Source: Lachnospiraceae bacterium (GTDB lineage: Bacteria > Bacillota > Clostridia > Lachnospirales > Lachnospiraceae). From it: a stretch of 55,467 nt of DNA. Position 1 is the stretch's first letter. Each line of letters opens with the position of its first letter. The notes beneath the pieces were generated by a model. It was not told the origin of the DNA and made no database searches. It saw nothing but the letters and a program-made list of their open reading frames with translations. Positions 1-55,467 of this stretch are shown piece after piece. The stretch covers positions 1-55,467 of the forward strand of contig JAJQCQ010000066.1 of assembly GCA_021202635.1 (NCBI GenBank). Reading direction: 5' to 3'. A program made the position numbers and the translations under genes.

Positions 1-52
1 GTGGGGGTGAAGCTATCATCTCCTTAGCGTATGATCTTATCTTAATGACATT

Positions 53-97
53 GGGGTGTGACCTGTAATGAGGAATGAATGTTACTGTTCACACCCC
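53..97. repeat. Palindromic repeat, family B half-units, 3' of gmk
   Basis: Inverted arms GGGGTGTGA (53-61) and TCACACCCC (89-97), with GTAA and GTTAC facing each other inside. The same GTTAC...TCACACC / GGTGTGACC.GTAAC vocabulary recurs at 34068-34125 and, more loosely, at 30564-30626. It abuts the stop codon of the guanylate kinase gene, and there is no U-run to make it a classical terminator. Bases 1-52 hold nothing I can call. Confidence 0.5.
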
Positions 98-696
98 TAT
101 CTGTTTTCCAGCCTCTCCCGTATATATTCCGCCAGCTCATTCATACAGATTTCCCTGTCACCGTTGTTTGAAAATCGTTTCGTAATCCCGGCGTGCATGA
201 TATTTTCTTCGGAAAAATCCTCCTGATCGGCCAGGAATCTGCGGCACATTTCGGAATAATCCGGCACAGCCTGCTTTTTTTCCCGCTTCATGGCACGCTC
301 CAGTCGTTGTTCATCCTCTACCTCAATATACAGCGGCACCACCCTGTCGGCGCCGTAATAATCCCGGATCTTTTCGTATGATACCAGTGTCCCCAGCGCG
401 AGATAATGAAACTGTTCCAGATCAATCAAATCGCTGTCTGCCGTAAAATAATGCCAGGGTCCCTGCACCGTATCGTAGGTTCTGAGCTCAATCACTTTCC
501 CATCCGCCTGCATCTGCTGCAAAACATCCACAGTCACAAAATGATATTCCACTCCATCGGTCTCCTTCGCGCGGATCGGGCGCGTCGTATACAGGACGAT
601 CGGGCGAAGCTGCAGCTCTGTCCTGGAAAGGAGTTCCGCATAGATCGTATCCTTTCCGCTCGCACTTTTTCCCATAATATAAAATATCTTTCCCAT
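97..696 (-). CDS. Guanylate kinase family protein
   Basis: Cytoplasmic nucleotide kinase predicted to phosphorylate GMP to GDP with ATP. The N-terminus is MGKIFYIMGKSASGKDT, where GKSASGKD is the P-loop. The family's YTTRP and GVEYHFV motifs follow at about residues 35-55, and DEQRLERAMKRE lies in the lid region. At 199 aa it matches the usual length of about 200. I chose the ATG at 696 because GGAGAG lies about 9 nt upstream; an in-frame upstream start would run into the next gene. It sits 5 nt downstream of the Orn/Lys/Arg decarboxylase gene, so the two are almost certainly co-transcribed. The P-loop reads SASGKD rather than the GPSGAGK of canonical Gmk, so this may be a paralogue rather than the only essential Gmk of the cell. 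Confidence 0.85.
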   Translation of the reverse strand: MGKIFYIMGKSASGKDTIYAELLSRTELQLRPIVLYTTRPIRAKETDGVEYHFVTVDVLQQMQADGKVIELRTYDTVQGPWHYFTADSDLIDLEQFHYLALGTLVSYEKIRDYYGADRVVPLYIEVEDEQRLERAMKREKKQAVPDYSEMCRRFLADQEDFSEENIMHAGITKRFSNNGDREICMNELAEYIRERLENR

Positions 697-701
697 TTTC
701 T

Positions 702-2138
702 CTAACTCTCCATTACTACACACTGAATGGTTCTTCCGCCGTAGTCTGCCAGTCCCTGTACATTTAATCCGCTCTCCCGATCACGGATGATCCGAGCGGG
801 CAATTCCTTCGGGATGCGCTCTCCAGGCACTAAAATCGGAATTCCGGGCGGATAAAGATAGACAAATTCCGCCGCCAGCCGTCCCGGACTATCCTCCAGC
901 AAAACCGTCTCATGAGGGAGCCCATCCGCTTCTGTCATCGTGAGAATTGCCTCCGTGTGTACCATGGACAGCGGGTAAGAGCTGCACAACACAGCATCAC
1001 CGATTTCTCCCTCCAGCCATGTGTCCGTCTCCAGAAGCGCACGTTCCAGACGGTCAAATCCTTCCTGTATATCCGCGACCGTCATAATCGTCGTAATATA
1101 TCGTTCTGCGGCCATTTCTGTCTCCAAATGATATGCTTCCCGCAGTATCTTTGCAAGCTCCGGTCCGCTCAGCCCCCCGCACGCTTCGGTCGAAATCAAT
1201 AGTTTCGACCGGTCAAACGCAAACGCATGCAGCCCGGATTCCTCCCCCGTCACAAGATGCAGGCGCTTCATCTTCCCAAGATGTTCCCACAGCGCATGCA
1301 GCCGCCCTGCAAAACCGTCAAACAGTTCCTTTTTCTGTGTCTCCATCAGACGAATACACTCATCCATCCCGGCCATCAGGACATAACTGGGACTGCTGCT
1401 CTGAAAAATACCAAGATACTTCCGCAGCCGCTCCCGGTTCACGCGTGCCCCTTTTACATGGAGAAGAGCGGTCTGCGTCAGGGACGGCATCGTCTTATGC
1501 AAACTGTTGATCACGATATCCGCCCCACAGGAAAGCGCCGTTTCCGGGAAATACGGATGCATCGCGAAATGCGCACCGTGTGCCTCATCTACAATCAGGA
1601 TCGCGCCCGCCCGGTGTACCACATCCGCAATCGCGCGGATATCCGATCCCACACCGTCATAGGTCGGGGATGTAATCAGAACTGCCTCGGTCCCCGCTTC
1701 AAGTGCAGCTGTCACCTGCTCCGGGCGAATGCTCCCGCATATGCCGCGCCGCGTATCCATATCCGGATAAAGCCAGCTCACACGAAGCCCGTTTAAAAGC
1801 GCCGCATGATAAGCGGCCTTATGACTGTTCCGCGCCATCAGAATCCGGCCGCCGCGCCGGACGGAAGCAGAAACTGCGGCCAGAATGCCGCAGGTGCTTC
1901 CGTTTACCAGATAATACGTCTCATCAGCACCATACAGTCTTGCCGCCCGCTTCTGCGCTTCCAGAAGGATTCCTTCCGCGTGATGCAGATTATCGAAGCC
2001 CTCAATTTCCGTAATGTCAATTGCAAACGCATCCCCGAACAGGTGCATCTGGCGTTTATGTCCCGGCATATGCAAAGGGTATGCATCCGATGCCGTATAT
2101 TCTTTTAACTGATCCAACAAGTAGTCACTCAACCCCAA
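702..2138 (-). CDS. Orn/Lys/Arg decarboxylase family (fold-type I PLP enzyme)
   Basis: Predicted PLP-dependent basic amino-acid decarboxylase of the short Firmicutes type (478 aa, like SpeA/YaaO), feeding polyamine synthesis in the cytoplasm. PLP-binding signatures are visible: NGSTCGI near residue 80, DEAHGAH near 185, and SLHKTMPSLTQTA near 215, whose Lys should form the Schiff base. The N-terminal PLHMPGHKR is typical of the family. The C-terminal small domain contains PPGIPILVPGE, as expected. It lies immediately upstream of the guanylate kinase gene and 17 nt downstream of the deacetylase gene. The exact substrate (arginine, lysine or ornithine) cannot be read from sequence. Confidence 0.9.
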   Translation of the reverse strand: MGLSDYLLDQLKEYTASDAYPLHMPGHKRQMHLFGDAFAIDITEIEGFDNLHHAEGILLEAQKRAARLYGADETYYLVNGSTCGILAAVSASVRRGGRILMARNSHKAAYHAALLNGLRVSWLYPDMDTRRGICGSIRPEQVTAALEAGTEAVLITSPTYDGVGSDIRAIADVVHRAGAILIVDEAHGAHFAMHPYFPETALSCGADIVINSLHKTMPSLTQTALLHVKGARVNRERLRKYLGIFQSSSPSYVLMAGMDECIRLMETQKKELFDGFAGRLHALWEHLGKMKRLHLVTGEESGLHAFAFDRSKLLISTEACGGLSGPELAKILREAYHLETEMAAERYITTIMTVADIQEGFDRLERALLETDTWLEGEIGDAVLCSSYPLSMVHTEAILTMTEADGLPHETVLLEDSPGRLAAEFVYLYPPGIPILVPGERIPKELPARIIRDRESGLNVQGLADYGGRTIQCVVMES

Positions 2139-2155
2139 AAACCTCCAGTCCGGAC

Positions 2156-3115
2156 TCAGGCACTCTCATCCGCCTGCGTCAGCTCCTCCAATGTTCCAAA
2201 CCGGTATCCCATCTCTTCCCATCGCGTCAGCAGCTCGTCAAGGATTGCCGCATTTGTCGATGAAGTATTGTGCAGCAGCACCACCGCGCCTGGATGGATC
2301 CGGCCAAGCAGCTTTTCAAAGGCTTCTTCCTCGGTCGGCTGGTCGTCCTGGTACCAGTCGACATAGGCCAGGCTCCAGAAAAAGGTCCGGTATCCCAGCT
2401 CCTGTGCCATCAGGAGATTGCTCTGGCTGTACTTGCCCTGCGGCGGGCGGTAATAATTCGAAATTTCCTGCCCGGTCGCCTCATAAAACAGCTTCTCCAG
2501 TTCCTCTATTTCCGCCTGAAAGGATTCCATATCCGAGATCGCAGACATGTCAGGATGATGTGCCGTGTGATTTCCCACGGTATGCCCTTCCGCGAGCATC
2601 TGATTTACCAGGCCTGGATTATCCTCCACAAAATTTCCGACGACAAAAAAGGTCACAGAGACACCGTGTTTTTTCAGTGCCGATAAAATCGCCGGCGTAT
2701 TTCCGTTCTCATATCCGCAGTCAAAGGTCAGATATATCACCTTTTCCTCTGTATCGTCAACAAAATATGCATCGAACTGCGCCAGCTCCTCTGCTGTGGC
2801 ATTTGCGACCGGCGTTTTTCCTTCCTCCTGAAAGCTCAGCCCCCAGTTTTCCGTCGCCTCTGCTGACAAAACGGTGCGCTCCAAAACCGCAGTCCCGGCA
2901 TTCTCCGATAATGTCACATCTGTCCCTTCACCGGCCGACTCTGAGACGTCCCCGTCGCCGGTGGTTTCCCCCGCCGCTTCCGAGCTCTGTCTGCTCGCGG
3001 ACGGCTCGCCTGCAGTCAGATACGCAGCCAGCCTCCCTGTAAAAAAAGCGGCGATAAACAGAACTGCCACCGCCGCCTTTTTCCAGAACACTACTTCATT
3101 TCCATTTTGAAACAT
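2156..3115 (-). CDS. Polysaccharide deacetylase, PdaA-like, membrane-anchored
   Basis: NodB-type de-N-acetylase acting outside the membrane on peptidoglycan or another N-acetylated glycan. The N-terminus carries one hydrophobic anchor (VAVLFIAAFFTG), followed by a Ser/Thr/Glu-rich linker to about residue 100. The catalytic domain starts with IYLTFDCGYENGNT (motif 1, catalytic Asp), then HTVGNHTAHHPDMS (metal-binding His pair) and YYRPPQGKYS. TFDCGYENG is typical of the PdaA group linked to the spore cortex. The start is uncertain: ATG 3115 gives a clean anchor, while ATG 3172 adds 19 residues; neither has a strong ribosome binding site. The next gene upstream on the same strand is the foldase at 3292-4491. 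Confidence 0.87.
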   Translation of the reverse strand: MFQNGNEVVFWKKAAVAVLFIAAFFTGRLAAYLTAGEPSASRQSSEAAGETTGDGDVSESAGEGTDVTLSENAGTAVLERTVLSAEATENWGLSFQEEGKTPVANATAEELAQFDAYFVDDTEEKVIYLTFDCGYENGNTPAILSALKKHGVSVTFFVVGNFVEDNPGLVNQMLAEGHTVGNHTAHHPDMSAISDMESFQAEIEELEKLFYEATGQEISNYYRPPQGKYSQSNLLMAQELGYRTFFWSLAYVDWYQDDQPTEEEAFEKLLGRIHPGAVVLLHNTSSTNAAILDELLTRWEEMGYRFGTLEELTQADESA

Positions 3116-3291
3116 ACCACTGCCCTGCTTCGCTTTTTCTACAGCATATGCAGCCAGCCGGGCAAATATCATCGCAATCAGCGCTCATTCTCACGACTCT
3201 TCACCGTTCCGCGGACTGCAATGAGGCTTTTAGCGCTTGCGATTCGTGTATCAGGCGATGCAGAATGAGCAAATCATTTCGCGACAGATCC

Positions 3292-4491
3292 TTACGCTTC
3301 GGTCTCTGTCTCCGTCTCTGTCTCACCTTCGGAAATCACCTCGATCACTGCGTTCTCCTGCAGGAACTCATAGACCTTATCCATCAGGAAATACCGCGTC
3401 AGATCCTCTTTGCTGTAATATTCCTCCATCTCCTCCGGAGTCTCACACCCATAATACTCCGCGTACTCCTCCAGGCATTCCTGGTATTCTTCATCCGAGA
3501 TCTCCATCTCCTCCGTCTCTGCAACCGCAATCAGAAGCAGCTCCTGCTGCAGGCTCTCCTTCACCGCATCCTCCAGAAGCTCCATAAACTCCTCTTCCGA
3601 ACCAAAATAGGCCTCGATAAAATCCGTATATTCCATCGAATAGTAGCCTGCGATCAGCTCATAATACGCAACTGCGTCATCCACACAGTAATCCACCAGA
3701 TCCTGCGGGTACTCCGTGATCTCAGACCCGGCCGCAAGCGCCGTATAAAGCGCCTCCTGCACATTGTAAAGCCACGTATCATCCGCATCCTCCTCCAGGT
3801 AGCTGCGGATATATTCCAAGTAAGAGTCCACATCCGTATATTCCCCATCCGTGGCCGTCTCCACCACTTCATCCGACAGCTCCGGCACACTCATAATCGA
3901 ATTCACGGTGACCGTAAACACGACATCCTGCCCGGCCAGCTCGTCATAATAATAATCCTCCGGGAAAGTCAGGTTCAGATCAACAGTCTCTCCCGCTTCC
4001 ACCCCGATCAGGCCTTCCTCAAAACCGTCAATGAAAGTGCCGGAGCCGATCTCCAGCTCGTAATCTCCGGAGCCGCCATCAAACTCCACGCCGTCCAGCG
4101 TACCCACATAAGTAATATCCACGGTATCGCCTTCCTGCACTGTGCCCTCTGTCAGCCATTCCACTGCATCCGAATAGCTGATCAGTTCTTCTGCCTCCGC
4201 CAGGACATCCTCATCGGTCACTTCCACAGAATCCACCTGAACCGTCAGTCCCTTGTATTCGCCAAGCACCACATAATCCAGTGCTGTATAAGTCGGCCGC
4301 ACTGCCTCTGTCTCCGCTTCTGTCACATCCTCTGTATCTTCTTCCACGATCACATCTGCGTCTGTTTCGCTCTCTGCAGCCGCTTCCGTCTCCACAGCCT
4401 CCGTCTCGTCTGCCATCACAGCAGCCGGAGCCACACTGACCGCCATCACACAGGCACACGAAAACGCCATCAAAACATTTTTTCTTTTCAT
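3292..4491 (-). CDS. Secreted trigger-factor-like peptidyl-prolyl isomerase
   Basis: Predicted extracytoplasmic foldase. A signal peptide (MKRKNVLMAFSCACVMAVS, cleavage likely after AVMA) is followed by an acidic Glu/Thr-rich linker, an FKBP-type PPIase domain at about residues 120-210 (EGDTVDITYVGTLDGVEF, then GSGTFIDGFEEGLIG), and a helical trigger-factor C-terminal-like region to about 385. The extreme C-terminus is an acidic ET repeat. Cytoplasmic trigger factor has a ribosome-binding N-terminal domain with a GFRxGKxP motif; here that domain is absent and replaced by the signal peptide. The ATG at 4491 has a good GGAAGGA site 8-13 nt upstream. Longer in-frame starts lack this and would bury the signal peptide. 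No lipobox follows the signal, so I expect release or non-covalent wall association. Confidence 0.85.
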   Translation of the reverse strand: MKRKNVLMAFSCACVMAVSVAPAAVMADETEAVETEAAAESETDADVIVEEDTEDVTEAETEAVRPTYTALDYVVLGEYKGLTVQVDSVEVTDEDVLAEAEELISYSDAVEWLTEGTVQEGDTVDITYVGTLDGVEFDGGSGDYELEIGSGTFIDGFEEGLIGVEAGETVDLNLTFPEDYYYDELAGQDVVFTVTVNSIMSVPELSDEVVETATDGEYTDVDSYLEYIRSYLEEDADDTWLYNVQEALYTALAAGSEITEYPQDLVDYCVDDAVAYYELIAGYYSMEYTDFIEAYFGSEEEFMELLEDAVKESLQQELLLIAVAETEEMEISDEEYQECLEEYAEYYGCETPEEMEEYYSKEDLTRYFLMDKVYEFLQENAVIEVISEGETETETETEA

Positions 4492-4579
4492 AAAAGTAAG
4501 TCCTTCCTTTTCCTGAGTTTTAAAAAAACAGGCCCGCCGCAGTCCAGCAAAGCATTCCGGCCCGGCAGACATTTTAACC

Positions 4580-4585
4580 AGTATA
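4580..4585 (-). promoter_or_regulatory. Putative -10 box upstream of foldase gene
   Basis: On the minus strand TATACT lies about 90 nt before the foldase start. A recognisable -35 is weak (CTGTAA at 17 bp), so this is a tentative call. Confidence 0.3.
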
Positions 4586-4643
4586 TCATATCTGCGCATT
4601 TTTTACAGCTATTTTAAAAAAATTAAGATTAACTGATTTATAC

Positions 4644-4672
4644 TTGCCCTTTTGCCCAAAGAATGGTAAAAT
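4644..4672 (+). promoter_or_regulatory. Putative sigma-A promoter for the 178-aa membrane protein
   Basis: TTGCCC (4644-4649), a 17-bp spacer and TAAAAT (4667-4672), about 50 nt before the ATG at 4724. Confidence 0.55.
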
Positions 4673-4723
4673 AAGCGGCAGTGAAATCACAAAAGAAACA
4701 AAACCTAAGTCACGGAGGTGCCT

Positions 4724-5260
4724 ATGTCAACCTTTCTAAAAGTATTACTGATCATCCTGATTATCCTTGTAGTCGCGCTGGTAGTGCTCTATTTTGTCGG
4801 GCGGCGGATGCAGAAAAAGCAGATCGCACAGGAAGAACAGATGGAGGCCGCGAAGCAGACCGTTTCGATGCTGATTATAGATAAGAAGATGCTGCCCGTC
4901 AAAGAATCCGGTCTTCCCCAGATGGTGATTGACCAGACGCCGAAGCTGATGCGCCGCTCAAAGCTGCCGATCGTGAAGGCAAAGGTTGGCTCCCGTATTA
5001 TGACGCTGGTCGCCGATGCCAAAGTGTTCGACGTGATTCCGGTCAAAAAGGAAGTCAAGGCTGTCGTCAGCGGCATCTACATCATGGAAGTCAAAAGTGT
5101 CCGCGGCGGTACACTGGAGAAAAAACCGGCAGGGAAGCCCAAGCTGCGTGAACGGATGGCATCCTTTGTTTCCAGGAAGCAGAAAGAGCTGAACGAAGAA
5201 GAAAAGACAATGAAGTCACAGAAAACGCAAAAGTCATCCAAAAAATCAAACAAAGCCTGA
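4724..5260 (+). CDS. Small membrane-anchored hypothetical protein
   Basis: I do not recognise the family. The 178-aa product starts with a strong transmembrane helix (VLLIILIILVVALVVLYFVG, residues about 5-26) with a positive flank (RRMQKKQ), so the body probably faces the cytoplasm. Residues about 45-125 look like a compact mixed alpha/beta domain (TVSMLIIDKKMLPVKESG, then VKAKVGSRIMTLVADAKVF), and the last 50 residues are highly basic and Lys/Ser-rich. The start at ATG 4724 is fixed by GGAGG at 4714-4718. It is the only plus-strand gene between 1 and 7.7 kb and has its own promoter and terminator. Confidence 0.8.
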   Translation: MSTFLKVLLIILIILVVALVVLYFVGRRMQKKQIAQEEQMEAAKQTVSMLIIDKKMLPVKESGLPQMVIDQTPKLMRRSKLPIVKAKVGSRIMTLVADAKVFDVIPVKKEVKAVVSGIYIMEVKSVRGGTLEKKPAGKPKLRERMASFVSRKQKELNEEEKTMKSQKTQKSSKKSNKA

Positions 5261-5270
5261 AAATAGTTGC

Positions 5271-5298
5271 AGTCCCGCCAGAAATGGCGGGACTTTTT
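5271..5298 (+). terminator. Rho-independent terminator
   Basis: Perfect 9-bp stem AGTCCCGCC / GGCGGGACT with a 6-nt loop followed by TTTTTC, 10 nt after the stop of the 178-aa gene. Confidence 0.9.
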
Positions 5299-5344
5299 CT
5301 TATGCTCTGAGTTGTGAGACATTGCCCAAATCATCCCTGCTAAT

Positions 5345-5857
5345 CTACCGCCCTTCCGCAGAAGGCATAGCGGTCACCGTCTGCGGCGGTGTCCAAAGCG
5401 AAGACAGCGGTGGGAGATGATCCTTCGTCATAATGCGGATTCGGATCCGGCTGTCCGATACGTGCTCGTAATTGAGCTCCAGGGCATAATCGACCATGAT
5501 CTCAATCAGCTCCTCACTTTCCGAGACCTGCATTGCACCCACATCAAAACCAGCGAGCAGGTTCCCGGCCGGCGTATTGTACCAGCTCACATTCTTCGAA
5601 TTTTCCTCAAAAATCATTTTTGTATATATCGTGCCCCGACGGAGTACTTCCAGATGGCGGTCGCGCAGCGTGATTCGATTTTTCATCACCTCTCCGCTCT
5701 CTTCGTCCATCTCTTCGTATTCCACATAATGCTTTCCGTTGCGCAGATGATACGTTCCGGGAGAGAAAACCTCCACCTCGTTATCCTCCGCTGAACCATT
5801 GCCAGCCCCCTTCACATGATGGAGGCCCTTTACACTCACCCATACATCCTTTGTCAT
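5345..5857 (-). CDS. DUF1934 (YwiB-like) beta-barrel protein
   Basis: 170-aa cytoplasmic protein of the DUF1934 family, which has a calycin-like barrel and an unassigned molecular role. Family features seen are VFSPGTYHLRNGKHYVEYEE near residue 30, the alternating beta pattern KNRITLRDRHLEVLRRG near 60, and the C-terminal LELNYEHVSDSRIRIRI. AGAGGA lies 8 nt before the ATG. It lies 80 nt downstream of murI on the same strand, and the same operon probably includes yigZ. Confidence 0.82.
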   Translation of the reverse strand: MTKDVWVSVKGLHHVKGAGNGSAEDNEVEVFSPGTYHLRNGKHYVEYEEMDEESGEVMKNRITLRDRHLEVLRRGTIYTKMIFEENSKNVSWYNTPAGNLLAGFDVGAMQVSESEELIEIMVDYALELNYEHVSDSRIRIRIMTKDHLPPLSSLWTPPQTVTAMPSAEGR

Positions 5858-5937
5858 TCTTCTGTCCTCTAGCTAATGTGGGGAACGGTTTTGTTCCGCG
5901 ATATTCCGCTTCCCTGCTTTCCGTCAAACACCGGCCA

Positions 5938-6777
5938 TCAGTAATCCTCGATATTAATCTTCTGTATTGTCTCGATATCGTAAGGCAGGATCGAATTGGC
6001 AAACTTTCCGAACTTTTCCGCCATATCGCTGACGAAGAACCGATATGGTTCCGTCGCAGGGGGATCCGCGGGTTCATCCGGATTCTCAAGACCCTCCCGC
6101 TTCAAAAGCTCTCCCAGCTCTTTTGCCGTCTCATAGGCAGGATTCACCAGTGTAATCCTCTCACCCACAAGCTCCCGGATCAGGGAGCGCAGCAGCGGGT
6201 AATGCGTACAGCCCAAAATCAGGCTGTCTATATCTTTCTCCAGCAATTCATCCAGGTAGCGCCGTGCGACCTCCTTCGTAACCGGGTCCTTCAGCCACCC
6301 CTCCTCTACCAGCGGGCAAAACAGCGGACAGGCTTTTTCATAAACCGTAATCGCCGGGTCTTCTTCGTAAATCAGCTTCTGGTACATGTGACTGTTGATC
6401 GTGCTCTCCGTCCCGATCACACCGACCCGCCGATTCCAGGTCGCGCTCACCGCCACCCGGGCACCCGGGCGAATCACGCCAAGGATCGGAATATCCAGCT
6501 CCTTCTCCACCTCATCCAGCGCCAGCGCACTCGCGGTATTACAGGCAATCACAATCGCCTTGACGTCCTGTGTCCGCAGAAAATGTATGATCTGCCGCGC
6601 ATAGCGGACAATCGTAACCTTCGACTTACTGCCATACGGTACGCGCGCCGTGTCCCCAAAATAAACGATATGTTCCTTCGGAAGATTCCTCATAATCTCC
6701 CGGGCCACGGTCAGGCCGCCGACACCCGAGTCAAACACACCGATAGACGCCCTGCAATCCATATGATTCGTTTCCAT
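5938..6777 (-). CDS. murI: Glutamate racemase
   Basis: Interconverts L- and D-glutamate to supply D-Glu for peptidoglycan. At 279 aa it has the usual length. The diagnostic motifs are present: GVFDSGVGGLTV at the N-terminus, YFGDTARVPYG near residue 40, catalytic Cys in IACNTASA near residue 80, and the second catalytic Cys in LGCTHYPLL near residue 195. GAGG precedes the ATG by 8 nt. It sits in a minus-strand cluster yigZ-murI-DUF1934. Confidence 0.96.
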   Translation of the reverse strand: METNHMDCRASIGVFDSGVGGLTVAREIMRNLPKEHIVYFGDTARVPYGSKSKVTIVRYARQIIHFLRTQDVKAIVIACNTASALALDEVEKELDIPILGVIRPGARVAVSATWNRRVGVIGTESTINSHMYQKLIYEEDPAITVYEKACPLFCPLVEEGWLKDPVTKEVARRYLDELLEKDIDSLILGCTHYPLLRSLIRELVGERITLVNPAYETAKELGELLKREGLENPDEPADPPATEPYRFFVSDMAEKFGKFANSILPYDIETIQKINIEDY

Positions 6778-6808
6778 TGCGTGAACCTCGTTTTTGTGAT
6801 AGTTATAT

Positions 6809-6838
6809 CAGTTCAGAACGGCATGCCCTTCTGAACTG
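6809..6838. repeat. Palindromic repeat, family C
   Basis: Perfect 10-bp arms CAGTTCAGAA / TTCTGAACTG between yigZ and murI. TTTTATC follows on the plus strand. Related palindromes built from TTCAGAA...TTCTGAA occur at 38142, 43033 and 47201. Confidence 0.7.
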
Positions 6839-6848
6839 TTTTATCATT

Positions 6849-7487
6849 TTAAAACAAAACCGCTTCTCCGTCAACCATCGCGTAGCAAACCATGGTTTCC
6901 TCCGGAAATTCTGCCCTGCCGGCGGTCGCCTCCGTCACAGCCTCCCGCAACGCAGACGCCTGCGCTTTCGGAACGACTGTACGCAAAAGCACAGCATCCG
7001 TATACTCGGAATCCAGTACCGGCAGGCCGCGCGAACCCAGCAAATACTGAATTCTGCCAATCCCGCCATAATCCATCCGGATCGCCAGCCGCACTCCCTC
7101 CTGCTTTTCAATAATGGTACTGCTTCTGAGTCCTTCCTGCACAGACTTTGAATAGGCGCGCACCAGGCCGCCCGTCCCCAAAAGAACGCCGCCAAAATAC
7201 CGTGTCACTACCACAACCATATTGTGAACGTCCTCGCCCAGCAATACCTCCAGCATGGGCCGGCCCGCCGTTCCCTGCGGCTCGCCGTCATCACTGCAGC
7301 GCTGCAGCTCCTGACGTTCTCCGATCACATAAGCAAAACAATTATGCCTCGCGTCCCAATATTTCTTCTTTGTGGCGGCAATAAAAGCCAACGCATCCTC
7401 TTCGCTGTCCACCGGGCGCACCGTTGCGATAAAACGGGATTTTTTTTCCACAATCTCGGCCTCGCCGCCTTTGTATACAATCTTCAT
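6849..7487 (-). CDS. YigZ/IMPACT family protein
   Basis: 212-aa member of the UPF0029 (YigZ/YvyE) family related to eukaryotic IMPACT, a ribosome/translation-stress regulator; its bacterial role is unsettled. Seen: KKSRFIATVRPV near residue 15, the family signature DDGEPQGTAGRPML near 65, and VVVTRYFGGVLLGTGGLVRAY near 85. The C-terminal ferredoxin-like domain ends in VDGEAVLF. I start at ATG 7487 because GGAAGAGG lies about 10 nt upstream; an ATG nine codons earlier overlaps that site. Confidence 0.92.
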   Translation of the reverse strand: MKIVYKGGEAEIVEKKSRFIATVRPVDSEEDALAFIAATKKKYWDARHNCFAYVIGERQELQRCSDDGEPQGTAGRPMLEVLLGEDVHNMVVVVTRYFGGVLLGTGGLVRAYSKSVQEGLRSSTIIEKQEGVRLAIRMDYGGIGRIQYLLGSRGLPVLDSEYTDAVLLRTVVPKAQASALREAVTEATAGRAEFPEETMVCYAMVDGEAVLF

Positions 7488-7720
7488 AGAACCGAAACCT
7501 CTTCCTTCCTTCATCTGTCTGTCATCTTACTACAAAATCTCCCTCGCAGCAACCACACAAAACAAAATGGACACCATAACCGCGGTATAAAACTGCCTGT
7601 TTCAGAGAATACTACATAAATGTTATTCTGGCGAAGACAATCTTTGCTTCGATCACCATCAGCAGGCAAAGCATCACAGGCACAAAACAGTATGCAGGTT
7701 CACAGAAAGGATCGGCCCTT

Positions 7721-10609
7721 ATGAAAGACGCAAATGAAAACAGACAAAGGATCGGGACCCGCAATTCCCTGAGGGATTTCCGGCAAACGCTAAAACGCAT
7801 TCCCTGGAAAAAAATCGGCATCGGATTTGCCGCGGCCCTGGCATTGTTTTGCCTTACCGTGCTCCTCATCATCTGGCGCCTGATCGCAGCCGCTCCCTCC
7901 ATCGATTCCATTGACGTCTCTCCGTCCGGATCGGCCACCTGGATCTGTGACGAAGACGGAAATTACCTGCGCCGCCTCTCGCTTTCTGAGTCCAACCGGG
8001 ACCTCGTATCTCTTGAAGAGATTCCGCTCACCCTGCAAAACGCAATCATCGCCATCGAGGATTCCCGTTTTTATGAACACAGCGGCATTGACCTGCGCGG
8101 CATTGCGCGCGCCTTCTGGAGAGGACTTACCAGCGGTTCTTTTTCAGAGGGAGCCAGCACCATCACACAGCAGCTGATCAAAAACAGTGTTTTCACGGAC
8201 TGGACGCAGGAAACTTCCTTTGCTGACCGCTTTTCCCGAAAGGTGCAGGAGCAATATCTGGCCATTTTGCTAGAAAAACAGCTTTCAAAGGAAGAAATCC
8301 TCGAGGATTACCTGAATACCATCAACTTCGGCTCTGGCTGTTATGGTGTAGAAGCTGCGGCGCAGCGGTATTTCGGCAGAGAAGTCTCCGACCTGACTCT
8401 TTCTGAGGCAGCGGTTCTCGCAGCCATTCCCCAAAATCCGACCGCTTACAACCCGATCGAATACCCGGAATCAAATCAGACCAGACAGCGCCTGATTCTG
8501 CGTTACATGGAAGAACAGGGATACATTACGCACGAAGAGCGGATGAAAGCCCTCGAAGATGATGTTTATCTGCGCATCAGCGCTTACAATGACACCTACG
8601 AAGCCGATTCCGCTTATTCCTATTACGAAGACGCCCTGATAGACCAGGTTATAGAAATGCTGATGTCCGATCTGAACTATTCCAGTGAGCAGGCCGCGAA
8701 AGCCGTGTACAGCGGCGGACTGCGGATTTACTCCGCGCAGGATGCTGCCCTTCAGGCCGTCTGCGATGAGGAATTTCAGAATCTGGCAAACTTCCCCGAA
8801 GGCACACAGTACGGCATCGACTACGCGCTTGTCATCCAGGAGAGGGACGGCTCCACCACCACATACGGCACGGAAGCCCTGCGTTCCTGGGTACGGGAAA
8901 ACCAGGATTCCTCCTTTGACCTGCTCTGCGGCACACAGGAAGAAGCACAAAATTATGTGGATGCGTTCCGGGAGTATGTTCTGAATTCTGCTTCAGCGGA
9001 CGATACTGCAATAGACACTCCTTCCGGCAGCAGTCCTGGCGCAGACACCGCCGACCGCAGCGTCACCGCTTCCCGCACCGTTCTCTCTGAACGGCTCACC
9101 CTTTCCCCGCAGCCGCAGGCCTCTCTCGTGCTGATTGAGCAGGAGACCGGCTTTGTCCGCGCGATTGTCGGCGGACGCGGCGAAAAAACGGCCAGTCTGA
9201 CACTGAACCGCGCGACCGATACCACCCGGCAGCCTGGTTCCACCTTCAAAATTCTGACCGCCTATGCCCCTGCGCTGGATTCCGCGGGACAGACACTCGC
9301 CACACTCTATGAGAATGAACCTTACGAATATGAGGACGGTACAGCAGTCAGCAACTGGGACATCACCGACTACTCCGGCACAGTCACCATCCGCGAGGCC
9401 ATCACCCGCTCCATCAATGTCGTCGCGGTCCGCTGTATCACCGAGATCACTCCGCGCCTGGGTTTCACCTACGCCGAGCGGCTCGGAATTTCCACCCTTA
9501 TCGATAACTGGGAGTCGTCCGATGGCTCCACCGACGTCATCCAGCCGCTCGCACTCGGCGGTATCACCAATGGCGTGACCAATCTCGAGCTCTGCGCTGC
9601 CTACGCCACCATTGCCAACGGGGGAATGTACGCCGAACCGCTTTTTTTTACCAAAATACTCGACCAGGATGGAACTGTACTGCTGGACGCCAGTGAGCGC
9701 TCTGCCACAGCAAGCGCCCGCCAAAGCGCTGCTGCCGATCCCACTGCCTCCGGCCGACAGGCTGCCGCAGACAGCAGCGTAACCGCGACGGTCGATCCAT
9801 CCGGCCGCAATACCGCAGAAGGCATATCTTCCGGCCTCGGCAGTTTCACGCGCGTCCTGCAGGAGAGCACCGCCTTCCTGCTCACAAGCGCCATGGAAGA
9901 CGTCGTCTCTTCCGAAAATGGAACCGCCTTCGGCACCATCTCCGCTGCCGGACAGCCTGTCGCAGGCAAAACCGGCACCACCTCCAGCTACAAGGATATC
10001 TGGTTTGTCGGCTACACCCCCTGCTACACCTGCTGTGTCTGGGGCGGCTATGACAACAACCAGGCACTCCCGGACGGCTCCGGCTGGCACTCCTACAGCC
10101 GCACACTCTGGACATCCGTGATGGAGCGAATCCACACCGGACTTCCCGCAGGGGAATTCACCCAGCCCGAAAGTGTTACCGAAGTAACCCTCTGTGCGGA
10201 AACACATCTGCCAGCCAGTGCCACCTGTTCCTCCGTCTACAGCGAATATTTTGCCGCAGGGACCGAGCCAGACGAGATGTGCGCCGGGCATGAAACCGAA
10301 GCTGAGCCAGAGTCAGAAAATGAGACCGATGAAATTATCATCTATCCGGAGCTGCTGGAGGAGTTGCTGCCGGAAACCGAGACGGAAGGCGAGACAGAGA
10401 CAAAAGAGGAAGCAGATAATACGGATGATAAAGGAGACGCAACAAAGGAAGAAACAGGTAGTGAATCAGAGAATGAAACAACCATCGAGACAGAATACGA
10501 TTCGGACAGCATCAATCCGGAAATAGAAAATTCCAGCAACACCGCAGAAACCAGCTCCCTGGACGACCTGATGAGCCGTCTGATCGGGGAAGGCTTTTCC
10601 ATCTACTGA
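7721..10609 (+). CDS. Class A penicillin-binding protein (PBP1a type)
   Basis: Bifunctional peptidoglycan synthase, 962 aa. After a basic cytoplasmic tail, one transmembrane helix lies at about residues 30-58. The GT51 glycosyltransferase domain carries EDSRFYEH (catalytic Glu113), GASTITQQLIKN and the conserved AILLEKQLSKEEILEDYLN. The transpeptidase domain has PGSTFK (active Ser507), SIN (Ser564-Asn566) and KTGTT (Lys750). From about residue 860 the tail is an acidic Glu/Thr/Ser-rich extension ending in SRLIGEGFSIY. AAAGGA lies about 10 nt before the ATG. It stands alone, with no partner gene on the plus strand. An extra Ala/Ser-rich linker near residues 660-705 interrupts the transpeptidase region. 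Confidence 0.95.
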   Translation: MKDANENRQRIGTRNSLRDFRQTLKRIPWKKIGIGFAAALALFCLTVLLIIWRLIAAAPSIDSIDVSPSGSATWICDEDGNYLRRLSLSESNRDLVSLEEIPLTLQNAIIAIEDSRFYEHSGIDLRGIARAFWRGLTSGSFSEGASTITQQLIKNSVFTDWTQETSFADRFSRKVQEQYLAILLEKQLSKEEILEDYLNTINFGSGCYGVEAAAQRYFGREVSDLTLSEAAVLAAIPQNPTAYNPIEYPESNQTRQRLILRYMEEQGYITHEERMKALEDDVYLRISAYNDTYEADSAYSYYEDALIDQVIEMLMSDLNYSSEQAAKAVYSGGLRIYSAQDAALQAVCDEEFQNLANFPEGTQYGIDYALVIQERDGSTTTYGTEALRSWVRENQDSSFDLLCGTQEEAQNYVDAFREYVLNSASADDTAIDTPSGSSPGADTADRSVTASRTVLSERLTLSPQPQASLVLIEQETGFVRAIVGGRGEKTASLTLNRATDTTRQPGSTFKILTAYAPALDSAGQTLATLYENEPYEYEDGTAVSNWDITDYSGTVTIREAITRSINVVAVRCITEITPRLGFTYAERLGISTLIDNWESSDGSTDVIQPLALGGITNGVTNLELCAAYATIANGGMYAEPLFFTKILDQDGTVLLDASERSATASARQSAAADPTASGRQAAADSSVTATVDPSGRNTAEGISSGLGSFTRVLQESTAFLLTSAMEDVVSSENGTAFGTISAAGQPVAGKTGTTSSYKDIWFVGYTPCYTCCVWGGYDNNQALPDGSGWHSYSRTLWTSVMERIHTGLPAGEFTQPESVTEVTLCAETHLPASATCSSVYSEYFAAGTEPDEMCAGHETEAEPESENETDEIIIYPELLEELLPETETEGETETKEEADNTDDKGDATKEETGSESENETTIETEYDSDSINPEIENSSNTAETSSLDDLMSRLIGEGFSIY

Positions 10610-10636
10610 TACTCGCTGAATTTTTTTCAGAAATGA

Positions 10637-10665
10637 TTGACGAAATTCGTTCTCTGTTTTATAAT
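10637..10665 (+). promoter_or_regulatory. Promoter of tRNA-Ser
   Basis: TTGACG (10637-10642), a 17-bp spacer and TATAAT (10660-10665). The predicted start is about 6 nt before the mature tRNA 5' end. Confidence 0.85.
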
Positions 10666-10677
10666 AGAGAACTGTCT

Positions 10678-10764
10678 GGAGAGTTATCGAAGTGGTCATA
10701 ACGAGCCGCACTCGAAATGCGGTCGTCCTTTTTGGGCGCGTGGGTTCGAATCCCACACTCTCCG
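10678..10764 (+). tRNA. tRNA-Ser (anticodon CGA)
   Basis: 87-nt class II tRNA. The acceptor GGAGAGT pairs with ACTCTCC before discriminator G at 10764. The anticodon stem CCGCA/TGCGG encloses loop CTCGAAA, with anticodon CGA at 10713-10715. A long variable arm with a TCC/GGG stem identifies a serine tRNA, and the T arm is GTGGG TTCGAAT CCCAC. The 3' CCA is not encoded (CTTCGC follows). It reads UCG codons. Confidence 0.97.
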
Positions 10765-10771
10765 CTTCGCG

Positions 10772-10810
10772 AAAGACCCATTGCAGCATAAGCCGTCAAT
10801 GGGTCTTTTT
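10772..10810 (+). terminator. Terminator after tRNA-Ser
   Basis: Stem AAAGACCCATTG / CAATGGGTCTTT with a 13-nt loop, running into TTTTT. Confidence 0.88.
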
Positions 10811-10960
10811 ATATACAGAATCGGACACCGCAGCCTGGGCTGCACCTCCGTTGTGTTTTCACATTTTTTTCAAATAGCGTTCACTTTTCTATCACAAGAA
10901 AACTGTATTCTATTCTCAGCACCAGACAAGAAGTGCTAAAAATCTTTCTTTTTCATACTC

Positions 10961-10983
10961 GCCGGGATCGTAAAGATCCCGGC
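10961..10983 (+). repeat. Perfect hairpin between tRNA-Ser and M18 peptidase
   Basis: GCCGGGATC / GATCCCGGC with a 5-nt loop. CTCCCTTTTA follows on the plus strand, so it may be a weak second terminator. Confidence 0.5.
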
Positions 10984-11001
10984 CCTCCCTTTTAAAAGAC
11001 C

Positions 11002-11030
11002 AGCCGGAGCGAATTGCCCCGGCTTTTTTC
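11002..11030 (+). terminator. Terminator-like hairpin
   Basis: AGCCGG / CCGGCT followed by TTTTTTC on the plus strand, just beyond the 3' end of the minus-strand M18 peptidase gene. Confidence 0.5.
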
Positions 11031-11039
11031 ATATTACTT

Positions 11040-12467
11040 TTACGCTTCCTGCAAAAATGCACGATACCCTTTGACCGCCTCATAAATGTCAGCCTTGCTG
11101 GTGACTTCCATCGGCGCGTGCATATTCAGCACTGCTACGCCGCTGTCGATGACTTCCATACCATAGAGGGCAGTTATGTAGGCGATCGTTCCGCCACCGC
11201 CAATGTCTACCTTCCCCAGCTCAGCGGTCTGGAACGCCACCTGGTGTTTTTCCAGCATCGCACGGATCGCCGCCACATACTCCGCATTTGCGTCATTGCT
11301 GCCGCTCTTCCCGCGGGATCCGGTGAATTTGTTGAATACCAGGCCTTTTCCAAAGTACGCGCTGTTCTTCTTCTCGAAGCTTCCCGCATAAAGCGGATCA
11401 TAAGCCGCACTCACATCGGAGGAAAGCATGCGGCTGTGGCTCAGCGCACGGCGCAGAGCAAGCTCACTGTACTGTCCCGCGGCATCCATCAGCTCCGCGA
11501 CCGTGTTTTCAAAGAAGCGGGACTGCATACCCGTCGCGCCGACACTGCCGATCTCTTCCTTATCTACCAGCAGGCAGCAGCAGGTGCGCTCCTGCGCAGG
11601 AATACGCAAAATCGCCTCCAGAGAAGTATACGCACACACACGGTCGTCCTGCCCATACGCCATAATCATACTGCGGTCCAGACCGCAGTCTCTGGCCTTC
11701 GCCGCCGGGACAATCTCCAGCTCTGCCGACAGGAAGTCATCCTCCCCGATATCATAGCTCTCCCTGAGAATCGCGAGAATATTCTTCTTCACTGCGTCCT
11801 TTGCCGCGGCCTGCTCTTCCTTCTCCTCTCCGGCCTTTTCGCCTGCAGCTTTTTCTTCTTTATATGGACGGCTGCCAACCAGCAGATCCAGCTGCTCGCC
11901 CTCGATCACAAGACGAGCCTTCTTCTCCATCTGCTCCCCGGCCAGGTGAATCAGAAGATCCGAAACAAAGACCACCGGATCCTCCTCCTTTTCCCCGATG
12001 CACACCTGCACCTTTGTGCCATCCTTTTTCACCACCACGCCGTGAATCGCCAGCGGAATCGTCACCCACTGATATTTTTTGATGCCGCCGTAATAATGCG
12101 TGTCCAGGTAAGCCATCTCCGTGTCCTCATACAGCGGGTCCTGCTTCACATCCAGGCGCGGAGAATCGATATGCGCACCAAGAATACGCATCCCCGTCTC
12201 CATCGGCTGCTCACCAATCACAAACAGTGCGATCATCTTTTCCATATTGACCGCGTAAACCTTGTCCCCCGTCTTCAGAGTCACCCCGGAAGCGCGAACC
12301 TCCTCCAGACTGCGGTATCCGTTTTCACGCGCGATGCGCACCGTCTCCGTCACACATTCCCGCTCCGTCTTTCCGACATTTAAAAAAGCGCGGTAGCGCT
12401 TTGCCAAAGCTTCCAGTTCTGTGAGCTGCTCCCCGGTGTATGTATTCCATGTGTTTTCTTTTTTCAT
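11040..12467 (-). CDS. M18 family aspartyl aminopeptidase
   Basis: Cytoplasmic di-zinc aminopeptidase preferring N-terminal acidic residues; 475 aa, normal for the family. Metal and catalytic motifs: GAHIDSPRLDVK near residue 100 (His, Asp), LLVDKEEIGSVGATGMQS near 300 (Glu pair), and the late HAPMEVTSKAD with the last metal His. A hydrophilic EKAAGEKAGEEKEEQAA stretch near residue 215 is an inserted low-complexity segment. I start at ATG 12467, with AGAAGGGCGG about 9 nt upstream; an ATG three codons earlier sits directly on that site. It follows yqeY by 34 nt on the same strand. Confidence 0.93.
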   Translation of the reverse strand: MKKENTWNTYTGEQLTELEALAKRYRAFLNVGKTERECVTETVRIARENGYRSLEEVRASGVTLKTGDKVYAVNMEKMIALFVIGEQPMETGMRILGAHIDSPRLDVKQDPLYEDTEMAYLDTHYYGGIKKYQWVTIPLAIHGVVVKKDGTKVQVCIGEKEEDPVVFVSDLLIHLAGEQMEKKARLVIEGEQLDLLVGSRPYKEEKAAGEKAGEEKEEQAAAKDAVKKNILAILRESYDIGEDDFLSAELEIVPAAKARDCGLDRSMIMAYGQDDRVCAYTSLEAILRIPAQERTCCCLLVDKEEIGSVGATGMQSRFFENTVAELMDAAGQYSELALRRALSHSRMLSSDVSAAYDPLYAGSFEKKNSAYFGKGLVFNKFTGSRGKSGSNDANAEYVAAIRAMLEKHQVAFQTAELGKVDIGGGGTIAYITALYGMEVIDSGVAVLNMHAPMEVTSKADIYEAVKGYRAFLQEA

Positions 12468-12501
12468 TTGTATCATCCGCCCTTCTGTCTGTCCTCACAA
12501 T

Positions 12502-12939
12502 TCACTGACACAGCTCCGCCACGACCTGATTGATGACCTTGCCGTCCGCCTTGCCTTTCAGCTCGCCCATGACGGTCTTCATGATCTGTCCTTTGTTCTT
12601 TGTCGCCAGAACATCCGCAAACTTCTCCTGCAGAATCGCCTTTACCTCATCCGCAGACAGCAGCTTCGGCGCATATTCGGCAATCACATCATAGCGGAAC
12701 TGATATTCTGCCTTCAGATCCGCGCGTGCATCCGGGCAGGTATCAATCTGTTCTTTTACCGACTTCAGCTCCTTTAAGATGGCGCGGTTTACCATCTCCT
12801 CCGGGATGTCATCACGACAGCCCTCGTCAATCGCCACCTTCTTCACCGCGGAAACCAGCGACGAAATCGCCTCCTTGCGCGGTTTGTCCTTTGCCTTCAT
12901 GGCAGCTACCATATCTTTTCTCAGTGTCTCGATATCCAT
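12502..12939 (-). CDS. GatB/YqeY domain protein
   Basis: 145-aa all-helical protein homologous to the C-terminal tRNA-binding domain of GatB and to B. subtilis YqeY. Seen: LRKDMVAAMKAKDK at the N-terminus, LRKxxI-like packing residues through EAISSLVSAVKKVAID, and the conserved MKTVMGELKGKADGKVINQ near the end. An excellent AAAGGAG site lies 9 nt upstream. The role is not firmly known; the relation to amidotransferase GatB suggests nucleic-acid binding. Confidence 0.93.
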   Translation of the reverse strand: MDIETLRKDMVAAMKAKDKPRKEAISSLVSAVKKVAIDEGCRDDIPEEMVNRAILKELKSVKEQIDTCPDARADLKAEYQFRYDVIAEYAPKLLSADEVKAILQEKFADVLATKNKGQIMKTVMGELKGKADGKVINQVVAELCQ

Positions 12940-12990
12940 TGTATTTTGCTCCTTTCTGCTGATGCTTCATCCTCGCATTACCGGTCACAA

Positions 12991-13029
12991 CCCTCGCCGG
13001 GTGGCATCCTGCGCTTCGCGCTGGATATG
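12991..13029 (-). repeat. 39-nt palindromic repeat, family A, copy 1
   Basis: First of three tandem 39-nt units between yqeY and galK. Read on the minus strand, each unit is a hairpin (ATCCAGCGC GAAG GCGCAGGAT style) followed by the invariant TGCCACCCGGCGAGGG. Confidence 0.85.
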
Positions 13030-13068
13030 CCCTCGCCGGGTGGCATCCTGCGCTTCGCGCCGGATATG
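13030..13068 (-). repeat. 39-nt palindromic repeat, family A, copy 2
   Basis: Second tandem unit. It differs from copy 1 by one base in the stem (CTGG versus CCGG on the plus strand). Confidence 0.85.
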
Positions 13069-13107
13069 CCCTCGCCGGGTGGCATCCTATGCTTCTCGCA
13101 GGATATG
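13069..13107 (-). repeat. 39-nt palindromic repeat, family A, copy 3 (overlaps galK 3' end)
   Basis: Third unit. Its stem half encodes the last residues HILREA and the TAG stop of the galactokinase gene. Confidence 0.8.
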
Positions 13108-14367
13108 TCCGGCCCCGAATGTCCGGATGTTCATCGGATATACATTCTCTTTTCCCACGTACTGCGCGATGTATTCCACATAATCCGCCCTCTCCGCCTG
13201 CGGCAGCACACACGCAATCACGCCTGCGAAGCCGCCGCCGTGTACGCGGCAAACGCCTTTGCCGGTACGGGAAAGGAACAGTCTCGTCAGGGCAAGCGTC
13301 AGCGTCACCTTCTGCTCCTTAAAATTCCGGATGGAATAACAGTTCTGCAGCCACTCCCAGGAAGAACGCCCGGACTCGTCAATCACCCGCAGAAGTGCCT
13401 TCTCGTCGCGGTCCAGACTTGCCTGGTAAGCCGCATCCACTCGTTTATTTTCTTCGAAGAAGTGCAGAGCACGCAGCACTGCGCGGTCATTGCTTATCGC
13501 GGAAAGACCGCCCAGCAGTGTCTCTTCATCTGTCTCACAGAGCAATTGCGCGCCTACCGCCTGCGCCGCTTCCTTCATCTCAAGCGGCACACTCGAATAC
13601 TCATCGCTCAGATCCGCATGACCCTTGCCCGTATTCACAATCACCAGGTCATAGCCGAGCTGCGAAAAGGAAAAGTCTACCTGCTTGCAGATTTCCGCAT
13701 CGTCCAGCGCGGCTACCTCTTCTGGCGACGCCGTCGCAATCTTCGAGAAATCCAGCAAAATCGTACCGCCCACCGCGCAGGCCATCTGATCCATCAGGCC
13801 GGAAGCCTTATCCCAGAAATGATTCTCCGCATACTGACCGATGCGTGCGTAATCAATATAACGCATCCTTCCATCATTGAAAAAATAATTCATGATCGTG
13901 CAGACCAGCATCTCAAACGACGCCGACGAGCTCACGCCTGCCGCCGCGATCACCTCGGTCGACACATAAGCGTTAAACCCGGCCACTGCAAAGCCCATCT
14001 CGCGGACTGCCATCGCCATACCCGCCACCAGAGAGAAAGAGCCCTTATTCTTCGGCACCCGATCCAGCTTCGTCAGATCCACAATGATTTTATCGCGGTA
14101 TCCCTCGCTCACAATCGTAATCACATCTGTCCCGTTCGGAGCAGCCGCGCCGATTGTATCCAGGCTGATGCTGCCCGCCAGAATCCTTCCGCCATTGTGA
14201 TCCGTATGGTTGCCGACAATCTCCGTCCGGCCAGGAGCTGTAAAAAACTCCATCTCCTCAGAACCAAAATTCTTCTGATAATTCTCTGCCAGCGATTGGA
14301 AACGCGCAAGAGGGCGCTCCGTCTCGCCGTAAATCTGCTCCAATGCCTGAAGCCCCGGTAAATTCAT
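13087..14367 (-). CDS. Galactokinase family GHMP kinase
   Basis: 426-aa GHMP-fold sugar kinase, most likely phosphorylating galactose or a related sugar at C1. Seen: APGRTEIVGNHTDHNGG near residue 45 (family substrate signature), the GHMP phosphate loop AAAGVSSSASFEML near 150, the probable catalytic Asp in GLMDQMACAVGGT near 205, and the C-terminal GGGFAGVIACVLP. Classical GalK has GEHTDYN where this has GNHTDHN, as in a Firmicutes branch of the family. No galT or galE lies nearby. I start at ATG 14367, 9 nt after GGAGG; two earlier ATGs overlap that site. The last six codons and the stop fall inside repeat copy 3, so the native C-terminus appears to have been replaced by repeat sequence. 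Confidence 0.88.
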   Translation of the reverse strand: MNLPGLQALEQIYGETERPLARFQSLAENYQKNFGSEEMEFFTAPGRTEIVGNHTDHNGGRILAGSISLDTIGAAAPNGTDVITIVSEGYRDKIIVDLTKLDRVPKNKGSFSLVAGMAMAVREMGFAVAGFNAYVSTEVIAAAGVSSSASFEMLVCTIMNYFFNDGRMRYIDYARIGQYAENHFWDKASGLMDQMACAVGGTILLDFSKIATASPEEVAALDDAEICKQVDFSFSQLGYDLVIVNTGKGHADLSDEYSSVPLEMKEAAQAVGAQLLCETDEETLLGGLSAISNDRAVLRALHFFEENKRVDAAYQASLDRDEKALLRVIDESGRSSWEWLQNCYSIRNFKEQKVTLTLALTRLFLSRTGKGVCRVHGGGFAGVIACVLPQAERADYVEYIAQYVGKENVYPMNIRTFGAGHILREA

Positions 14368-14540
14368 AATCATCATCCTCCATCCTCTGTTTTCTGTCCC
14401 TGTCCGCAGTACGTAATATCATCCTTTTTGCCTTTCAGCCATAGGATACGATCTGATGAACGGTTCAGAAAATCCTCCCACGTAGTGTATCACAAAACAT
14501 GGCTTTTGGCTATCATGCACTTATTCTTCTTTCTCCTCAC

Positions 14541-14567
14541 GTAACTGTTCAGTACCTTCACAGTTAC
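14541..14567. repeat. Palindromic repeat, GTAACTGT type, copy 1
   Basis: Arms GTAACTGT / ACAGTTAC around an 11-nt centre. An identical 27-nt copy lies at 30468-30494, and a diverged one at 30703-30728. Confidence 0.75.
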
Positions 14568-14577
14568 GTTATCATAT

Positions 14578-14602
14578 GTACTTCGCAGCAAGTGCGAAGT
14601 AC
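14578..14602. repeat. Palindrome with GCAAG loop
   Basis: Perfect 10-bp arms GTACTTCGCA / TGCGAAGTAC around loop GCAAG. The core CGCAGCAAGTGCG recurs at 30591-30603 and 39617-39629. Confidence 0.7.
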
Positions 14603-14622
14603 TGTCCTGAATAATTACCTCC

Positions 14623-16509
14623 TCACAGCATCCGATATCGTGCCAGACACGCCAGTATCTCCTGGCGCCGCACAGCTGCCGCCGCTCCGGCTCCGTAGTT
14701 TTTCGGAGTGACGGAGAGGATGCCCTCGGTTTCAATCTTCCGGGCGGCCTCCCCGGCCAGCTCTGCAGCGGTCTTTTTTCCATTCGCCATACGGCTGAGA
14801 ATATACTGCATCAGATAGGCGAGCGCTGCCGTCTGGCTCTCGTCGACGATCTGCTCCATGTAGCGCAGGTCGATTTCGGTCTTGTCCAGGCTTAAGGTAT
14901 CCCAGCCATGGACACGGGCTTTTTCAATTTGCTTTGGCCGAACGCCTTTTTTCAGCCATGTCGTGCGCCGGACAGCTGTCTCGCGGAGCATCACGGCTGC
15001 TCCATTTGCCCCCAGAGGGGTGTCCGCTTCTTTTTTCGCAGGCTGCCCCCTGTCCTGCCTGTTTTCTGTTCGTATATCCACACACAGCTCTTTGGCGCGG
15101 GCTGTCACATCTTTGGTCACATAGCAGTCCATCTGCAGGATCGTGTCCGCCACCGCCAGATAATCGCCGGAGCTGCCCACGACAAGAATCGTCGACACAC
15201 CAAGGTCATGATAGAGGCTGCGGATTTTGCGGATAAACGGGGTGATCGGCTCCTTCGCGTCAGAAACGAGCTGCGCCATGCGCTCGTCGCGCACCATAAA
15301 GTTGGTCGCAGAGGTATCCTCATCAATCAGGAGGACGCGGCTGTCCGCGGCCAGCGCCTCAACGGTGTTTGCTGCCTGCGAAGTACTGCCGCTTGCATTT
15401 TCCGTGGAAAAGCGAGTCGTATCGGCGCGGGTCGGCAGGTTACTGATGAACATGGAAATATCGGTTTCGTGAATGCAGCGTCCCTCTTCAGCACGAAGCT
15501 TGAACGCACTCTGGTCCGTGATGACCAGCTCTCTGCCGTCGCCTGCGATATGGTTATACACGCCGCGCTCCAGAGCCTTTAGTAAGGTAGATTTTCCGTG
15601 GAAGCCACCGCCCGCGATGACGGTAATCCCTTTGCGAATCCCCATGCCGCGCACCCTGCCCCGGTGCGGCAAGGCCAGCGTAATCGCCAGACTCTCGGGA
15701 CTTTCAAAAACAACCGCGTTTTTCAGAGGGCACTGGGAAACACCGCTCTCGCGCGGAAGAATGGAGCCATCCGCCACAAATGCCACCAGTCCAAGCCCAT
15801 CCAGTGCTTCCCGGATATACTGCTGATCATCTGCCAGAGCGGTGACCGCCTCCAGATCCCGCTGCATCTGTCCCGCAACCGCCGTTTTCATATGAAAGGT
15901 CTTTTCCACCACCTCCGGCAGAAAATCAAATAAAATCTTTTCCAGTTCCCCGGCCGCGATGGAACGCCCGTAAGCCGGGAAGCCGACCTCGATCCGTGCC
16001 TCGATCACATCCGGCGCGATGCGCATCGCGGTACGCTCCAGAATTTCCTGGCCGGTGCGGCAGGCCGTCACAAGGCCGCTTTTCCCGGAACCCCCTCCTA
16101 CACGGGCATTATGCCCCCTTCCCTGGTCCGCAGGATAGCGATTCGCGTCATCGCGCGCTTCTCCTGCGCGGCCACCATGCCTTCCGTTTTGTCCTCTCTC
16201 ATCAAAATCCATCGAAATCGCTCTGCGCTCTCCGCCGCCATTTTTCAGATTCCGGTGCAAGCGCCGCAGCAGATAATCCTCCACCGCAATCTTGCGGGGA
16301 CGGCTCTCGAAATATTGTGGGGCAATATTTCCGCGGTTATTGTAAATGATACGCACACGCGACGGCGTCGCGAACGGATCCCCCTGCACGTGATCGATCG
16401 CCAGCCGCCAGGTACCGAAATCATATTCCCCCTCCAGCACTTTATAAGCTTTGTAGCCTTTATGATCGATTTCTCTTAACTGTCTTCTCAATTCCGCCTG
16501 TGTACGCAT
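14623..16509 (-). CDS. Predicted ABC-class P-loop ATPase (COG3044 type)
   Basis: 628-aa soluble protein of the predicted ATPase family sometimes annotated as ABC-class ATPase; its role is unknown. The N-terminus MRTQAELRRQLREIDHKGYKAYK is typical. A P-loop lies at about residue 305 (GGGFHGKSTLLKALERG) and an ABC-signature-like stretch STENASGSTSQAAN at about 375. Walker B is RVLLIDEDTSATNFMVRDE near 395. A Gly/Arg-rich insertion at about residues 105-150 (GRAGEARDD, GGGSGKSG) separates the N-terminal domain. There are no membrane segments, so it is not a transporter subunit. It is preceded by AAGGAAAAGGA and transcribed in the same direction as the oxidoreductase 72 nt upstream. Confidence 0.82.
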   Translation of the reverse strand: MRTQAELRRQLREIDHKGYKAYKVLEGEYDFGTWRLAIDHVQGDPFATPSRVRIIYNNRGNIAPQYFESRPRKIAVEDYLLRRLHRNLKNGGGERRAISMDFDERGQNGRHGGRAGEARDDANRYPADQGRGHNARVGGGSGKSGLVTACRTGQEILERTAMRIAPDVIEARIEVGFPAYGRSIAAGELEKILFDFLPEVVEKTFHMKTAVAGQMQRDLEAVTALADDQQYIREALDGLGLVAFVADGSILPRESGVSQCPLKNAVVFESPESLAITLALPHRGRVRGMGIRKGITVIAGGGFHGKSTLLKALERGVYNHIAGDGRELVITDQSAFKLRAEEGRCIHETDISMFISNLPTRADTTRFSTENASGSTSQAANTVEALAADSRVLLIDEDTSATNFMVRDERMAQLVSDAKEPITPFIRKIRSLYHDLGVSTILVVGSSGDYLAVADTILQMDCYVTKDVTARAKELCVDIRTENRQDRGQPAKKEADTPLGANGAAVMLRETAVRRTTWLKKGVRPKQIEKARVHGWDTLSLDKTEIDLRYMEQIVDESQTAALAYLMQYILSRMANGKKTAAELAGEAARKIETEGILSVTPKNYGAGAAAAVRRQEILACLARYRML

Positions 16510-16580
16510 AATTCCTTTTCCTTCTTAATTATAATTATAGTAAACGACGTAAGTCATTTTACTTTTCTTTATCAAACGAT

Positions 16581-17669
16581 TTATTTCGTCCACTCGCCCC
16601 GTATTTCGTCCAAAAGCTCCATCACACGCAGAGTATGCGCGTGCGGCATCTCTTCGCACTCCAGCTTTCCCTGCTCCAGTGCGCGTTTACAGGCAAGCAC
16701 TTCATATTCATAACCCGTAATCTGCTTCGGCTGCGGGATGGTCTCCACCAGCTCATAGCGGTTATTGTAGATGCGGATCTCCCCGAAATTATTGACATTT
16801 TCGACCTCAATGCGTCCTTCCGTGCCAAAAATAATACCGCGGCGGTCTGTGACCGCTTCCATCGTTTGAAACAGCCCTGCAATCGTACCGTCCGGGTAGA
16901 CGAGATTGACAAATTCGGACTTATCCACCGTCCCGGCCTCACGCAATGCGTTCTGCACAGGCTGAGCGTCCTGACGGGAAAAGGCACTCACCCCCGCGTC
17001 CAGCGGCACCATAGAAGTGGTAAGACTCTGCACCTCATCGCCCAGAATCCAGGTCGCGAAATTTATCGTGTAAACCCCCAGATCCAGCAGTGCACCTCCG
17101 CCCAGCTCCGGGCGAACCAGACGTTCTTTGTGCATGACCTGATATCCAAGATTCGCGGTCAGGCCAACAATCGTACCGATCCGGCCCTGCGGGCGGCTGC
17201 TTCTGGCTTCGGCTTTGTTTTCTGATCCGATCCCCTCCGCAGCTCCCGTACCGCAGGCCAGCTCCCGCAGCATCCGGGCCTGCGGCGTATAGCGCGTCCA
17301 CATCGCCTCCGCGATAAGCACGCCCTTTTCACGGGCATAAGCAATCATTTCCCGCGCCTCACGGGCATTCATCGCAAACGCTTTTTCACACAACACCGCT
17401 TTTCCGTATGAGATACACAGCTTTGCCTGCTCACAGTGCAGCGAATGCGGGGTAGCGATGTACACCAGGTCAACCCGCTCATCGCACAGCATCTCTTCAT
17501 AGCTACCATAGGATTTTTCCGCTCCATACTTCTCTGCAAACGCTTTTGCCCGTGAACCGTCCCGCGCCGCAATGGCGTACAGATTGACCTCATCCATCTG
17601 CGAAACCGTATTCGCCATGGATACCGCGATCCGTCCCGCCCCCAGAATAGCAAGATTCATTTTTTTCAT
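16581..17669 (-). CDS. Gfo/Idh/MocA family oxidoreductase
   Basis: 362-aa NAD(P)-dependent dehydrogenase, probably acting on a sugar, inositol or dihydrodiol-like substrate in the cytoplasm. The Rossmann motif GAGRIA is at residues 10-15, IATPHSLHCEQAKLC near 75 and the signature CEKAF near 97 (most relatives have EKP). AEAMWTRYTP is typical of the dihydrodiol-dehydrogenase-like branch. The C-terminal domain carries GGGALLDLGVYTINFATW. A short Gly/Ser insertion (GTGAAEGIGSENKAEARSS) near residues 145-160 is not usual. GGAGGG lies 5-10 nt before the ATG. The neighbours do not reveal the substrate. Confidence 0.9.
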   Translation of the reverse strand: MKKMNLAILGAGRIAVSMANTVSQMDEVNLYAIAARDGSRAKAFAEKYGAEKSYGSYEEMLCDERVDLVYIATPHSLHCEQAKLCISYGKAVLCEKAFAMNAREAREMIAYAREKGVLIAEAMWTRYTPQARMLRELACGTGAAEGIGSENKAEARSSRPQGRIGTIVGLTANLGYQVMHKERLVRPELGGGALLDLGVYTINFATWILGDEVQSLTTSMVPLDAGVSAFSRQDAQPVQNALREAGTVDKSEFVNLVYPDGTIAGLFQTMEAVTDRRGIIFGTEGRIEVENVNNFGEIRIYNNRYELVETIPQPKQITGYEYEVLACKRALEQGKLECEEMPHAHTLRVMELLDEIRGEWTK

Positions 17670-17705
17670 ATCGTCCCTCCATACCGATTCATTTTTAGTA
17701 CATCT

Positions 17706-18758
17706 TTACGCAAACACGGCCGCCGCCATAAGAACAATACGCAAAAACAGGTTTGACTCATACAGCCAGGAAAGCAGTGCGCTCTCCTCTACCATGGAAA
17801 GCAGCACACTCCCCGCATCCGTCGCCTGCAGCACCGTCAGAATCAGGAAAAAAAGCCACAGTACAAAAAGCGCCTGCAGCACACCGAGCGCACCGCCCGC
17901 CAGGCGGTTCACAAAACCAACCACCGGGAAATGCGCAAGAATATTCAGCACCATGACCAGAAGCCGCAGAACAAGATGAACCAGCACCACCGTCACCAGG
18001 AAAGAAAGGACATTTAAAATCAGCGTAGCCAGATATTCAATGACATAATCCTGAAAAGTCGAAACGTCCAGGCTCGCATACCCTTCCTCATTATTGTTCT
18101 GGATCAGCATATTCTTAATCACCTGCGGAATCGGGAGACTGTCAATGATCTCATTCTGCGTATCCTCATCCAGTGTCAGAGAATCTGCCAGGGAACTGAT
18201 CACATTGCTCACCGCATTCCCCCCACTCTCCGATTGCAGCTGCGACGCGTACTGTTCCAGATACTGTTCCTTATACTGCTCAAACTCCTCATCGGTCAGA
18301 GAATCCACGATCGAGGTATATGCCCCGTAGCCATATTGCTCCATCAGCGCCTTAGCCTCCTCGCGGGTCAGATCTGACAGGGAGGCGGAATCCTCCGTAT
18401 CCGAACCCGAGGCACTAAGAGCCGTCATTGTGATTTTCGATACGGTACTGTCTGATCCATATGGCTCCGCTGCCAGGCCCAGGCTGCCTGTCACCAGGCC
18501 GGAACTCTCGGTCCCGGAGCCTGTCCACAGGCCGGAGAGCTGCTCGGCAGCCACATTTTCGCACTGTTCCACGATATAATCGTAAAGCGGCGTATTGTTT
18601 TTGATAAAATCCGTCACATACGGCAATATGGCCGACACAAGCGCGATCGACAGCACCAGAGAAAGCATCGAAGCCAGCTTTCTGACAAACCCTGCCCGGA
18701 AACCCGAAAGAATCAGGGCTATTGTCACTACGATTACAATGATTTCCAGAATGTTCAT
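17706..18758 (-). CDS. CvpA family membrane protein
   Basis: 350-aa membrane protein. The N-terminal half of the CvpA fold (MNILEIIVIVVTIALILSGF, then a second helix to about residue 55) and the C-terminal helices (LATLILNVLSFLVTVVLVHL, FVLWLFFLILTVLQ) are separated by a soluble Ser/Glu-rich segment at about residues 75-230, which makes it twice the size of E. coli CvpA. The family has been tied to colicin V export and to envelope stress; the mechanism is unknown. I start at ATG 18758 after AAAGGTG. The gene lies 117 nt downstream of the DUF5711 gene in the same direction. Confidence 0.85.
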   Translation of the reverse strand: MNILEIIVIVVTIALILSGFRAGFVRKLASMLSLVLSIALVSAILPYVTDFIKNNTPLYDYIVEQCENVAAEQLSGLWTGSGTESSGLVTGSLGLAAEPYGSDSTVSKITMTALSASGSDTEDSASLSDLTREEAKALMEQYGYGAYTSIVDSLTDEEFEQYKEQYLEQYASQLQSESGGNAVSNVISSLADSLTLDEDTQNEIIDSLPIPQVIKNMLIQNNNEEGYASLDVSTFQDYVIEYLATLILNVLSFLVTVVLVHLVLRLLVMVLNILAHFPVVGFVNRLAGGALGVLQALFVLWLFFLILTVLQATDAGSVLLSMVEESALLSWLYESNLFLRIVLMAAAVFA

Positions 18759-18875
18759 TTTTTCAAACCGCACCTTTCTACTCCAGTCGGACAGGGGGAG
18801 GTCTCTCACCCTATCCGCTGCGCCAGGCGCGAGCAGCAAAGCTGTTAATTTCCTCTCGCGCCTGTGTACATAAAA

Positions 18876-20195
18876 TCAGCAGATCCGTATCCGGTCAAAG
18901 CTGTCGTTTGTAATGATCAGATAGCGCCGGTAATCCGAAAAATAAAAGATGTCCACAATCTCTTTTTCGTATGCGGAGGAAAAGCGCAGCTTCCCACGCT
19001 TCGTATAGACCGTGCAGGAAGATGAAGTGTACATCAGAATCTGCCCGTTCTCCATCTTGATTTCATCAAATCTCGCGTCTACACCCACAGATATCTTCTG
19101 TCTGCCGCGGTAATTATACAGCTCCATCCGGTATTCATTTTCACCTGTCGAATCAGAAAACAGAAATCCGATGACATCCTCATCATAAAAACAGCTCACA
19201 ATCTCATCGACAAATGAGACCTCCACGGATTTTTCCTGCGTACTGCCCCTGAAAACAGCATAACCATTGTCCGCTACGGCAACCGCCGTGGTATTATCTA
19301 TGAAAAACACCTGCGGCACAATGTTTCCGGAAAAGGTCTCCCTGTTCACTATATAATCAGACGCAGCGTCTCCCTCTGAACCGAAATCGTAAAAAACAAC
19401 CGTAGAGGTCATGACTCCCTCGATGATTCCGAGATAAGAGACTACCATTTTCTCGCCGTTTGGGGAAAGATCGACATCCAGCGGATAGCCGGAATCGGAG
19501 ATCGTCGTCTTGTCATTCGCGATGCTTTCTCCCTCCGCGTTGTAAAGGCGAACCCAGGTCACATCATCATCCTGAAGAACGACCGCTACCACGCCCTGAT
19601 TCGAGACACGCACCTTCAGAATGGGCAGCAGACAGGTGAAGCTTCCGAGCAGCCCGTCCTCATTTACCACATAAACCTGCGTTCCCTGCTGCTCCGCAAT
19701 CACCATCGTTGTACCGCAGACATCCACAATCGGAGCCTGCATACTGTAGGTAACGCTCCACAGCACCTCATTTTTTTTCGTCACACAGGAGACACCGTCC
19801 GAATTGTAGCGGTACAAATACTTCCCAACCGCCTCGTACTGTGTCCCCGATGTCATGGAATTGTCAATGGATTTCGTAATAATATAATCGTCAAATGTAT
19901 GCTCCCGGTTGTACAGATAGAAGCCTGCTATCACGCACACAAGCAGCAGGGCCACCACCCCCCGGGTAATGAGGCGCCTCTTCCGGTTGCGCGCCAGCAG
20001 ATCCTCAAACGCCAGCTCCTCCTGCAGGCTCTGGCCATGCCGTGCGCTCCCGGCCCCGCTGCTGCGCTGCCTGTCTTCATATATGGGCTGCTCTGAAAAT
20101 TCAGACAAATCATCCAGATCATCCTCATCTGTGATGCGGAAAAAATCCAGTCGTTCCTTTATATTCTGAAAACGTTTCTTCCATTTACTGTTCAT
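18876..20195 (-). CDS. DUF5711 family membrane-anchored beta-propeller-like protein
   Basis: 439-aa protein with a basic, charged N-terminal cytoplasmic region (to about residue 80), one transmembrane helix (VVALLLVCVIAGFYLY) and an extracellular domain of repeated beta blades (ADNGYAVFRG, SPNGEKMVVSYLG) resembling WD-like propellers. It fits the DUF5711 family commonly found in Lachnospiraceae next to cvpA; no function is known. The ATG at 20195 is 7 nt from GAGG; longer starts overlap that site. Confidence 0.75.
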   Translation of the reverse strand: MNSKWKKRFQNIKERLDFFRITDEDDLDDLSEFSEQPIYEDRQRSSGAGSARHGQSLQEELAFEDLLARNRKRRLITRGVVALLLVCVIAGFYLYNREHTFDDYIITKSIDNSMTSGTQYEAVGKYLYRYNSDGVSCVTKKNEVLWSVTYSMQAPIVDVCGTTMVIAEQQGTQVYVVNEDGLLGSFTCLLPILKVRVSNQGVVAVVLQDDDVTWVRLYNAEGESIANDKTTISDSGYPLDVDLSPNGEKMVVSYLGIIEGVMTSTVVFYDFGSEGDAASDYIVNRETFSGNIVPQVFFIDNTTAVAVADNGYAVFRGSTQEKSVEVSFVDEIVSCFYDEDVIGFLFSDSTGENEYRMELYNYRGRQKISVGVDARFDEIKMENGQILMYTSSSCTVYTKRGKLRFSSAYEKEIVDIFYFSDYRRYLIITNDSFDRIRIC

Positions 20196-20396
20196 TCTCA
20201 TCCTCTGTCTTATCCACAGGAAATCCTCTTCCCTGCTCCATTCATAGCTGCCAGGAATCGCCCAAACGGTCACACCGTGGCCGGATTCCGGCCTTTCCTC
20301 TTCTGCAGGTGCAATCCGTAACGTGCCTTCACGGTTACCTGCACCTTAATATAGCATCAAGTGAAAATAAACGCAACCGTAAATCGGAAGCTGAAT

Positions 20397-21842
20397 TTAC
20401 GGCAGCACAATTTTCTGACCAGGCAGAATCAGATCCGCATCTTCGATTCCATTCGCTTCACAGAGCTCCTCCATACGATCCAGGCTCCCATAATACCTGG
20501 CGCAGATTTCCGCAAGAGTGTCTCCCTCCCGTATCACATAAGCCGCCTGTACCTGACGGTTCGCCGTTTCCACCGCCTCCGCCGCGGCTGTCTCCGTAGT
20601 ACTCTCTGTATCAGCCACATTCTCATTGACCGTTCCAGTGTCCGTCAAAACAGTGTCCTCCGACGCATCAGCTGCTGCAGCCGTACCCGCATCCGCATTC
20701 GAACTGCTTTCCGCAGAATCATCCCCCTCATCTGCCCAGAATGCGTCCGACCCGGCCAGCGCGGATTCCCCGGACACAGACACTGCTTCGTCTGCTGTTG
20801 CCGTCGTTTCATCTGCTGTTGCTGCCTCACGATCGTCCGTCACTTCATCCGCCGTTGCCGCCACAGAAACTTCTGCCGTTCCGTCCGACGTTGCCACCAC
20901 AGAAATTTCTGCCGCTTCATCCGCCGTTGTCGCCACAGAAACATCTGCCGCTCCGTCCGACGCCCCATTGGAATCGCCGGTTTTCTCCGCAGAGCTCTCA
21001 CTCTCTGCAACAGCCAGGTTCAGCGCCGCCTCCTCGGCCTCCTGCGCTTCCCTCCTGTCGGACACCCGGTTTACCACAAGCACACCGATGATCAGCACAC
21101 CAACCACAAAAAAAGAGCTCGCCAGCCGCAGAAAGCTCTGACTCTTTTCCTCTGCCTTGCTCTTCACCTTTTCCCGGAAGCGGATGATCGCGTCCTCTGA
21201 TCTGCCTTCCTTTTCCACGCTTCCCCCGCCGAAAAGCTCCGACAGGTATTCCTGCATCTGCTGGTTCTGCTCGTAAAAAACAAAATATCCCCTGATATCT
21301 TCATACTGCTCTCCTTCCTGCCAGTATAGCCGTTCCTCCTGATCCTGCAAGTGATAAAGCATCCGCGCCGCTTCCGGTAAACACGCAGAAAGCGCCTCCA
21401 GCCGCCCGGACGGATACGTCCCGATCACACAGCAGCCCTGAATCTCCCAGCCGGGAAAACGCCGCTCCTGCTCCTGCTTCCACGCTCTGCTCCAGTCCCT
21501 TTCAACGATTTCCTCTTCTGATTTGCCTTTCACCTCTCCCTTTGTATTGTCAGCCGAACCGGCCTCCGCTGTCGCCGCCTCTTCTGTTCTTTTTTCTGCG
21601 GCCTTTTCTTCCCTCATCCGGGAAAAATCAGGTACTTCCATGATTCCGCGCACAAAAACATACTCCGCATCGTCCGTATTCCTTCGCTCTCCCAGAAAAA
21701 CCCCCAGGTAATTTCCATCTCCCCTGCTTTCCATCTTCCGTATGTAAGTCATCACATAATCTTCAAGACAGATTTTCCGTCTGCCCTGTATTTCTCCGAT
21801 CTGGCGTATGTTCTTTGGAAGCAGATTTTCATTTTCCATCAT
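20397..21842 (-). CDS. LysM-domain membrane protein with repetitive linker
   Basis: 481-aa protein. The N-terminal domain (about 1-90) contains DYVMTYIRKMESRGDGNYLGVFLGE and has no name I know. A coiled segment follows, then a transmembrane helix (SFFVVGVLIIGVLVV) near residue 260 and a long Ala/Asp/Glu/Thr linker with degenerate repeats of about 12 residues (AADVSVATTADEA, EISVVATSDGTA, EVSVAATADEV). The C-terminal LysM module (AAYVIREGDTLAEICARYYG ... LPGQKIVLP) should bind peptidoglycan on the outside. The start at 21842 follows GGAG by 7 nt. It is divergent from the FN3 gene. Confidence 0.83.
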   Translation of the reverse strand: MMENENLLPKNIRQIGEIQGRRKICLEDYVMTYIRKMESRGDGNYLGVFLGERRNTDDAEYVFVRGIMEVPDFSRMREEKAAEKRTEEAATAEAGSADNTKGEVKGKSEEEIVERDWSRAWKQEQERRFPGWEIQGCCVIGTYPSGRLEALSACLPEAARMLYHLQDQEERLYWQEGEQYEDIRGYFVFYEQNQQMQEYLSELFGGGSVEKEGRSEDAIIRFREKVKSKAEEKSQSFLRLASSFFVVGVLIIGVLVVNRVSDRREAQEAEEAALNLAVAESESSAEKTGDSNGASDGAADVSVATTADEAAEISVVATSDGTAEVSVAATADEVTDDREAATADETTATADEAVSVSGESALAGSDAFWADEGDDSAESSSNADAGTAAAADASEDTVLTDTGTVNENVADTESTTETAAAEAVETANRQVQAAYVIREGDTLAEICARYYGSLDRMEELCEANGIEDADLILPGQKIVLP

Positions 21843-22115
21843 CCACACACTCCTTTTCCCATTCCTGCCATGGCATCCGCTACAGGTCACACTTTGACCA
21901 GATTTCCCTTATTTCCATCCCTGCTGGTGCGACCCCTAACATCCACTCTACCTTACCATATACTTTATGCAGAATTTAGCATTTTATGGTTAAAAAAATT
22001 GCGATATCAAAAAATGTGTGATAACATCAAAACAACATCGGAAAACGTGTCACAGGCTGCCGGCCGTTCAAAGCCGTTTTTCCGCAGCCGGAACCATTCA
22101 CAGGAGGAAAAGCAT

Positions 22116-23387
22116 ATGAGTAAAATGAAGAAGATATGGAAAGCCATTCTGCTTTGTCTGGTACTTTTCATCGCGCTGCCCGCAGGCAGCCGGACCGCCG
22201 AAGCAGCCTCAAAGCCGTCCAAACCGACCCTGTCAAAGGCAGCAAATGTCACCGATGGCGTGCAGATCACCTGGAAACAGGTCAGCGGCGCGACCGGATA
22301 TTATGTCCTCCGTAAGACCACATCCGGCAGCTATAAGCGCATCGCCAGTGTCTCCGGCGAAGACACCGTGACCTATGTCGACACCAAAGCCAAAGCCGGA
22401 AAAACTTATCAGTACACCGTCCGCGCTTACAATGACAGCGGCACCAGCGGATATCGGACCGGCCTTACGATTACCCGTCTGACGACTCCTGTCATCACCG
22501 GAATCTCTTCCACCTGCAACTCCGTTACGCTCTCCTGGACCGCCGTGTCCGGAGCGTCCTCCTATAAAATTTACCGCAAGGTCGGTACCGGCGGGTCCTG
22601 GTCTCTGTATAAGAAGGTCAAAAGCACTGTGACCAGCTGCACAGACAGCAGTGCAGAACCCGGCACCCGCTACGCGTACAAGATCATCGCCTGCAAAAGT
22701 CCTTACAAGAGCGCAGGAGCCACCAAAGCCTGCAAAACGCGCACCGGCTCTACCGTAGAAAACGTTGACGCACTCTATGCGATCGAAGCAGATGTAAAGC
22801 TGACCGGCAGCGGAACCGGCTATCATGCAAAGCTGGTAGCCGCCACAGCGACCTGCGCGATCAGCTTCGGTATCCAGTTTGACAACCACGCTGTAGCTCC
22901 CTATACCGGAAAAGCCGCCTTTCTGATTGAAAATGTCGTCACTACGAGCACTGGCGGCCAGTATTATTCCCGCACAGGTCTGTCTTCCGTCAATCAAACG
23001 TATCATCTGATGCTGACCGTGTCTGAAGGCGGCGTCTGCGATGTCTATGTCAACTACGAGAAAGTCGGCTCCACGACCAATGCCTCCCTCGCGAAGGTAA
23101 TCAAAAACGGACAGCCCATTTATCTCCGCGTAGAAGGCTCCGCACGCGTAAACGGCGACTCTGTAAACGCCACCTTCTCAAATATCCGCATAAAAGAAAA
23201 GGGCAGTGTCGTCGAAACCCCGGTCATTTCCATTGTCTACCTCACCGGAGAAGGAATCACCAGCACCGCCTCCGCCGGCGAATCACCGGATAAAATCGTC
23301 GTCAGTGGTACACTGAGCGGACTGGCCGACAATCAGGACTGGGACAGCGCCGCTGATATCGTTTCCGGAATTATTCAGTACTATTAA
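22116..23387 (+). CDS. Secreted fibronectin type III domain protein
   Basis: 423-aa exported protein. The signal peptide MSKMKKIWKAILLCLVLFIA ends near AEAAS. Two FN3 modules follow, about residues 32-118 (GVQITWKQVSGATGYYVLRK) and 120-205 (SVTLSWTAVSGASSYKIYRK), each with the typical W and YxIYR pattern. The rest (about 210-360) is a beta-rich domain resembling a carbohydrate-binding or laminin-G-like sandwich, and the tail ends with SGIIQYY. No sorting motif is seen. AGGAGG lies 8 nt before the ATG, which overrides longer reading-frame starts. It probably works at the cell surface; the ligand is unknown. Confidence 0.83.
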   Translation: MSKMKKIWKAILLCLVLFIALPAGSRTAEAASKPSKPTLSKAANVTDGVQITWKQVSGATGYYVLRKTTSGSYKRIASVSGEDTVTYVDTKAKAGKTYQYTVRAYNDSGTSGYRTGLTITRLTTPVITGISSTCNSVTLSWTAVSGASSYKIYRKVGTGGSWSLYKKVKSTVTSCTDSSAEPGTRYAYKIIACKSPYKSAGATKACKTRTGSTVENVDALYAIEADVKLTGSGTGYHAKLVAATATCAISFGIQFDNHAVAPYTGKAAFLIENVVTTSTGGQYYSRTGLSSVNQTYHLMLTVSEGGVCDVYVNYEKVGSTTNASLAKVIKNGQPIYLRVEGSARVNGDSVNATFSNIRIKEKGSVVETPVISIVYLTGEGITSTASAGESPDKIVVSGTLSGLADNQDWDSAADIVSGIIQYY

Positions 23388-23548
23388 GGATCTGAGAACA
23401 GCAGGCCACAGGATTTTTCTGCGCAGCAGAATCATGGAAAACAATGAATAATTTTTCCTGCCCTGGATAAACTTTGATACAAATGAGTATTCTGCAGCTT
23501 TGAAGTTCCAGACTGCTGCCGGAAACAATCCCCAGAAAGGCTGTTGAA

Positions 23549-24142
23549 ATGTCTGTCCTCACGTATATGAAAAAAAATGTTTCCACTGACGTCCCGGCCG
23601 TCCGCTCGGACCCCTGCTTCTCTCCCCTGCCGCTCTGTCCCGGACTGTTGGGCCAGCTGCTGGGGAGCACCAATTACAAAAACACCGGCTCCCATACTCC
23701 GTCTTTCGCGCCGGTCATTCTCTGCATCGGCACAGACCGGCTGATTGGAGACAGCCTCGGACCGCTCACAGGCAGTCTGCTGGAAAAGAAAGCCGGTCGC
23801 TCCTTCTCGGTCTACGGCACTCTGCATGATACGGTGCATGCCTGCAATCTGACCAAAACGCTCTCTCAAATCAAAAAGAAGCATCCTTACAGCACAGTCA
23901 TCGCTGTAGATGCTTCCCTTGGTCTGGAATATAAAGTAGGCTCTGTCTTCATCCGCCCGGGCAGCCTGAAACCCGGAATGGGCGTCAGCAAAAATCTGCC
24001 CGCCGCGGGAGACATCTCCATCACCGGAATTGCCGGCGTACAGAGCAGTCAGCCATATCTCACATTACAGACTGCCCGCCTGTCCCTCATTATGGCAATG
24101 GCAGAGGAAATCTGCTCCTGCATTCTTGCGGTGTGCAGCTAA
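23549..24142 (+). CDS. yyaC: YyaC-like spore protein (DUF1256)
   Basis: 197-aa homologue of B. subtilis YyaC, a sporulation protein with a fold like hydrogenase maturation proteases, often called a putative spore protease. Conserved acidic motifs are CIGTDRLIGDSLGPLTGS near residue 70 and VIAVDASLG near 115, plus the G-rich VGSVFIRPGSLKPGMGV. AGAAAGG lies about 10 nt before the ATG. The catalytic role is inferred from the fold only. It supports a spore-forming host. Confidence 0.88.
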   Translation: MSVLTYMKKNVSTDVPAVRSDPCFSPLPLCPGLLGQLLGSTNYKNTGSHTPSFAPVILCIGTDRLIGDSLGPLTGSLLEKKAGRSFSVYGTLHDTVHACNLTKTLSQIKKKHPYSTVIAVDASLGLEYKVGSVFIRPGSLKPGMGVSKNLPAAGDISITGIAGVQSSQPYLTLQTARLSLIMAMAEEICSCILAVCS

Positions 24143-24184
24143 CGGACGGCTTCTCCGCCCGTTTCGCTGCCACTGCGTCTTCAG

Positions 24185-24201
24185 CCTTCGCCGGGTGGCA
24201 T
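24185..24201 (-). repeat. Truncated family A repeat
   Basis: Carries the conserved block (plus strand CTTCGCCGGGTGGCAT) without its hairpin, between yyaC and recR. Confidence 0.65.
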
Positions 24202-24220
24202 GAAAACGCCCTGTAAAGTC

Positions 24221-24817
24221 TTAAAGCTCCACCCGCCCTTCCAACGCGCGCAGCAGGGTCATTTCATCAATGTATTCCAGATCGCCGCCAACCGGAACCC
24301 CGCTCGCAATGCGGGAGACCCGAATGCCGGTCGGTTTAATCAGCTTGCTGATGTACATGGCTGTGGTCTCGCCTTCGAGGCTGGAGTTTGTCGCAAGAAT
24401 GACCTCATTGACATCCCCCTCAAGGCGCTTGATGAGCTCCTTCAGGCGAATGTCTCCTGGCCCGACCCCAAGCATCGGCGAGATCGCGCCATGCAGCACA
24501 TGATAAACTCCCTCGTATTTTCCAGTCTTCTCATAAGCGGCAAGATCCCGCGTTGTCTCGACTACCATGATCGTCTTTTTGTCCCGTGCCGGATTGCTGC
24601 AGATTGGACAGATCTCCTGATCCGTCAGCGTACAGCATTCCCTGCAGTAACAGACATTCTCCCGCGCGTCCGTGATCGCATCCGTGAGCTGCTTCACCCG
24701 CTCCTCGGGCATGTGAATGATATGGAAGGCCAGCCGCTGCGCGGATTTGCTCCCGATCCCCGGCAGCGCGGAAAGCTGTTCGATCAGCTTCGACATCCGT
24801 TTTCCATAGTAATCCAT
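24221..24817 (-). CDS. recR: Recombination protein RecR
   Basis: 198-aa RecR, which works with RecO/RecF in loading RecA at gaps. An N-terminal helix-hairpin-helix (LSALPGIGSKSAQRLAFHI), a C4 zinc finger (CYCRECCTL ... ICPICSN, residues about 54-70) and a Toprim domain starting MVVETTRDLAAYE are visible. The start codon overlaps the ybaB stop (TGATG), a translational coupling typical of this pair. Confidence 0.97.
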   Translation of the reverse strand: MDYYGKRMSKLIEQLSALPGIGSKSAQRLAFHIIHMPEERVKQLTDAITDARENVCYCRECCTLTDQEICPICSNPARDKKTIMVVETTRDLAAYEKTGKYEGVYHVLHGAISPMLGVGPGDIRLKELIKRLEGDVNEVILATNSSLEGETTAMYISKLIKPTGIRVSRIASGVPVGGDLEYIDEMTLLRALEGRVEL

Positions 24818-25167
24818 CAGAATCCGAACCCTCCAAGTCCGCCCATGCCGCCGGTAAACTTCGACATCACAGCCGCTGATTCCTCGTCCACCTTGCGAAG
24901 TGCCTCATTCGTCGCCGCTACAATCAGATCTTCGAGCATCTCGATATCATCCGGGTCTACGACCTCCTCCGAGAGCTTCACCTTTGTCACTTCCCTTTTT
25001 CCGGAAATCGTCACTTCAACCGCACCGCCGCCTGCTGCCGCAGTGAATTCCTTCTCCTCCAGAGCCTTCTGGCTCTCCTCCATCTGCTTCTGCATCTTCT
25101 GCGCCTGCTTCATCAGATTATTCATATTTCCCGGCATTCCGCCCTGAAAACCGCCTCGTTTAGCCAT
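24817..25167 (-). CDS. YbaB/EbfC family nucleoid-associated protein
   Basis: 116-aa DNA-binding protein. The N-terminus is Gly/Met/Asn-rich ([21 protein letters not shown]), followed by the helix-strand core [21 protein letters not shown] and the C-terminal [16 protein letters not shown]. The ATG at 25167 follows GGAGAGGAG. It forms an operon with recR. In many Firmicutes dnaX precedes ybaB-recR; here dnaX is about 14 kb away at 39654-41405. Confidence 0.95.
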
Positions 25168-25337
25168 AATAAGTCTCCTCTCCTGATCCACATTATAATA
25201 ATTATAATAAATCTATTTTACTATAAAACCATCCCGTACGCCACTATAATTTACAATTCAGGTAACAAAATCGATTCCTGTTATACCGGTCGCACCCGGC
25301 TTATTCGCATGATTTCGTTACAATCTCTACGTTTTTC

Positions 25338-25376
25338 CCCTCGCCGGGTGGCATCCCACACTTCGTGCGGGGTAAC
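25338..25376 (-). repeat. 39-nt palindromic repeat, family A, single copy
   Basis: Same conserved block, with a different but still self-complementary stem (CCCGCAC GAAG TGTGGG on the minus strand), upstream of ybaB and just 3' of the activase gene. Confidence 0.8.
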
Positions 25377-25384
25377 CCGCAGCC

Positions 25385-27256
25385 TCATCCCATATCCGCC
25401 GCGTACAGAGCCGCGCCGAGCGCCCCGCACAGCTGTGCCTTGTCACTGATGATCAGGGTTGTGCCCAGACGGTCTTCCAGTGTCTTCACCAGACCCTGGT
25501 TCTGCGCCACACCGCCAGTCATCATGTAGGCTTCCTCTCCGCCAACGCGCTTTACCAGCGCCGCTGTTTTAGAGGCGACCGCCTTATTCAGGCCATGAAC
25601 GATATCATCCGGCTTTTTATTCTGCGCAATCAGGGAAACAACCTCTGATTCCGCGAATACCGTACACATACTGGAAATAGTGATGTCTTCGTCCCAGCGA
25701 AGTCCCGCGCGGCCGATTTCATCCAGGCTCATCTCCATCGTCCGGGCCATCATTTCCAGAAAGCGGCCGGTGCCCGCCGCGCACTTATCGTTCATAACAA
25801 AATTCTTCACAGAGCCATCCTCATCCAGCCGGATAACCTTGCTGTCCTGCCCGCCGATATCGACGACCGTGCGCACCTTCGGCTCCAGGAAATGCGCGCC
25901 TCTCGCATGGCAGGTGATCTCTGTGATGCTCCTGTCGCCGATCTGGATCGCCGTGCGCCCATAGCCGGTCGTAACCACCTCGTCGATGTCCTCCCGCCTA
26001 AGTCCCGCTTCCTGAAGCGCACATTCCAGCGCGCGCTCCGCACCGATCGCCGCGCCCGCGCCGGTCGGCAGGATAATGCCCGCCACAATTTTCTTTTCCT
26101 TATCCAGAATTACGACATCCGTACTTGTAGATCCACTGTCAATTCCGGCAAAATATCCCTTGCCCATATGCGGCGTTCTCCCTTCATATAATCCATCTTC
26201 GAAGCCATCCCCGCACGGTGCTTCCGGCCGATTGCCCTTACCCGATGCAGAAAATCTGCCGTCCATGCCATCCGTCCATGCGCTCCCGCTGCCTTTCGCC
26301 CCGCGAATCACCTTCGCAATCTCTGGATTCAGACTCAGGCTCTCCGCAAACGCCTCCAGCCTCGTCAGCAGCTGCCCGCTGCTCTGCACCGTGTAGTCCG
26401 ACTCAATCTTCAGAAGCGGCACATCGGTGTGCGACTTGATGTCTGCGTACTCAAAGCTGTAAAAATCACAGAACTTCACCGTATGATAAATAATTCCCGC
26501 AAGTGCAGGATCCTGATAAAGCTGCTTGCGCCCGGTGGCGTCCATCATCCGCATACAGGGAATCTGCCCGAGCAGTTCCCCCGCGTACCAGTCCATCAGG
26601 GCGTCAAAATCCGCCGTCAGATCACCGGTCTTTGCTGAATCTTTTGGCTCTGTCCTGTCACTTGCCGCTGCCAGGCCACTCTCTGGTGCAGCCTGGTTTT
26701 GAGACTCATCGTATGTCCAGGCTACCGACCGATTGTGCACACAGGTTTCGTTGACGACCGGAAGCGGCATACTCTTTTCTGTCATCGCAAAAAGCTCGTC
26801 TCCCATCCGGGCGCCAAGCACCGCAATGTGCGGCACCTGCATGCGCTCTCGCGGGGCAAACGCTTTTTGAAAGGCTTCACAGTCAAAAGAGCGTCCCTTA
26901 TACTCGCCGTATTTTTTTGCCAGATCCACTAGCTGCGCCGCCAGCCGCTCACGGCTGCAGGCATTCCCGCAGTGGAGCATATCTACCATATATAAAAAAT
27001 CCATCTGGCCCATATCTTCCAGCAGGTCATACACGCTGCGAATCGTGTCGCAGCAATTGACCAGCACCAGTTCTTTCACATCGCCGGCGAGCACTGCTTC
27101 CAGCACTGATTTGCCAAATCCGCAGATATTCGGATGCGCAATCTGATCTGCATAGTCAAAGCCCTCCGGCATATGATTCAGATTTTCACATTCTCCGCCA
27201 AATGCCGCCAGAAGCTCCAGCGGCGTGTATTTACATACATAATACGTTTTACTCAC
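25385..27256 (-). CDS. Fused 2-hydroxyacyl-CoA dehydratase subunit/activase (HgdB-HgdC type)
   Basis: 623-aa fusion. Residues 1 to about 300 resemble part of an HgdB/BcrB-type dehydratase subunit, with VLVNCCDTIRSVYDLLED and MLHCGNACSRERLA. Residues about 365-620 are a complete activator ATPase of the BadF/BadG/BcrA/HgdC family: GIDSGSTSTDVVILDKE, VTTGYGRTAI, VDIGGQDSKVI, and the two cysteines that would hold the bridging 4Fe-4S cluster, CAAGTGRFLE and SSMCTVFAESEV. Such activases deliver one electron, driven by ATP, to a dehydratase or reductase in anaerobic metabolism. The start is GTG 27256 with GAGG 9 nt upstream. The HgdB-like gene upstream is its obvious partner. A Gly/Ser-rich linker joins the two parts. 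Confidence 0.85.
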   Translation of the reverse strand: MSKTYYVCKYTPLELLAAFGGECENLNHMPEGFDYADQIAHPNICGFGKSVLEAVLAGDVKELVLVNCCDTIRSVYDLLEDMGQMDFLYMVDMLHCGNACSRERLAAQLVDLAKKYGEYKGRSFDCEAFQKAFAPRERMQVPHIAVLGARMGDELFAMTEKSMPLPVVNETCVHNRSVAWTYDESQNQAAPESGLAAASDRTEPKDSAKTGDLTADFDALMDWYAGELLGQIPCMRMMDATGRKQLYQDPALAGIIYHTVKFCDFYSFEYADIKSHTDVPLLKIESDYTVQSSGQLLTRLEAFAESLSLNPEIAKVIRGAKGSGSAWTDGMDGRFSASGKGNRPEAPCGDGFEDGLYEGRTPHMGKGYFAGIDSGSTSTDVVILDKEKKIVAGIILPTGAGAAIGAERALECALQEAGLRREDIDEVVTTGYGRTAIQIGDRSITEITCHARGAHFLEPKVRTVVDIGGQDSKVIRLDEDGSVKNFVMNDKCAAGTGRFLEMMARTMEMSLDEIGRAGLRWDEDITISSMCTVFAESEVVSLIAQNKKPDDIVHGLNKAVASKTAALVKRVGGEEAYMMTGGVAQNQGLVKTLEDRLGTTLIISDKAQLCGALGAALYAADMG

Positions 27257-27337
27257 AGTCTATTCCTCACCGGGCAAAGCAAGCCCCGCCCCTACAAATC
27301 CATTCTGCCATTTTTTTACATCTGCGCGCGCATCCTG

Positions 27338-28602
27338 TCAGCTCAGCATCTCCAGGAACGCCCCCAGCCGCGTGGCGGTCTGTCCCTCTCCGCCGTGGCT
27401 CCGGTCACAGCCATCCCCATCAAGAATCAGTGTCGGAAGCCCCGCGGCCTCAAAACGCTTCTTTGCCAGCTGTGAACCGCCCAGCGTGTGTTTACATCCC
27501 CAGTGGTTAAACCATACAACGCCGTCTGCCTTCGTCTCCTTCGCATGCCGGATCCCGGCGTCAATCCGCCGCGTAATACTGCCATTCAGCGAATGATACA
27601 CAAGCCGCATCGCCATATCCTCATACGGATCCTCCGCATGATGCTCCAGATCAACGACCTGCGCAAGCTCGCAGCCGACGATCTGTGCGCTCTCCTTCAG
27701 CAGAAACGCCTCCTTCACTGCCTCAGACCAGAAAGGAATCGTATGCATCCAGTATATGCGTTTTCCCCTGGCGGATTCCGCCTTATTCAGTCCCTTCAGC
27801 AGCCGCCTGGTATACAGCTCCTCTTCCTTCGTGCCCAGTAAAATATTGTTCGTCATGCCGCAATACATCGGCGATACCAGATCCTCCGGAATGTATTTGT
27901 CCACGCGCCATTTCTGAAACTGGTCATAATTCTCCAGCGTCCTCCTGCTGCGCGCCAGGCGCTCACGCAGGCTTGCGTCGTCGATCTTTTTTCCGGTATT
28001 TTTTCCAGAAAAACGCCCAGATCGCGGAGCTGTCCCGCCACATAAGCGACATTCGCGTCATTCCGCTCTGCCGGAATATCAATCGCAAAGCTCGGTACAT
28101 CGTACAACGCCGCCAGCTCCTTGAAGGTCAGCAGGTTCGCGTCACAGGCGAGGCTGGTATAGACAATGCAGCGCGGCCTGGGAAGCAGTCCCCTCTTTGC
28201 CGCCCCGATAAACGTCTTATGATAGCTGCACAGCGTCTCTGAAATTCCGGCGTCCTCCGCCGTCTGCAACAGTGCCCGCTCTGCCTTCGAACCGGCCAGG
28301 TAACAGGAAAAGCCCTCCACATTATATGGATAAAGCCCTGCCTCCTGCATCAGCTCACAAGGCGTAAATATGCTGACCAGGATGCTGTGTTCCGGATCCT
28401 TCAGCGGCTTTAGCATCGTATCCATCATCAGACGCGCCAGGTACTGGTCCGCCGAAGACAAGGTTTTATCCGGTGCCAGCCGGAGCTTCAGGTCCTGTGC
28501 CTCCCACCCAGTTTTCAAAAGGCCCCGCGCACGTGCCGGGTCGGTTTCACTCCACTTCTCTACATAACGGCCAAACGTCTCTACAACCTGCAAATTTTTC
28601 AT
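27338..28602 (-). pseudogene. 2-hydroxyacyl-CoA dehydratase HgdB-like subunit, frameshifted
   Basis: One gene split by a single-base shift. The upstream part (28602 to about 28000) encodes MKNLQVVETFGRYVEKW ... IFTPCELMQEAGLYPYNVEGF ... VYTSLACDANLLTFKELA. The downstream part encodes WMHTIPFWSEAVKEAF ... VWFNHWGCKHTLGGSQ and ends ILDGDGCDRSHGG. Adding one A to the A6 run (27999-28004 on the plus strand, six T) restores LEKNTGKKIDDASLRERLAR and a continuous protein of about 421 aa with the cysteines expected for a 4Fe-4S dehydratase. Everything else is intact, so this may be a recent mutation, homopolymer slippage (phase variation or recoding) or an assembly error. The start at ATG 28602 follows AGGAAGG closely; a TTG three codons later is possible. 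Confidence 0.8.
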
Positions 28603-28737
28603 CCTTCCTGCGGGAATCGGCCTTCTGCCGATGCCCGTCCAAACCACAATACTCTTTTGACGCAAATTCCGTGCGAATTATACGACAAATTCTAAAATTT
28701 GTAAAGGCAGCGAAAGAAACCGTGGCCGGTCACCCTT

Positions 28738-30435
28738 TTAGCATTTTTTCTTCGCCGCAACTGCTTTTTTCATACAGACCCAGTAATTGCGCTCTTCCGG
28801 GTCATGGGCAGCGGCGATCAGCCCTGCCATCTCTTCCGGCGTGGACATCCAGTCGCCGCGCACACGCCCTTTGTCCAAACAGCGATACGCCTCCCGCATC
28901 GTTTTTTCATCCGTTCCGGCACATACCAGGTCCTCCTCCACCTGCCAGGAAGCATCGTCATATTCGTCATTCCCAAACTCTCTGGTCTTTGCGTCAAAAG
29001 TAAGCTCAAAAATCCGACTGTCCCCAAGGTCAGGAAGATAGCAGGCATCCTCCACCGTTTCCTCTATATGCAGATAATAAAGAGAAGCGCGGCTCTTGCC
29101 TTCTTTTTTCCGAATAATACGCCCCAGACGCTGCGTTCTCTGCCTGTGCCCGGCTGTGCCGGACAGAATAATGCCGATGGAAGCATCCGGGATATCCACG
29201 CCCTCATCCATTGATTTACAGGTAATCAGGATCCGGTATTCACCCATGCGGAACCGTTCCAGGCTGTTTCGATTTGCCTGCTCCCCCATCTTTGAATGAC
29301 ATCGGCCTACCCGCCCCGGATACTGCAAATTCAGGACACGATATAATTCCTCCGCCTGCGCAATCCGCTCCCCAAAAACCAGGATTTTTTCCCGTCCGCC
29401 CAGCAGCCGGATCAGCTCCTCCGCGCATGAGATCCTTGCCGACGCCAGACATACCAGTTTTTTTCTTTTATAAGACAGATTCAGATAAATCCGTGCAAGG
29501 CGGGCAATCTCCCGATTTGCTCCGCCCTTGCGCTGTGCTTCCGACAACTGCGTTTCCTGCCGCTGCCCGGAAGGAAACGATGAGCCCGTCATCCCGGTAC
29601 TGAGCCTGCGAAGCTCTTCAAACAAATCCCTCTGACTTAGCCCTTCTAAAAAAGGAGCCTTTTTCCTTAACACATCAAAGCACCGCGTCATCCGGTCGGT
29701 GATATCCTCGTATTCAGCCATTTCCTCCGGCCAGAAGGTCAGAGCGACATGAAACACATCAATCGGACAGATGGTTTTCCTGTCGGTCGCTTTTGCCATT
29801 CCATAAGAATAAATACGCGGCCCAAGCGACTCCGCAAGGATGCGCCCGCTCATTCCCGAAGGCAGGGTGGCCGATAGCCCCAGCGAATAATACGCGGCCT
29901 TTTCCTTATTGATCCGGGTCAGAAACTCAAAAATCAGATGATTTTCTCCGCTTGCGTAATGATGGCACTCATCCGCTATCAGAAAAACAGCTTCTCCTCT
30001 CTCCAGCTGTGCCAGAATCTGCCGCGCCAGTTCATAACGGGCGGAATTAACCACATAGATCATATATTTACAATTTACCGGATCCTTGCGTCCGCCGCCG
30101 CGCAGACCGATTCTATCCTCTCCCGGGGATTCCGCCTTTTCCCTTCGATATTCCCGGAGCGCTTTTCCCCATTGTCTCATCAAAGAGCTTGTGGGAACCA
30201 CGATTTTTACCATTACCTTTCGCCCCAGCTTCTGTTCCAGGGCATCGATCGCACGCAGGGCAAGCCTGGTTTTCCCAGAACCGGTAACAGCCTGAACCAT
30301 GCCCCTTCCGCCATTTTCCAGCCACCTCTCCAGGCATTCCCCTTGCCATTGATAAAGAATCACCGGGCCTTCCTCCGGCGCAGATGCACTGACATCTCTC
30401 ATCGACCGCTCTGTCTGTGGCAAATCTTTTTTCAT
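28738..30435 (-). CDS. DECH-box superfamily 2 helicase
   Basis: 565-aa nucleic-acid-dependent ATPase of the XPB/ComFA/RadD-like class. Motif I is AVTGSGKT (residues 49-56), motif Ia VVPTSSLMRQW, motif II IADECHHYA near 157, motif III GLSATLPSG near 195, and motif VI QRTQRLGRIIRKKEGK near 430; the QYQWQGECLERW stretch at the N-terminus acts like a Q motif. The C-terminal 110 residues (DASWQVEEDLVCAGTDEK onwards) are not a known domain to me. AAAGGAG lies 9 nt before the ATG. It is divergent from the three-gene operon at 30763-34006, with matched promoters, and probably belongs to the same system. It lacks the accessory domains of a chromosomal repair helicase such as PriA or RecG. Confidence 0.87.
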   Translation of the reverse strand: MKKDLPQTERSMRDVSASAPEEGPVILYQWQGECLERWLENGGRGMVQAVTGSGKTRLALRAIDALEQKLGRKVMVKIVVPTSSLMRQWGKALREYRREKAESPGEDRIGLRGGGRKDPVNCKYMIYVVNSARYELARQILAQLERGEAVFLIADECHHYASGENHLIFEFLTRINKEKAAYYSLGLSATLPSGMSGRILAESLGPRIYSYGMAKATDRKTICPIDVFHVALTFWPEEMAEYEDITDRMTRCFDVLRKKAPFLEGLSQRDLFEELRRLSTGMTGSSFPSGQRQETQLSEAQRKGGANREIARLARIYLNLSYKRKKLVCLASARISCAEELIRLLGGREKILVFGERIAQAEELYRVLNLQYPGRVGRCHSKMGEQANRNSLERFRMGEYRILITCKSMDEGVDIPDASIGIILSGTAGHRQRTQRLGRIIRKKEGKSRASLYYLHIEETVEDACYLPDLGDSRIFELTFDAKTREFGNDEYDDASWQVEEDLVCAGTDEKTMREAYRCLDKGRVRGDWMSTPEEMAGLIAAAHDPEERNYWVCMKKAVAAKKKC

Positions 30436-30467
30436 CTGTGCGCTCCTTTTCTGCCTGTACTTTTGTC

Positions 30468-30494
30468 GTAACTGTTCAGTACCTTCACAGTTAC
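30468..30494. repeat. Palindromic repeat, GTAACTGT type, copy 2
   Basis: Identical to the 27-nt palindrome at 14541-14567; it falls in the predicted 5' leader of the helicase mRNA. Confidence 0.75.
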
Positions 30495-30513
30495 CTTTTG
30501 TCTTCTTTCTATC

Positions 30514-30542
30514 ATACTAACTATTCCGGGAAGAATTTTCAA
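30514..30542 (-). promoter_or_regulatory. Putative promoter of the helicase gene
   Basis: On the minus strand TTGAAA (30542-30537), a 17-bp spacer and TAGTAT (30519-30514). The -35 lies inside the left 13-bp inverted-repeat arm. The -10 is only 4/6; TATGAT three bases further is an alternative. Confidence 0.5.
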
Positions 30543-30659
30543 CCGAATTTCCACTGCGTTTTCGTTACCTCTACGTTTTCACCCCTTACCCCGCAGCAAG
30601 TGCGTGGTCGGGTTGTGACCAGTAACATGTTTTCACTTTTCAAAACATTCGGTTGAAAA
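30536..30659. promoter_or_regulatory. 13-bp perfect inverted repeat, candidate shared operator
   Basis: TTTTCAACCGAAT (30536-30548) and ATTCGGTTGAAAA (30647-30659), 98 bp apart. Each arm contains the -35 of the promoter reading outward, so one regulator or one RNA polymerase geometry could control both directions. Confidence 0.6.
30564..30626. repeat. Palindromic repeat, family B
   Basis: Bounded by GTTAC and GTAAC, with the inner hairpin CGCA GCAAG TGCG; related to 34068-34125 and 39590-39651. Confidence 0.65.
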
Positions 30660-30681
30660 GTTTCTTCACTTCATATATACT
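30653..30681 (+). promoter_or_regulatory. Promoter of the 257-aa gene/ATPase operon
   Basis: TTGAAA (30653-30658), a 17-bp spacer and TATACT (30676-30681), each 5/6 to consensus; about 80 nt before the first ATG. Confidence 0.7.
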
Positions 30682-30762
30682 TCATAATTAAGAGTGAAAA
30701 TCGTAACTGTGAAAGAACAGAACAGCTACAATAAATCTATCATACACAAAGGATGAACGCAT

Positions 30763-31536
30763 ATGAATTACGAAGACCTCTACCAGGCCCTTTTGCCTGA
30801 CGAAAAATCACTGAAAGACGGCATCGCCTCCCTTCAGAAGCTCCAGAAAACGATTGTCCGGGAGACAGAAAGCGGCGATCTCAAATATCTTTCCAGAGAC
30901 TTAAATACCCTGGCGCAGACTGCCGCCGCGCTCTTGGCAACCATTGAAGCTCTGAGCAGCTCCGTTAACTCCTTTGATGCAAAAGCTTATTTCGAAAGCG
31001 GCGATTTCGCCTCGCAGATGCTCGATCTCTGCCGTGAACAGAATGTAGACGTCCAGGGCGAATTCCCGGTTTACGAAATGTTTCCTCACCGCGTAAAGCT
31101 GGACGTGGAAAATCAGGACGTTTACCTGGACAAAAAACGCATCCAGTGCGTGCGGCCGTCCAGTTTTGTAAAAACAGTAAAAATCAGTCAGGAAAAGCTG
31201 AAGAAAGTCCGTTTCAACGCAGACTCTTTTGCCGGCGAGCTGGAGGACGCTTATGATCTGGCCATGCTGAAGCTTAAGAAAAAGCCGGGCTCCGTTCTCT
31301 ATCTGACCAGCCTGTACAAATTTCTGACTCCTATGAGCCGGTTCCGTAAGGACTACGATCTGCAAAGCTTTTCCTATGACATTTCACGGCTTTACGCAGA
31401 ATTCATAGAGGGAATGAATACGACAAAAAGTGGGCGAAGCTTTGATTTCGCGCCCGCGCACGAAAATAAAAAGGCGATCCGTATTCTTGATGCTTATGGA
31501 AATGAACAGTTCCTGGCGACGATTCGATTCTTCTGA
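30763..31536 (+). CDS. Uncharacterised 257-aa protein of the helicase/ATPase island
   Basis: I do not recognise a family. The N-terminal third (about 1-75) is helical and coiled-coil-like (SLKDGIASLQKLQKTIVRE, LNTLAQTAAALLATIEAL). The middle (about 85-140) is beta-rich (FPVYEMFPHRVKLDVENQ, VYLDKKRIQCVRPSSFVKT) and the C-terminal part is mixed, ending IRILDAYGNEQFLATIRFF. There is no signal peptide, membrane segment or nuclease motif. AAAGGATG lies 8 nt before the ATG. It is the first gene of an operon with two P-loop ATPases, so an adaptor or DNA/protein-sensing role for their complex is a reasonable guess only. A hairpin CTTCGCA GTGAG TGCGAAG lies in the 114-nt gap to the next gene. Confidence 0.8.
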   Translation: MNYEDLYQALLPDEKSLKDGIASLQKLQKTIVRETESGDLKYLSRDLNTLAQTAAALLATIEALSSSVNSFDAKAYFESGDFASQMLDLCREQNVDVQGEFPVYEMFPHRVKLDVENQDVYLDKKRIQCVRPSSFVKTVKISQEKLKKVRFNADSFAGELEDAYDLAMLKLKKKPGSVLYLTSLYKFLTPMSRFRKDYDLQSFSYDISRLYAEFIEGMNTTKSGRSFDFAPAHENKKAIRILDAYGNEQFLATIRFF

Positions 31537-31650
31537 TCCAAAGGTATGGAACCGTTCCTTTCTATTTTCATACGGTCTTCGCAGTGAGTGCGAAGCCTGC
31601 CTCAAACAGCTGCCAAATACAGTATTACTCTTACAGAAAGAAGGGCCAAA

Positions 31651-32802
31651 ATGCCAGAGTATGAATCAACAGCCGGCATCAGTTTTCTGACTGATTTCTG
31701 GCAGAAACAGTATCTTCAGGAATACATCCGCGACGGCGGAAGCAAGATAAAATTCGTGACCGGGCGTCCCGGCAGCGGCAAGACACATTTTCTGCGGCTG
31801 ATGACAGGCCTTGCCAGAAAAGAAAATTATAAAACGGTCAGCTTTTCCGCCAAAGATATCTGGATGCACGATTTCCGCGACATTTATGTAGAAATTATCA
31901 ACCAATGCGACATTATGGACTGCCTGACGGCTGCCAGCCGGAAGGTGATCCGGGAAATGGGATATGATCCGGCCGAAATTCCGGAAGGAATGAAGTTTAT
32001 TGACTACCTCTCTCAAAGCGGCTTCGGTGATCCGATGACCCGCCGCGAAATCCGGTCGGTTTTGCGCAATATCTTCCTTGATAACCCGCTTCTGGACAAC
32101 AATTTTGCCCTGGCCTGCAGCATGCTCACCGGCAGTATCCTTGGCTACCCCATTCTTGAAGAGCAGAACAAAGAGCTGCTTCTCTCCTGGCTGAGGGCTG
32201 ACCGCGACGTAAAGCTTGCACAGCTGCGCGCGCTCGGATTTTACCCGGCTAAGATCTCAAAATATAACGCACGGAATATGCTCCGCTCCCTGGCAGAGGT
32301 CATCCATATGGGCGGATATTCCGGCCTCTTCCTTGCGATTGACGATGTGGAAATCCTCATCAGCCGGACAAGCCTGGAAACGGTACACTACACGAAAATG
32401 AAACGTGACGACACCTACGAAAGCATCCGCCAGCTGATCGACGATATCGACAGCATGCACCATGTTTTCTTTGTTTACGCATTTGACCGTGCACTCATTG
32501 ACAATGAAAACGCTGGTCTGAAATCCTATCAGGCCTTATGGAACCGGATTCAGAACGAAATCGTCGGCGAGCGCTTTAACCGCTTCTCGGATATGGTCGA
32601 TCTGGACCGTCTGGCTTCCCAGGAATACACCCCGGACATCATTGTCGCCATCTCAGAAAGCCTGGCCCGGCAAAAGCAAAGCGCGACGGTGACTCCCCTG
32701 GATAAAAAAAGCGCAAAAGCCCTGGCTGCGCAGTCCCGCAATGGCAGCATTGGCCTGGCACAGCAGATATTAAACGCGATGGAGGTGGAAAACAATGGCT
32801 GA
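31651..32802 (+). CDS. P-loop ATPase A (BREX-ATPase-like)
   Basis: 383-aa AAA-like ATPase. Walker A is GRPGSGKTH (residues 38-46). Walker B is FLAIDDVEIL (Asp at about 231-232), followed by a sensor-like FFVYAFDRALIDNE. The rest is helical, as in AAA+/STAND-type ATPases. It resembles proteins annotated as BREX-system ATP-binding or DUF2791-like, but more weakly than its downstream neighbour. The start at ATG 31651 follows AGAAGGG. Its last codons overlap the next gene by 8 nt (ATGGCTGA), so the two ATPases are translationally coupled and probably made in a fixed ratio, possibly as a hetero-oligomer. Confidence 0.82.
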   Translation: MPEYESTAGISFLTDFWQKQYLQEYIRDGGSKIKFVTGRPGSGKTHFLRLMTGLARKENYKTVSFSAKDIWMHDFRDIYVEIINQCDIMDCLTAASRKVIREMGYDPAEIPEGMKFIDYLSQSGFGDPMTRREIRSVLRNIFLDNPLLDNNFALACSMLTGSILGYPILEEQNKELLLSWLRADRDVKLAQLRALGFYPAKISKYNARNMLRSLAEVIHMGGYSGLFLAIDDVEILISRTSLETVHYTKMKRDDTYESIRQLIDDIDSMHHVFFVYAFDRALIDNENAGLKSYQALWNRIQNEIVGERFNRFSDMVDLDRLASQEYTPDIIVAISESLARQKQSATVTPLDKKSAKALAAQSRNGSIGLAQQILNAMEVENNG

Positions 32803-34006
32803 CACAGGATATAATTTTGAAGCCCGTCACATGATCGAGGTTCTTCGCTCCGGCATCCCTTCCCGCGCGGTAGGGGCCTGCTTTTCTGAAGCCCGTCCCA
32901 AAATCATGAAAGAAATCTGCGGGCAGCTGGAACAGGTCAGTGAAAATCAGAAATCCGGCGGCAAGATAATCTGCGGCAAATACGGAGAGGGCAAAACGCA
33001 TCTGCTGAACACCATTTTCAACCTCGCAGGAGCGGACAACATGGTCGTCTCCTACATCTCACTGAGCAAAGAAACGCCGATGGACAAGCTGTATCTTTTT
33101 TATCAGAAAGCCATGCAGAACACCTATCTGCCCAGAAGGCAGCAGCCAGGCTTTATGCATGAGGTGGAAAATATTTCCGCCAACAGTCCCATAGCCAATG
33201 AGATGCTGCTCTATGCGGCAAAACAGCTGGAAACAGATAAACTCTATTACCTGTTCCGCTCTTATCTGAATACAGAAGATTCAGATGAAAAGTTCATTCT
33301 CCAGGCTGATCTGGAAGGGGATTTCATGGCAAATGCTCCGCTGAAAAAGATTTATCGGCGAATCTTCAACCAGCCCGCGAAATACAACGTCAATTTCGTA
33401 AAAACCAGGCACTGCGCAGACTATTTCAGATTTATGAGCCATCTGTTTTTACAGATGGGGTATCACGGTTGGGTCATCCTTGTAGATGAGACAGAGCTGA
33501 TGGGACGGCTCAGTAAAAAAGCCCGGCTGAATGCCTACAAAAATATGGCAGGCTTCCTGCTCCCGGAAAACTGCCCGGAAGCGACCTTCACTTACTTTGC
33601 GCTGGCTTCCTCCTACCCGGAAGATGTCATCGAAGGAAAACACGAGTTTGAAAACCTGGAAACCGCTTATCCGGAACAGCCGGATCTGCAGGAACCCATC
33701 CGCGTTGTCCTGAACCTTTTGAATGACGCGGAACAGCTCCAGCCCCTGACCAAAAACGAGATTAACGAAGTACTCTTAAAGATTCAGGACTTCCACGGTC
33801 AGGCCTACGGCTGGTCGCCCAGTCTGTCCGCGCGGACACTTGCGCGCTCTACACAATCCGGAGGCTACCTGCTCCGGACAAAGATCCGCGCCGCGATCGA
33901 ATTTCTCGACCAGCTCTACCAGTACGGAAAAGCCGGAAAAACAACCATCAACGAACTGGGAGAGGAAACCTTCGAAGAAGAAGTGCCTTTGATCGAGGAT
34001 ATTTAA
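32795..34006 (+). CDS. P-loop ATPase B (BrxC/BrxD-like, DUF2791-like)
   Basis: 403-aa ATPase. The N-terminal ARHMIEVLRSGIPSRAVGAC is the characteristic opening of the BrxD/DUF2791 group, followed by Walker A GKYGEGKTH (61-69) and ISLSKETPMDKLYLFYQKA. Walker B is WVILVDETELM near residue 230, and FTYFALASSYPEDV is a sensor-like strand. The C-terminus TKIRAAIEFLDQLYQYGK is also typical. In BREX, BrxD-type ATPases accompany a helicase, a methylase (PglX) and PglZ; here only the helicase is nearby. It is the last gene of the operon, followed by a weak hairpin at 34020-34044. Confidence 0.85.
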   Translation: MADTGYNFEARHMIEVLRSGIPSRAVGACFSEARPKIMKEICGQLEQVSENQKSGGKIICGKYGEGKTHLLNTIFNLAGADNMVVSYISLSKETPMDKLYLFYQKAMQNTYLPRRQQPGFMHEVENISANSPIANEMLLYAAKQLETDKLYYLFRSYLNTEDSDEKFILQADLEGDFMANAPLKKIYRRIFNQPAKYNVNFVKTRHCADYFRFMSHLFLQMGYHGWVILVDETELMGRLSKKARLNAYKNMAGFLLPENCPEATFTYFALASSYPEDVIEGKHEFENLETAYPEQPDLQEPIRVVLNLLNDAEQLQPLTKNEINEVLLKIQDFHGQAYGWSPSLSARTLARSTQSGGYLLRTKIRAAIEFLDQLYQYGKAGKTTINELGEETFEEEVPLIEDI

Positions 34007-34019
34007 GGAATTGTTACAA

Positions 34020-34044
34020 AATCAGGAGCTCAGACGCTCTGATT
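34020..34044 (+). terminator. Weak terminator-like hairpin after ATPase B
   Basis: Stem AATCAGGAGC / GCTCTGATT with one bulge. The T-run (TTTTTT) only comes about 17 nt later. Confidence 0.35.
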
Positions 34045-34067
34045 GTCACGTATGAGGTAGTTTTTTC

Positions 34068-34125
34068 GTTACAGATCACACCCCGGCCACAACATTTGCC
34101 GTGCAGTCAGCGTGTGACCAGTAAC
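34068..34125. repeat. Palindromic repeat, family B, full copy
   Basis: GTTACAGATCACACC ... GTGTGACCAGTAAC, a 58-nt imperfect palindrome. Confidence 0.65.
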
Positions 34126-34329
34126 GTTTTTCTCCTCATGCGCGACACCTTTTCTGCTTTTCCGCTAACCATGTTCTTTTACTGCTGCCTTTTCCTCGCT
34201 TTTTCAATCCGGGTTACCGGTCTCCTTCCGACCATTCACATCCCTTTGTCTGCTGCAAACAGGCGCAATAACAAACCGGGGCGTGTTTGATTCCTTCCAT
34301 TTCGGAAATAATTTTCTAATGAATTTTCA

Positions 34330-34358
34330 ATGACAAATGTTTTTCGATATGTTACAAT
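34330..34358 (+). promoter_or_regulatory. Putative promoter of the LysR gene
   Basis: ATGACA (34330-34335), a 17-bp spacer and TACAAT (34353-34358). The leader to the ATG would be about 178 nt. Confidence 0.5.
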
Positions 34359-34542
34359 CGTATTAAATTTATGATGGATTTTTTAATGTTACGCAATGGA
34401 ATATTTGTGTGCATGTCTGCCTTTACGAAGCAGGAAATATACGATATAATTCCTGCAGGGTCGGCAGATTTCAATATCGTCGAAATGAGAAGACCCGGCT
34501 CTCAAAGCAGGGACATCCCACTGCGGCAGAGAGGAATTGCTT

Positions 34543-35433
34543 ATGGAAATAGAGTTTCTCAGGGAATTTATCGTTTTAAGTGAGACCTGCAGTTTTCAGG
34601 AAGCGAGCGACCGGCTGTATATCACCAATTCCACGCTCTCCAAGCATATCCAGAAAATGGAAGCGGAGCTTGGACATCCTCTGTTCGAGCGCTCCACGCG
34701 CAGAGTCACCCTGACAGAGATGGGACGCATTCTCCAGGAAAACGCCAGCGAGATCCTCACACGATATGATGAGGCACTGATTCAGATGAATAAAGAAGCA
34801 GCAAAAGCTACCAATACCTTATCGGTCGCCTTTACCAATACAACCTCCCGCTACGGAGTCCTTGATACCATCCTCTCTTTCAAACAGGAATATCCGGATA
34901 TCAATCTTCAGATCGCCGAGCTGCAGGGACCGCCCCAGAAATCCACGTTTCTGGACCGACAGGCTGAATTTATTTTCGCGAGTGACAAGGGATTGGCCAC
35001 AAAAGATATCACGCATCAGACCTTTGCCAAAGAGGAGGTTGTCCTGGTCACATCCGTGGAAAATCCCCTCGCAAAGAAGCCCATCCTCAGTCTCTCAGAG
35101 ATTGCCAGCGAACAGCTGCTGCTTCCGGATCGGGCCTTTTTGCAGGATCTCTTATTTGAAGCATGTACCAATGCCGGATTCACGCCAAAAGTACGGATGT
35201 ATACCAATAACGCGCAGACCGCTTTTTTGCTGGCCGCGAATAACTACGCCAGTGCAATTTTCCCCCGTGCCTGTCTGGGAGAATACACAGGCGAGAAAGA
35301 GATTCGCGCAATCGCGTTTTCCCCTGCGGTCACCTTTGAAGTCTATATGCTGTACATGGCAAATAAACCTTTTTCCTCGGCGGGAGAACTGTTTTTTGAC
35401 TATGTTAAAGCACACGGCCTGATCGACCAGTAA
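34543..35433 (+). CDS. LysR family transcriptional regulator
   Basis: 296 aa. The N-terminal winged helix-turn-helix covers about residues 1-60 (FLREFIVLSETCSFQEASDR, then STLSKHIQKMEAELGHPLFE, STRRVTLTEMG). The effector domain follows at 88-290 with the usual two-lobe periplasmic-binding fold. I start at ATG 34543 after GAGAGGA. Only 32 nt separate it from the sulfotransferase gene on the same strand, so it may control that operon directly and itself. The inducer is unknown. Confidence 0.92.
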   Translation: MEIEFLREFIVLSETCSFQEASDRLYITNSTLSKHIQKMEAELGHPLFERSTRRVTLTEMGRILQENASEILTRYDEALIQMNKEAAKATNTLSVAFTNTTSRYGVLDTILSFKQEYPDINLQIAELQGPPQKSTFLDRQAEFIFASDKGLATKDITHQTFAKEEVVLVTSVENPLAKKPILSLSEIASEQLLLPDRAFLQDLLFEACTNAGFTPKVRMYTNNAQTAFLLAANNYASAIFPRACLGEYTGEKEIRAIAFSPAVTFEVYMLYMANKPFSSAGELFFDYVKAHGLIDQ

Positions 35434-35465
35434 CGTACAGTCACTATATCCTCCGGAGGTTTTCT

Positions 35466-36614
35466 ATGAAAACGCTTTATTTACATATCGGTACCCCAAA
35501 GACGGGCACCTCATCCATTCAGGCTTTTCTGAGGAAAAACAGGAAGCTTCTCTCCAGCCACGGCTACAGTTTCCCGCTTATGCCATTTACCTACCCCGGT
35601 GTGCCCATCCAGCGCAACGGGCATTTTCTGATGGTGATAAGCTCCTGCCTGGAAAATACCTCTTCCGAGGTTCCCGCTCCGCCACAGACAAACGCGCTCT
35701 GGAAAGAGCACTATGCGGAAGGGCTTACCACTCTTCATCATGCGTTTGAGTCCTGTGACAATGTCATCCTCTCAGAAGAGCGTCTCTGGAACGCCATCTA
35801 TTATGACCCCATGAGTTTTCTGGAGTTTCTGCCGAAAGATGCGGCAGAGCATCATTATTGTATTAAAATTGTCGTCTATCTGCGCCGACAGGATCTCTTT
35901 CTGACCTCCCTCTGGAACCAGAGGGTCAAAGCCACCAAGTCCGGGGAGACCCTTCCGGAATACCTGGATAACCTGGCCGTGCGGAAGCCGCTGTACGCGG
36001 ACTATGAAAAAACACTCCAGACTCTTTCGGATACCTTCGGCACGGAGAATATCATCGTCCGCCGTTTTGAGCCTGCCTCCTGGATCGACCATTCGATCAC
36101 AAAGGATTTTCTGGACGCTATCGGCATGGATTACAGCCTTCCATTCCAGCCGCCGAAGCATACGGTCAATCCCAGCCTGAACGGAAATGCCCTGGAAATA
36201 CAGCGGCTCATCAACTGCTCCGAGCTTTTATCCAACTCAGAGAAGCTCAGCCTGTCTACTTATATGAAGGCAATTCCCGAAAGCACACAGACCGACCGTG
36301 CCTTCCAGCACTTATCTGTGGAAGAGAGCGCTGCTCTCCTTGCACACTTCCGGGGCGGGAACAACCGCGTTGCCGATACCTATCTGCATGACGGACAGCC
36401 GCTTTTTTCCGATGAGATCAAAGAGACTCCCATGTGGCAGCAGGAAAATGAGGAAATGCTGGCCGACACCATGCGTGTTTTCCTCACTGTGACGCACGAT
36501 CTCTATGCCAGAAACCAGGAACTGACCAAAGAAATCAAAAAGCTGAATGCATTCCGGGAAAAAGTAAAGCATCCTGCCCGCACGTTAAAAAATAAAATCT
36601 TCAAAAATAAGTAA
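35466..36614 (+). CDS. Sulfotransferase family protein
   Basis: 382-aa PAPS-type sulfotransferase-like protein. The 5'-phosphosulfate loop is LHIGTPKTGTSSIQAFL at residues 5-21, and the 3'-phosphate-binding segment is VVYLRRQDLFLTSLWNQ near residue 140; both are where the family needs them. VILSEERLW near residue 103 may carry a catalytic acid. The C-terminal 60 residues are basic and coiled (LTKEIKKLNAFREKVKH), which could tether it to a membrane or partner. GGAGG precedes the ATG. It lies between LysR and an M23-like protein; a substrate among surface glycans is plausible but not shown. Such genes are uncommon in gut Clostridia. Confidence 0.83.
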   Translation: MKTLYLHIGTPKTGTSSIQAFLRKNRKLLSSHGYSFPLMPFTYPGVPIQRNGHFLMVISSCLENTSSEVPAPPQTNALWKEHYAEGLTTLHHAFESCDNVILSEERLWNAIYYDPMSFLEFLPKDAAEHHYCIKIVVYLRRQDLFLTSLWNQRVKATKSGETLPEYLDNLAVRKPLYADYEKTLQTLSDTFGTENIIVRRFEPASWIDHSITKDFLDAIGMDYSLPFQPPKHTVNPSLNGNALEIQRLINCSELLSNSEKLSLSTYMKAIPESTQTDRAFQHLSVEESAALLAHFRGGNNRVADTYLHDGQPLFSDEIKETPMWQQENEEMLADTMRVFLTVTHDLYARNQELTKEIKKLNAFREKVKHPARTLKNKIFKNK

Positions 36615-36720
36615 ACAGCTGCATATTCCGTCTCATTTTGGCAATCCTTATATTCAAACAGAGCGCCGACGGCATTACGCCTATACCGGCTCTGCGGAAT
36701 AAAAGGATGAGGTGAATGAA

Positions 36721-37740
36721 ATGAATAGACGGACATGGAAAGAATTTATCACAAAACGCAGCACGATCTGGACGCTGAGCCTTTGCCTGGTCGGCGCGAT
36801 CGTTCTGGGCTCTCTGGCTGCGGTAACCAGCTCCAAAAAGGAGGATACGCAGCCTGAGACCGGAACCGGCCAGGTCGCTTATCTGGAAGAAGACCTGGAC
36901 CCCACAGGTGAGGAAAACAGCATCTCCACAGACGCGGCAAATGAGGCGGACAGTTCCCTGACAGACGCAGCCGGTACCGATGAAGGCATTCTGACCAACC
37001 GGACTGATACGGATGGTCTGGAAGAAGCTTCCGGAACCGCAATCGCGGAAAATACATCCGACACACCGGCAGAAGACACCACAGACGAATCTGCCGGCAC
37101 AGATACTTTCAATACAGATACGATCTCTTCAACCACAAACGCAGAGAATGATTCCGCAGCAGCTTCCTCTGATGCCGATGAAAACAGTACCGCAGATCCG
37201 GCATCTGCGGATACGTCCATAGCTTCCAATACCGACTCCGTGTCCGAAGCTGTCTCCGATGACTCGGCGGAAGCTGCCTCCGCAAATATCATCTCCGAAC
37301 AGACCCTGCTGGAAGCCGGCGTCAGCTTCTCAGACGAGCAGTCCCTGCTCTGGCCCTCCGCCGGAACCATTGCCATTGATTACAGCATGGATAAAAGCGT
37401 CTACTTCGCAACCCTGAACCAGTACAAATACAACCCGGCCCTCGTCATCAGCAGCGATACCGGAAATCAGGTGCTCGCCTCCGCCAGAGGAATCGTTGAA
37501 TCCATTACCATCGACGAAGAAACCGGCACCACACTGGTATTAAACATCGGAAACGGTTATAAGCTGACCTACGGACAGCTCATGGAGCCTGCCGTATCCG
37601 AAGGAGACATCGTAGAAGCCGGAGACCTTCTCGCCTATATCAGTGAGCCCACCAAATACTACAGCATCGAAGGCAGTAACCTCTACTTTGCCATGACCAA
37701 AGACGGCACCCCCGTCGACCCCGTACTATACCTTGAATAA
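36721..37740 (+). CDS. Membrane-anchored degenerate M23 (LytM/SpoIIQ-like) protein
   Basis: 339 aa. The N-terminal cytoplasmic tail RRTWKEFITKRSTIWT leads into one transmembrane helix (LSLCLVGAIVLGSLAAV). An acidic Asp/Thr/Ser/Ala-rich linker spans residues about 45-195, followed by a C-terminal M23 fold (ALVISSDTGNQVLASARGIV, GYKLTYGQL, GDIVEAGDLLAYI, LYFAMTKDGTPVDPVLYL). Active M23 enzymes carry HxH and an upstream H/D pair; here the HxH site reads LYFAM and the first histidine is missing, so it is probably non-catalytic, like B. subtilis SpoIIQ in the engulfment channel. I start at ATG 36721, 6 nt after GAGGTG. Confidence 0.83.
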   Translation: MNRRTWKEFITKRSTIWTLSLCLVGAIVLGSLAAVTSSKKEDTQPETGTGQVAYLEEDLDPTGEENSISTDAANEADSSLTDAAGTDEGILTNRTDTDGLEEASGTAIAENTSDTPAEDTTDESAGTDTFNTDTISSTTNAENDSAAASSDADENSTADPASADTSIASNTDSVSEAVSDDSAEAASANIISEQTLLEAGVSFSDEQSLLWPSAGTIAIDYSMDKSVYFATLNQYKYNPALVISSDTGNQVLASARGIVESITIDEETGTTLVLNIGNGYKLTYGQLMEPAVSEGDIVEAGDLLAYISEPTKYYSIEGSNLYFAMTKDGTPVDPVLYLE

Positions 37741-37754
37741 ACCAGTTTCGAGCA

Positions 37755-37807
37755 GCATCAAAACCGAAAGACAGACCATGCGGATTTATCCGCGATGGGA
37801 TGGATTA
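37755..37807 (+). repeat. 53-bp direct repeat, copy 1
   Basis: Starts GCATCAAAACCGAAAGACAG and ends GATGGGATGGATTA; two mismatches to copy 2. Confidence 0.85.
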
Positions 37808-37816
37808 CGGTTTTGG

Positions 37817-37835
37817 GATGGGCGGAACGCCCATC
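37817..37835. repeat. Perfect hairpin GATGGGCG/CGCCCATC
   Basis: 8-bp stem with a GAA triloop, between the two 53-bp repeats. Confidence 0.75.
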
Positions 37836-37916
37836 AGCCACAGACATATGACGCGTAAGCGGCATATAGCCTGCATAGCAGGCGGTCTGCGGCATGATGC
37901 TCGAAACTGCCTCTGT

Positions 37917-37969
37917 GCATCAAAACCGAAAGACAGACCATGCGGTTTTATCCGCTATGGGATGGATTA
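37917..37969 (+). repeat. 53-bp direct repeat, copy 2
   Basis: Second copy, 162 bp downstream of the first. Its upstream flank (TGCTCGAAAC, 37898-37907) is the inverted complement of the flank of copy 1 (GTTTCGAGCA, 37745-37754). Confidence 0.85.
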
Positions 37970-38099
37970 TATGCACCAAAAAAAATGAGCGGAGTATATT
38001 ATTATACACACCTGTTACCACTTGCGGCCGATTTTCAACATTCTTTAATCCTTTTTGTGAAGTACCTTTTTCGGCCGCTTATAGATATAATATCAAAAG

Positions 38100-38121
38100 A
38101 AGGGATGATTTCTCATCCCTT
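38100..38121 (-). terminator. Terminator-like hairpin 3' of the MATE gene
   Basis: Perfect 9-bp stem AAGGGATGA / TCATCCCTT with a TTTC loop. On the minus strand it is followed by CTTTTGATATT. Confidence 0.5.
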
Positions 38122-38141
38122 ACATAAATAAAATGTAATGA

Positions 38142-38186
38142 TTCAGAACAGCAGACTGCAGCTCTACGCTTCGGTGCTGTTCTGAA
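38142..38186. repeat. Palindromic repeat, family C
   Basis: TTCAGAACAGC (38142-38152) and GCTGTTCTGAA (38176-38186), perfect 11-bp arms, followed by CTGTTACA. Confidence 0.75.
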
Positions 38187-38212
38187 CTGTTACAATAAAG
38201 TCAGATTTACAG

Positions 38213-39568
38213 CTACAGTTTCCGATACACTGTAAAATACATGGTAAGGAAACAGGCCATTCCTCCGATCAGGTTCGAAATCGGTTCCGCAATAAACACC
38301 CCGTCCGTTCCAAGTCCCCAAAGCATCGGCAGAAGCATGGTCAGCGGAACAACAATCACAACCTTACGCAGAATCGAGAAAAATACAGCCCTCCTGGCTT
38401 TTCCCAATCCCACAAAGGTGGACTGCCCCATAAACTGCAGACTCATAAAAACAAATCCAAAGAAATAAAGCCGAACCGCCCGGACTCCATACGCCAGCGT
38501 CTCGGCCTCACTGGAGAAAATCCGTATAAAAGCGGCAGGAAAAAGCTCAATCACCAGCCAGATAAAAGCCGTATAAATAATACCGGTTATCGCCATGAAG
38601 CGAATCCCTTCTTTTACCCGTTCCGGTTGTTTTGCTCCGTAATTATATCCGAGCACCGGCTGGCCGCCGCTGCTGAGGCCAGTCACCGGCAGAGAAGCGA
38701 TCTCGCGGATACTGTTAATAATCGTCATAATCCCCACATACAGATCTCCGCCATAATTCTGCAGCGTGACATTGCACACAATCTGCACAAGACAGTTCGT
38801 CGCCTGCTGCATAAAGCCGCTCACGCCAAGGCTGAGCACATCCCGCACAATACGTCCTCCAAGCCTCATAAAAGACAGCCGGAGTCTGATCTCCGTTCTC
38901 CCGACCGTCAGAAAATGAACGACCCAGATGGCGGACACGCACTGGCTGATCACCGTCGCTGTCGCCGCTCCCTGTACACCCAGCGACAGGCCAAAAATAA
39001 AGACCGGATCCAGAATCAGGTTCAGCACCGCACCAATCACCGTCGTCCACATCGCCGTCCCCGGAAAGCCCAGCGCACTGATAAATCCGTTCATCCCGGT
39101 TACTAGCATGGAAAATGGCACTCCAGCCAGATAAATTCTCAGATAGCTTTCCGCATAAACAATTGTGGCGTCACTCGCGCCAAACAGATACAGAACCGGC
39201 ACCCGGAACACATAACAGAGCACCATCAGAATCACTGAGGTAATCAGGATCATGGTACATACATTCCCCATGATCTTTCTCGCTTTTTCCTCTTCCCTCG
39301 CCCCTCTTGCGATAGAAAACAGCGGAGCGCCTCCGGTTCCAAACAGGTTCGCAAATGCCAGAATCAGGGACGTGATCGGAAAAGTGATTCCCACCCCGGT
39401 CAGAGCCAAACTGCCCACTCCCGGAAGATGACCGATATAAATGCGATCCACGATATTATATAAAAGCTGTACCAGCTGCGCAATCGTCAGAGGTACCGCC
39501 TGCGCTGTAATATTTTTCCATACCTTTCCAACAGAAAAATCCCGCTGTGTTCCCACGCTGCGCCGCAT
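38213..39568 (-). CDS. MATE family multidrug/cation antiporter
   Basis: 451-aa integral membrane exporter with about 12 helices, the normal MATE size. Typical pieces are LVQLLYNIVDRIYIGHLPGVG (helix 1), GGAPLFSIARGAREEEKARK, the internal duplication with LSLGVSGFMQQATNCLVQIV, and GLSSGGQPVLGYNYGAKQPERVKEG, a motif near universal in the NorM/DinF-like branch. GGAGG lies 8 nt before the ATG. It lies between non-coding repeats and stands alone on its strand; the cargo is unknown. Confidence 0.93.
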   Translation of the reverse strand: MRRSVGTQRDFSVGKVWKNITAQAVPLTIAQLVQLLYNIVDRIYIGHLPGVGSLALTGVGITFPITSLILAFANLFGTGGAPLFSIARGAREEEKARKIMGNVCTMILITSVILMVLCYVFRVPVLYLFGASDATIVYAESYLRIYLAGVPFSMLVTGMNGFISALGFPGTAMWTTVIGAVLNLILDPVFIFGLSLGVQGAATATVISQCVSAIWVVHFLTVGRTEIRLRLSFMRLGGRIVRDVLSLGVSGFMQQATNCLVQIVCNVTLQNYGGDLYVGIMTIINSIREIASLPVTGLSSGGQPVLGYNYGAKQPERVKEGIRFMAITGIIYTAFIWLVIELFPAAFIRIFSSEAETLAYGVRAVRLYFFGFVFMSLQFMGQSTFVGLGKARRAVFFSILRKVVIVVPLTMLLPMLWGLGTDGVFIAEPISNLIGGMACFLTMYFTVYRKL

Positions 39569-39589
39569 ATATTTCCTCCATAATCACAG

Positions 39590-39651
39590 ATTACACTACG
39601 TCTTCAAACCTGTCCACGCAGCAAGTGCGTGATTGGGTTTAGAACAGTAAC
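39590..39651. repeat. Palindromic repeat, family B, in the MATE promoter region
   Basis: ATTAC...GTAAC ends with an inner perfect hairpin CACGCA GCAAG TGCGTG (39615-39631). Confidence 0.65.
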
Positions 39652-39653
39652 AA

Positions 39654-41405
39654 TCACAGATTTTCATCATCCGCCACAATATCAATATCCATATGCACCT
39701 GTTCCCGCACCCGCTCGTCAATATCGATTTTTGACAACGCTGCTCTCTGCAGTCCTTCATCCTGTGAAATGACAAATTTCACTTCCACCTGTTTCCCGAC
39801 CCGCTCCGCGATCAGCTGCTCCAGCTCCGCTTTCCGCTCTGCATTATTCAGGTAACGCTCTGCCAGAAAATCCGCAAAAACCACATACAGCCGCCTGTCA
39901 TTCTCATCCTGTGAATTGTATTTTGGCACGGCTGAGCTCAGTACGACCCGAAACATCCCACTCGTACCGTTGACAATGGTTTTCCACATTTCACAGACCT
40001 TTTTCAGGTCCTCCGGCACCGCCCCTGGCAAAGCAGCCGGGGATATGCCGTCCGCATTCTGAAAAGGACCATCTGCAACCAGACCCGAAAAACCGCCCTG
40101 GCCATTTCCATACGGTACTCCTTCGGCACCACTCGCGTCCCCGCCTGCCGCATACCTTCCATTTCCGCCGGCATCTCCATTTACGGCTCCTGCTCCATAT
40201 GCAATGCCATTTTCTCCGCCCTGCCCAGCACGGGGACCCGGCATTCTCACTCCCTGCTCAACCATCCGTTCCAGTCTGCGGATACGCTCAACCAGCGAAA
40301 TCTCATCCTTCTCCGCCTGGGGCGTACACAGCTTAATCAGCGCCATCTCTACCTGCACACGCTTATTCGTCGCGTAGCGGATCGAATTCGACAGCTCTGA
40401 AAAAATACGAATATAACGCATCAGCGTGTCACTGCGCACCATCGCAGCTTCCTCACGCAGCTGCACGAGGTTTTCCGTCGAGACATCCAGGATATCCTCC
40501 ATGTCATCAGAGGCTTTCATCAGCATCAGATTGCGCAGATACCAGGTAAAATCATTCACAAACTGCGTCAGATCACGCCCCTGCAGAATCAGCTGCTCCA
40601 GCGCGCGTATCGCCTCCGTCAGCTCCCCCCGCAAAATCCGGCGCAGCAGCTGACTGAACACATCCGTATCGACCGCGCCAAGCACCTCCAGCACCCGGTC
40701 GTAGGTCAGCGTCTCGCCCAGATAAAAAGCAATGCATTGATCCAGAAGACTCAGAGAATCGCGCAGGGAACCGTCGCCCTTTCTCGCAATATAACGCAGC
40801 GCTTTTTCCTCCGCTTCAACCTGCTCTGTCTCCATCAGCTCCTGCAGCCGGGCCAGGATCGTATCCTGCCCGATCCGGTGGAAATCATAACGCTGGCAGC
40901 GGGAAAGAATCGTAATCGGGATCTTCTGCGCCTCTGTAGTCGCCAGAATAAAAATGACATAAGAAGGCGGCTCCTCCAGCGTCTTTAAAAGCGCGTTAAA
41001 CGCGCCCGTCGAGAGCATATGCACCTCGTCAATGATGTAGACCTTATACCGCCCCGCAGTCGGCGAATACGCGACCTCCTCCCGAATCTCGCGGATATTG
41101 TCCACGCCGTTGTTGGACGCGGCATCGATCTCAATCACATTCATCGAAGAACCCGCCGCGATCGCGCGGCACATGGCGCACTCGTTGCATGGATTGCCGT
41201 CAACAGGATGCTCACAATTCACAGCCTTTGCGAAAATCTTGGCGGCAGAGGTTTTACCGGTCCCTCTGGTTCCGCAAAACAGGTAAGCGTGCCCCAGCCG
41301 ATCCGCCCGGATCTGATTTTTCAAAGTCTTTACAATGTGATCCTGCCCTTTTACCTCATCAAAGGTGGATGGGCGGAACTTGCGGTACAATGCGGTATAG
41401 CCCAT
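39654..41405 (-). CDS. dnaX: DNA polymerase III subunit gamma/tau
   Basis: 583-aa clamp-loader ATPase. Walker A is CGTRGTGKTSAAKIF near residue 45. The zinc module CEHPVDGNPCNECAMC, Walker B IIDEVHMLS and the arginine-finger/SRC region ATTEAQKIPITILSRCQRYD follow. Residues about 400-460 are a Gly/Ala-rich linker (GAVNGDAGGNGRYAAGGDAS), and the C-terminal part (to 583) resembles a tau-type polymerase-binding domain (FADFLAERYLNNAERK, VISQDEGLQ). GGGAGAG precedes the ATG. I saw no clear frameshift signal for making gamma separately. A structured element lies just upstream. Confidence 0.95.
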   Translation of the reverse strand: MGYTALYRKFRPSTFDEVKGQDHIVKTLKNQIRADRLGHAYLFCGTRGTGKTSAAKIFAKAVNCEHPVDGNPCNECAMCRAIAAGSSMNVIEIDAASNNGVDNIREIREEVAYSPTAGRYKVYIIDEVHMLSTGAFNALLKTLEEPPSYVIFILATTEAQKIPITILSRCQRYDFHRIGQDTILARLQELMETEQVEAEEKALRYIARKGDGSLRDSLSLLDQCIAFYLGETLTYDRVLEVLGAVDTDVFSQLLRRILRGELTEAIRALEQLILQGRDLTQFVNDFTWYLRNLMLMKASDDMEDILDVSTENLVQLREEAAMVRSDTLMRYIRIFSELSNSIRYATNKRVQVEMALIKLCTPQAEKDEISLVERIRRLERMVEQGVRMPGPRAGQGGENGIAYGAGAVNGDAGGNGRYAAGGDASGAEGVPYGNGQGGFSGLVADGPFQNADGISPAALPGAVPEDLKKVCEMWKTIVNGTSGMFRVVLSSAVPKYNSQDENDRRLYVVFADFLAERYLNNAERKAELEQLIAERVGKQVEVKFVISQDEGLQRAALSKIDIDERVREQVHMDIDIVADDENL

Positions 41406-41489
41406 ATTTCGTCATCTCTCCCTATATTCTTTGCATATCGTCTGCCGGATGCATAAATTATTTCGTAACAGATCCCTACAGCGAAATAC

Positions 41490-41593
41490 AGAACTCCCCG
41501 TCTCTATGCCAGCATCCAGCGGATATTCTTCCGTCTGACCGCTGTACGCTGCCGGTCCTTCACGCAGCCCGGCGCATAAAAACAAGGAGTTCT
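41490..41593 (+). ncRNA. Candidate structured small RNA between pfkA and dnaX
   Basis: 104 nt closed by AGAACTCC (41490-41497) and GGAGTTCT (41586-41593), with nested helices TATGC/GCATA, CAGC/GCTG and CAGCGG/CCGCTG around a purine-rich tip containing GGAA. On the plus strand the closing stem runs straight into TTTTTT, as in a standalone RNA with its own terminator. A possible plus-strand promoter (TTGCAT, 17 bp, TAAATT) lies near 41431-41459. It does not match the SRP RNA consensus. Confidence 0.4.
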
Positions 41594-41642
41594 TTTTTCA
41601 TAAGACTTCTAAAAGCTTTCCGTTACCATCTGCCAGTCCGTA

Positions 41643-42716
41643 TCAGTCACCAAAGCAGATATCCATCAGCTTTGCTTCTGCGATGATCTCATCCTTCGGG
41701 GAAACCACCTTCAGCTTCCCGGCCACATCGCCAAGCGGCACCTTCTTCATCTTGTTATTCACAATGCCGACCATATAGCCATACTCTTCCTTGAGGATCA
41801 TATCTGCGCATTTCAGACCGATTCGCGTAGACAGTACCCGGTCATACGGGCACGGACTGCCGCCTCTCTGCGTATGTCCCGGAATCGTAATGCGCACCTC
41901 CGGTCCGTTCGCGGCCTTGATCTCATCTGCCAGCTCATGTGCAACCGATGCGTTGCCTCTCTTCTGGAGCTTTGCCGCATACTCTTTCTTGCTCAGCTTC
42001 GCATCCTTTTTGGAGATCGCGCCTTCCGCCACCGCAATCACGGTAAAGCCCTTGCCGGCCTGCGTCCGCTTGTCAATCGCAGCTACAACCTTCTTGATAT
42101 CGTACGGAATCTCCGGAATCAGGATGATGTCCGCGCCTCCGGCCAGTCCGGCGTAAAGGGTCAGCCAGCCTACCTTGTGGCCCATAACCTCTACAATGAA
42201 AACACGGTTGTGCGAAGCCGCTGTCGTATGAATGCGGTCAATCGCGTCTGTAGCGACATTCACCGCACTGTAAAAGCCGAACGTCATATCCGTGCCATAG
42301 ATATCATTGTCAATCGTCTTCGGAAGGTGAATGATATTCAGTCCTTCCTCACGCAGCAGGTTCGCCGTCTTCTGCGTGCCATTGCCGCCCAGGATCACCA
42401 GGCAGTCCAGACGCAGCTTATAATAATTCTGCTTCATCGCCTCGACCTTATTCAGCCCCTTCTCATCCGGCTCCCGCATGAGCTTAAACGGCTGTCTGGA
42501 GGAGCCAAGGATCGTGCCGCCCTTGGTCAGGATGCCGGAAAAATCCCTCGAGGTCAGGAGACGGTAATCACCGTAAATCAGACCCTTATACCCGTTCATG
42601 AAGCCATACACCTCGAGCTCGTCCAGATTGCTGGAGAGTCCCTTTACCACACCGCGCATCGTCGCGTTCAGCGCCTGGCAGTCGCCGCCGCTGGTCAACA
42701 GACCGATTCTTTTCAT
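41643..42716 (-). CDS. pfkA: 6-phosphofructokinase
   Basis: 357-aa glycolytic kinase converting fructose 6-phosphate to the 1,6-bisphosphate. Seen: GLLTSGGDCQALNATMRG at the N-terminus, LGGNGTQKTA near residue 105, HLPKTIDNDIYGTDMTFGF near 130, and the catalytic/allosteric core GHKVGWLTLYAG, PGHTQRGGSPCPYDRV. ATP enzymes usually carry Gly at positions 104 and 124 (E. coli numbering) and PPi enzymes Asp and Lys; this one has Gly at the first and Lys in PKTIDND, a mixed pattern, so the phosphoryl donor is not certain. I start at ATG 42716, 8 nt after GGGAAG. It is divergent from the sugar symporter. Confidence 0.92.
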   Translation of the reverse strand: MKRIGLLTSGGDCQALNATMRGVVKGLSSNLDELEVYGFMNGYKGLIYGDYRLLTSRDFSGILTKGGTILGSSRQPFKLMREPDEKGLNKVEAMKQNYYKLRLDCLVILGGNGTQKTANLLREEGLNIIHLPKTIDNDIYGTDMTFGFYSAVNVATDAIDRIHTTAASHNRVFIVEVMGHKVGWLTLYAGLAGGADIILIPEIPYDIKKVVAAIDKRTQAGKGFTVIAVAEGAISKKDAKLSKKEYAAKLQKRGNASVAHELADEIKAANGPEVRITIPGHTQRGGSPCPYDRVLSTRIGLKCADMILKEEYGYMVGIVNNKMKKVPLGDVAGKLKVVSPKDEIIAEAKLMDICFGD

Positions 42717-43032
42717 TTCATTCACTTCCCTTTCTCTCTGTATTCACAGGATACGATACCTCAATAGACAGACCTGCGGCACGCCTGCATGCCTGAGCGC
42801 TGTACATCAGAGGACCGGACTTTACCCCATCCTGACACAGACCCGTCCGCAGGAACCATGGAGTAAACACCTTTATACCTGCCAGTATACCGCAAAATTC
42901 AGAAGGACTCAACAACATTATTTTTTATTTTCCGCTTTCCTGTGGAAAATTTTATGTTATACTGTATTATCGAGTCTGTAACCGGGTATTCTGGCTTTTC
43001 CTCATACCCTGCAGATATAAGAAAGAGAACGA

Positions 43033-43073
43033 TTCAGAACAGCAGACCACAGGTTCTGCACTTCGATTCTGAA
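43033..43073. repeat. Palindromic repeat, family C (diverged)
   Basis: TTCAGAA / TTCTGAA ends around an imperfect stem in the leader of the symporter gene. Confidence 0.6.
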
Positions 43074-43106
43074 CCGAGATTAAAAAAAGAATCGAGGAAA
43101 CCTTCC

Positions 43107-44429
43107 GTGAACATTACCGCAAAAACCAAATTCACCTATGCGATCGGCGGCCTCGGCAAAAATCTTGCCTACGGCTTTGTCGCGTCCTACACCCTTTACT
43201 ACTACAATACCATTCTCGGCATCAGCGCTTCCTTCGTCGGCCTCCTGCTGATGGTGGCACGCATTTTTGACGCCTTCAATGACCCGTTTATGGGAGTGGT
43301 GGTGGCCAAAACAAAAAGCCGCTACGGACGCTACCGTCCCTGGATTCTGACCGGCGCGGTACTGAATGCCTTCATTCTCTACGCCATGTTCGCAGTTCCG
43401 CACAGCCTCTCAGGGAACAGTCTGAAGGCCTATGTCACGATTACCTATTTTCTCTGCGGGATCACCTACACGCTTTCTGACATTCCTTACTGGTCTGTCA
43501 TCCCGGCGATTACAAAAGCAGGCAGCGAACGTAAAAGCCTGACCGTATTTGCCCGGACCTTCTCCGGCTTCGGCGCGGCGCTCCCCACCGTTTTAACCAT
43601 GAGCCTGCTGCCGATCCTCGGCGGCGGCACTGACACCGAACACTACCGCAAAGGCTTCGCCATGCTGGCATTTGCCATCGCCATTTTTTATGTGATAACC
43701 ACGATCATCACAGTGCGCAATCTGCCAAACGATGAACTGCATGAGCCGCATGATGCCTCCATCCGCGATCTTCTGAACGCTCTGCTCAAAAACGACCAGG
43801 CGCTCAATCTGGCCGCCATCATCATCCTGTTTAACTCAGCGATCTACATGACGACCAATCTGCTGCTCTACATGTTTCAATACGACATCGGCGATGAGAG
43901 CCAATATACAATTTTCATGGTCTTTTCCGGTCTGATCCAGTTCGCGGCCATGACCCTGCTCTACCCGTTCTTCCGGAAGCGCTTTTCAAACCGGCAGATT
44001 TTCTTCACCGCCTGTGTTGCAGGGATTCTCGGCTATATCGCCATGACAGGCCTGATCTTCGGAAAGACTCTGACCCTGACCAAAATGCTGCTTCCCGGAG
44101 CGCTGATCTCCCTGACAAACGGCATCGGCTATGTTCTCACCACCGTCTTTGTCGCGGACGCCGTCGATTACGGCGAATCCATGACCGGGCAGCGCGAAGA
44201 CAGCGTTGTCTCCTCTCTGCAGACCCTGATGGTGAAGCTCGCTACCTCCATTGCTTCCTTCGTAGCCGGTATCGGTATCGACCTCACCGGGATTGATATC
44301 GCCGCTGAAACGCAGACTGCGGCGGCAAAAACTTCCCTGCGCACACTGTTCGCGGTGCCTTCCCTTCTGCTGATGATTGCGGCACTGCTCATCTTTCTGC
44401 ACAAGAAAACCATTGGTGCAGAACGCTAA
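43107..44429 (+). CDS. GPH-family sugar:cation symporter (MFS)
   Basis: 440-aa transporter with about 12 helices, of the glycoside-pentoside-hexuronide family related to MelB and XylP. The family signature near the first cytoplasmic loop is MGVVVAKTKSRYGRYRPWIL, and ARIFDAFNDPFMG contains the conserved Asp residues used for cation coupling. VFVADAVDYGESMTGQRED near residue 350 is also typical. The start is GTG 43107, 9 nt after GAGG; an upstream in-frame start would translate repeat sequence. It neighbours pfkA and glgP, which suits a role in sugar uptake. The substrate cannot be read. Confidence 0.9.
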   Translation: MNITAKTKFTYAIGGLGKNLAYGFVASYTLYYYNTILGISASFVGLLLMVARIFDAFNDPFMGVVVAKTKSRYGRYRPWILTGAVLNAFILYAMFAVPHSLSGNSLKAYVTITYFLCGITYTLSDIPYWSVIPAITKAGSERKSLTVFARTFSGFGAALPTVLTMSLLPILGGGTDTEHYRKGFAMLAFAIAIFYVITTIITVRNLPNDELHEPHDASIRDLLNALLKNDQALNLAAIIILFNSAIYMTTNLLLYMFQYDIGDESQYTIFMVFSGLIQFAAMTLLYPFFRKRFSNRQIFFTACVAGILGYIAMTGLIFGKTLTLTKMLLPGALISLTNGIGYVLTTVFVADAVDYGESMTGQREDSVVSSLQTLMVKLATSIASFVAGIGIDLTGIDIAAETQTAAAKTSLRTLFAVPSLLLMIAALLIFLHKKTIGAER

Positions 44430-44436
44430 AAAGTAA

Positions 44437-44478
44437 AACCCCTGCCGTTGGCATCTTCACCGCCAACAGCAGGGGTTT
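44437..44478. terminator. Bidirectional terminator between symporter and glgP
   Basis: AAACCCCTGC.GTTGGC / GCCAACAGCAGGGGTTT with a 9-nt loop and T-rich sequence on both sides; it lies between two convergent genes. Confidence 0.85.
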
Positions 44479-44531
44479 CATATTTTCTTCAAAGGCTACA
44501 GGCCAACTCCCTCTGGCCTCTCGCTTTTTTC

Positions 44532-47012
44532 TTACATCTCAAACGATTCCGGATCTACCTTCACTTCCACCTTATCCAGATGCCAGATCTCGTCCACATA
44601 CTGCTGAATTGTACGGTCCGAGGTAAACTTGCCGCTGCAGGCCATATTCATCATAGCCATCCTTGCCCAGCGGGACTCATCGCGGTAAGCTTCTTCTACT
44701 CTCTTCTGTGCCGCCGCATAGGACTTAAAGTCAGCCAGAATGAAGTAGGTATCCGCCCGATCAGAGCTGTTTGTGTTCAGCAGAGAATCATAGATATCGC
44801 GGAACAGCTCCGGATTGTTGTGTGAAAACTCTCCGTTGATCAGCTGCATCAGCACACGGCGGATGTCCTGATCATTGTTGAAGTAGTCGGTCGGATGATA
44901 GCCGCCCTCATTTTCAAAGCGAATAACCTCGTCTGCGGAAAGACCGAAGATAAACGCATTCTCCTCGCCAACCTCCCGGACGATCTCGACATTCGCACCA
45001 TCCATCGTGCCAAGAGTCGGCGCGCCATTCAGCATGAATTTCATATTGCCGGTACCGGAAGCTTCCTTACTTGCGGTCGAAATCTGCTCAGAGACATCCG
45101 CCGCCGCAAAGATCAATTCCCCATTGGATACACGGTAATCCTCAATAAATACAACCTTCAGCTTGCCATTGATCGAGCGGTCGTTGTTGATCACATTCGC
45201 GACATTGTTGATCAGCTTGATCGTCAGCTTTGCGCGGCGATAGCCGGCCGCTGCCTTTGCGCCAAAGATAAAGGTTCTCGGATAGAACGGCATCTCCGGA
45301 TGATCCTTGATCTGATCATACAGATACATCACATGGAGGATGTTCAACAGCTGACGCTTGTACTCATGCAGACGCTTTACCTGCACATCGAAAATGGAGC
45401 GCGGATCGACATCAATACCATTGTGCTCCTTAATATACTTCGCAAGGCGTATCTTGTTCTGATATTTGATGTTCATAAACTCCTGCTGCGCCTTCGGATC
45501 GTCCACATATACCTTCATCTTCGCAATCTGCGGAAGGTCTGTAATCCACTCATCGCCGATATGCTCGGTCACCCAGTCTGCCAGCAGCGGATTCGCGTGC
45601 AGCAGGAATCTTCTCTGCGTAATACCGTTCGTCTTGTTATTAAACTTCTCCGGCATCATCTCATAGAAGTCCTTCAGCTCCTGATTCTTCAGGATCTCCG
45701 TATGCAGCTCTGCCACACCGTTCACGGAATAGCCGGCCGCGATCGCCAGATGCGCCATCTTCACCTGTCCGTCGTAGATGATCGCCATCTTGCGGATCTT
45801 CTCCTGGTTGCCCGGATAACGACGCTGAATCTCATTTACAAAGCGGCGGTTGATCTCCTCCACAATCTGATAAATACGCGGAAGCAGTCTGGAAAACAGC
45901 TCAATCGGCCATTTCTCCAGCGCCTCGGACATGATCGTATGGTTCGTGTACGCGCAGGTCTTCGTCGTGACATCCCACGCTTCCTCCCAGGTCAGTCCTT
46001 CTTCATCAATCAGAATACGCATCAGCTCTGCAACCGCCACGGTCGGATGCGTATCATTGAGCTGGAAGGTTACCTTCTCATAGAATTTGCGGATATCATC
46101 ATGGCTTCTCTTATACTTCGCAATCGCCGTCTGTACGCTGGCGGAAATAAAGAAATACTGCTGTTTCAGACGAAGCTCCTTGCCCGCATAATGGTTGTCA
46201 TTCGGATAAAGCACATCTACCAGGTTCTTCGCCAGGTTCTCCTGCTCCACTGCCTTCTGATAATCGCCCTTGTCAAAGGAATCCAGCTGGAAGTCCGTCA
46301 CCGCCTCCGCATCCCAGACACGCAGGGTATTTACGATGTTGTTGTTATAGCCAAGGATCGGCATATCATACGGTACCGCGCGCACCGACTGGTATCCTTC
46401 CTGTGTAAAATAATTCCTTCCGGTCTTCTCATCATAGTCTACACGCACGTAGCCGCCGAACTTAACAATCTTCGCGTACTCCGGTCGACGCAGCTCAAAC
46501 GGGTTGCCATCCTTCAGCCAGTTGTCCGGCACCTCTTTCTGATAGCCATCCTCGATCTTCTGCTTGAACATTCCGTAATGATAACGGATACCGCAGCCGT
46601 AAGCCATGTAACCCAGCGTTGAAAGGGAATCCAGGAAACAAGCCGCCAGGCGGCCAAGACCGCCGTTGCCGAGCGCCGCATCCGGCTCCTGATCCTCGAT
46701 CACATTCAGATCAAAGCCCATCTCATCGAGCGCTTCCTTCACTTCCTTGTAAGCAGTCAGGTTGATGAGGTTGTTGCCCAGCGCACGTCCCATCAGGAAT
46801 TCCATCGACATATAATAAACCATCTTCGGGTCATCGATCTCAAACTGCTTCTGAGAAGCCAGCCAGTTGTTGATAATCTCATCCTTTACCGCGTAAGACA
46901 CCGCCTGGAACAGCTGCTGCTGCGTCGCCTCTTTGATCGTTTTGCGGTAAAGCGTGCGGACATTATCTTTCACGCGCTCCTTAAATAATTCCTTGTCCAT
47001 TAATTTGCTCAT
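44532..47012 (-). CDS. glgP: Glycogen/maltodextrin phosphorylase
   Basis: 826-aa PLP-dependent GT35 enzyme releasing glucose 1-phosphate from alpha-1,4-glucans. The PLP Lys lies in KEASGTGNMKFMLNGAPTLG near residue 655. Other family pieces are MEFLMGRALGNNLIN near 70, ALGNGGLGRLAACFLDS near 112, TCAYTNHTIMSEALEKWP near 320, and VQVKRLHEYKRQLLNILH near 535. The N-terminal allosteric extension is short, as in bacterial enzymes. AGAGAGGAA lies before the ATG. It stands alone, without glgA, glgB or glgC nearby. Confidence 0.97.
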   Translation of the reverse strand: MSKLMDKELFKERVKDNVRTLYRKTIKEATQQQLFQAVSYAVKDEIINNWLASQKQFEIDDPKMVYYMSMEFLMGRALGNNLINLTAYKEVKEALDEMGFDLNVIEDQEPDAALGNGGLGRLAACFLDSLSTLGYMAYGCGIRYHYGMFKQKIEDGYQKEVPDNWLKDGNPFELRRPEYAKIVKFGGYVRVDYDEKTGRNYFTQEGYQSVRAVPYDMPILGYNNNIVNTLRVWDAEAVTDFQLDSFDKGDYQKAVEQENLAKNLVDVLYPNDNHYAGKELRLKQQYFFISASVQTAIAKYKRSHDDIRKFYEKVTFQLNDTHPTVAVAELMRILIDEEGLTWEEAWDVTTKTCAYTNHTIMSEALEKWPIELFSRLLPRIYQIVEEINRRFVNEIQRRYPGNQEKIRKMAIIYDGQVKMAHLAIAAGYSVNGVAELHTEILKNQELKDFYEMMPEKFNNKTNGITQRRFLLHANPLLADWVTEHIGDEWITDLPQIAKMKVYVDDPKAQQEFMNIKYQNKIRLAKYIKEHNGIDVDPRSIFDVQVKRLHEYKRQLLNILHVMYLYDQIKDHPEMPFYPRTFIFGAKAAAGYRRAKLTIKLINNVANVINNDRSINGKLKVVFIEDYRVSNGELIFAAADVSEQISTASKEASGTGNMKFMLNGAPTLGTMDGANVEIVREVGEENAFIFGLSADEVIRFENEGGYHPTDYFNNDQDIRRVLMQLINGEFSHNNPELFRDIYDSLLNTNSSDRADTYFILADFKSYAAAQKRVEEAYRDESRWARMAMMNMACSGKFTSDRTIQQYVDEIWHLDKVEVKVDPESFEM

Positions 47013-47200
47013 AATAAGTTCCTCTCTTTTCCGTCTTTCGATCTCCCGCGATCACCGGCATACAGATCACCAGAATTTCACCCCTATACCGGATTCACCG
47101 GAATATCTCACAGTTTCCGTCTTAATCTATGCAAAATCGCCTTATCAGCCAGCCGCGGACATCCCGTCCGCGGCGCTTTGCGATGAATTTTTTGTAACAG

Positions 47201-47242
47201 TTCAGAACAGCGAAGCGCAGACCTGCGGCCTGCTGTTCTGAA
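47201..47242. repeat. Palindromic repeat, family C
   Basis: TTCAGAACAGC (47201-47211) and GCTGTTCTGAA (47232-47242), perfect 11-bp arms, between ileS and glgP, preceded by TTTGTAACAG. Confidence 0.75.
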
Positions 47243-47260
47243 TAGCAGAATCGTTCGCTG

Positions 47261-50200
47261 CTATTTACCAATCTTCTCCACACCCAGCGTCGCCATCTCG
47301 CCATTGATGCTCCACTCTTTACTGTAGCCGATCGCCGTTCCATATTCCGCTTCCACCGCCATGGTCTCAGAAAGGATCTGTGCCTCCGACCGCTGCATCA
47401 CGCCGGCAATCGTATCATTTCCGGTCACGGACACACGAATCTGATCCATTACCTCAAATCCGGCTTCCTTGCGCATCGTCTGAATCTTACTGATCAGCTC
47501 ACGCACAAAGCCCTCCTCGATCAGCTCCGGCGTCAGATTCGTATCAATCACCACAGTGATCTCGCCGCTGTTTTCGGAGACATACCCTTCCGCCTGCGCC
47601 GCGTCAATCAGCAGGTCTTCCTCTTTCAGAAGCACCTCATTCCCATCGATATCCAGCTTCAGGACACCATTCGTCTTCAGCTCATTCATCGCCTGATTAC
47701 CGTCCAGCTCCGGCAAAATCTGACGGATCTTTCCGAGCAGCTTGCCATATTTCGGACCAACCGTGCGCATCTGCGGTTTAAACGTATAGGAAGTAAACTG
47801 GCTGACATCCTCCGTGAACAGCACCTGCTTCACATTCAGCTCATCACGGATAATGTCCACAAAATATCCTTCCAGTGCATTTGCGGCCTTAATATACATG
47901 GCCGCCACCGGCTGGCGGTTCTTGATGCTCGCAGTATTACGGCAGGCACGCCCCATCACCACAGCTTTGAGCACCTCATCCATGTTTTTCTCCAGCTCCG
48001 GATCAATCATCGTCTCATCGACCGCCGGGAACAGGCACAGATGAATGCTTTCGCATGCAGAGGAATCAATTTTCACCACAATATTGCGGTAAATCTCCTC
48101 CGTCATAAACGGAATCATCGGTGCCGCGGCCTTGCAGGTATTCACAAGCGCCGTATACAATGTCATGTAAGCGTTGATCTTATCCTGCTCCATGCCCTTT
48201 GCCCAGAAACGCTCACGGCTTCTGCGGACATACCAGTTGCTCATGTCATCCACAAAATCCTGCAGCGCACGCGCCGCCTCCGGGATCCGGTAAGCACCAA
48301 GGTTCTCATCCACCGAGCGCACCATCGTATACATCTTGGAAAGCAGCCACTTGTCCATCACCGGAAGCTGCGCATAATTTGCTTTCAGATAAAGCGCGGC
48401 CTTCTCACTGGCATCGCCCTCGCCCTGGCCTGCAAAATCCAGCGGGTTAAAATTGTCAATGTTCGCGTACAGCACATAGAACGCATAAGTATTCCACAGC
48501 GTCCCCAGGAACTTGCGCTGTCCTTCCATCACAGCCTTGCCATGGAAACGGTTCGGCAGCCACGGCGCGCTGTTGATGTAGAAATACCAGCGAATGGAAT
48601 CCGCCCCGTACTGGTCAAGCGCCTCAAACGGATCCACCGCGTTCCCCTTCGACTTGCTCATCTTCTGGCCATTCTCATCCTGCACATGGCCGAGTACAAT
48701 CACATTCTCAAACGGCGCCTTATTGAAAATCAGCGTCGAGATCGCCATCAGAGAATAGAACCAGCCTCTCGTCTGGTCTACCGCCTCGGAGATAAACTGC
48801 GCCGGGAAATGCGTCTCAAAATACTCTTTATTTTCAAACGGATAATGATACTGCGCAAACGGCATCGCGCCGGAATCAAACCAGCAGTCAATCACCTCCG
48901 AAACACGGTGCATCGTCTTGCCGCATTTCGGGCAGCGAATCTTTACCGCGTCGATATACGGGCGGTGCAATTCAATCTCATCCGGAATCTCCTCTGTCTC
49001 GGAGCCTTCCTCCCCGGCCTTCCATTCCTTCCACAGCCGGAACAGCTCTTCCTTGCTGCCGATCGAATGCATATGGCCGCACTCGCACTCCCAGATATTC
49101 AGCGGCGTGCCCCAGTAACGGTTCCTGGAAATGCCCCAGTCCTGCACATTCTCCAGCCAGTCGCCGAAACGGCCCTTGCCGATGCTCTCCGGAATCCAGT
49201 TTACGGTATTATTATTGCGAATCAGGTCGTCGCGCACCGCGGTCATGCGGATAAACCAGGATTCACGCGCGTAATAAATCAGCGGTGTGTCACAGCGCCA
49301 GCAATGCGGATAGCTGTGCTCAAACTTCGGCGCGGCAAACAGCAGCCCGCGCTCGTCCAGATCCCTGATCACGTCCATATTCACGCCCGGCTCATTTTCC
49401 AGATCCTTGCGCAACACGCAGGAACGCCCCGGCCATTTCGTCTCTTTCGTCATCATACCCCGGTCATCCACGAGCTGGAGGAACGGGAGATCGTATTTTT
49501 TGCCGACCTTATTATCATCCTCACCAAACGCCGGTGCGATGTGAACCACGCCGGTACCGTCCGACATCGTCACGTAGTCATCGCAGACCACGTAATAGCC
49601 CTTCTTCGACAGCTTTGCCGGATAGAGCGCCTCATATTCCGTATACTCCAGGTCCTTGCCCGCATACGTCCCCAGGATCTCATAGGTATCCGCGCCGAGC
49701 ACGGTATCACACAGCGCCTGCGCCAGAATATAAACATACCCTGACTCCTTTGTCAGCTGGCCTTCTGCATCAACCAAATCCTTCATCCGAACCATCACAT
49801 AGGTCTCATGCGGATTCACACACAGCGCCACATTCGACGCAAGCGTCCACGGCGTCGTCGTCCAGGCCAGGATGTAGATCTTCTGTATCTCATCCAGGCC
49901 GCCCTTAGCGGCGTCTGCCTGCAAAAACTCCGGCGTATTCTTCACCTCAAAGCGCGCAATCGCCGAGCGCTCCTTCACGTCCTTGTACCCCTGTGCCACC
50001 TCATGACTTGAAAGCGGCGTCCCGCAGCGCGGGCAATACGGCACAATCTTATGTCCCTTATACAAAAGACCCTTATTCCAGATCTCCTTCAGTGCCCACC
50101 ATTCCGACTCAATGAAGTCATCATGGTATGTCACATACGGATCATCCATATCCGCCCAGAAACCAACCGTCTGTGAGAAATCCTCCCACATCCCCTTATA

Positions 50201-50581
50201 CTTCCAGACGCTCTCCTTGCAATGCTCAATAAACGGCTCCATGCCGTACTCTTCAATCTGCTCCTTGCCATCCAGGCCAAGCTGGCGCTCCACCTCCAGC
50301 TCCACCGGCAAACCGTGCGTATCCCATCCGGCTTTTCTCGGCACCATCTCACCCTTCATCGTGTGATACCGCGGAATCATGTCCTTAATCACACGCGTCA
50401 GCACGTGCCCGATATGCGGTTTCCCATTCGCCGTCGGCGGCCCGTCATAAAACGTATAAATCGGCTGTCCCTCACGAACCTTCATACTCTTCTCAAACGT
50501 CCTGTCCTCTTTCCAGAACGCGCCAACCTTCTTCTCGGACTCTACATAATTCCGATTCGTCTCTACCTTGTCATACAGCAT
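47261..50581 (-). CDS. ileS: Isoleucyl-tRNA synthetase (IleS2-like)
   Basis: 1106-aa class I synthetase charging tRNA-Ile. The HIGH motif is GKPHIGHVLTR near residue 55 and KMSKS is GQKMSKSKGNAVDPF. The editing CP1 domain carries LAWTTTPWTLASNVAL. Anticodon-binding and C-terminal domains are complete and end GEMATLGVEKIGK. HIGHVLTR and KMSKSKGN rather than HIGHALN and MSKSLGN place it in the eukaryote-like type found in some bacteria and in mupirocin-resistant IleS. The start at ATG 50581 follows AGGAGG by 9 nt; longer starts are possible but lack a good site. A strong promoter lies at 50732-50761. Confidence 0.96.
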   Translation of the reverse strand: MLYDKVETNRNYVESEKKVGAFWKEDRTFEKSMKVREGQPIYTFYDGPPTANGKPHIGHVLTRVIKDMIPRYHTMKGEMVPRKAGWDTHGLPVELEVERQLGLDGKEQIEEYGMEPFIEHCKESVWKYKGMWEDFSQTVGFWADMDDPYVTYHDDFIESEWWALKEIWNKGLLYKGHKIVPYCPRCGTPLSSHEVAQGYKDVKERSAIARFEVKNTPEFLQADAAKGGLDEIQKIYILAWTTTPWTLASNVALCVNPHETYVMVRMKDLVDAEGQLTKESGYVYILAQALCDTVLGADTYEILGTYAGKDLEYTEYEALYPAKLSKKGYYVVCDDYVTMSDGTGVVHIAPAFGEDDNKVGKKYDLPFLQLVDDRGMMTKETKWPGRSCVLRKDLENEPGVNMDVIRDLDERGLLFAAPKFEHSYPHCWRCDTPLIYYARESWFIRMTAVRDDLIRNNNTVNWIPESIGKGRFGDWLENVQDWGISRNRYWGTPLNIWECECGHMHSIGSKEELFRLWKEWKAGEEGSETEEIPDEIELHRPYIDAVKIRCPKCGKTMHRVSEVIDCWFDSGAMPFAQYHYPFENKEYFETHFPAQFISEAVDQTRGWFYSLMAISTLIFNKAPFENVIVLGHVQDENGQKMSKSKGNAVDPFEALDQYGADSIRWYFYINSAPWLPNRFHGKAVMEGQRKFLGTLWNTYAFYVLYANIDNFNPLDFAGQGEGDASEKAALYLKANYAQLPVMDKWLLSKMYTMVRSVDENLGAYRIPEAARALQDFVDDMSNWYVRRSRERFWAKGMEQDKINAYMTLYTALVNTCKAAAPMIPFMTEEIYRNIVVKIDSSACESIHLCLFPAVDETMIDPELEKNMDEVLKAVVMGRACRNTASIKNRQPVAAMYIKAANALEGYFVDIIRDELNVKQVLFTEDVSQFTSYTFKPQMRTVGPKYGKLLGKIRQILPELDGNQAMNELKTNGVLKLDIDGNEVLLKEEDLLIDAAQAEGYVSENSGEITVVIDTNLTPELIEEGFVRELISKIQTMRKEAGFEVMDQIRVSVTGNDTIAGVMQRSEAQILSETMAVEAEYGTAIGYSKEWSINGEMATLGVEKIGK

Positions 50582-50731
50582 GTCCTGCATCCTCCTGCAC
50601 CCCTCATGCAGCTGTTCCATATCTTCCTCCACAGCCGCAGTAACACTTCCTAACATTTCCGGACATCAGCCGTCCTGAGCCCTGTTTAACCCTTCGATCG
50701 CACTCATTTCGCCCTTGTCGCACATTTTTTC

Positions 50732-50761
50732 ATTATAGCCCACTCTCCACAGAATTGTCAA
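50732..50761 (-). promoter_or_regulatory. Promoter of ileS
   Basis: On the minus strand TTGACA (50761-50756), an 18-bp spacer and TATAAT (50737-50732), both perfect consensus. Confidence 0.85.
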
Positions 50762-50950
50762 TTTGTGAAACGTGAAAAAAGCACAATAATCATTGATTTT
50801 TTCTGGCAAATCGACTATATACGGCGGAATCCCTTGAATTTGGCGGGCTTCCGCAACGCGGATGTTACCCTTACACCAATCTTACACCAATCATCAAAAG
50901 CAGAACGAAAAGAGCCGCCTCAACTGTCTGAGACAGTACGGCAGAAAGGT

Positions 50951-50979
50951 ACAGCCCTGAATGGAAAACTCAGGGCTGT
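50951..50979. terminator. Hairpin near the 3' end of the surface-protein remnant
   Basis: Perfect 10-bp stem ACAGCCCTGA / TCAGGGCTGT with a 9-nt loop. The T-rich side (CTTTATAATTT) is on the plus strand. Confidence 0.5.
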
Positions 50980-51008
50980 CTTTATAATTTATTTTGTGAT
51001 CGTCACTT

Positions 51009-51569
51009 TCAATTTGCTGCTCCATGCAGAATAATACTTTGTACCATATATGTATATACCGTACCGTTATTGCCTGCGATCTTTTTGTCTGTGTAGCTGA
51101 CCGTGGAGCCATTCTTAATTGTTTTGACTTTGCTGTAGCTGCCCGTGCCGGATTTGCGGTATATAATATAACCAGACGCCCCAGATACCTGTGTCCACTT
51201 GATCTTAATCCCTTTTGCAACATTTGTCAGGCTGGAAATAGTGCACGCAGAAAGAGAAACCGTACTATCAGACTCTCCTTGCGAAGAGGAATCCAATGCA
51301 GAAAATGTAATACCATTCCTTTGGGCATATGTTTCCGCTGCTGTCCCGGCATACCCATAAATCGTAAAGCCAGGAATTAATGTCTCATTAAGATATTCTA
51401 CAGTTCCTGGTGTATCAACGTCAGACACGAAAGCAGATGAAGCATACTCTGTAGCGCTGTAAAATCCAACAGAATAGAAACCAATATAAGTCACGCCCGA
51501 CGGGATTGTAATGCTCTTGAGATTTGGCATATCAAAAATTACAACACAAGAAGTTGCGATATGCGTCAT
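51009..51569 (-). pseudogene. C-terminal remnant of a BspA-like/FN3 surface protein
   Basis: 187 codons, 5'-truncated. The N-terminal part matches the end of a BspA-type leucine-rich repeat array (PNLKSITIPSGVTYIGFYSV, then PGFTIYGYAGTAAETYAQ, the usual cap). It is followed by an FN3 or bacterial Ig-like module (KGIKIKWTQVSGASGYIIYRK). There is no signal peptide and no ribosome binding site before the first ATG, and the upstream DNA is unrelated. It probably came from a large secreted adhesin of the same kind as the gene at 22116-23387 and lost its front by deletion or insertion. Confidence 0.75.
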
Positions 51570-51912
51570 TATTCTCTTACGCCATCATACTGCATGACGT
51601 ATTTCTCGCCTAGGATCTTTAAAAGCTGAGGCAGTTCCCAACTATATCTCAGTCCATCGATAATTAAGCAAATGCAGTCTATGATAAAGTTGACAAAGTC
51701 TGTTCAGCCCCGGTATACTCTAATGAATGAGAGGACGCTGTACCAATAGGTCTCTTAGTGACTTTAAAATTAAGACCTCCTTGCAAGTGAATTGATAACA
51801 TACAATCCTCTTGGCGGATCGATTCAATCTGAACGTTTTTCGTTCCGGTAGATCAGGATTAGGGACAAGAACAAAAATTGGAAAAGCCAAAACAGAAAGG
51901 ATTTTAATCAAA
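51570..51912. other. Junction region with a coding remnant
   Basis: 343 bp. On the minus strand, about 51573-51700, an open stretch reads CLIIDGLRYSWELPQLLKI then LGEKYVMQYDGVRE and a stop. It has no start codon and no recognisable family, so I take it as the tail of a deleted gene. The rest is AT-rich and featureless. Confidence 0.5.
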
Positions 51913-52560
51913 ATGGAACATTTGTACAAATTACTTCAGGAAGCGTATTGTCTGACTGAACTCGACTGCGGCGAATACAGCCGCCAGAAGCTTAATGGAA
52001 TGACTTTTCATATCAAAGCTTTCCGGGCTCAGGGATTAGGACATATTTCCCTGATGCAGGCATCCGGCCTTCTGGGGCTGATGTCCATGGATACACTGAT
52101 CGTAAATCCTGCCGGGCTGGATATGCCGCTTTTGTCATATGACCGTGTAATTGCCATGAGAAAAGATACCCTGATCTATGAGCTTTACGATACGCTGCTT
52201 GGTCCAGCAGATCTATCAGCACTGAGAAATGTTCAGACCCGCTATGAAAAGCTTCCAGCCCATGACTTGGGGGAGCATTGGTACGATCCAATCAAGCTGC
52301 CGGAAAGCCTGTCAAAAAAGGGCAATAAGAAGCAACACGCCGCCTTTGATACCTGTGCCCGGGAATATCTTGCGGCTTATCTAACAGCGGCAAAATCTGC
52401 TCCAGCCTGCGACCCTGCAGCCAAGCAGAAAAAATCCGCCGTATATGTAGAAGGGCTTTTATCCCATGGCGGACCATCTACAGATGTCTTTTTAAAGGCC
52501 CTGGGCAGAGAGAAGACCGGGGAACTGTTCCGAACCTTCCTGTTTGGCACGGAAATATGA
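51913..52560 (+). CDS. Uncharacterised 215-aa protein
   Basis: I do not recognise it with confidence. It has an alpha/beta soluble sequence without signal or membrane segment. Distinct stretches are HISLMQASGLLGLMSMDTLI (30-70), NPAGLDMPLLSYDRVIAMRK, LIYELYDTLLGP near 95, and a C-terminal helical end LKALGREKTGELFRTFLFG. The central DMPLLSYDR-type strand pair loosely recalls ferredoxin-dependent bilin reductase topology, but without decisive residues, so I give that only as a lead. AAAGG lies about 13 nt before ATG 51913. It has its own strong terminator and lies in the decayed low-GC end of the window. Confidence 0.65.
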   Translation: MEHLYKLLQEAYCLTELDCGEYSRQKLNGMTFHIKAFRAQGLGHISLMQASGLLGLMSMDTLIVNPAGLDMPLLSYDRVIAMRKDTLIYELYDTLLGPADLSALRNVQTRYEKLPAHDLGEHWYDPIKLPESLSKKGNKKQHAAFDTCAREYLAAYLTAAKSAPACDPAAKQKKSAVYVEGLLSHGGPSTDVFLKALGREKTGELFRTFLFGTEI

Positions 52561-52571
52561 TATCTACCCAA

Positions 52572-52605
52572 AAAGCTTCTGAGCAAAACATGCGTCAGAA
52601 GCTTT
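52572..52605. terminator. Strong terminator, probably bidirectional
   Basis: Perfect 11-bp stem AAAGCTTCTGA / TCAGAAGCTTT with a 12-nt loop; T-rich on both sides, between two convergent genes. Confidence 0.9.
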
Positions 52606-52667
52606 CTTAATTCATTACGTATTTCACAGCATACCGTCCAATCTAGCATGTGATATTTTAAGAGAAT

Positions 52668-53408
52668 TTAAGATAAGTGCACCGTATGGACAATTCCGCC
52701 AACCTGGTTTGGCTTCGCATACATTTCCCCGATTTCTATGCAGCACCGGACTGTCTCACTGGCAATTGTTTCCATTCTGTCCAAATTCCAGTCTTCATGG
52801 ATACAAATTGCAGCTGGTACAAGATTATTCATTCCAACAGCAAATGCAAAACTTTGCAGGTAATACTCATCACGGTACCGGACATTATCATGCTCAATGA
52901 CAATATTATGCAAAATATATTGGTCTGAATCCTTATATCCAAAAAGCAAATGGTATTCAGGCGCTTCCATAATCGAACAGGAACACGATAATTTTACATC
53001 CAGCCGTTTTAAAAATTCTGCATGACTCTCATATTCGTTTTCTGCAATCAGTTTTGCGATAACATCGCTAATGAGATCGCATTGTCTCTGTTTATATTTA
53101 TCAAGACGGTACACATCGAACATTCCAGCAACGCCTAAAATGAAATATGGTGTCTTGAAAACTTTCATTACCTGATCGCTAACTGGGGAATCGTCCTTCA
53201 TTATTCTGGAGTCTGCAGCCATCACAATACCATTTCTATTCTTTAGTGCAAAAGTAAACTCATCTTTTCCGCTCCTTTTCCTTTTGAATTGTAAAGTAAA
53301 GCGGATTTTTGTTGTAGTAAACGTACTCACATTTTGTATTAGCATCGTCCCGGTATCCTGATACTGACCCGATAATAGTGCTTTCACGAATTCCTTCAGA
53401 AATTCCAA
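52668..53408 (-). CDS. Proteasome-like (Ntn-hydrolase fold) protein lacking Thr1
   Basis: 246 aa. From about residue 52 the sequence follows the proteasome beta/HslV/Anbu pattern: TFALKNRNGIVMAADSR (strands S1-S2 with the conserved Asp of AADSR), VMKVFKTPYFILGVAGMFD (Lys33 region and AG loop), a helical middle, and a C-terminal VGGIVHTVHLS strand. Counting back from the Asp (position 17), position 1 is Glu rather than the catalytic Thr, and about 50 extra residues precede it, so it is likely inactive as a self-processing protease or uses another site. The start is uncertain: TTG 53408 or ATG 53345; an out-of-frame ATG at 53415 has the better ribosome binding site, hinting at a frameshift. Confidence 0.6.
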   Translation of the reverse strand: MEFLKEFVKALLSGQYQDTGTMLIQNVSTFTTTKIRFTLQFKRKRSGKDEFTFALKNRNGIVMAADSRIMKDDSPVSDQVMKVFKTPYFILGVAGMFDVYRLDKYKQRQCDLISDVIAKLIAENEYESHAEFLKRLDVKLSCSCSIMEAPEYHLLFGYKDSDQYILHNIVIEHDNVRYRDEYYLQSFAFAVGMNNLVPAAICIHEDWNLDRMETIASETVRCCIEIGEMYAKPNQVGGIVHTVHLS

Positions 53409-53556
53409 TTGCCATCTATATCACATCCTTCATATTTTTCTATATTAACTTGTGAGTTAAAAGTTTGATTTACCACAAGGGCAAAAATACCCCTTGTTTA
53501 ACCAACTGGTTACAAGAATGTCCTTTTGAAACTGCTGGTTTTATGCTGATTGCTGG

Positions 53557-55076
53557 CTAAGCTACTTTTTGGGAGCCGGAATCCTTCGCTTGGAAGTGTT
53601 GAATATATTCATTTACCCAGGAACCCGGCCTGGCAATGAAACCCACTAAAAGTTTACGCTGGAGGTAATGCATCATTGTCGCTTCCGATATTATTCCTTC
53701 GGTCTAGCTTCTGGTATACCGCATGGTTTGTATCTCCTTTGTCTTGTTGGTGCTGAACATCATCATCTGAACAAGGCCCATTGCGATGCAGATTAGAGTG
53801 ACATATCGTTCTGTTGCATCAATAGTTCTGAGGATCTTCCGTCTGCAGCCTTCATCCTGGATAGTTTCCAACGGGTCAGGATCATCCTTTTTCTTAAAAT
53901 GATTCAGTTTCGGCATGCTGCAAGTCCAAAAATGATAACAGAACCCTCCGAACTGCTGCTTCAACCCACGGATACAGCTTTCGATTGAAAACCGCCTGCC
54001 ATAGAGTTCGATGATCTGCACCGGTTCCAGTGAGAGATCCGTGCTTACAAGGATGCTTCACTGTCCGGTTTTGACCATGGTCACAAGGACAAAACGGAGC
54101 TCTTGGTACAGACCCTGTTCCCAGAGCAGATCCAGTGACAGGTATTCGACATCTTGATGTTTTCCGTACAGCCAGGCTTCCGCTTTTGTAAACGCCTGTT
54201 CGAGACGCTTGCGTTCCGCTCCATCGTCAAACAGCCTGTTCAGGACGACCTTTCTTCCTTTTTGGAGCGGGCGTCCGCGCCTTCCCGGTTCCCGGGGTTC
54301 TGGTTTCTCGTAAGCCCTCGCCGGGTGGCATCTCGCACTTCGTACGAGATAAGCTGCGCAGCTGCTTTTTGCCTTTGTGACGACAGAAAGGATGTCCTCA
54401 TCGGCGGATGCATTTAGCTGTGCAAGCCGTTTTAGGGCTGGCACGGACAAAAAGTACCGATCCAGCAGAAAAACAGACTTTCCCAAAACACTGGCTGCCT
54501 CAAACCCGTTCTCTATCATCTGTATGACATGTGAGGAACCGCTGACAGTGCTTCCCTTCCATCCGGACGCAGCTTTCCCCCCGTCCTGGATACTTAGCCG
54601 GAGTGGCAGGCATACCTTATAACAAGCTTCACCGATTACCACGCCAACGCCGCCCATAAGGTGCCCAAATATGAACTTGCCTTTTGAAGAATCCTCGGAT
54701 TCCTGGTGTAGCTTTTTCACCCCGGCATGTAGCGGCCTTCTTTTGACTGTTTAACGCCGTCCCCGACGAGCACGTTCCTGCCATCCACCTTGTGGAGTGG
54801 TGCTTTTTCGAGGACGAGCTGGTACCATTTCTTCCTGATGTCCTGCGTTGTGAAAGCAGATGACCGGAAGAAGTGGAGCATGGCCTCATAACATGCAGGA
54901 TCCAGTGCCAGCGTCCGGATAGTGGATGTAACACCAAGGTGGTCATCCCGCAGAATGAACGCTATTATAATAAGAACAAACCATCGGAAAGCTGCTTTCC
55001 TGCTGAAACAGCCGCGGAAATATTCAAGTGACTGCTCGACGAATTCGGACATAGACTGAACCGTCGTGTGGCACAA
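53557..55076 (-). pseudogene. Broken DDE (RNase H-fold) IS transposase
   Basis: About 505 codons, no longer translatable in one piece. Part 1 (55076 to about 54717) contains VLVGDGVKQSKEGRYMPG, with the first catalytic Asp. A one-base loss in the G run near 54721 shifts the frame; restoring it gives MPGVKKLHQESEDSSKGK. Part 2 contains VFLLDRYFLSVPALKRLAQL with the likely second Asp and then hits an in-frame TGA at 54058. Part 3 (from about 54057) has IIELYGRRFSIESCIRGLKQ, with the catalytic Glu, and a second in-frame stop (TAG 53704). Reading continues in the same frame to a final TAG at 53557 (IISEATMMHYLQRKLLVGF). A 39-nt family A repeat lies in frame inside part 2. Confidence 0.8.
54315..54353 (-). 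repeat. 39-nt palindromic repeat, family A, inside the transposase
   Basis: Encodes LVRSARCHPARAY within CAAY[...]EKPEP. Flanked by GCTTAT and GCTTAC, a likely short target duplication; the stem is TCTCGTAC GAAG TGCGAGA on the minus strand. The reading frame is preserved. Confidence 0.8.
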
Positions 55077-55092
55077 ACAGTGAATAGTTCGC

Positions 55093-55335
55093 TTATATTG
55101 TGCTTACTTTCAAAGCAGACGGGCATTCCATATTCCGGACAGGTTCCATGCTGTTGGGACGCGGACCTTTTTTACCGGTAGGAATAATTTCACCGGTATC
55201 AGGGTCAAGCTTGCCAATCAGTTTTCTTTTGGAACGGGGTTGTTTAAGATCCTTGTCCCAATATGAGACGCTGTCGTAAACGTAGGCAGTTCCATTTTTA
55301 GCTTTTTTATAAGCTTTAACCACACGGCACATCAT
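55093..55335 (-). CDS. Small leading ORF of the insertion sequence
   Basis: 80 aa, basic at the start (VVKAYKKAKNGTAYVYDSVS), then YWDKDLKQPRSKRKLIGKLD and PDTGEIIPTGKK. The pattern of a short strand-rich N-terminal domain ending in an IGKLDPxTGEIIP motif is common at the front of IS transposases of the DDE type, sometimes fused, sometimes separate. It may bind the IS ends. The ORF is separated from the transposase by 16 nt and a different frame, so it may originally have been continuous with it. Its start codon overlaps a 21-bp palindrome. Confidence 0.65.
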   Translation of the reverse strand: MMCRVVKAYKKAKNGTAYVYDSVSYWDKDLKQPRSKRKLIGKLDPDTGEIIPTGKKGPRPNSMEPVRNMECPSALKVSTI

Positions 55336-55354
55336 AGTGATATTATATCACTAT
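55334..55354. promoter_or_regulatory. 21-bp palindrome at the start of the IS leading ORF
   Basis: ATAGTGATAT, one centre base, ATATCACTAT; perfect. A further half-site ATAGTGATAT follows at 55371-55380 and related CACTAT motifs up to 55430. Candidate operator or transposase-binding site. Confidence 0.6.
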
Positions 55355-55467
55355 GTTAAAGTCAAGAAAAATAGTGATATTTTACCATATATTATCAGTT
55401 TTACCACTATTTATTTTAACACTATGTTGGTGTCTGTGTCGATACGGAAAAGCACAAAATTAATCAA

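What the first reader, a model, noticed from the sequence alone, without database searches (positions are those of the whole stretch)
28738..34006. Four-gene helicase / unknown / twin-ATPase island resembling a stripped-down BREX module
Seen: a DECH SF2 helicase (28738-30435) divergent from an operon of an unknown 257-aa protein and two different P-loop ATPases; the second has the BrxC/BrxD (DUF2791-like) N-terminal signature. Known: such ATPases and helicases belong to BREX and related stress or anti-phage clusters, which also carry PglX, PglZ or BrxA/B. None of those is within 20 kb. Inference: this is a compact self-contained system, perhaps defence or DNA maintenance, in which a helicase and a coupled hetero-ATPase are guided by the unknown protein.
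Basis: partly seen in the sequence, partly recalled or inferred. Interest (0 to 1): 0.8.

Follow-up and report, generated by a model that had tools for sequence, protein, structure and literature searches.

The report
Exchangeable-motor ATPase cassette, probable phage defence
A compact four-gene bacterial cassette pairs a DNA helicase with a three-gene unit (two unequal replication-initiator-like ATPases and a partner protein), and relatives of that unit sit beside quite different DNA motors, including inside CRISPR immune operons, so it is probably an unrecognised helper of immune DNA motors.

Summary
In detail: helicase (HEL), unknown protein (UNK) and two different BrxC/D-type ATPases (AT1, AT2). 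All four genes occur in 53 of 60 related loci, 52 of them in the same divergent order. Two sister genomes show the site empty: a self-contained accessory unit, not a stripped-down BREX. The conserved core is the trio UNK-AT1-AT2. In 95 loci holding all three, the neighbour is the window's XPB-like helicase (57), an SF1 helicase (15), type I CRISPR cas genes (6: I-A, I-B, I-D, one with cas6 only), an SNF2 helicase (4), an HTH protein (3), BrxL (2) or nothing identified (8, seven cut by contig ends). Partners follow the tree: 6 changes against at least 25 in shuffles. AT2 keeps its catalytic residues; AT1 lacks the catalytic glutamate in 94 of 95 and the Walker A lysine in all CRISPR- and SNF2-linked copies. 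Best reading: an ORC-like active/inactive ATPase pair with an adaptor that loads or licenses a DNA motor, probably against invading DNA. Against: in the window clade the nearest flank genes are mostly ordinary, no nuclease was found, and nothing shows phage protection.

The parts
28738..30435 (-). HEL: XPB/ResIII-type SF2 helicase, 565 aa, motif II DECH, helical C-terminus; no nuclease domain detected by Pfam
   Evidence: Pfam ResIII 5.3e-21 and Helicase_C 9.4e-16; PDB best XPBII 1.4e-44; AlphaFold2 pLDDT 85.9; DECH in 57 of 57
30436..30762 (.). Divergent promoter region between HEL and UNK (its GTAACTGT inverted repeat was not found in 15 relatives)
30763..31536 (+). UNK: 257-aa adaptor-like protein; two long N-terminal helices, central beta/alpha part, C-terminal strands; no known family or fold match
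   Evidence: no match over a cut-off; model pLDDT 84.4; no PDB fold match at E<=0.001; conserved trio member
31651..32802 (+). AT1: BrxC/D-type AAA+ protein, predicted ATP-binding but hydrolysis-poor (ORF opens at 31588; likely start ATG 31651)
   Evidence: PF10923 9.9e-31; catalytic Glu absent in 94 of 95 homologues, E257 and R260 in 95 of 95
32795..34006 (+). AT2: BrxC/D-type AAA+ ATPase with complete Walker A and B, 8-nt overlap with AT1
   Evidence: PF10923 6.6e-23; Walker A Lys 95 of 95, Walker B Asp and Glu 91 of 91 rows with letters there
28708..34284 (.). Whole accessory cassette as bounded by the empty site in sister genomes (about 5 nt lie at the site in L184, about 149 nt in L185)

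Best explanation
The cassette is a small accessory anti-invader system built from a portable module. AT2 (active) and AT1 (ATP-binding but hydrolysis-poor, giving arginine and other trans residues to AT2) form an asymmetric ORC/Cdc6-like AAA+ assembly on DNA; UNK is the adaptor that ties it to a motor. ATP turnover by AT2 loads or licenses the motor, here the XPB-like SF2 helicase HEL, on a particular DNA structure of incoming phage or plasmid DNA, and HEL's translocation or unwinding blocks its replication or exposes it to host nucleases. Shown here by sequence: conserved gene set, empty site, exchange of neighbouring motors by clade, catalytic asymmetry, no nuclease detected. Inferred: complex formation, loading, DNA target, defence outcome.
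For: Four-gene set in 53 of 60 loci with varied flanks; patchy distribution, 4 of 150 family and 10 of 47 genus genomes, own genome counted in both; empty site in G671 and G672. Trio kept while the neighbour changes, and the neighbour is mostly a DNA motor: HEL 57, SF1 15, cas genes 6 (a Cas3-type helicase within 0.5 kb in 2, within 6 kb in 5), SNF2 4, BrxL 2 of 95, all 95 distinct in sequence; 6 Fitch changes on the tree against a shuffle minimum of 25. Type I cas operons of three subtypes hold the trio on the boundary of effector and adaptation genes, with arrays of 85 and 46 repeat copies beside two of them. AT1/AT2 catalytic asymmetry. Relatives SngB and BrxD act in anti-phage systems beside a helicase; that BrxD may load BrxHI is in print as a proposal (PMC12839542 section 24). 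Shango protects P. aeruginosa from phage (PMC10250203 passages).
Against: In the window clade the 93 flank genes scanned (nearest long ORF on each side; 6 of 99 listed were not given) are mostly ordinary: the commonest Pfam families reach 4 of 93, and only the first 25 of 131 families were shown; they include a few nuclease-like and UvrD matches; PADLOC was not run on them. No homologue on the searched plasmids (AT2, UNK), phages (AT1) or viral contigs (AT2). No nuclease or toxic effector found, so the killing step is missing. For the HTH group (3 loci) and L104 no motor was found among the neighbours scanned. In L160 UNK persists in a I-B operon without detectable AT1/AT2. No CRISPR array was seen in the L098, L099, L100 and L147 stretches. 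The closest solved relatives of HEL are repair/transcription helicases. No complex could be modelled, and the HEL fold search never ran.
Confidence: 0.55

Rival explanations
1. A DNA repair or replication-restart cassette: the ORC-like pair puts the XPB-like helicase on host lesions or stalled forks; defence plays no part in this clade.
For: HEL's nearest solved relatives are XPB/RAD25 repair helicases; window-clade flanks are mostly ordinary genes.
Against: Patchy presence inside one genus and an empty site are unusual for repair; sister trios lie in CRISPR operons and beside BrxL.
Confidence: 0.2
2. A signalling or abortive-infection system: AT1/AT2 act as a switch that senses phage products or HEL activity, and the effector is UNK or a host protein.
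For: The ORC/Cdc6 clade also includes STAND immune switches (PMC10853773 passages); no nuclease was detected.
Against: UNK has no invariant charged residue and no fold match; the recurrent exchange is among DNA motors, not effectors.
Confidence: 0.15
3. A stripped-down BREX.
For: Both ATPases are PF10923.
Against: No PglZ in the genome; BrxD scores far below the cut-off; UNK matches no PADLOC model; HEL matches BrxHI only at 8e-4.
Confidence: 0.04
4. The CRISPR association is mere adjacency of two immune systems, not a functional link (a rival to the wider claim, not to the window cassette itself).
For: Immune genes cluster; L149 of the same clade lies beside SNF2 on a 5.4-kb contig, L160 kept cas genes but no detectable AT1/AT2, and L100 shows only cas6.
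Against: The trio is co-directional with the cas genes in L098, L099, L101, L147 and L148, starting 3 and 9 nt from cas1 in L147 and L148, across subtypes I-A, I-B, I-D; AT1 of the cas-linked loci lost the Walker A lysine in 6 of 6.
Confidence: 0.25

Closest known systems
Shango (SngA-SngB-SngC)
   Same: BrxD-like AAA+ ATPase with an SF2 helicase and a third protein; shown anti-phage (PMC10250203 passages). A complete Shango is also present elsewhere in this genome (G000:C30).
   Different: One ATPase instead of an unequal pair; SngA of this genome shows no similarity to UNK (hhalign probability 0.2); AT1/AT2 score 59 and 42 bits to SngB against 634 for the real one; HEL's SngC match, if any, is weaker than E 0.0019.
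BREX type 2 BrxD-BrxHI dyad
   Same: PF10923 ORC-like ATPase coupled with a helicase, helicase loading proposed (PMC12839542 section 24)
   Different: No PglZ in this genome; two ATPases; UNK; different helicase
PbeABCD (CxC ABC-ATPase/DndE systems)
   Same: HEL's best PADLOC match is the helicase part of PbeA (1.5e-55)
   Different: The best-matching stretches of the top four PbeA models begin at profile positions 241-272; PbeA is reported as an HKD nuclease fused to the helicase (PMC10853773 passages). The other three proteins match no Pbe model; no DndC match in the genome
Archaeal XPB helicase (with Bax1 nuclease; the pairing is recalled)
   Same: HEL core (PDB XPBII 1.4e-44)
   Different: No nuclease partner found in the cassette; partnered with AAA+ proteins
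Type I CRISPR-Cas accessory genes
   Same: A sister clade of UNK-AT1-AT2 lies inside I-A, I-B and I-D cas operons
   Different: The window cassette has no cas genes; the single Cas1 found in the genome is on another contig

Membership tests
BREX | PglZ-domain protein | tested here: not met
   PF08665: 0 matches in the genome (97.5% complete); the control found it in 2 of 14 known genomes
BREX | BrxD equivalog | tested here: not met
   NF033438 77 bits (AT1) and 36.5 bits (AT2) against cut-off 350
BREX | PglX methyltransferase, BrxA/BrxB in the genome | not tested
   no search made
PF10923 BrxC_BrxD superfamily | match over the curated cut-off | tested here: met
   AT1 107.5 and AT2 81.7 bits against 22.2
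Shango | SngA TerB-like protein | tested here: not met
   UNK matches no PADLOC model up to E 1; hhalign to SngA of the same genome, probability 0.2%
Shango | SngC helicase | tested here: not met
   SngC is not among HEL's best 25 of 34 PADLOC matches, so any match is weaker than E 0.0019; the genuine SngC elsewhere in the genome scores 916 bits
PbeABCD | PbeA with nuclease part, CxC ABC ATPase, DndE relative | tested here: not met
   matches of HEL lie in the helicase part of PbeA; the other three proteins match no Pbe model
DNA phosphorothioation system | DndC in the genome | tested here: inconclusive
   TIGR03183: 0 matches at E 0.001; none of the 14 control genomes passed the cut-off, so sensitivity was not shown; SspD not searched
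Anti-phage defence system | protection from phage | not testable with these tools
   needs plaque assays
Anti-phage defence system | defence-island context | tested here: inconclusive
   HEL clade: mostly ordinary flanks in 93 genes by Pfam; sister clades: CRISPR, BrxL, methyltransferases
ORC/Cdc6-type active/inactive AAA+ pair | one subunit catalytic, one not, with retained trans residues | tested here: met
   by sequence only; no structure or assay, and which residues act in trans is inferred

The most novel reading that the evidence does not exclude
UNK-AT1-AT2 is a general ORC-like motor-loading cassette of bacterial immunity: one conserved engine (active AT2, decaying partner AT1, adaptor UNK) plugged on separate occasions into XPB-like, Dna2/Upf1-like, SNF2, BrxL and BrxHI-like motors and into the Cas3-Cas1 core of type I-A, I-B and I-D CRISPR systems, where it would act as an ATP-driven accessory of Cas3 recruitment or spacer acquisition.
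Probability: 0.4. Interest if true: 0.88.

Novelty: new variant of a known kind. Interest (0 to 1): 0.72.

Why it matters
BREX type 2 and Shango both contain an ORC-like ATPase next to a helicase, and what the ATPase does is not established; helicase loading is a proposal. Here nature has done the swap experiment: the same ATPase pair and adaptor beside several unrelated motors, one ATPase frozen in some clades. If the trio also serves Cas3 or Cas1 in type I CRISPR, it is an unrecognised cas-operon component, testable by simple deletions, and it would link innate and adaptive immunity through a shared motor-loading device.

Tried and rejected
Phosphorothioate link suggested by PbeA/TIGR04095 matches of HEL: not supported, no DndC match in the genome (weak control) and only the helicase part matches. 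UNK as nuclease: thought unlikely, no invariant charged residue in 18 diverse sequences, no fold match. UNK as relative of SngA: rejected; as relative of the 278-aa protein of L112: not supported (3.8%); as relative of the 286-aa protein of L109: supported (92.9%). Mobile-element carriage: no hit in plasmids, phages or viral contigs for the proteins tried; no integrase in the cassette, no target duplication evident at the edges. Regulatory palindrome in the intergenic region: the GTAACTGT repeat was not found in 15 relatives; a second one is shared only with L005. Defence-island test by Pfam tally of flanks: negative. The Mantel correlation of HEL with the trio (r 0.934, n 55) does not control for organism descent and is not used as proof of co-function.

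Papers. I found no open-access paper that describes the trio or its CRISPR link; searches were (ranked listings, 4 to 20 rows shown, none). Seen: PMC12839542 abstract, outline, section 24 and passages; passages only of PMC10853773, PMC10250203, PMC10910872 and PMC7988955; the rest as listings. The supplement of PMC10910872 (188 CRISPR-linked modules) could not be opened, so prior listing there cannot be excluded; subscription papers are not held.
Full report
OBSERVATION. The four genes exist as described. HEL (28738-30435, -) has ResIII and Helicase_C domains; UNK (30763-31536, +) matches nothing reliable; AT1 (ORF 31588-32802; likely start ATG 31651) and AT2 (32795-34006) both match PF10923 BrxC_BrxD. 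The finding credited only the second ATPase with this signature; the first has the stronger match.

CONSERVATION. A scan of GTDB genomes with UNK gave 60 loci, mostly Lachnospiraceae and other Clostridia, with Desulfosporosinus, a Desulfitobacteriaceae MAG and one Sphaerochaeta MAG. All four genes are present in 53 of 60, in the divergent order HEL<- UNK-> AT1-> AT2-> in 52 of 53; L046 has HEL downstream. The seven incomplete loci are six cut by a contig end (L005, L009, L016, L039, L040, L042) and one decayed remnant (L064). Of 599 flank ORFs (64 loci) the widest-spread cluster reaches 13 loci, so the flanks vary and the cassette is these four genes. By BLAST, UNK is in 4 of 150 genomes sampled from the family; by profile in 10 of 47 genomes of the genus; both counts include the window's own genome.

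EMPTY SITE. Neighbour genes on both sides were located in the genus. G671 and G672 carry both neighbours on one contig and no UNK. Against G671 (L184) homology stops at window 28707 and resumes at 34285, with about 5 nt between; in G672 (L185) about 149 nt lie between the BLAST matches. The occupied site is shared by G660 and G670 (L187, L186). No integrase, no clear target duplication. So this is a gain or loss of one clean 5.6-kb unit.

THE CORE IS A TRIO. An AT2 profile hit 24 of 398 genomes of the phylum at 1e-6, a number that includes other BrxD-like proteins. Of 20 regions fetched, 15 hold UNK-AT1-AT2, but only three (L095-L097) have HEL. A wider UNK profile (A5) found 29 of 113 genomes in one class and 4 of 20 in another. 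Among 108 loci screened, 95 hold all three trio genes, all different in sequence. Their identified partner within 1.3 kb is HEL 57, an SF1 Dna2/Upf1-type helicase with a topoisomerase zinc ribbon 15 (Pfam on two examples; the others by similarity), cas genes 6, SNF2 helicase 4 (Pfam on L108 and L149), an HTH protein 3, BrxL 2 (Pfam on L102), none 8. Seven of the 8 'none' are cut by contig ends or on contigs of about 3 kb (L016, L040, L042, L103, L146, L167, L168); L104 is a genuine none. These loci are a convenience sample, not a census. On a FastTree tree of the joined trio, partners fall largely in clades: 6 Fitch changes on 87 labelled tips, minimum possible 5, against mean 28.6 and minimum 25 in 1000 shuffles. 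Support is high for the CRISPR, SF1 and SNF2 groups (1.0) but 0.61 where L097 joins the HEL group. A more remote set, L109, has a distant UNK (hhalign probability 92.9), two BrxD-like ATPases and a BrxHI/SngC-like helicase.

CRISPR. Six trio loci have cas genes directly beside them, five of them co-directional with a set of cas genes. L098: type I-A (cas3, cas8a, cas7, cas5a, DUF4282-like protein, UNK, AT1, AT2; on the adaptation side only fragments of cas1 and cas4). L099: type I-B (cas8b, cas7b, cas5b, cas3, UNK, AT1, AT2, cas1, cas4). L101: type I-D (cas10d, cas11d, cas7d, cas5d, cas3, UNK, AT1, AT2, cas1, cas4) beside an array of 85 repeat copies. L147, from a genome of two contigs: type I-D with cas4, cas2, cas1, AT2, AT1, UNK, DUF4282, cas5d, cas7d, cas11d, cas10d, an HD protein and a Cas3-like helicase. 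L148: type I-B (cas1 and cas8b by PADLOC, the rest by similarity) with an array of 46 repeat copies. L100 shows cas6 and no other cas gene in three neighbours or in the adjoining 20 kb. Cas6 also lies further along in the regions next to L098, L099 and L101. No array was seen in the L098, L099, L100 and L147 stretches. AT2 begins 3 and 9 nt from cas1 in L147 and L148. Of the clade's 8 tips, L146 is a 3.1-kb contig and L149 lies beside an SNF2 helicase. L160 keeps UNK within a I-B operon without detectable AT1 and AT2. This matters for the window because a related trio (window UNK 27% and AT2 34% identical to those of L101) sits in immune systems elsewhere.

CATALYTIC ASYMMETRY. Across 95 loci AT2 keeps the Walker A lysine in 95 of 95 and the Walker B aspartate and glutamate in 91 of 91 rows with letters there. 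AT1 has glutamate at the catalytic position in 1 of 95 (Asp 58, Asn 24, others 12), yet E257 and R260 are kept in 95 of 95 and R299 in 94 of 94. AT1 keeps the Walker A lysine in 57 of 57 HEL-linked, 15 of 15 SF1-linked, 3 of 3 HTH-linked and 2 of 2 BrxL-linked loci but in 0 of 6 CRISPR-linked and 0 of 4 SNF2-linked loci. This is the pattern of an AAA+ pair in which one member hydrolyses and the other supports it, as ORC1 and ORC4 do (recalled).

UNK AND HEL. Across 18 diverse UNK sequences the ten invariant residues are P, P, F, F, L, L, L, Y, L, G: a structural or adaptor protein rather than an enzyme. The model (pLDDT 84.4) has two long N-terminal helices and a mixed C-terminal part and no PDB match at E up to 0.001. 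HEL keeps DECH in 57 of 57, QRxQRxGRxxR in 56 of 57, and motif I TG[AST]GKT in 57 of 57 (49 with A or S, 8 with T); its nearest solved relatives are XPB. The model (pLDDT 85.9) ends in helices, and Pfam detects no nuclease domain. The fold search for HEL could not be run. By sequence, no solved structure is related to AT1 or AT2 at E 0.01, and UNK matches only helical, mostly designed, proteins weakly.

FUNCTION. Best reading: the trio is an ATP-driven loader or licenser for a DNA motor, used here with an XPB-like helicase, probably against invading DNA. Motor exchange, the position beside Cas3 and Cas1, and the BrxD-BrxHI and SngB-SngC precedents support this; helicase loading by BrxD is a published proposal (PMC12839542, section 24 read), and Shango's phage protection is shown (PMC10250203, passages). 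Defence in this clade is inferred: the 93 flank genes scanned are mostly ordinary, and plasmid, phage and viral-contig searches found nothing. A repair role remains open.

KNOWN OR NEW. It fails the BREX, Shango and Pbe features that were tested (membership table). The same genome carries a complete Shango on another contig (L113: SngA 3.7e-64, SngB 4.3e-191, SngC 4.2e-276), which shows how different the two are. I found no open-access description of the trio or of its CRISPR link in ten searches; the unread supplement of PMC10910872 may list it.

Noticed in passing
L113 (G000:C30 about 55086-60481): A complete Shango system (SngA, SngB, SngC) lies elsewhere in the window's genome.
   Followed up: yes
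window 27338-28665: The HGD-D dehydratase-like gene is split in two overlapping ORFs here (also a 270-aa ORF in L005 and a 274-aa frame in G666), while G660 and G671 have one open frame of 440 aa: a probable frameshift in this lineage.
   Followed up: no
L098 11780-12148; L101 9889-10248 and 13509-13769; L147 10270-10674: Small DUF4282-related proteins sit next to the trio in CRISPR operons (a weaker one in the SF1 locus L161); no paper in the library holds both words DUF4282 and CRISPR.
   Followed up: partly
L105-L107: HTH-linked trios lie in loci with DUF6079 and a type II methyltransferase (L105) or a D12 adenine methyltransferase (L106), a BREX-like or restriction-like setting.
   Followed up: partly
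L112 4785-11277: Three tandem BrxD-like ATPases with a BrxHI/SngC-like helicase and a 278-aa unknown protein: another expansion of the theme.
   Followed up: partly
L160 9440-10111: A type I-B cas operon keeps UNK but no detectable AT1/AT2, possibly a decaying trio.
   Followed up: no
L064 8232-9118: Remnants of UNK and AT2 without the rest: a decayed cassette.
   Followed up: no
L011, L016, L052: Single genes of the cassette are split into two ORFs (AT2; AT1; HEL and UNK), either assembly errors or inactivation.
   Followed up: no
G000:C56 65207-66061: The single Cas1 found in the genome lies on another contig, away from the cassette.
   Followed up: no
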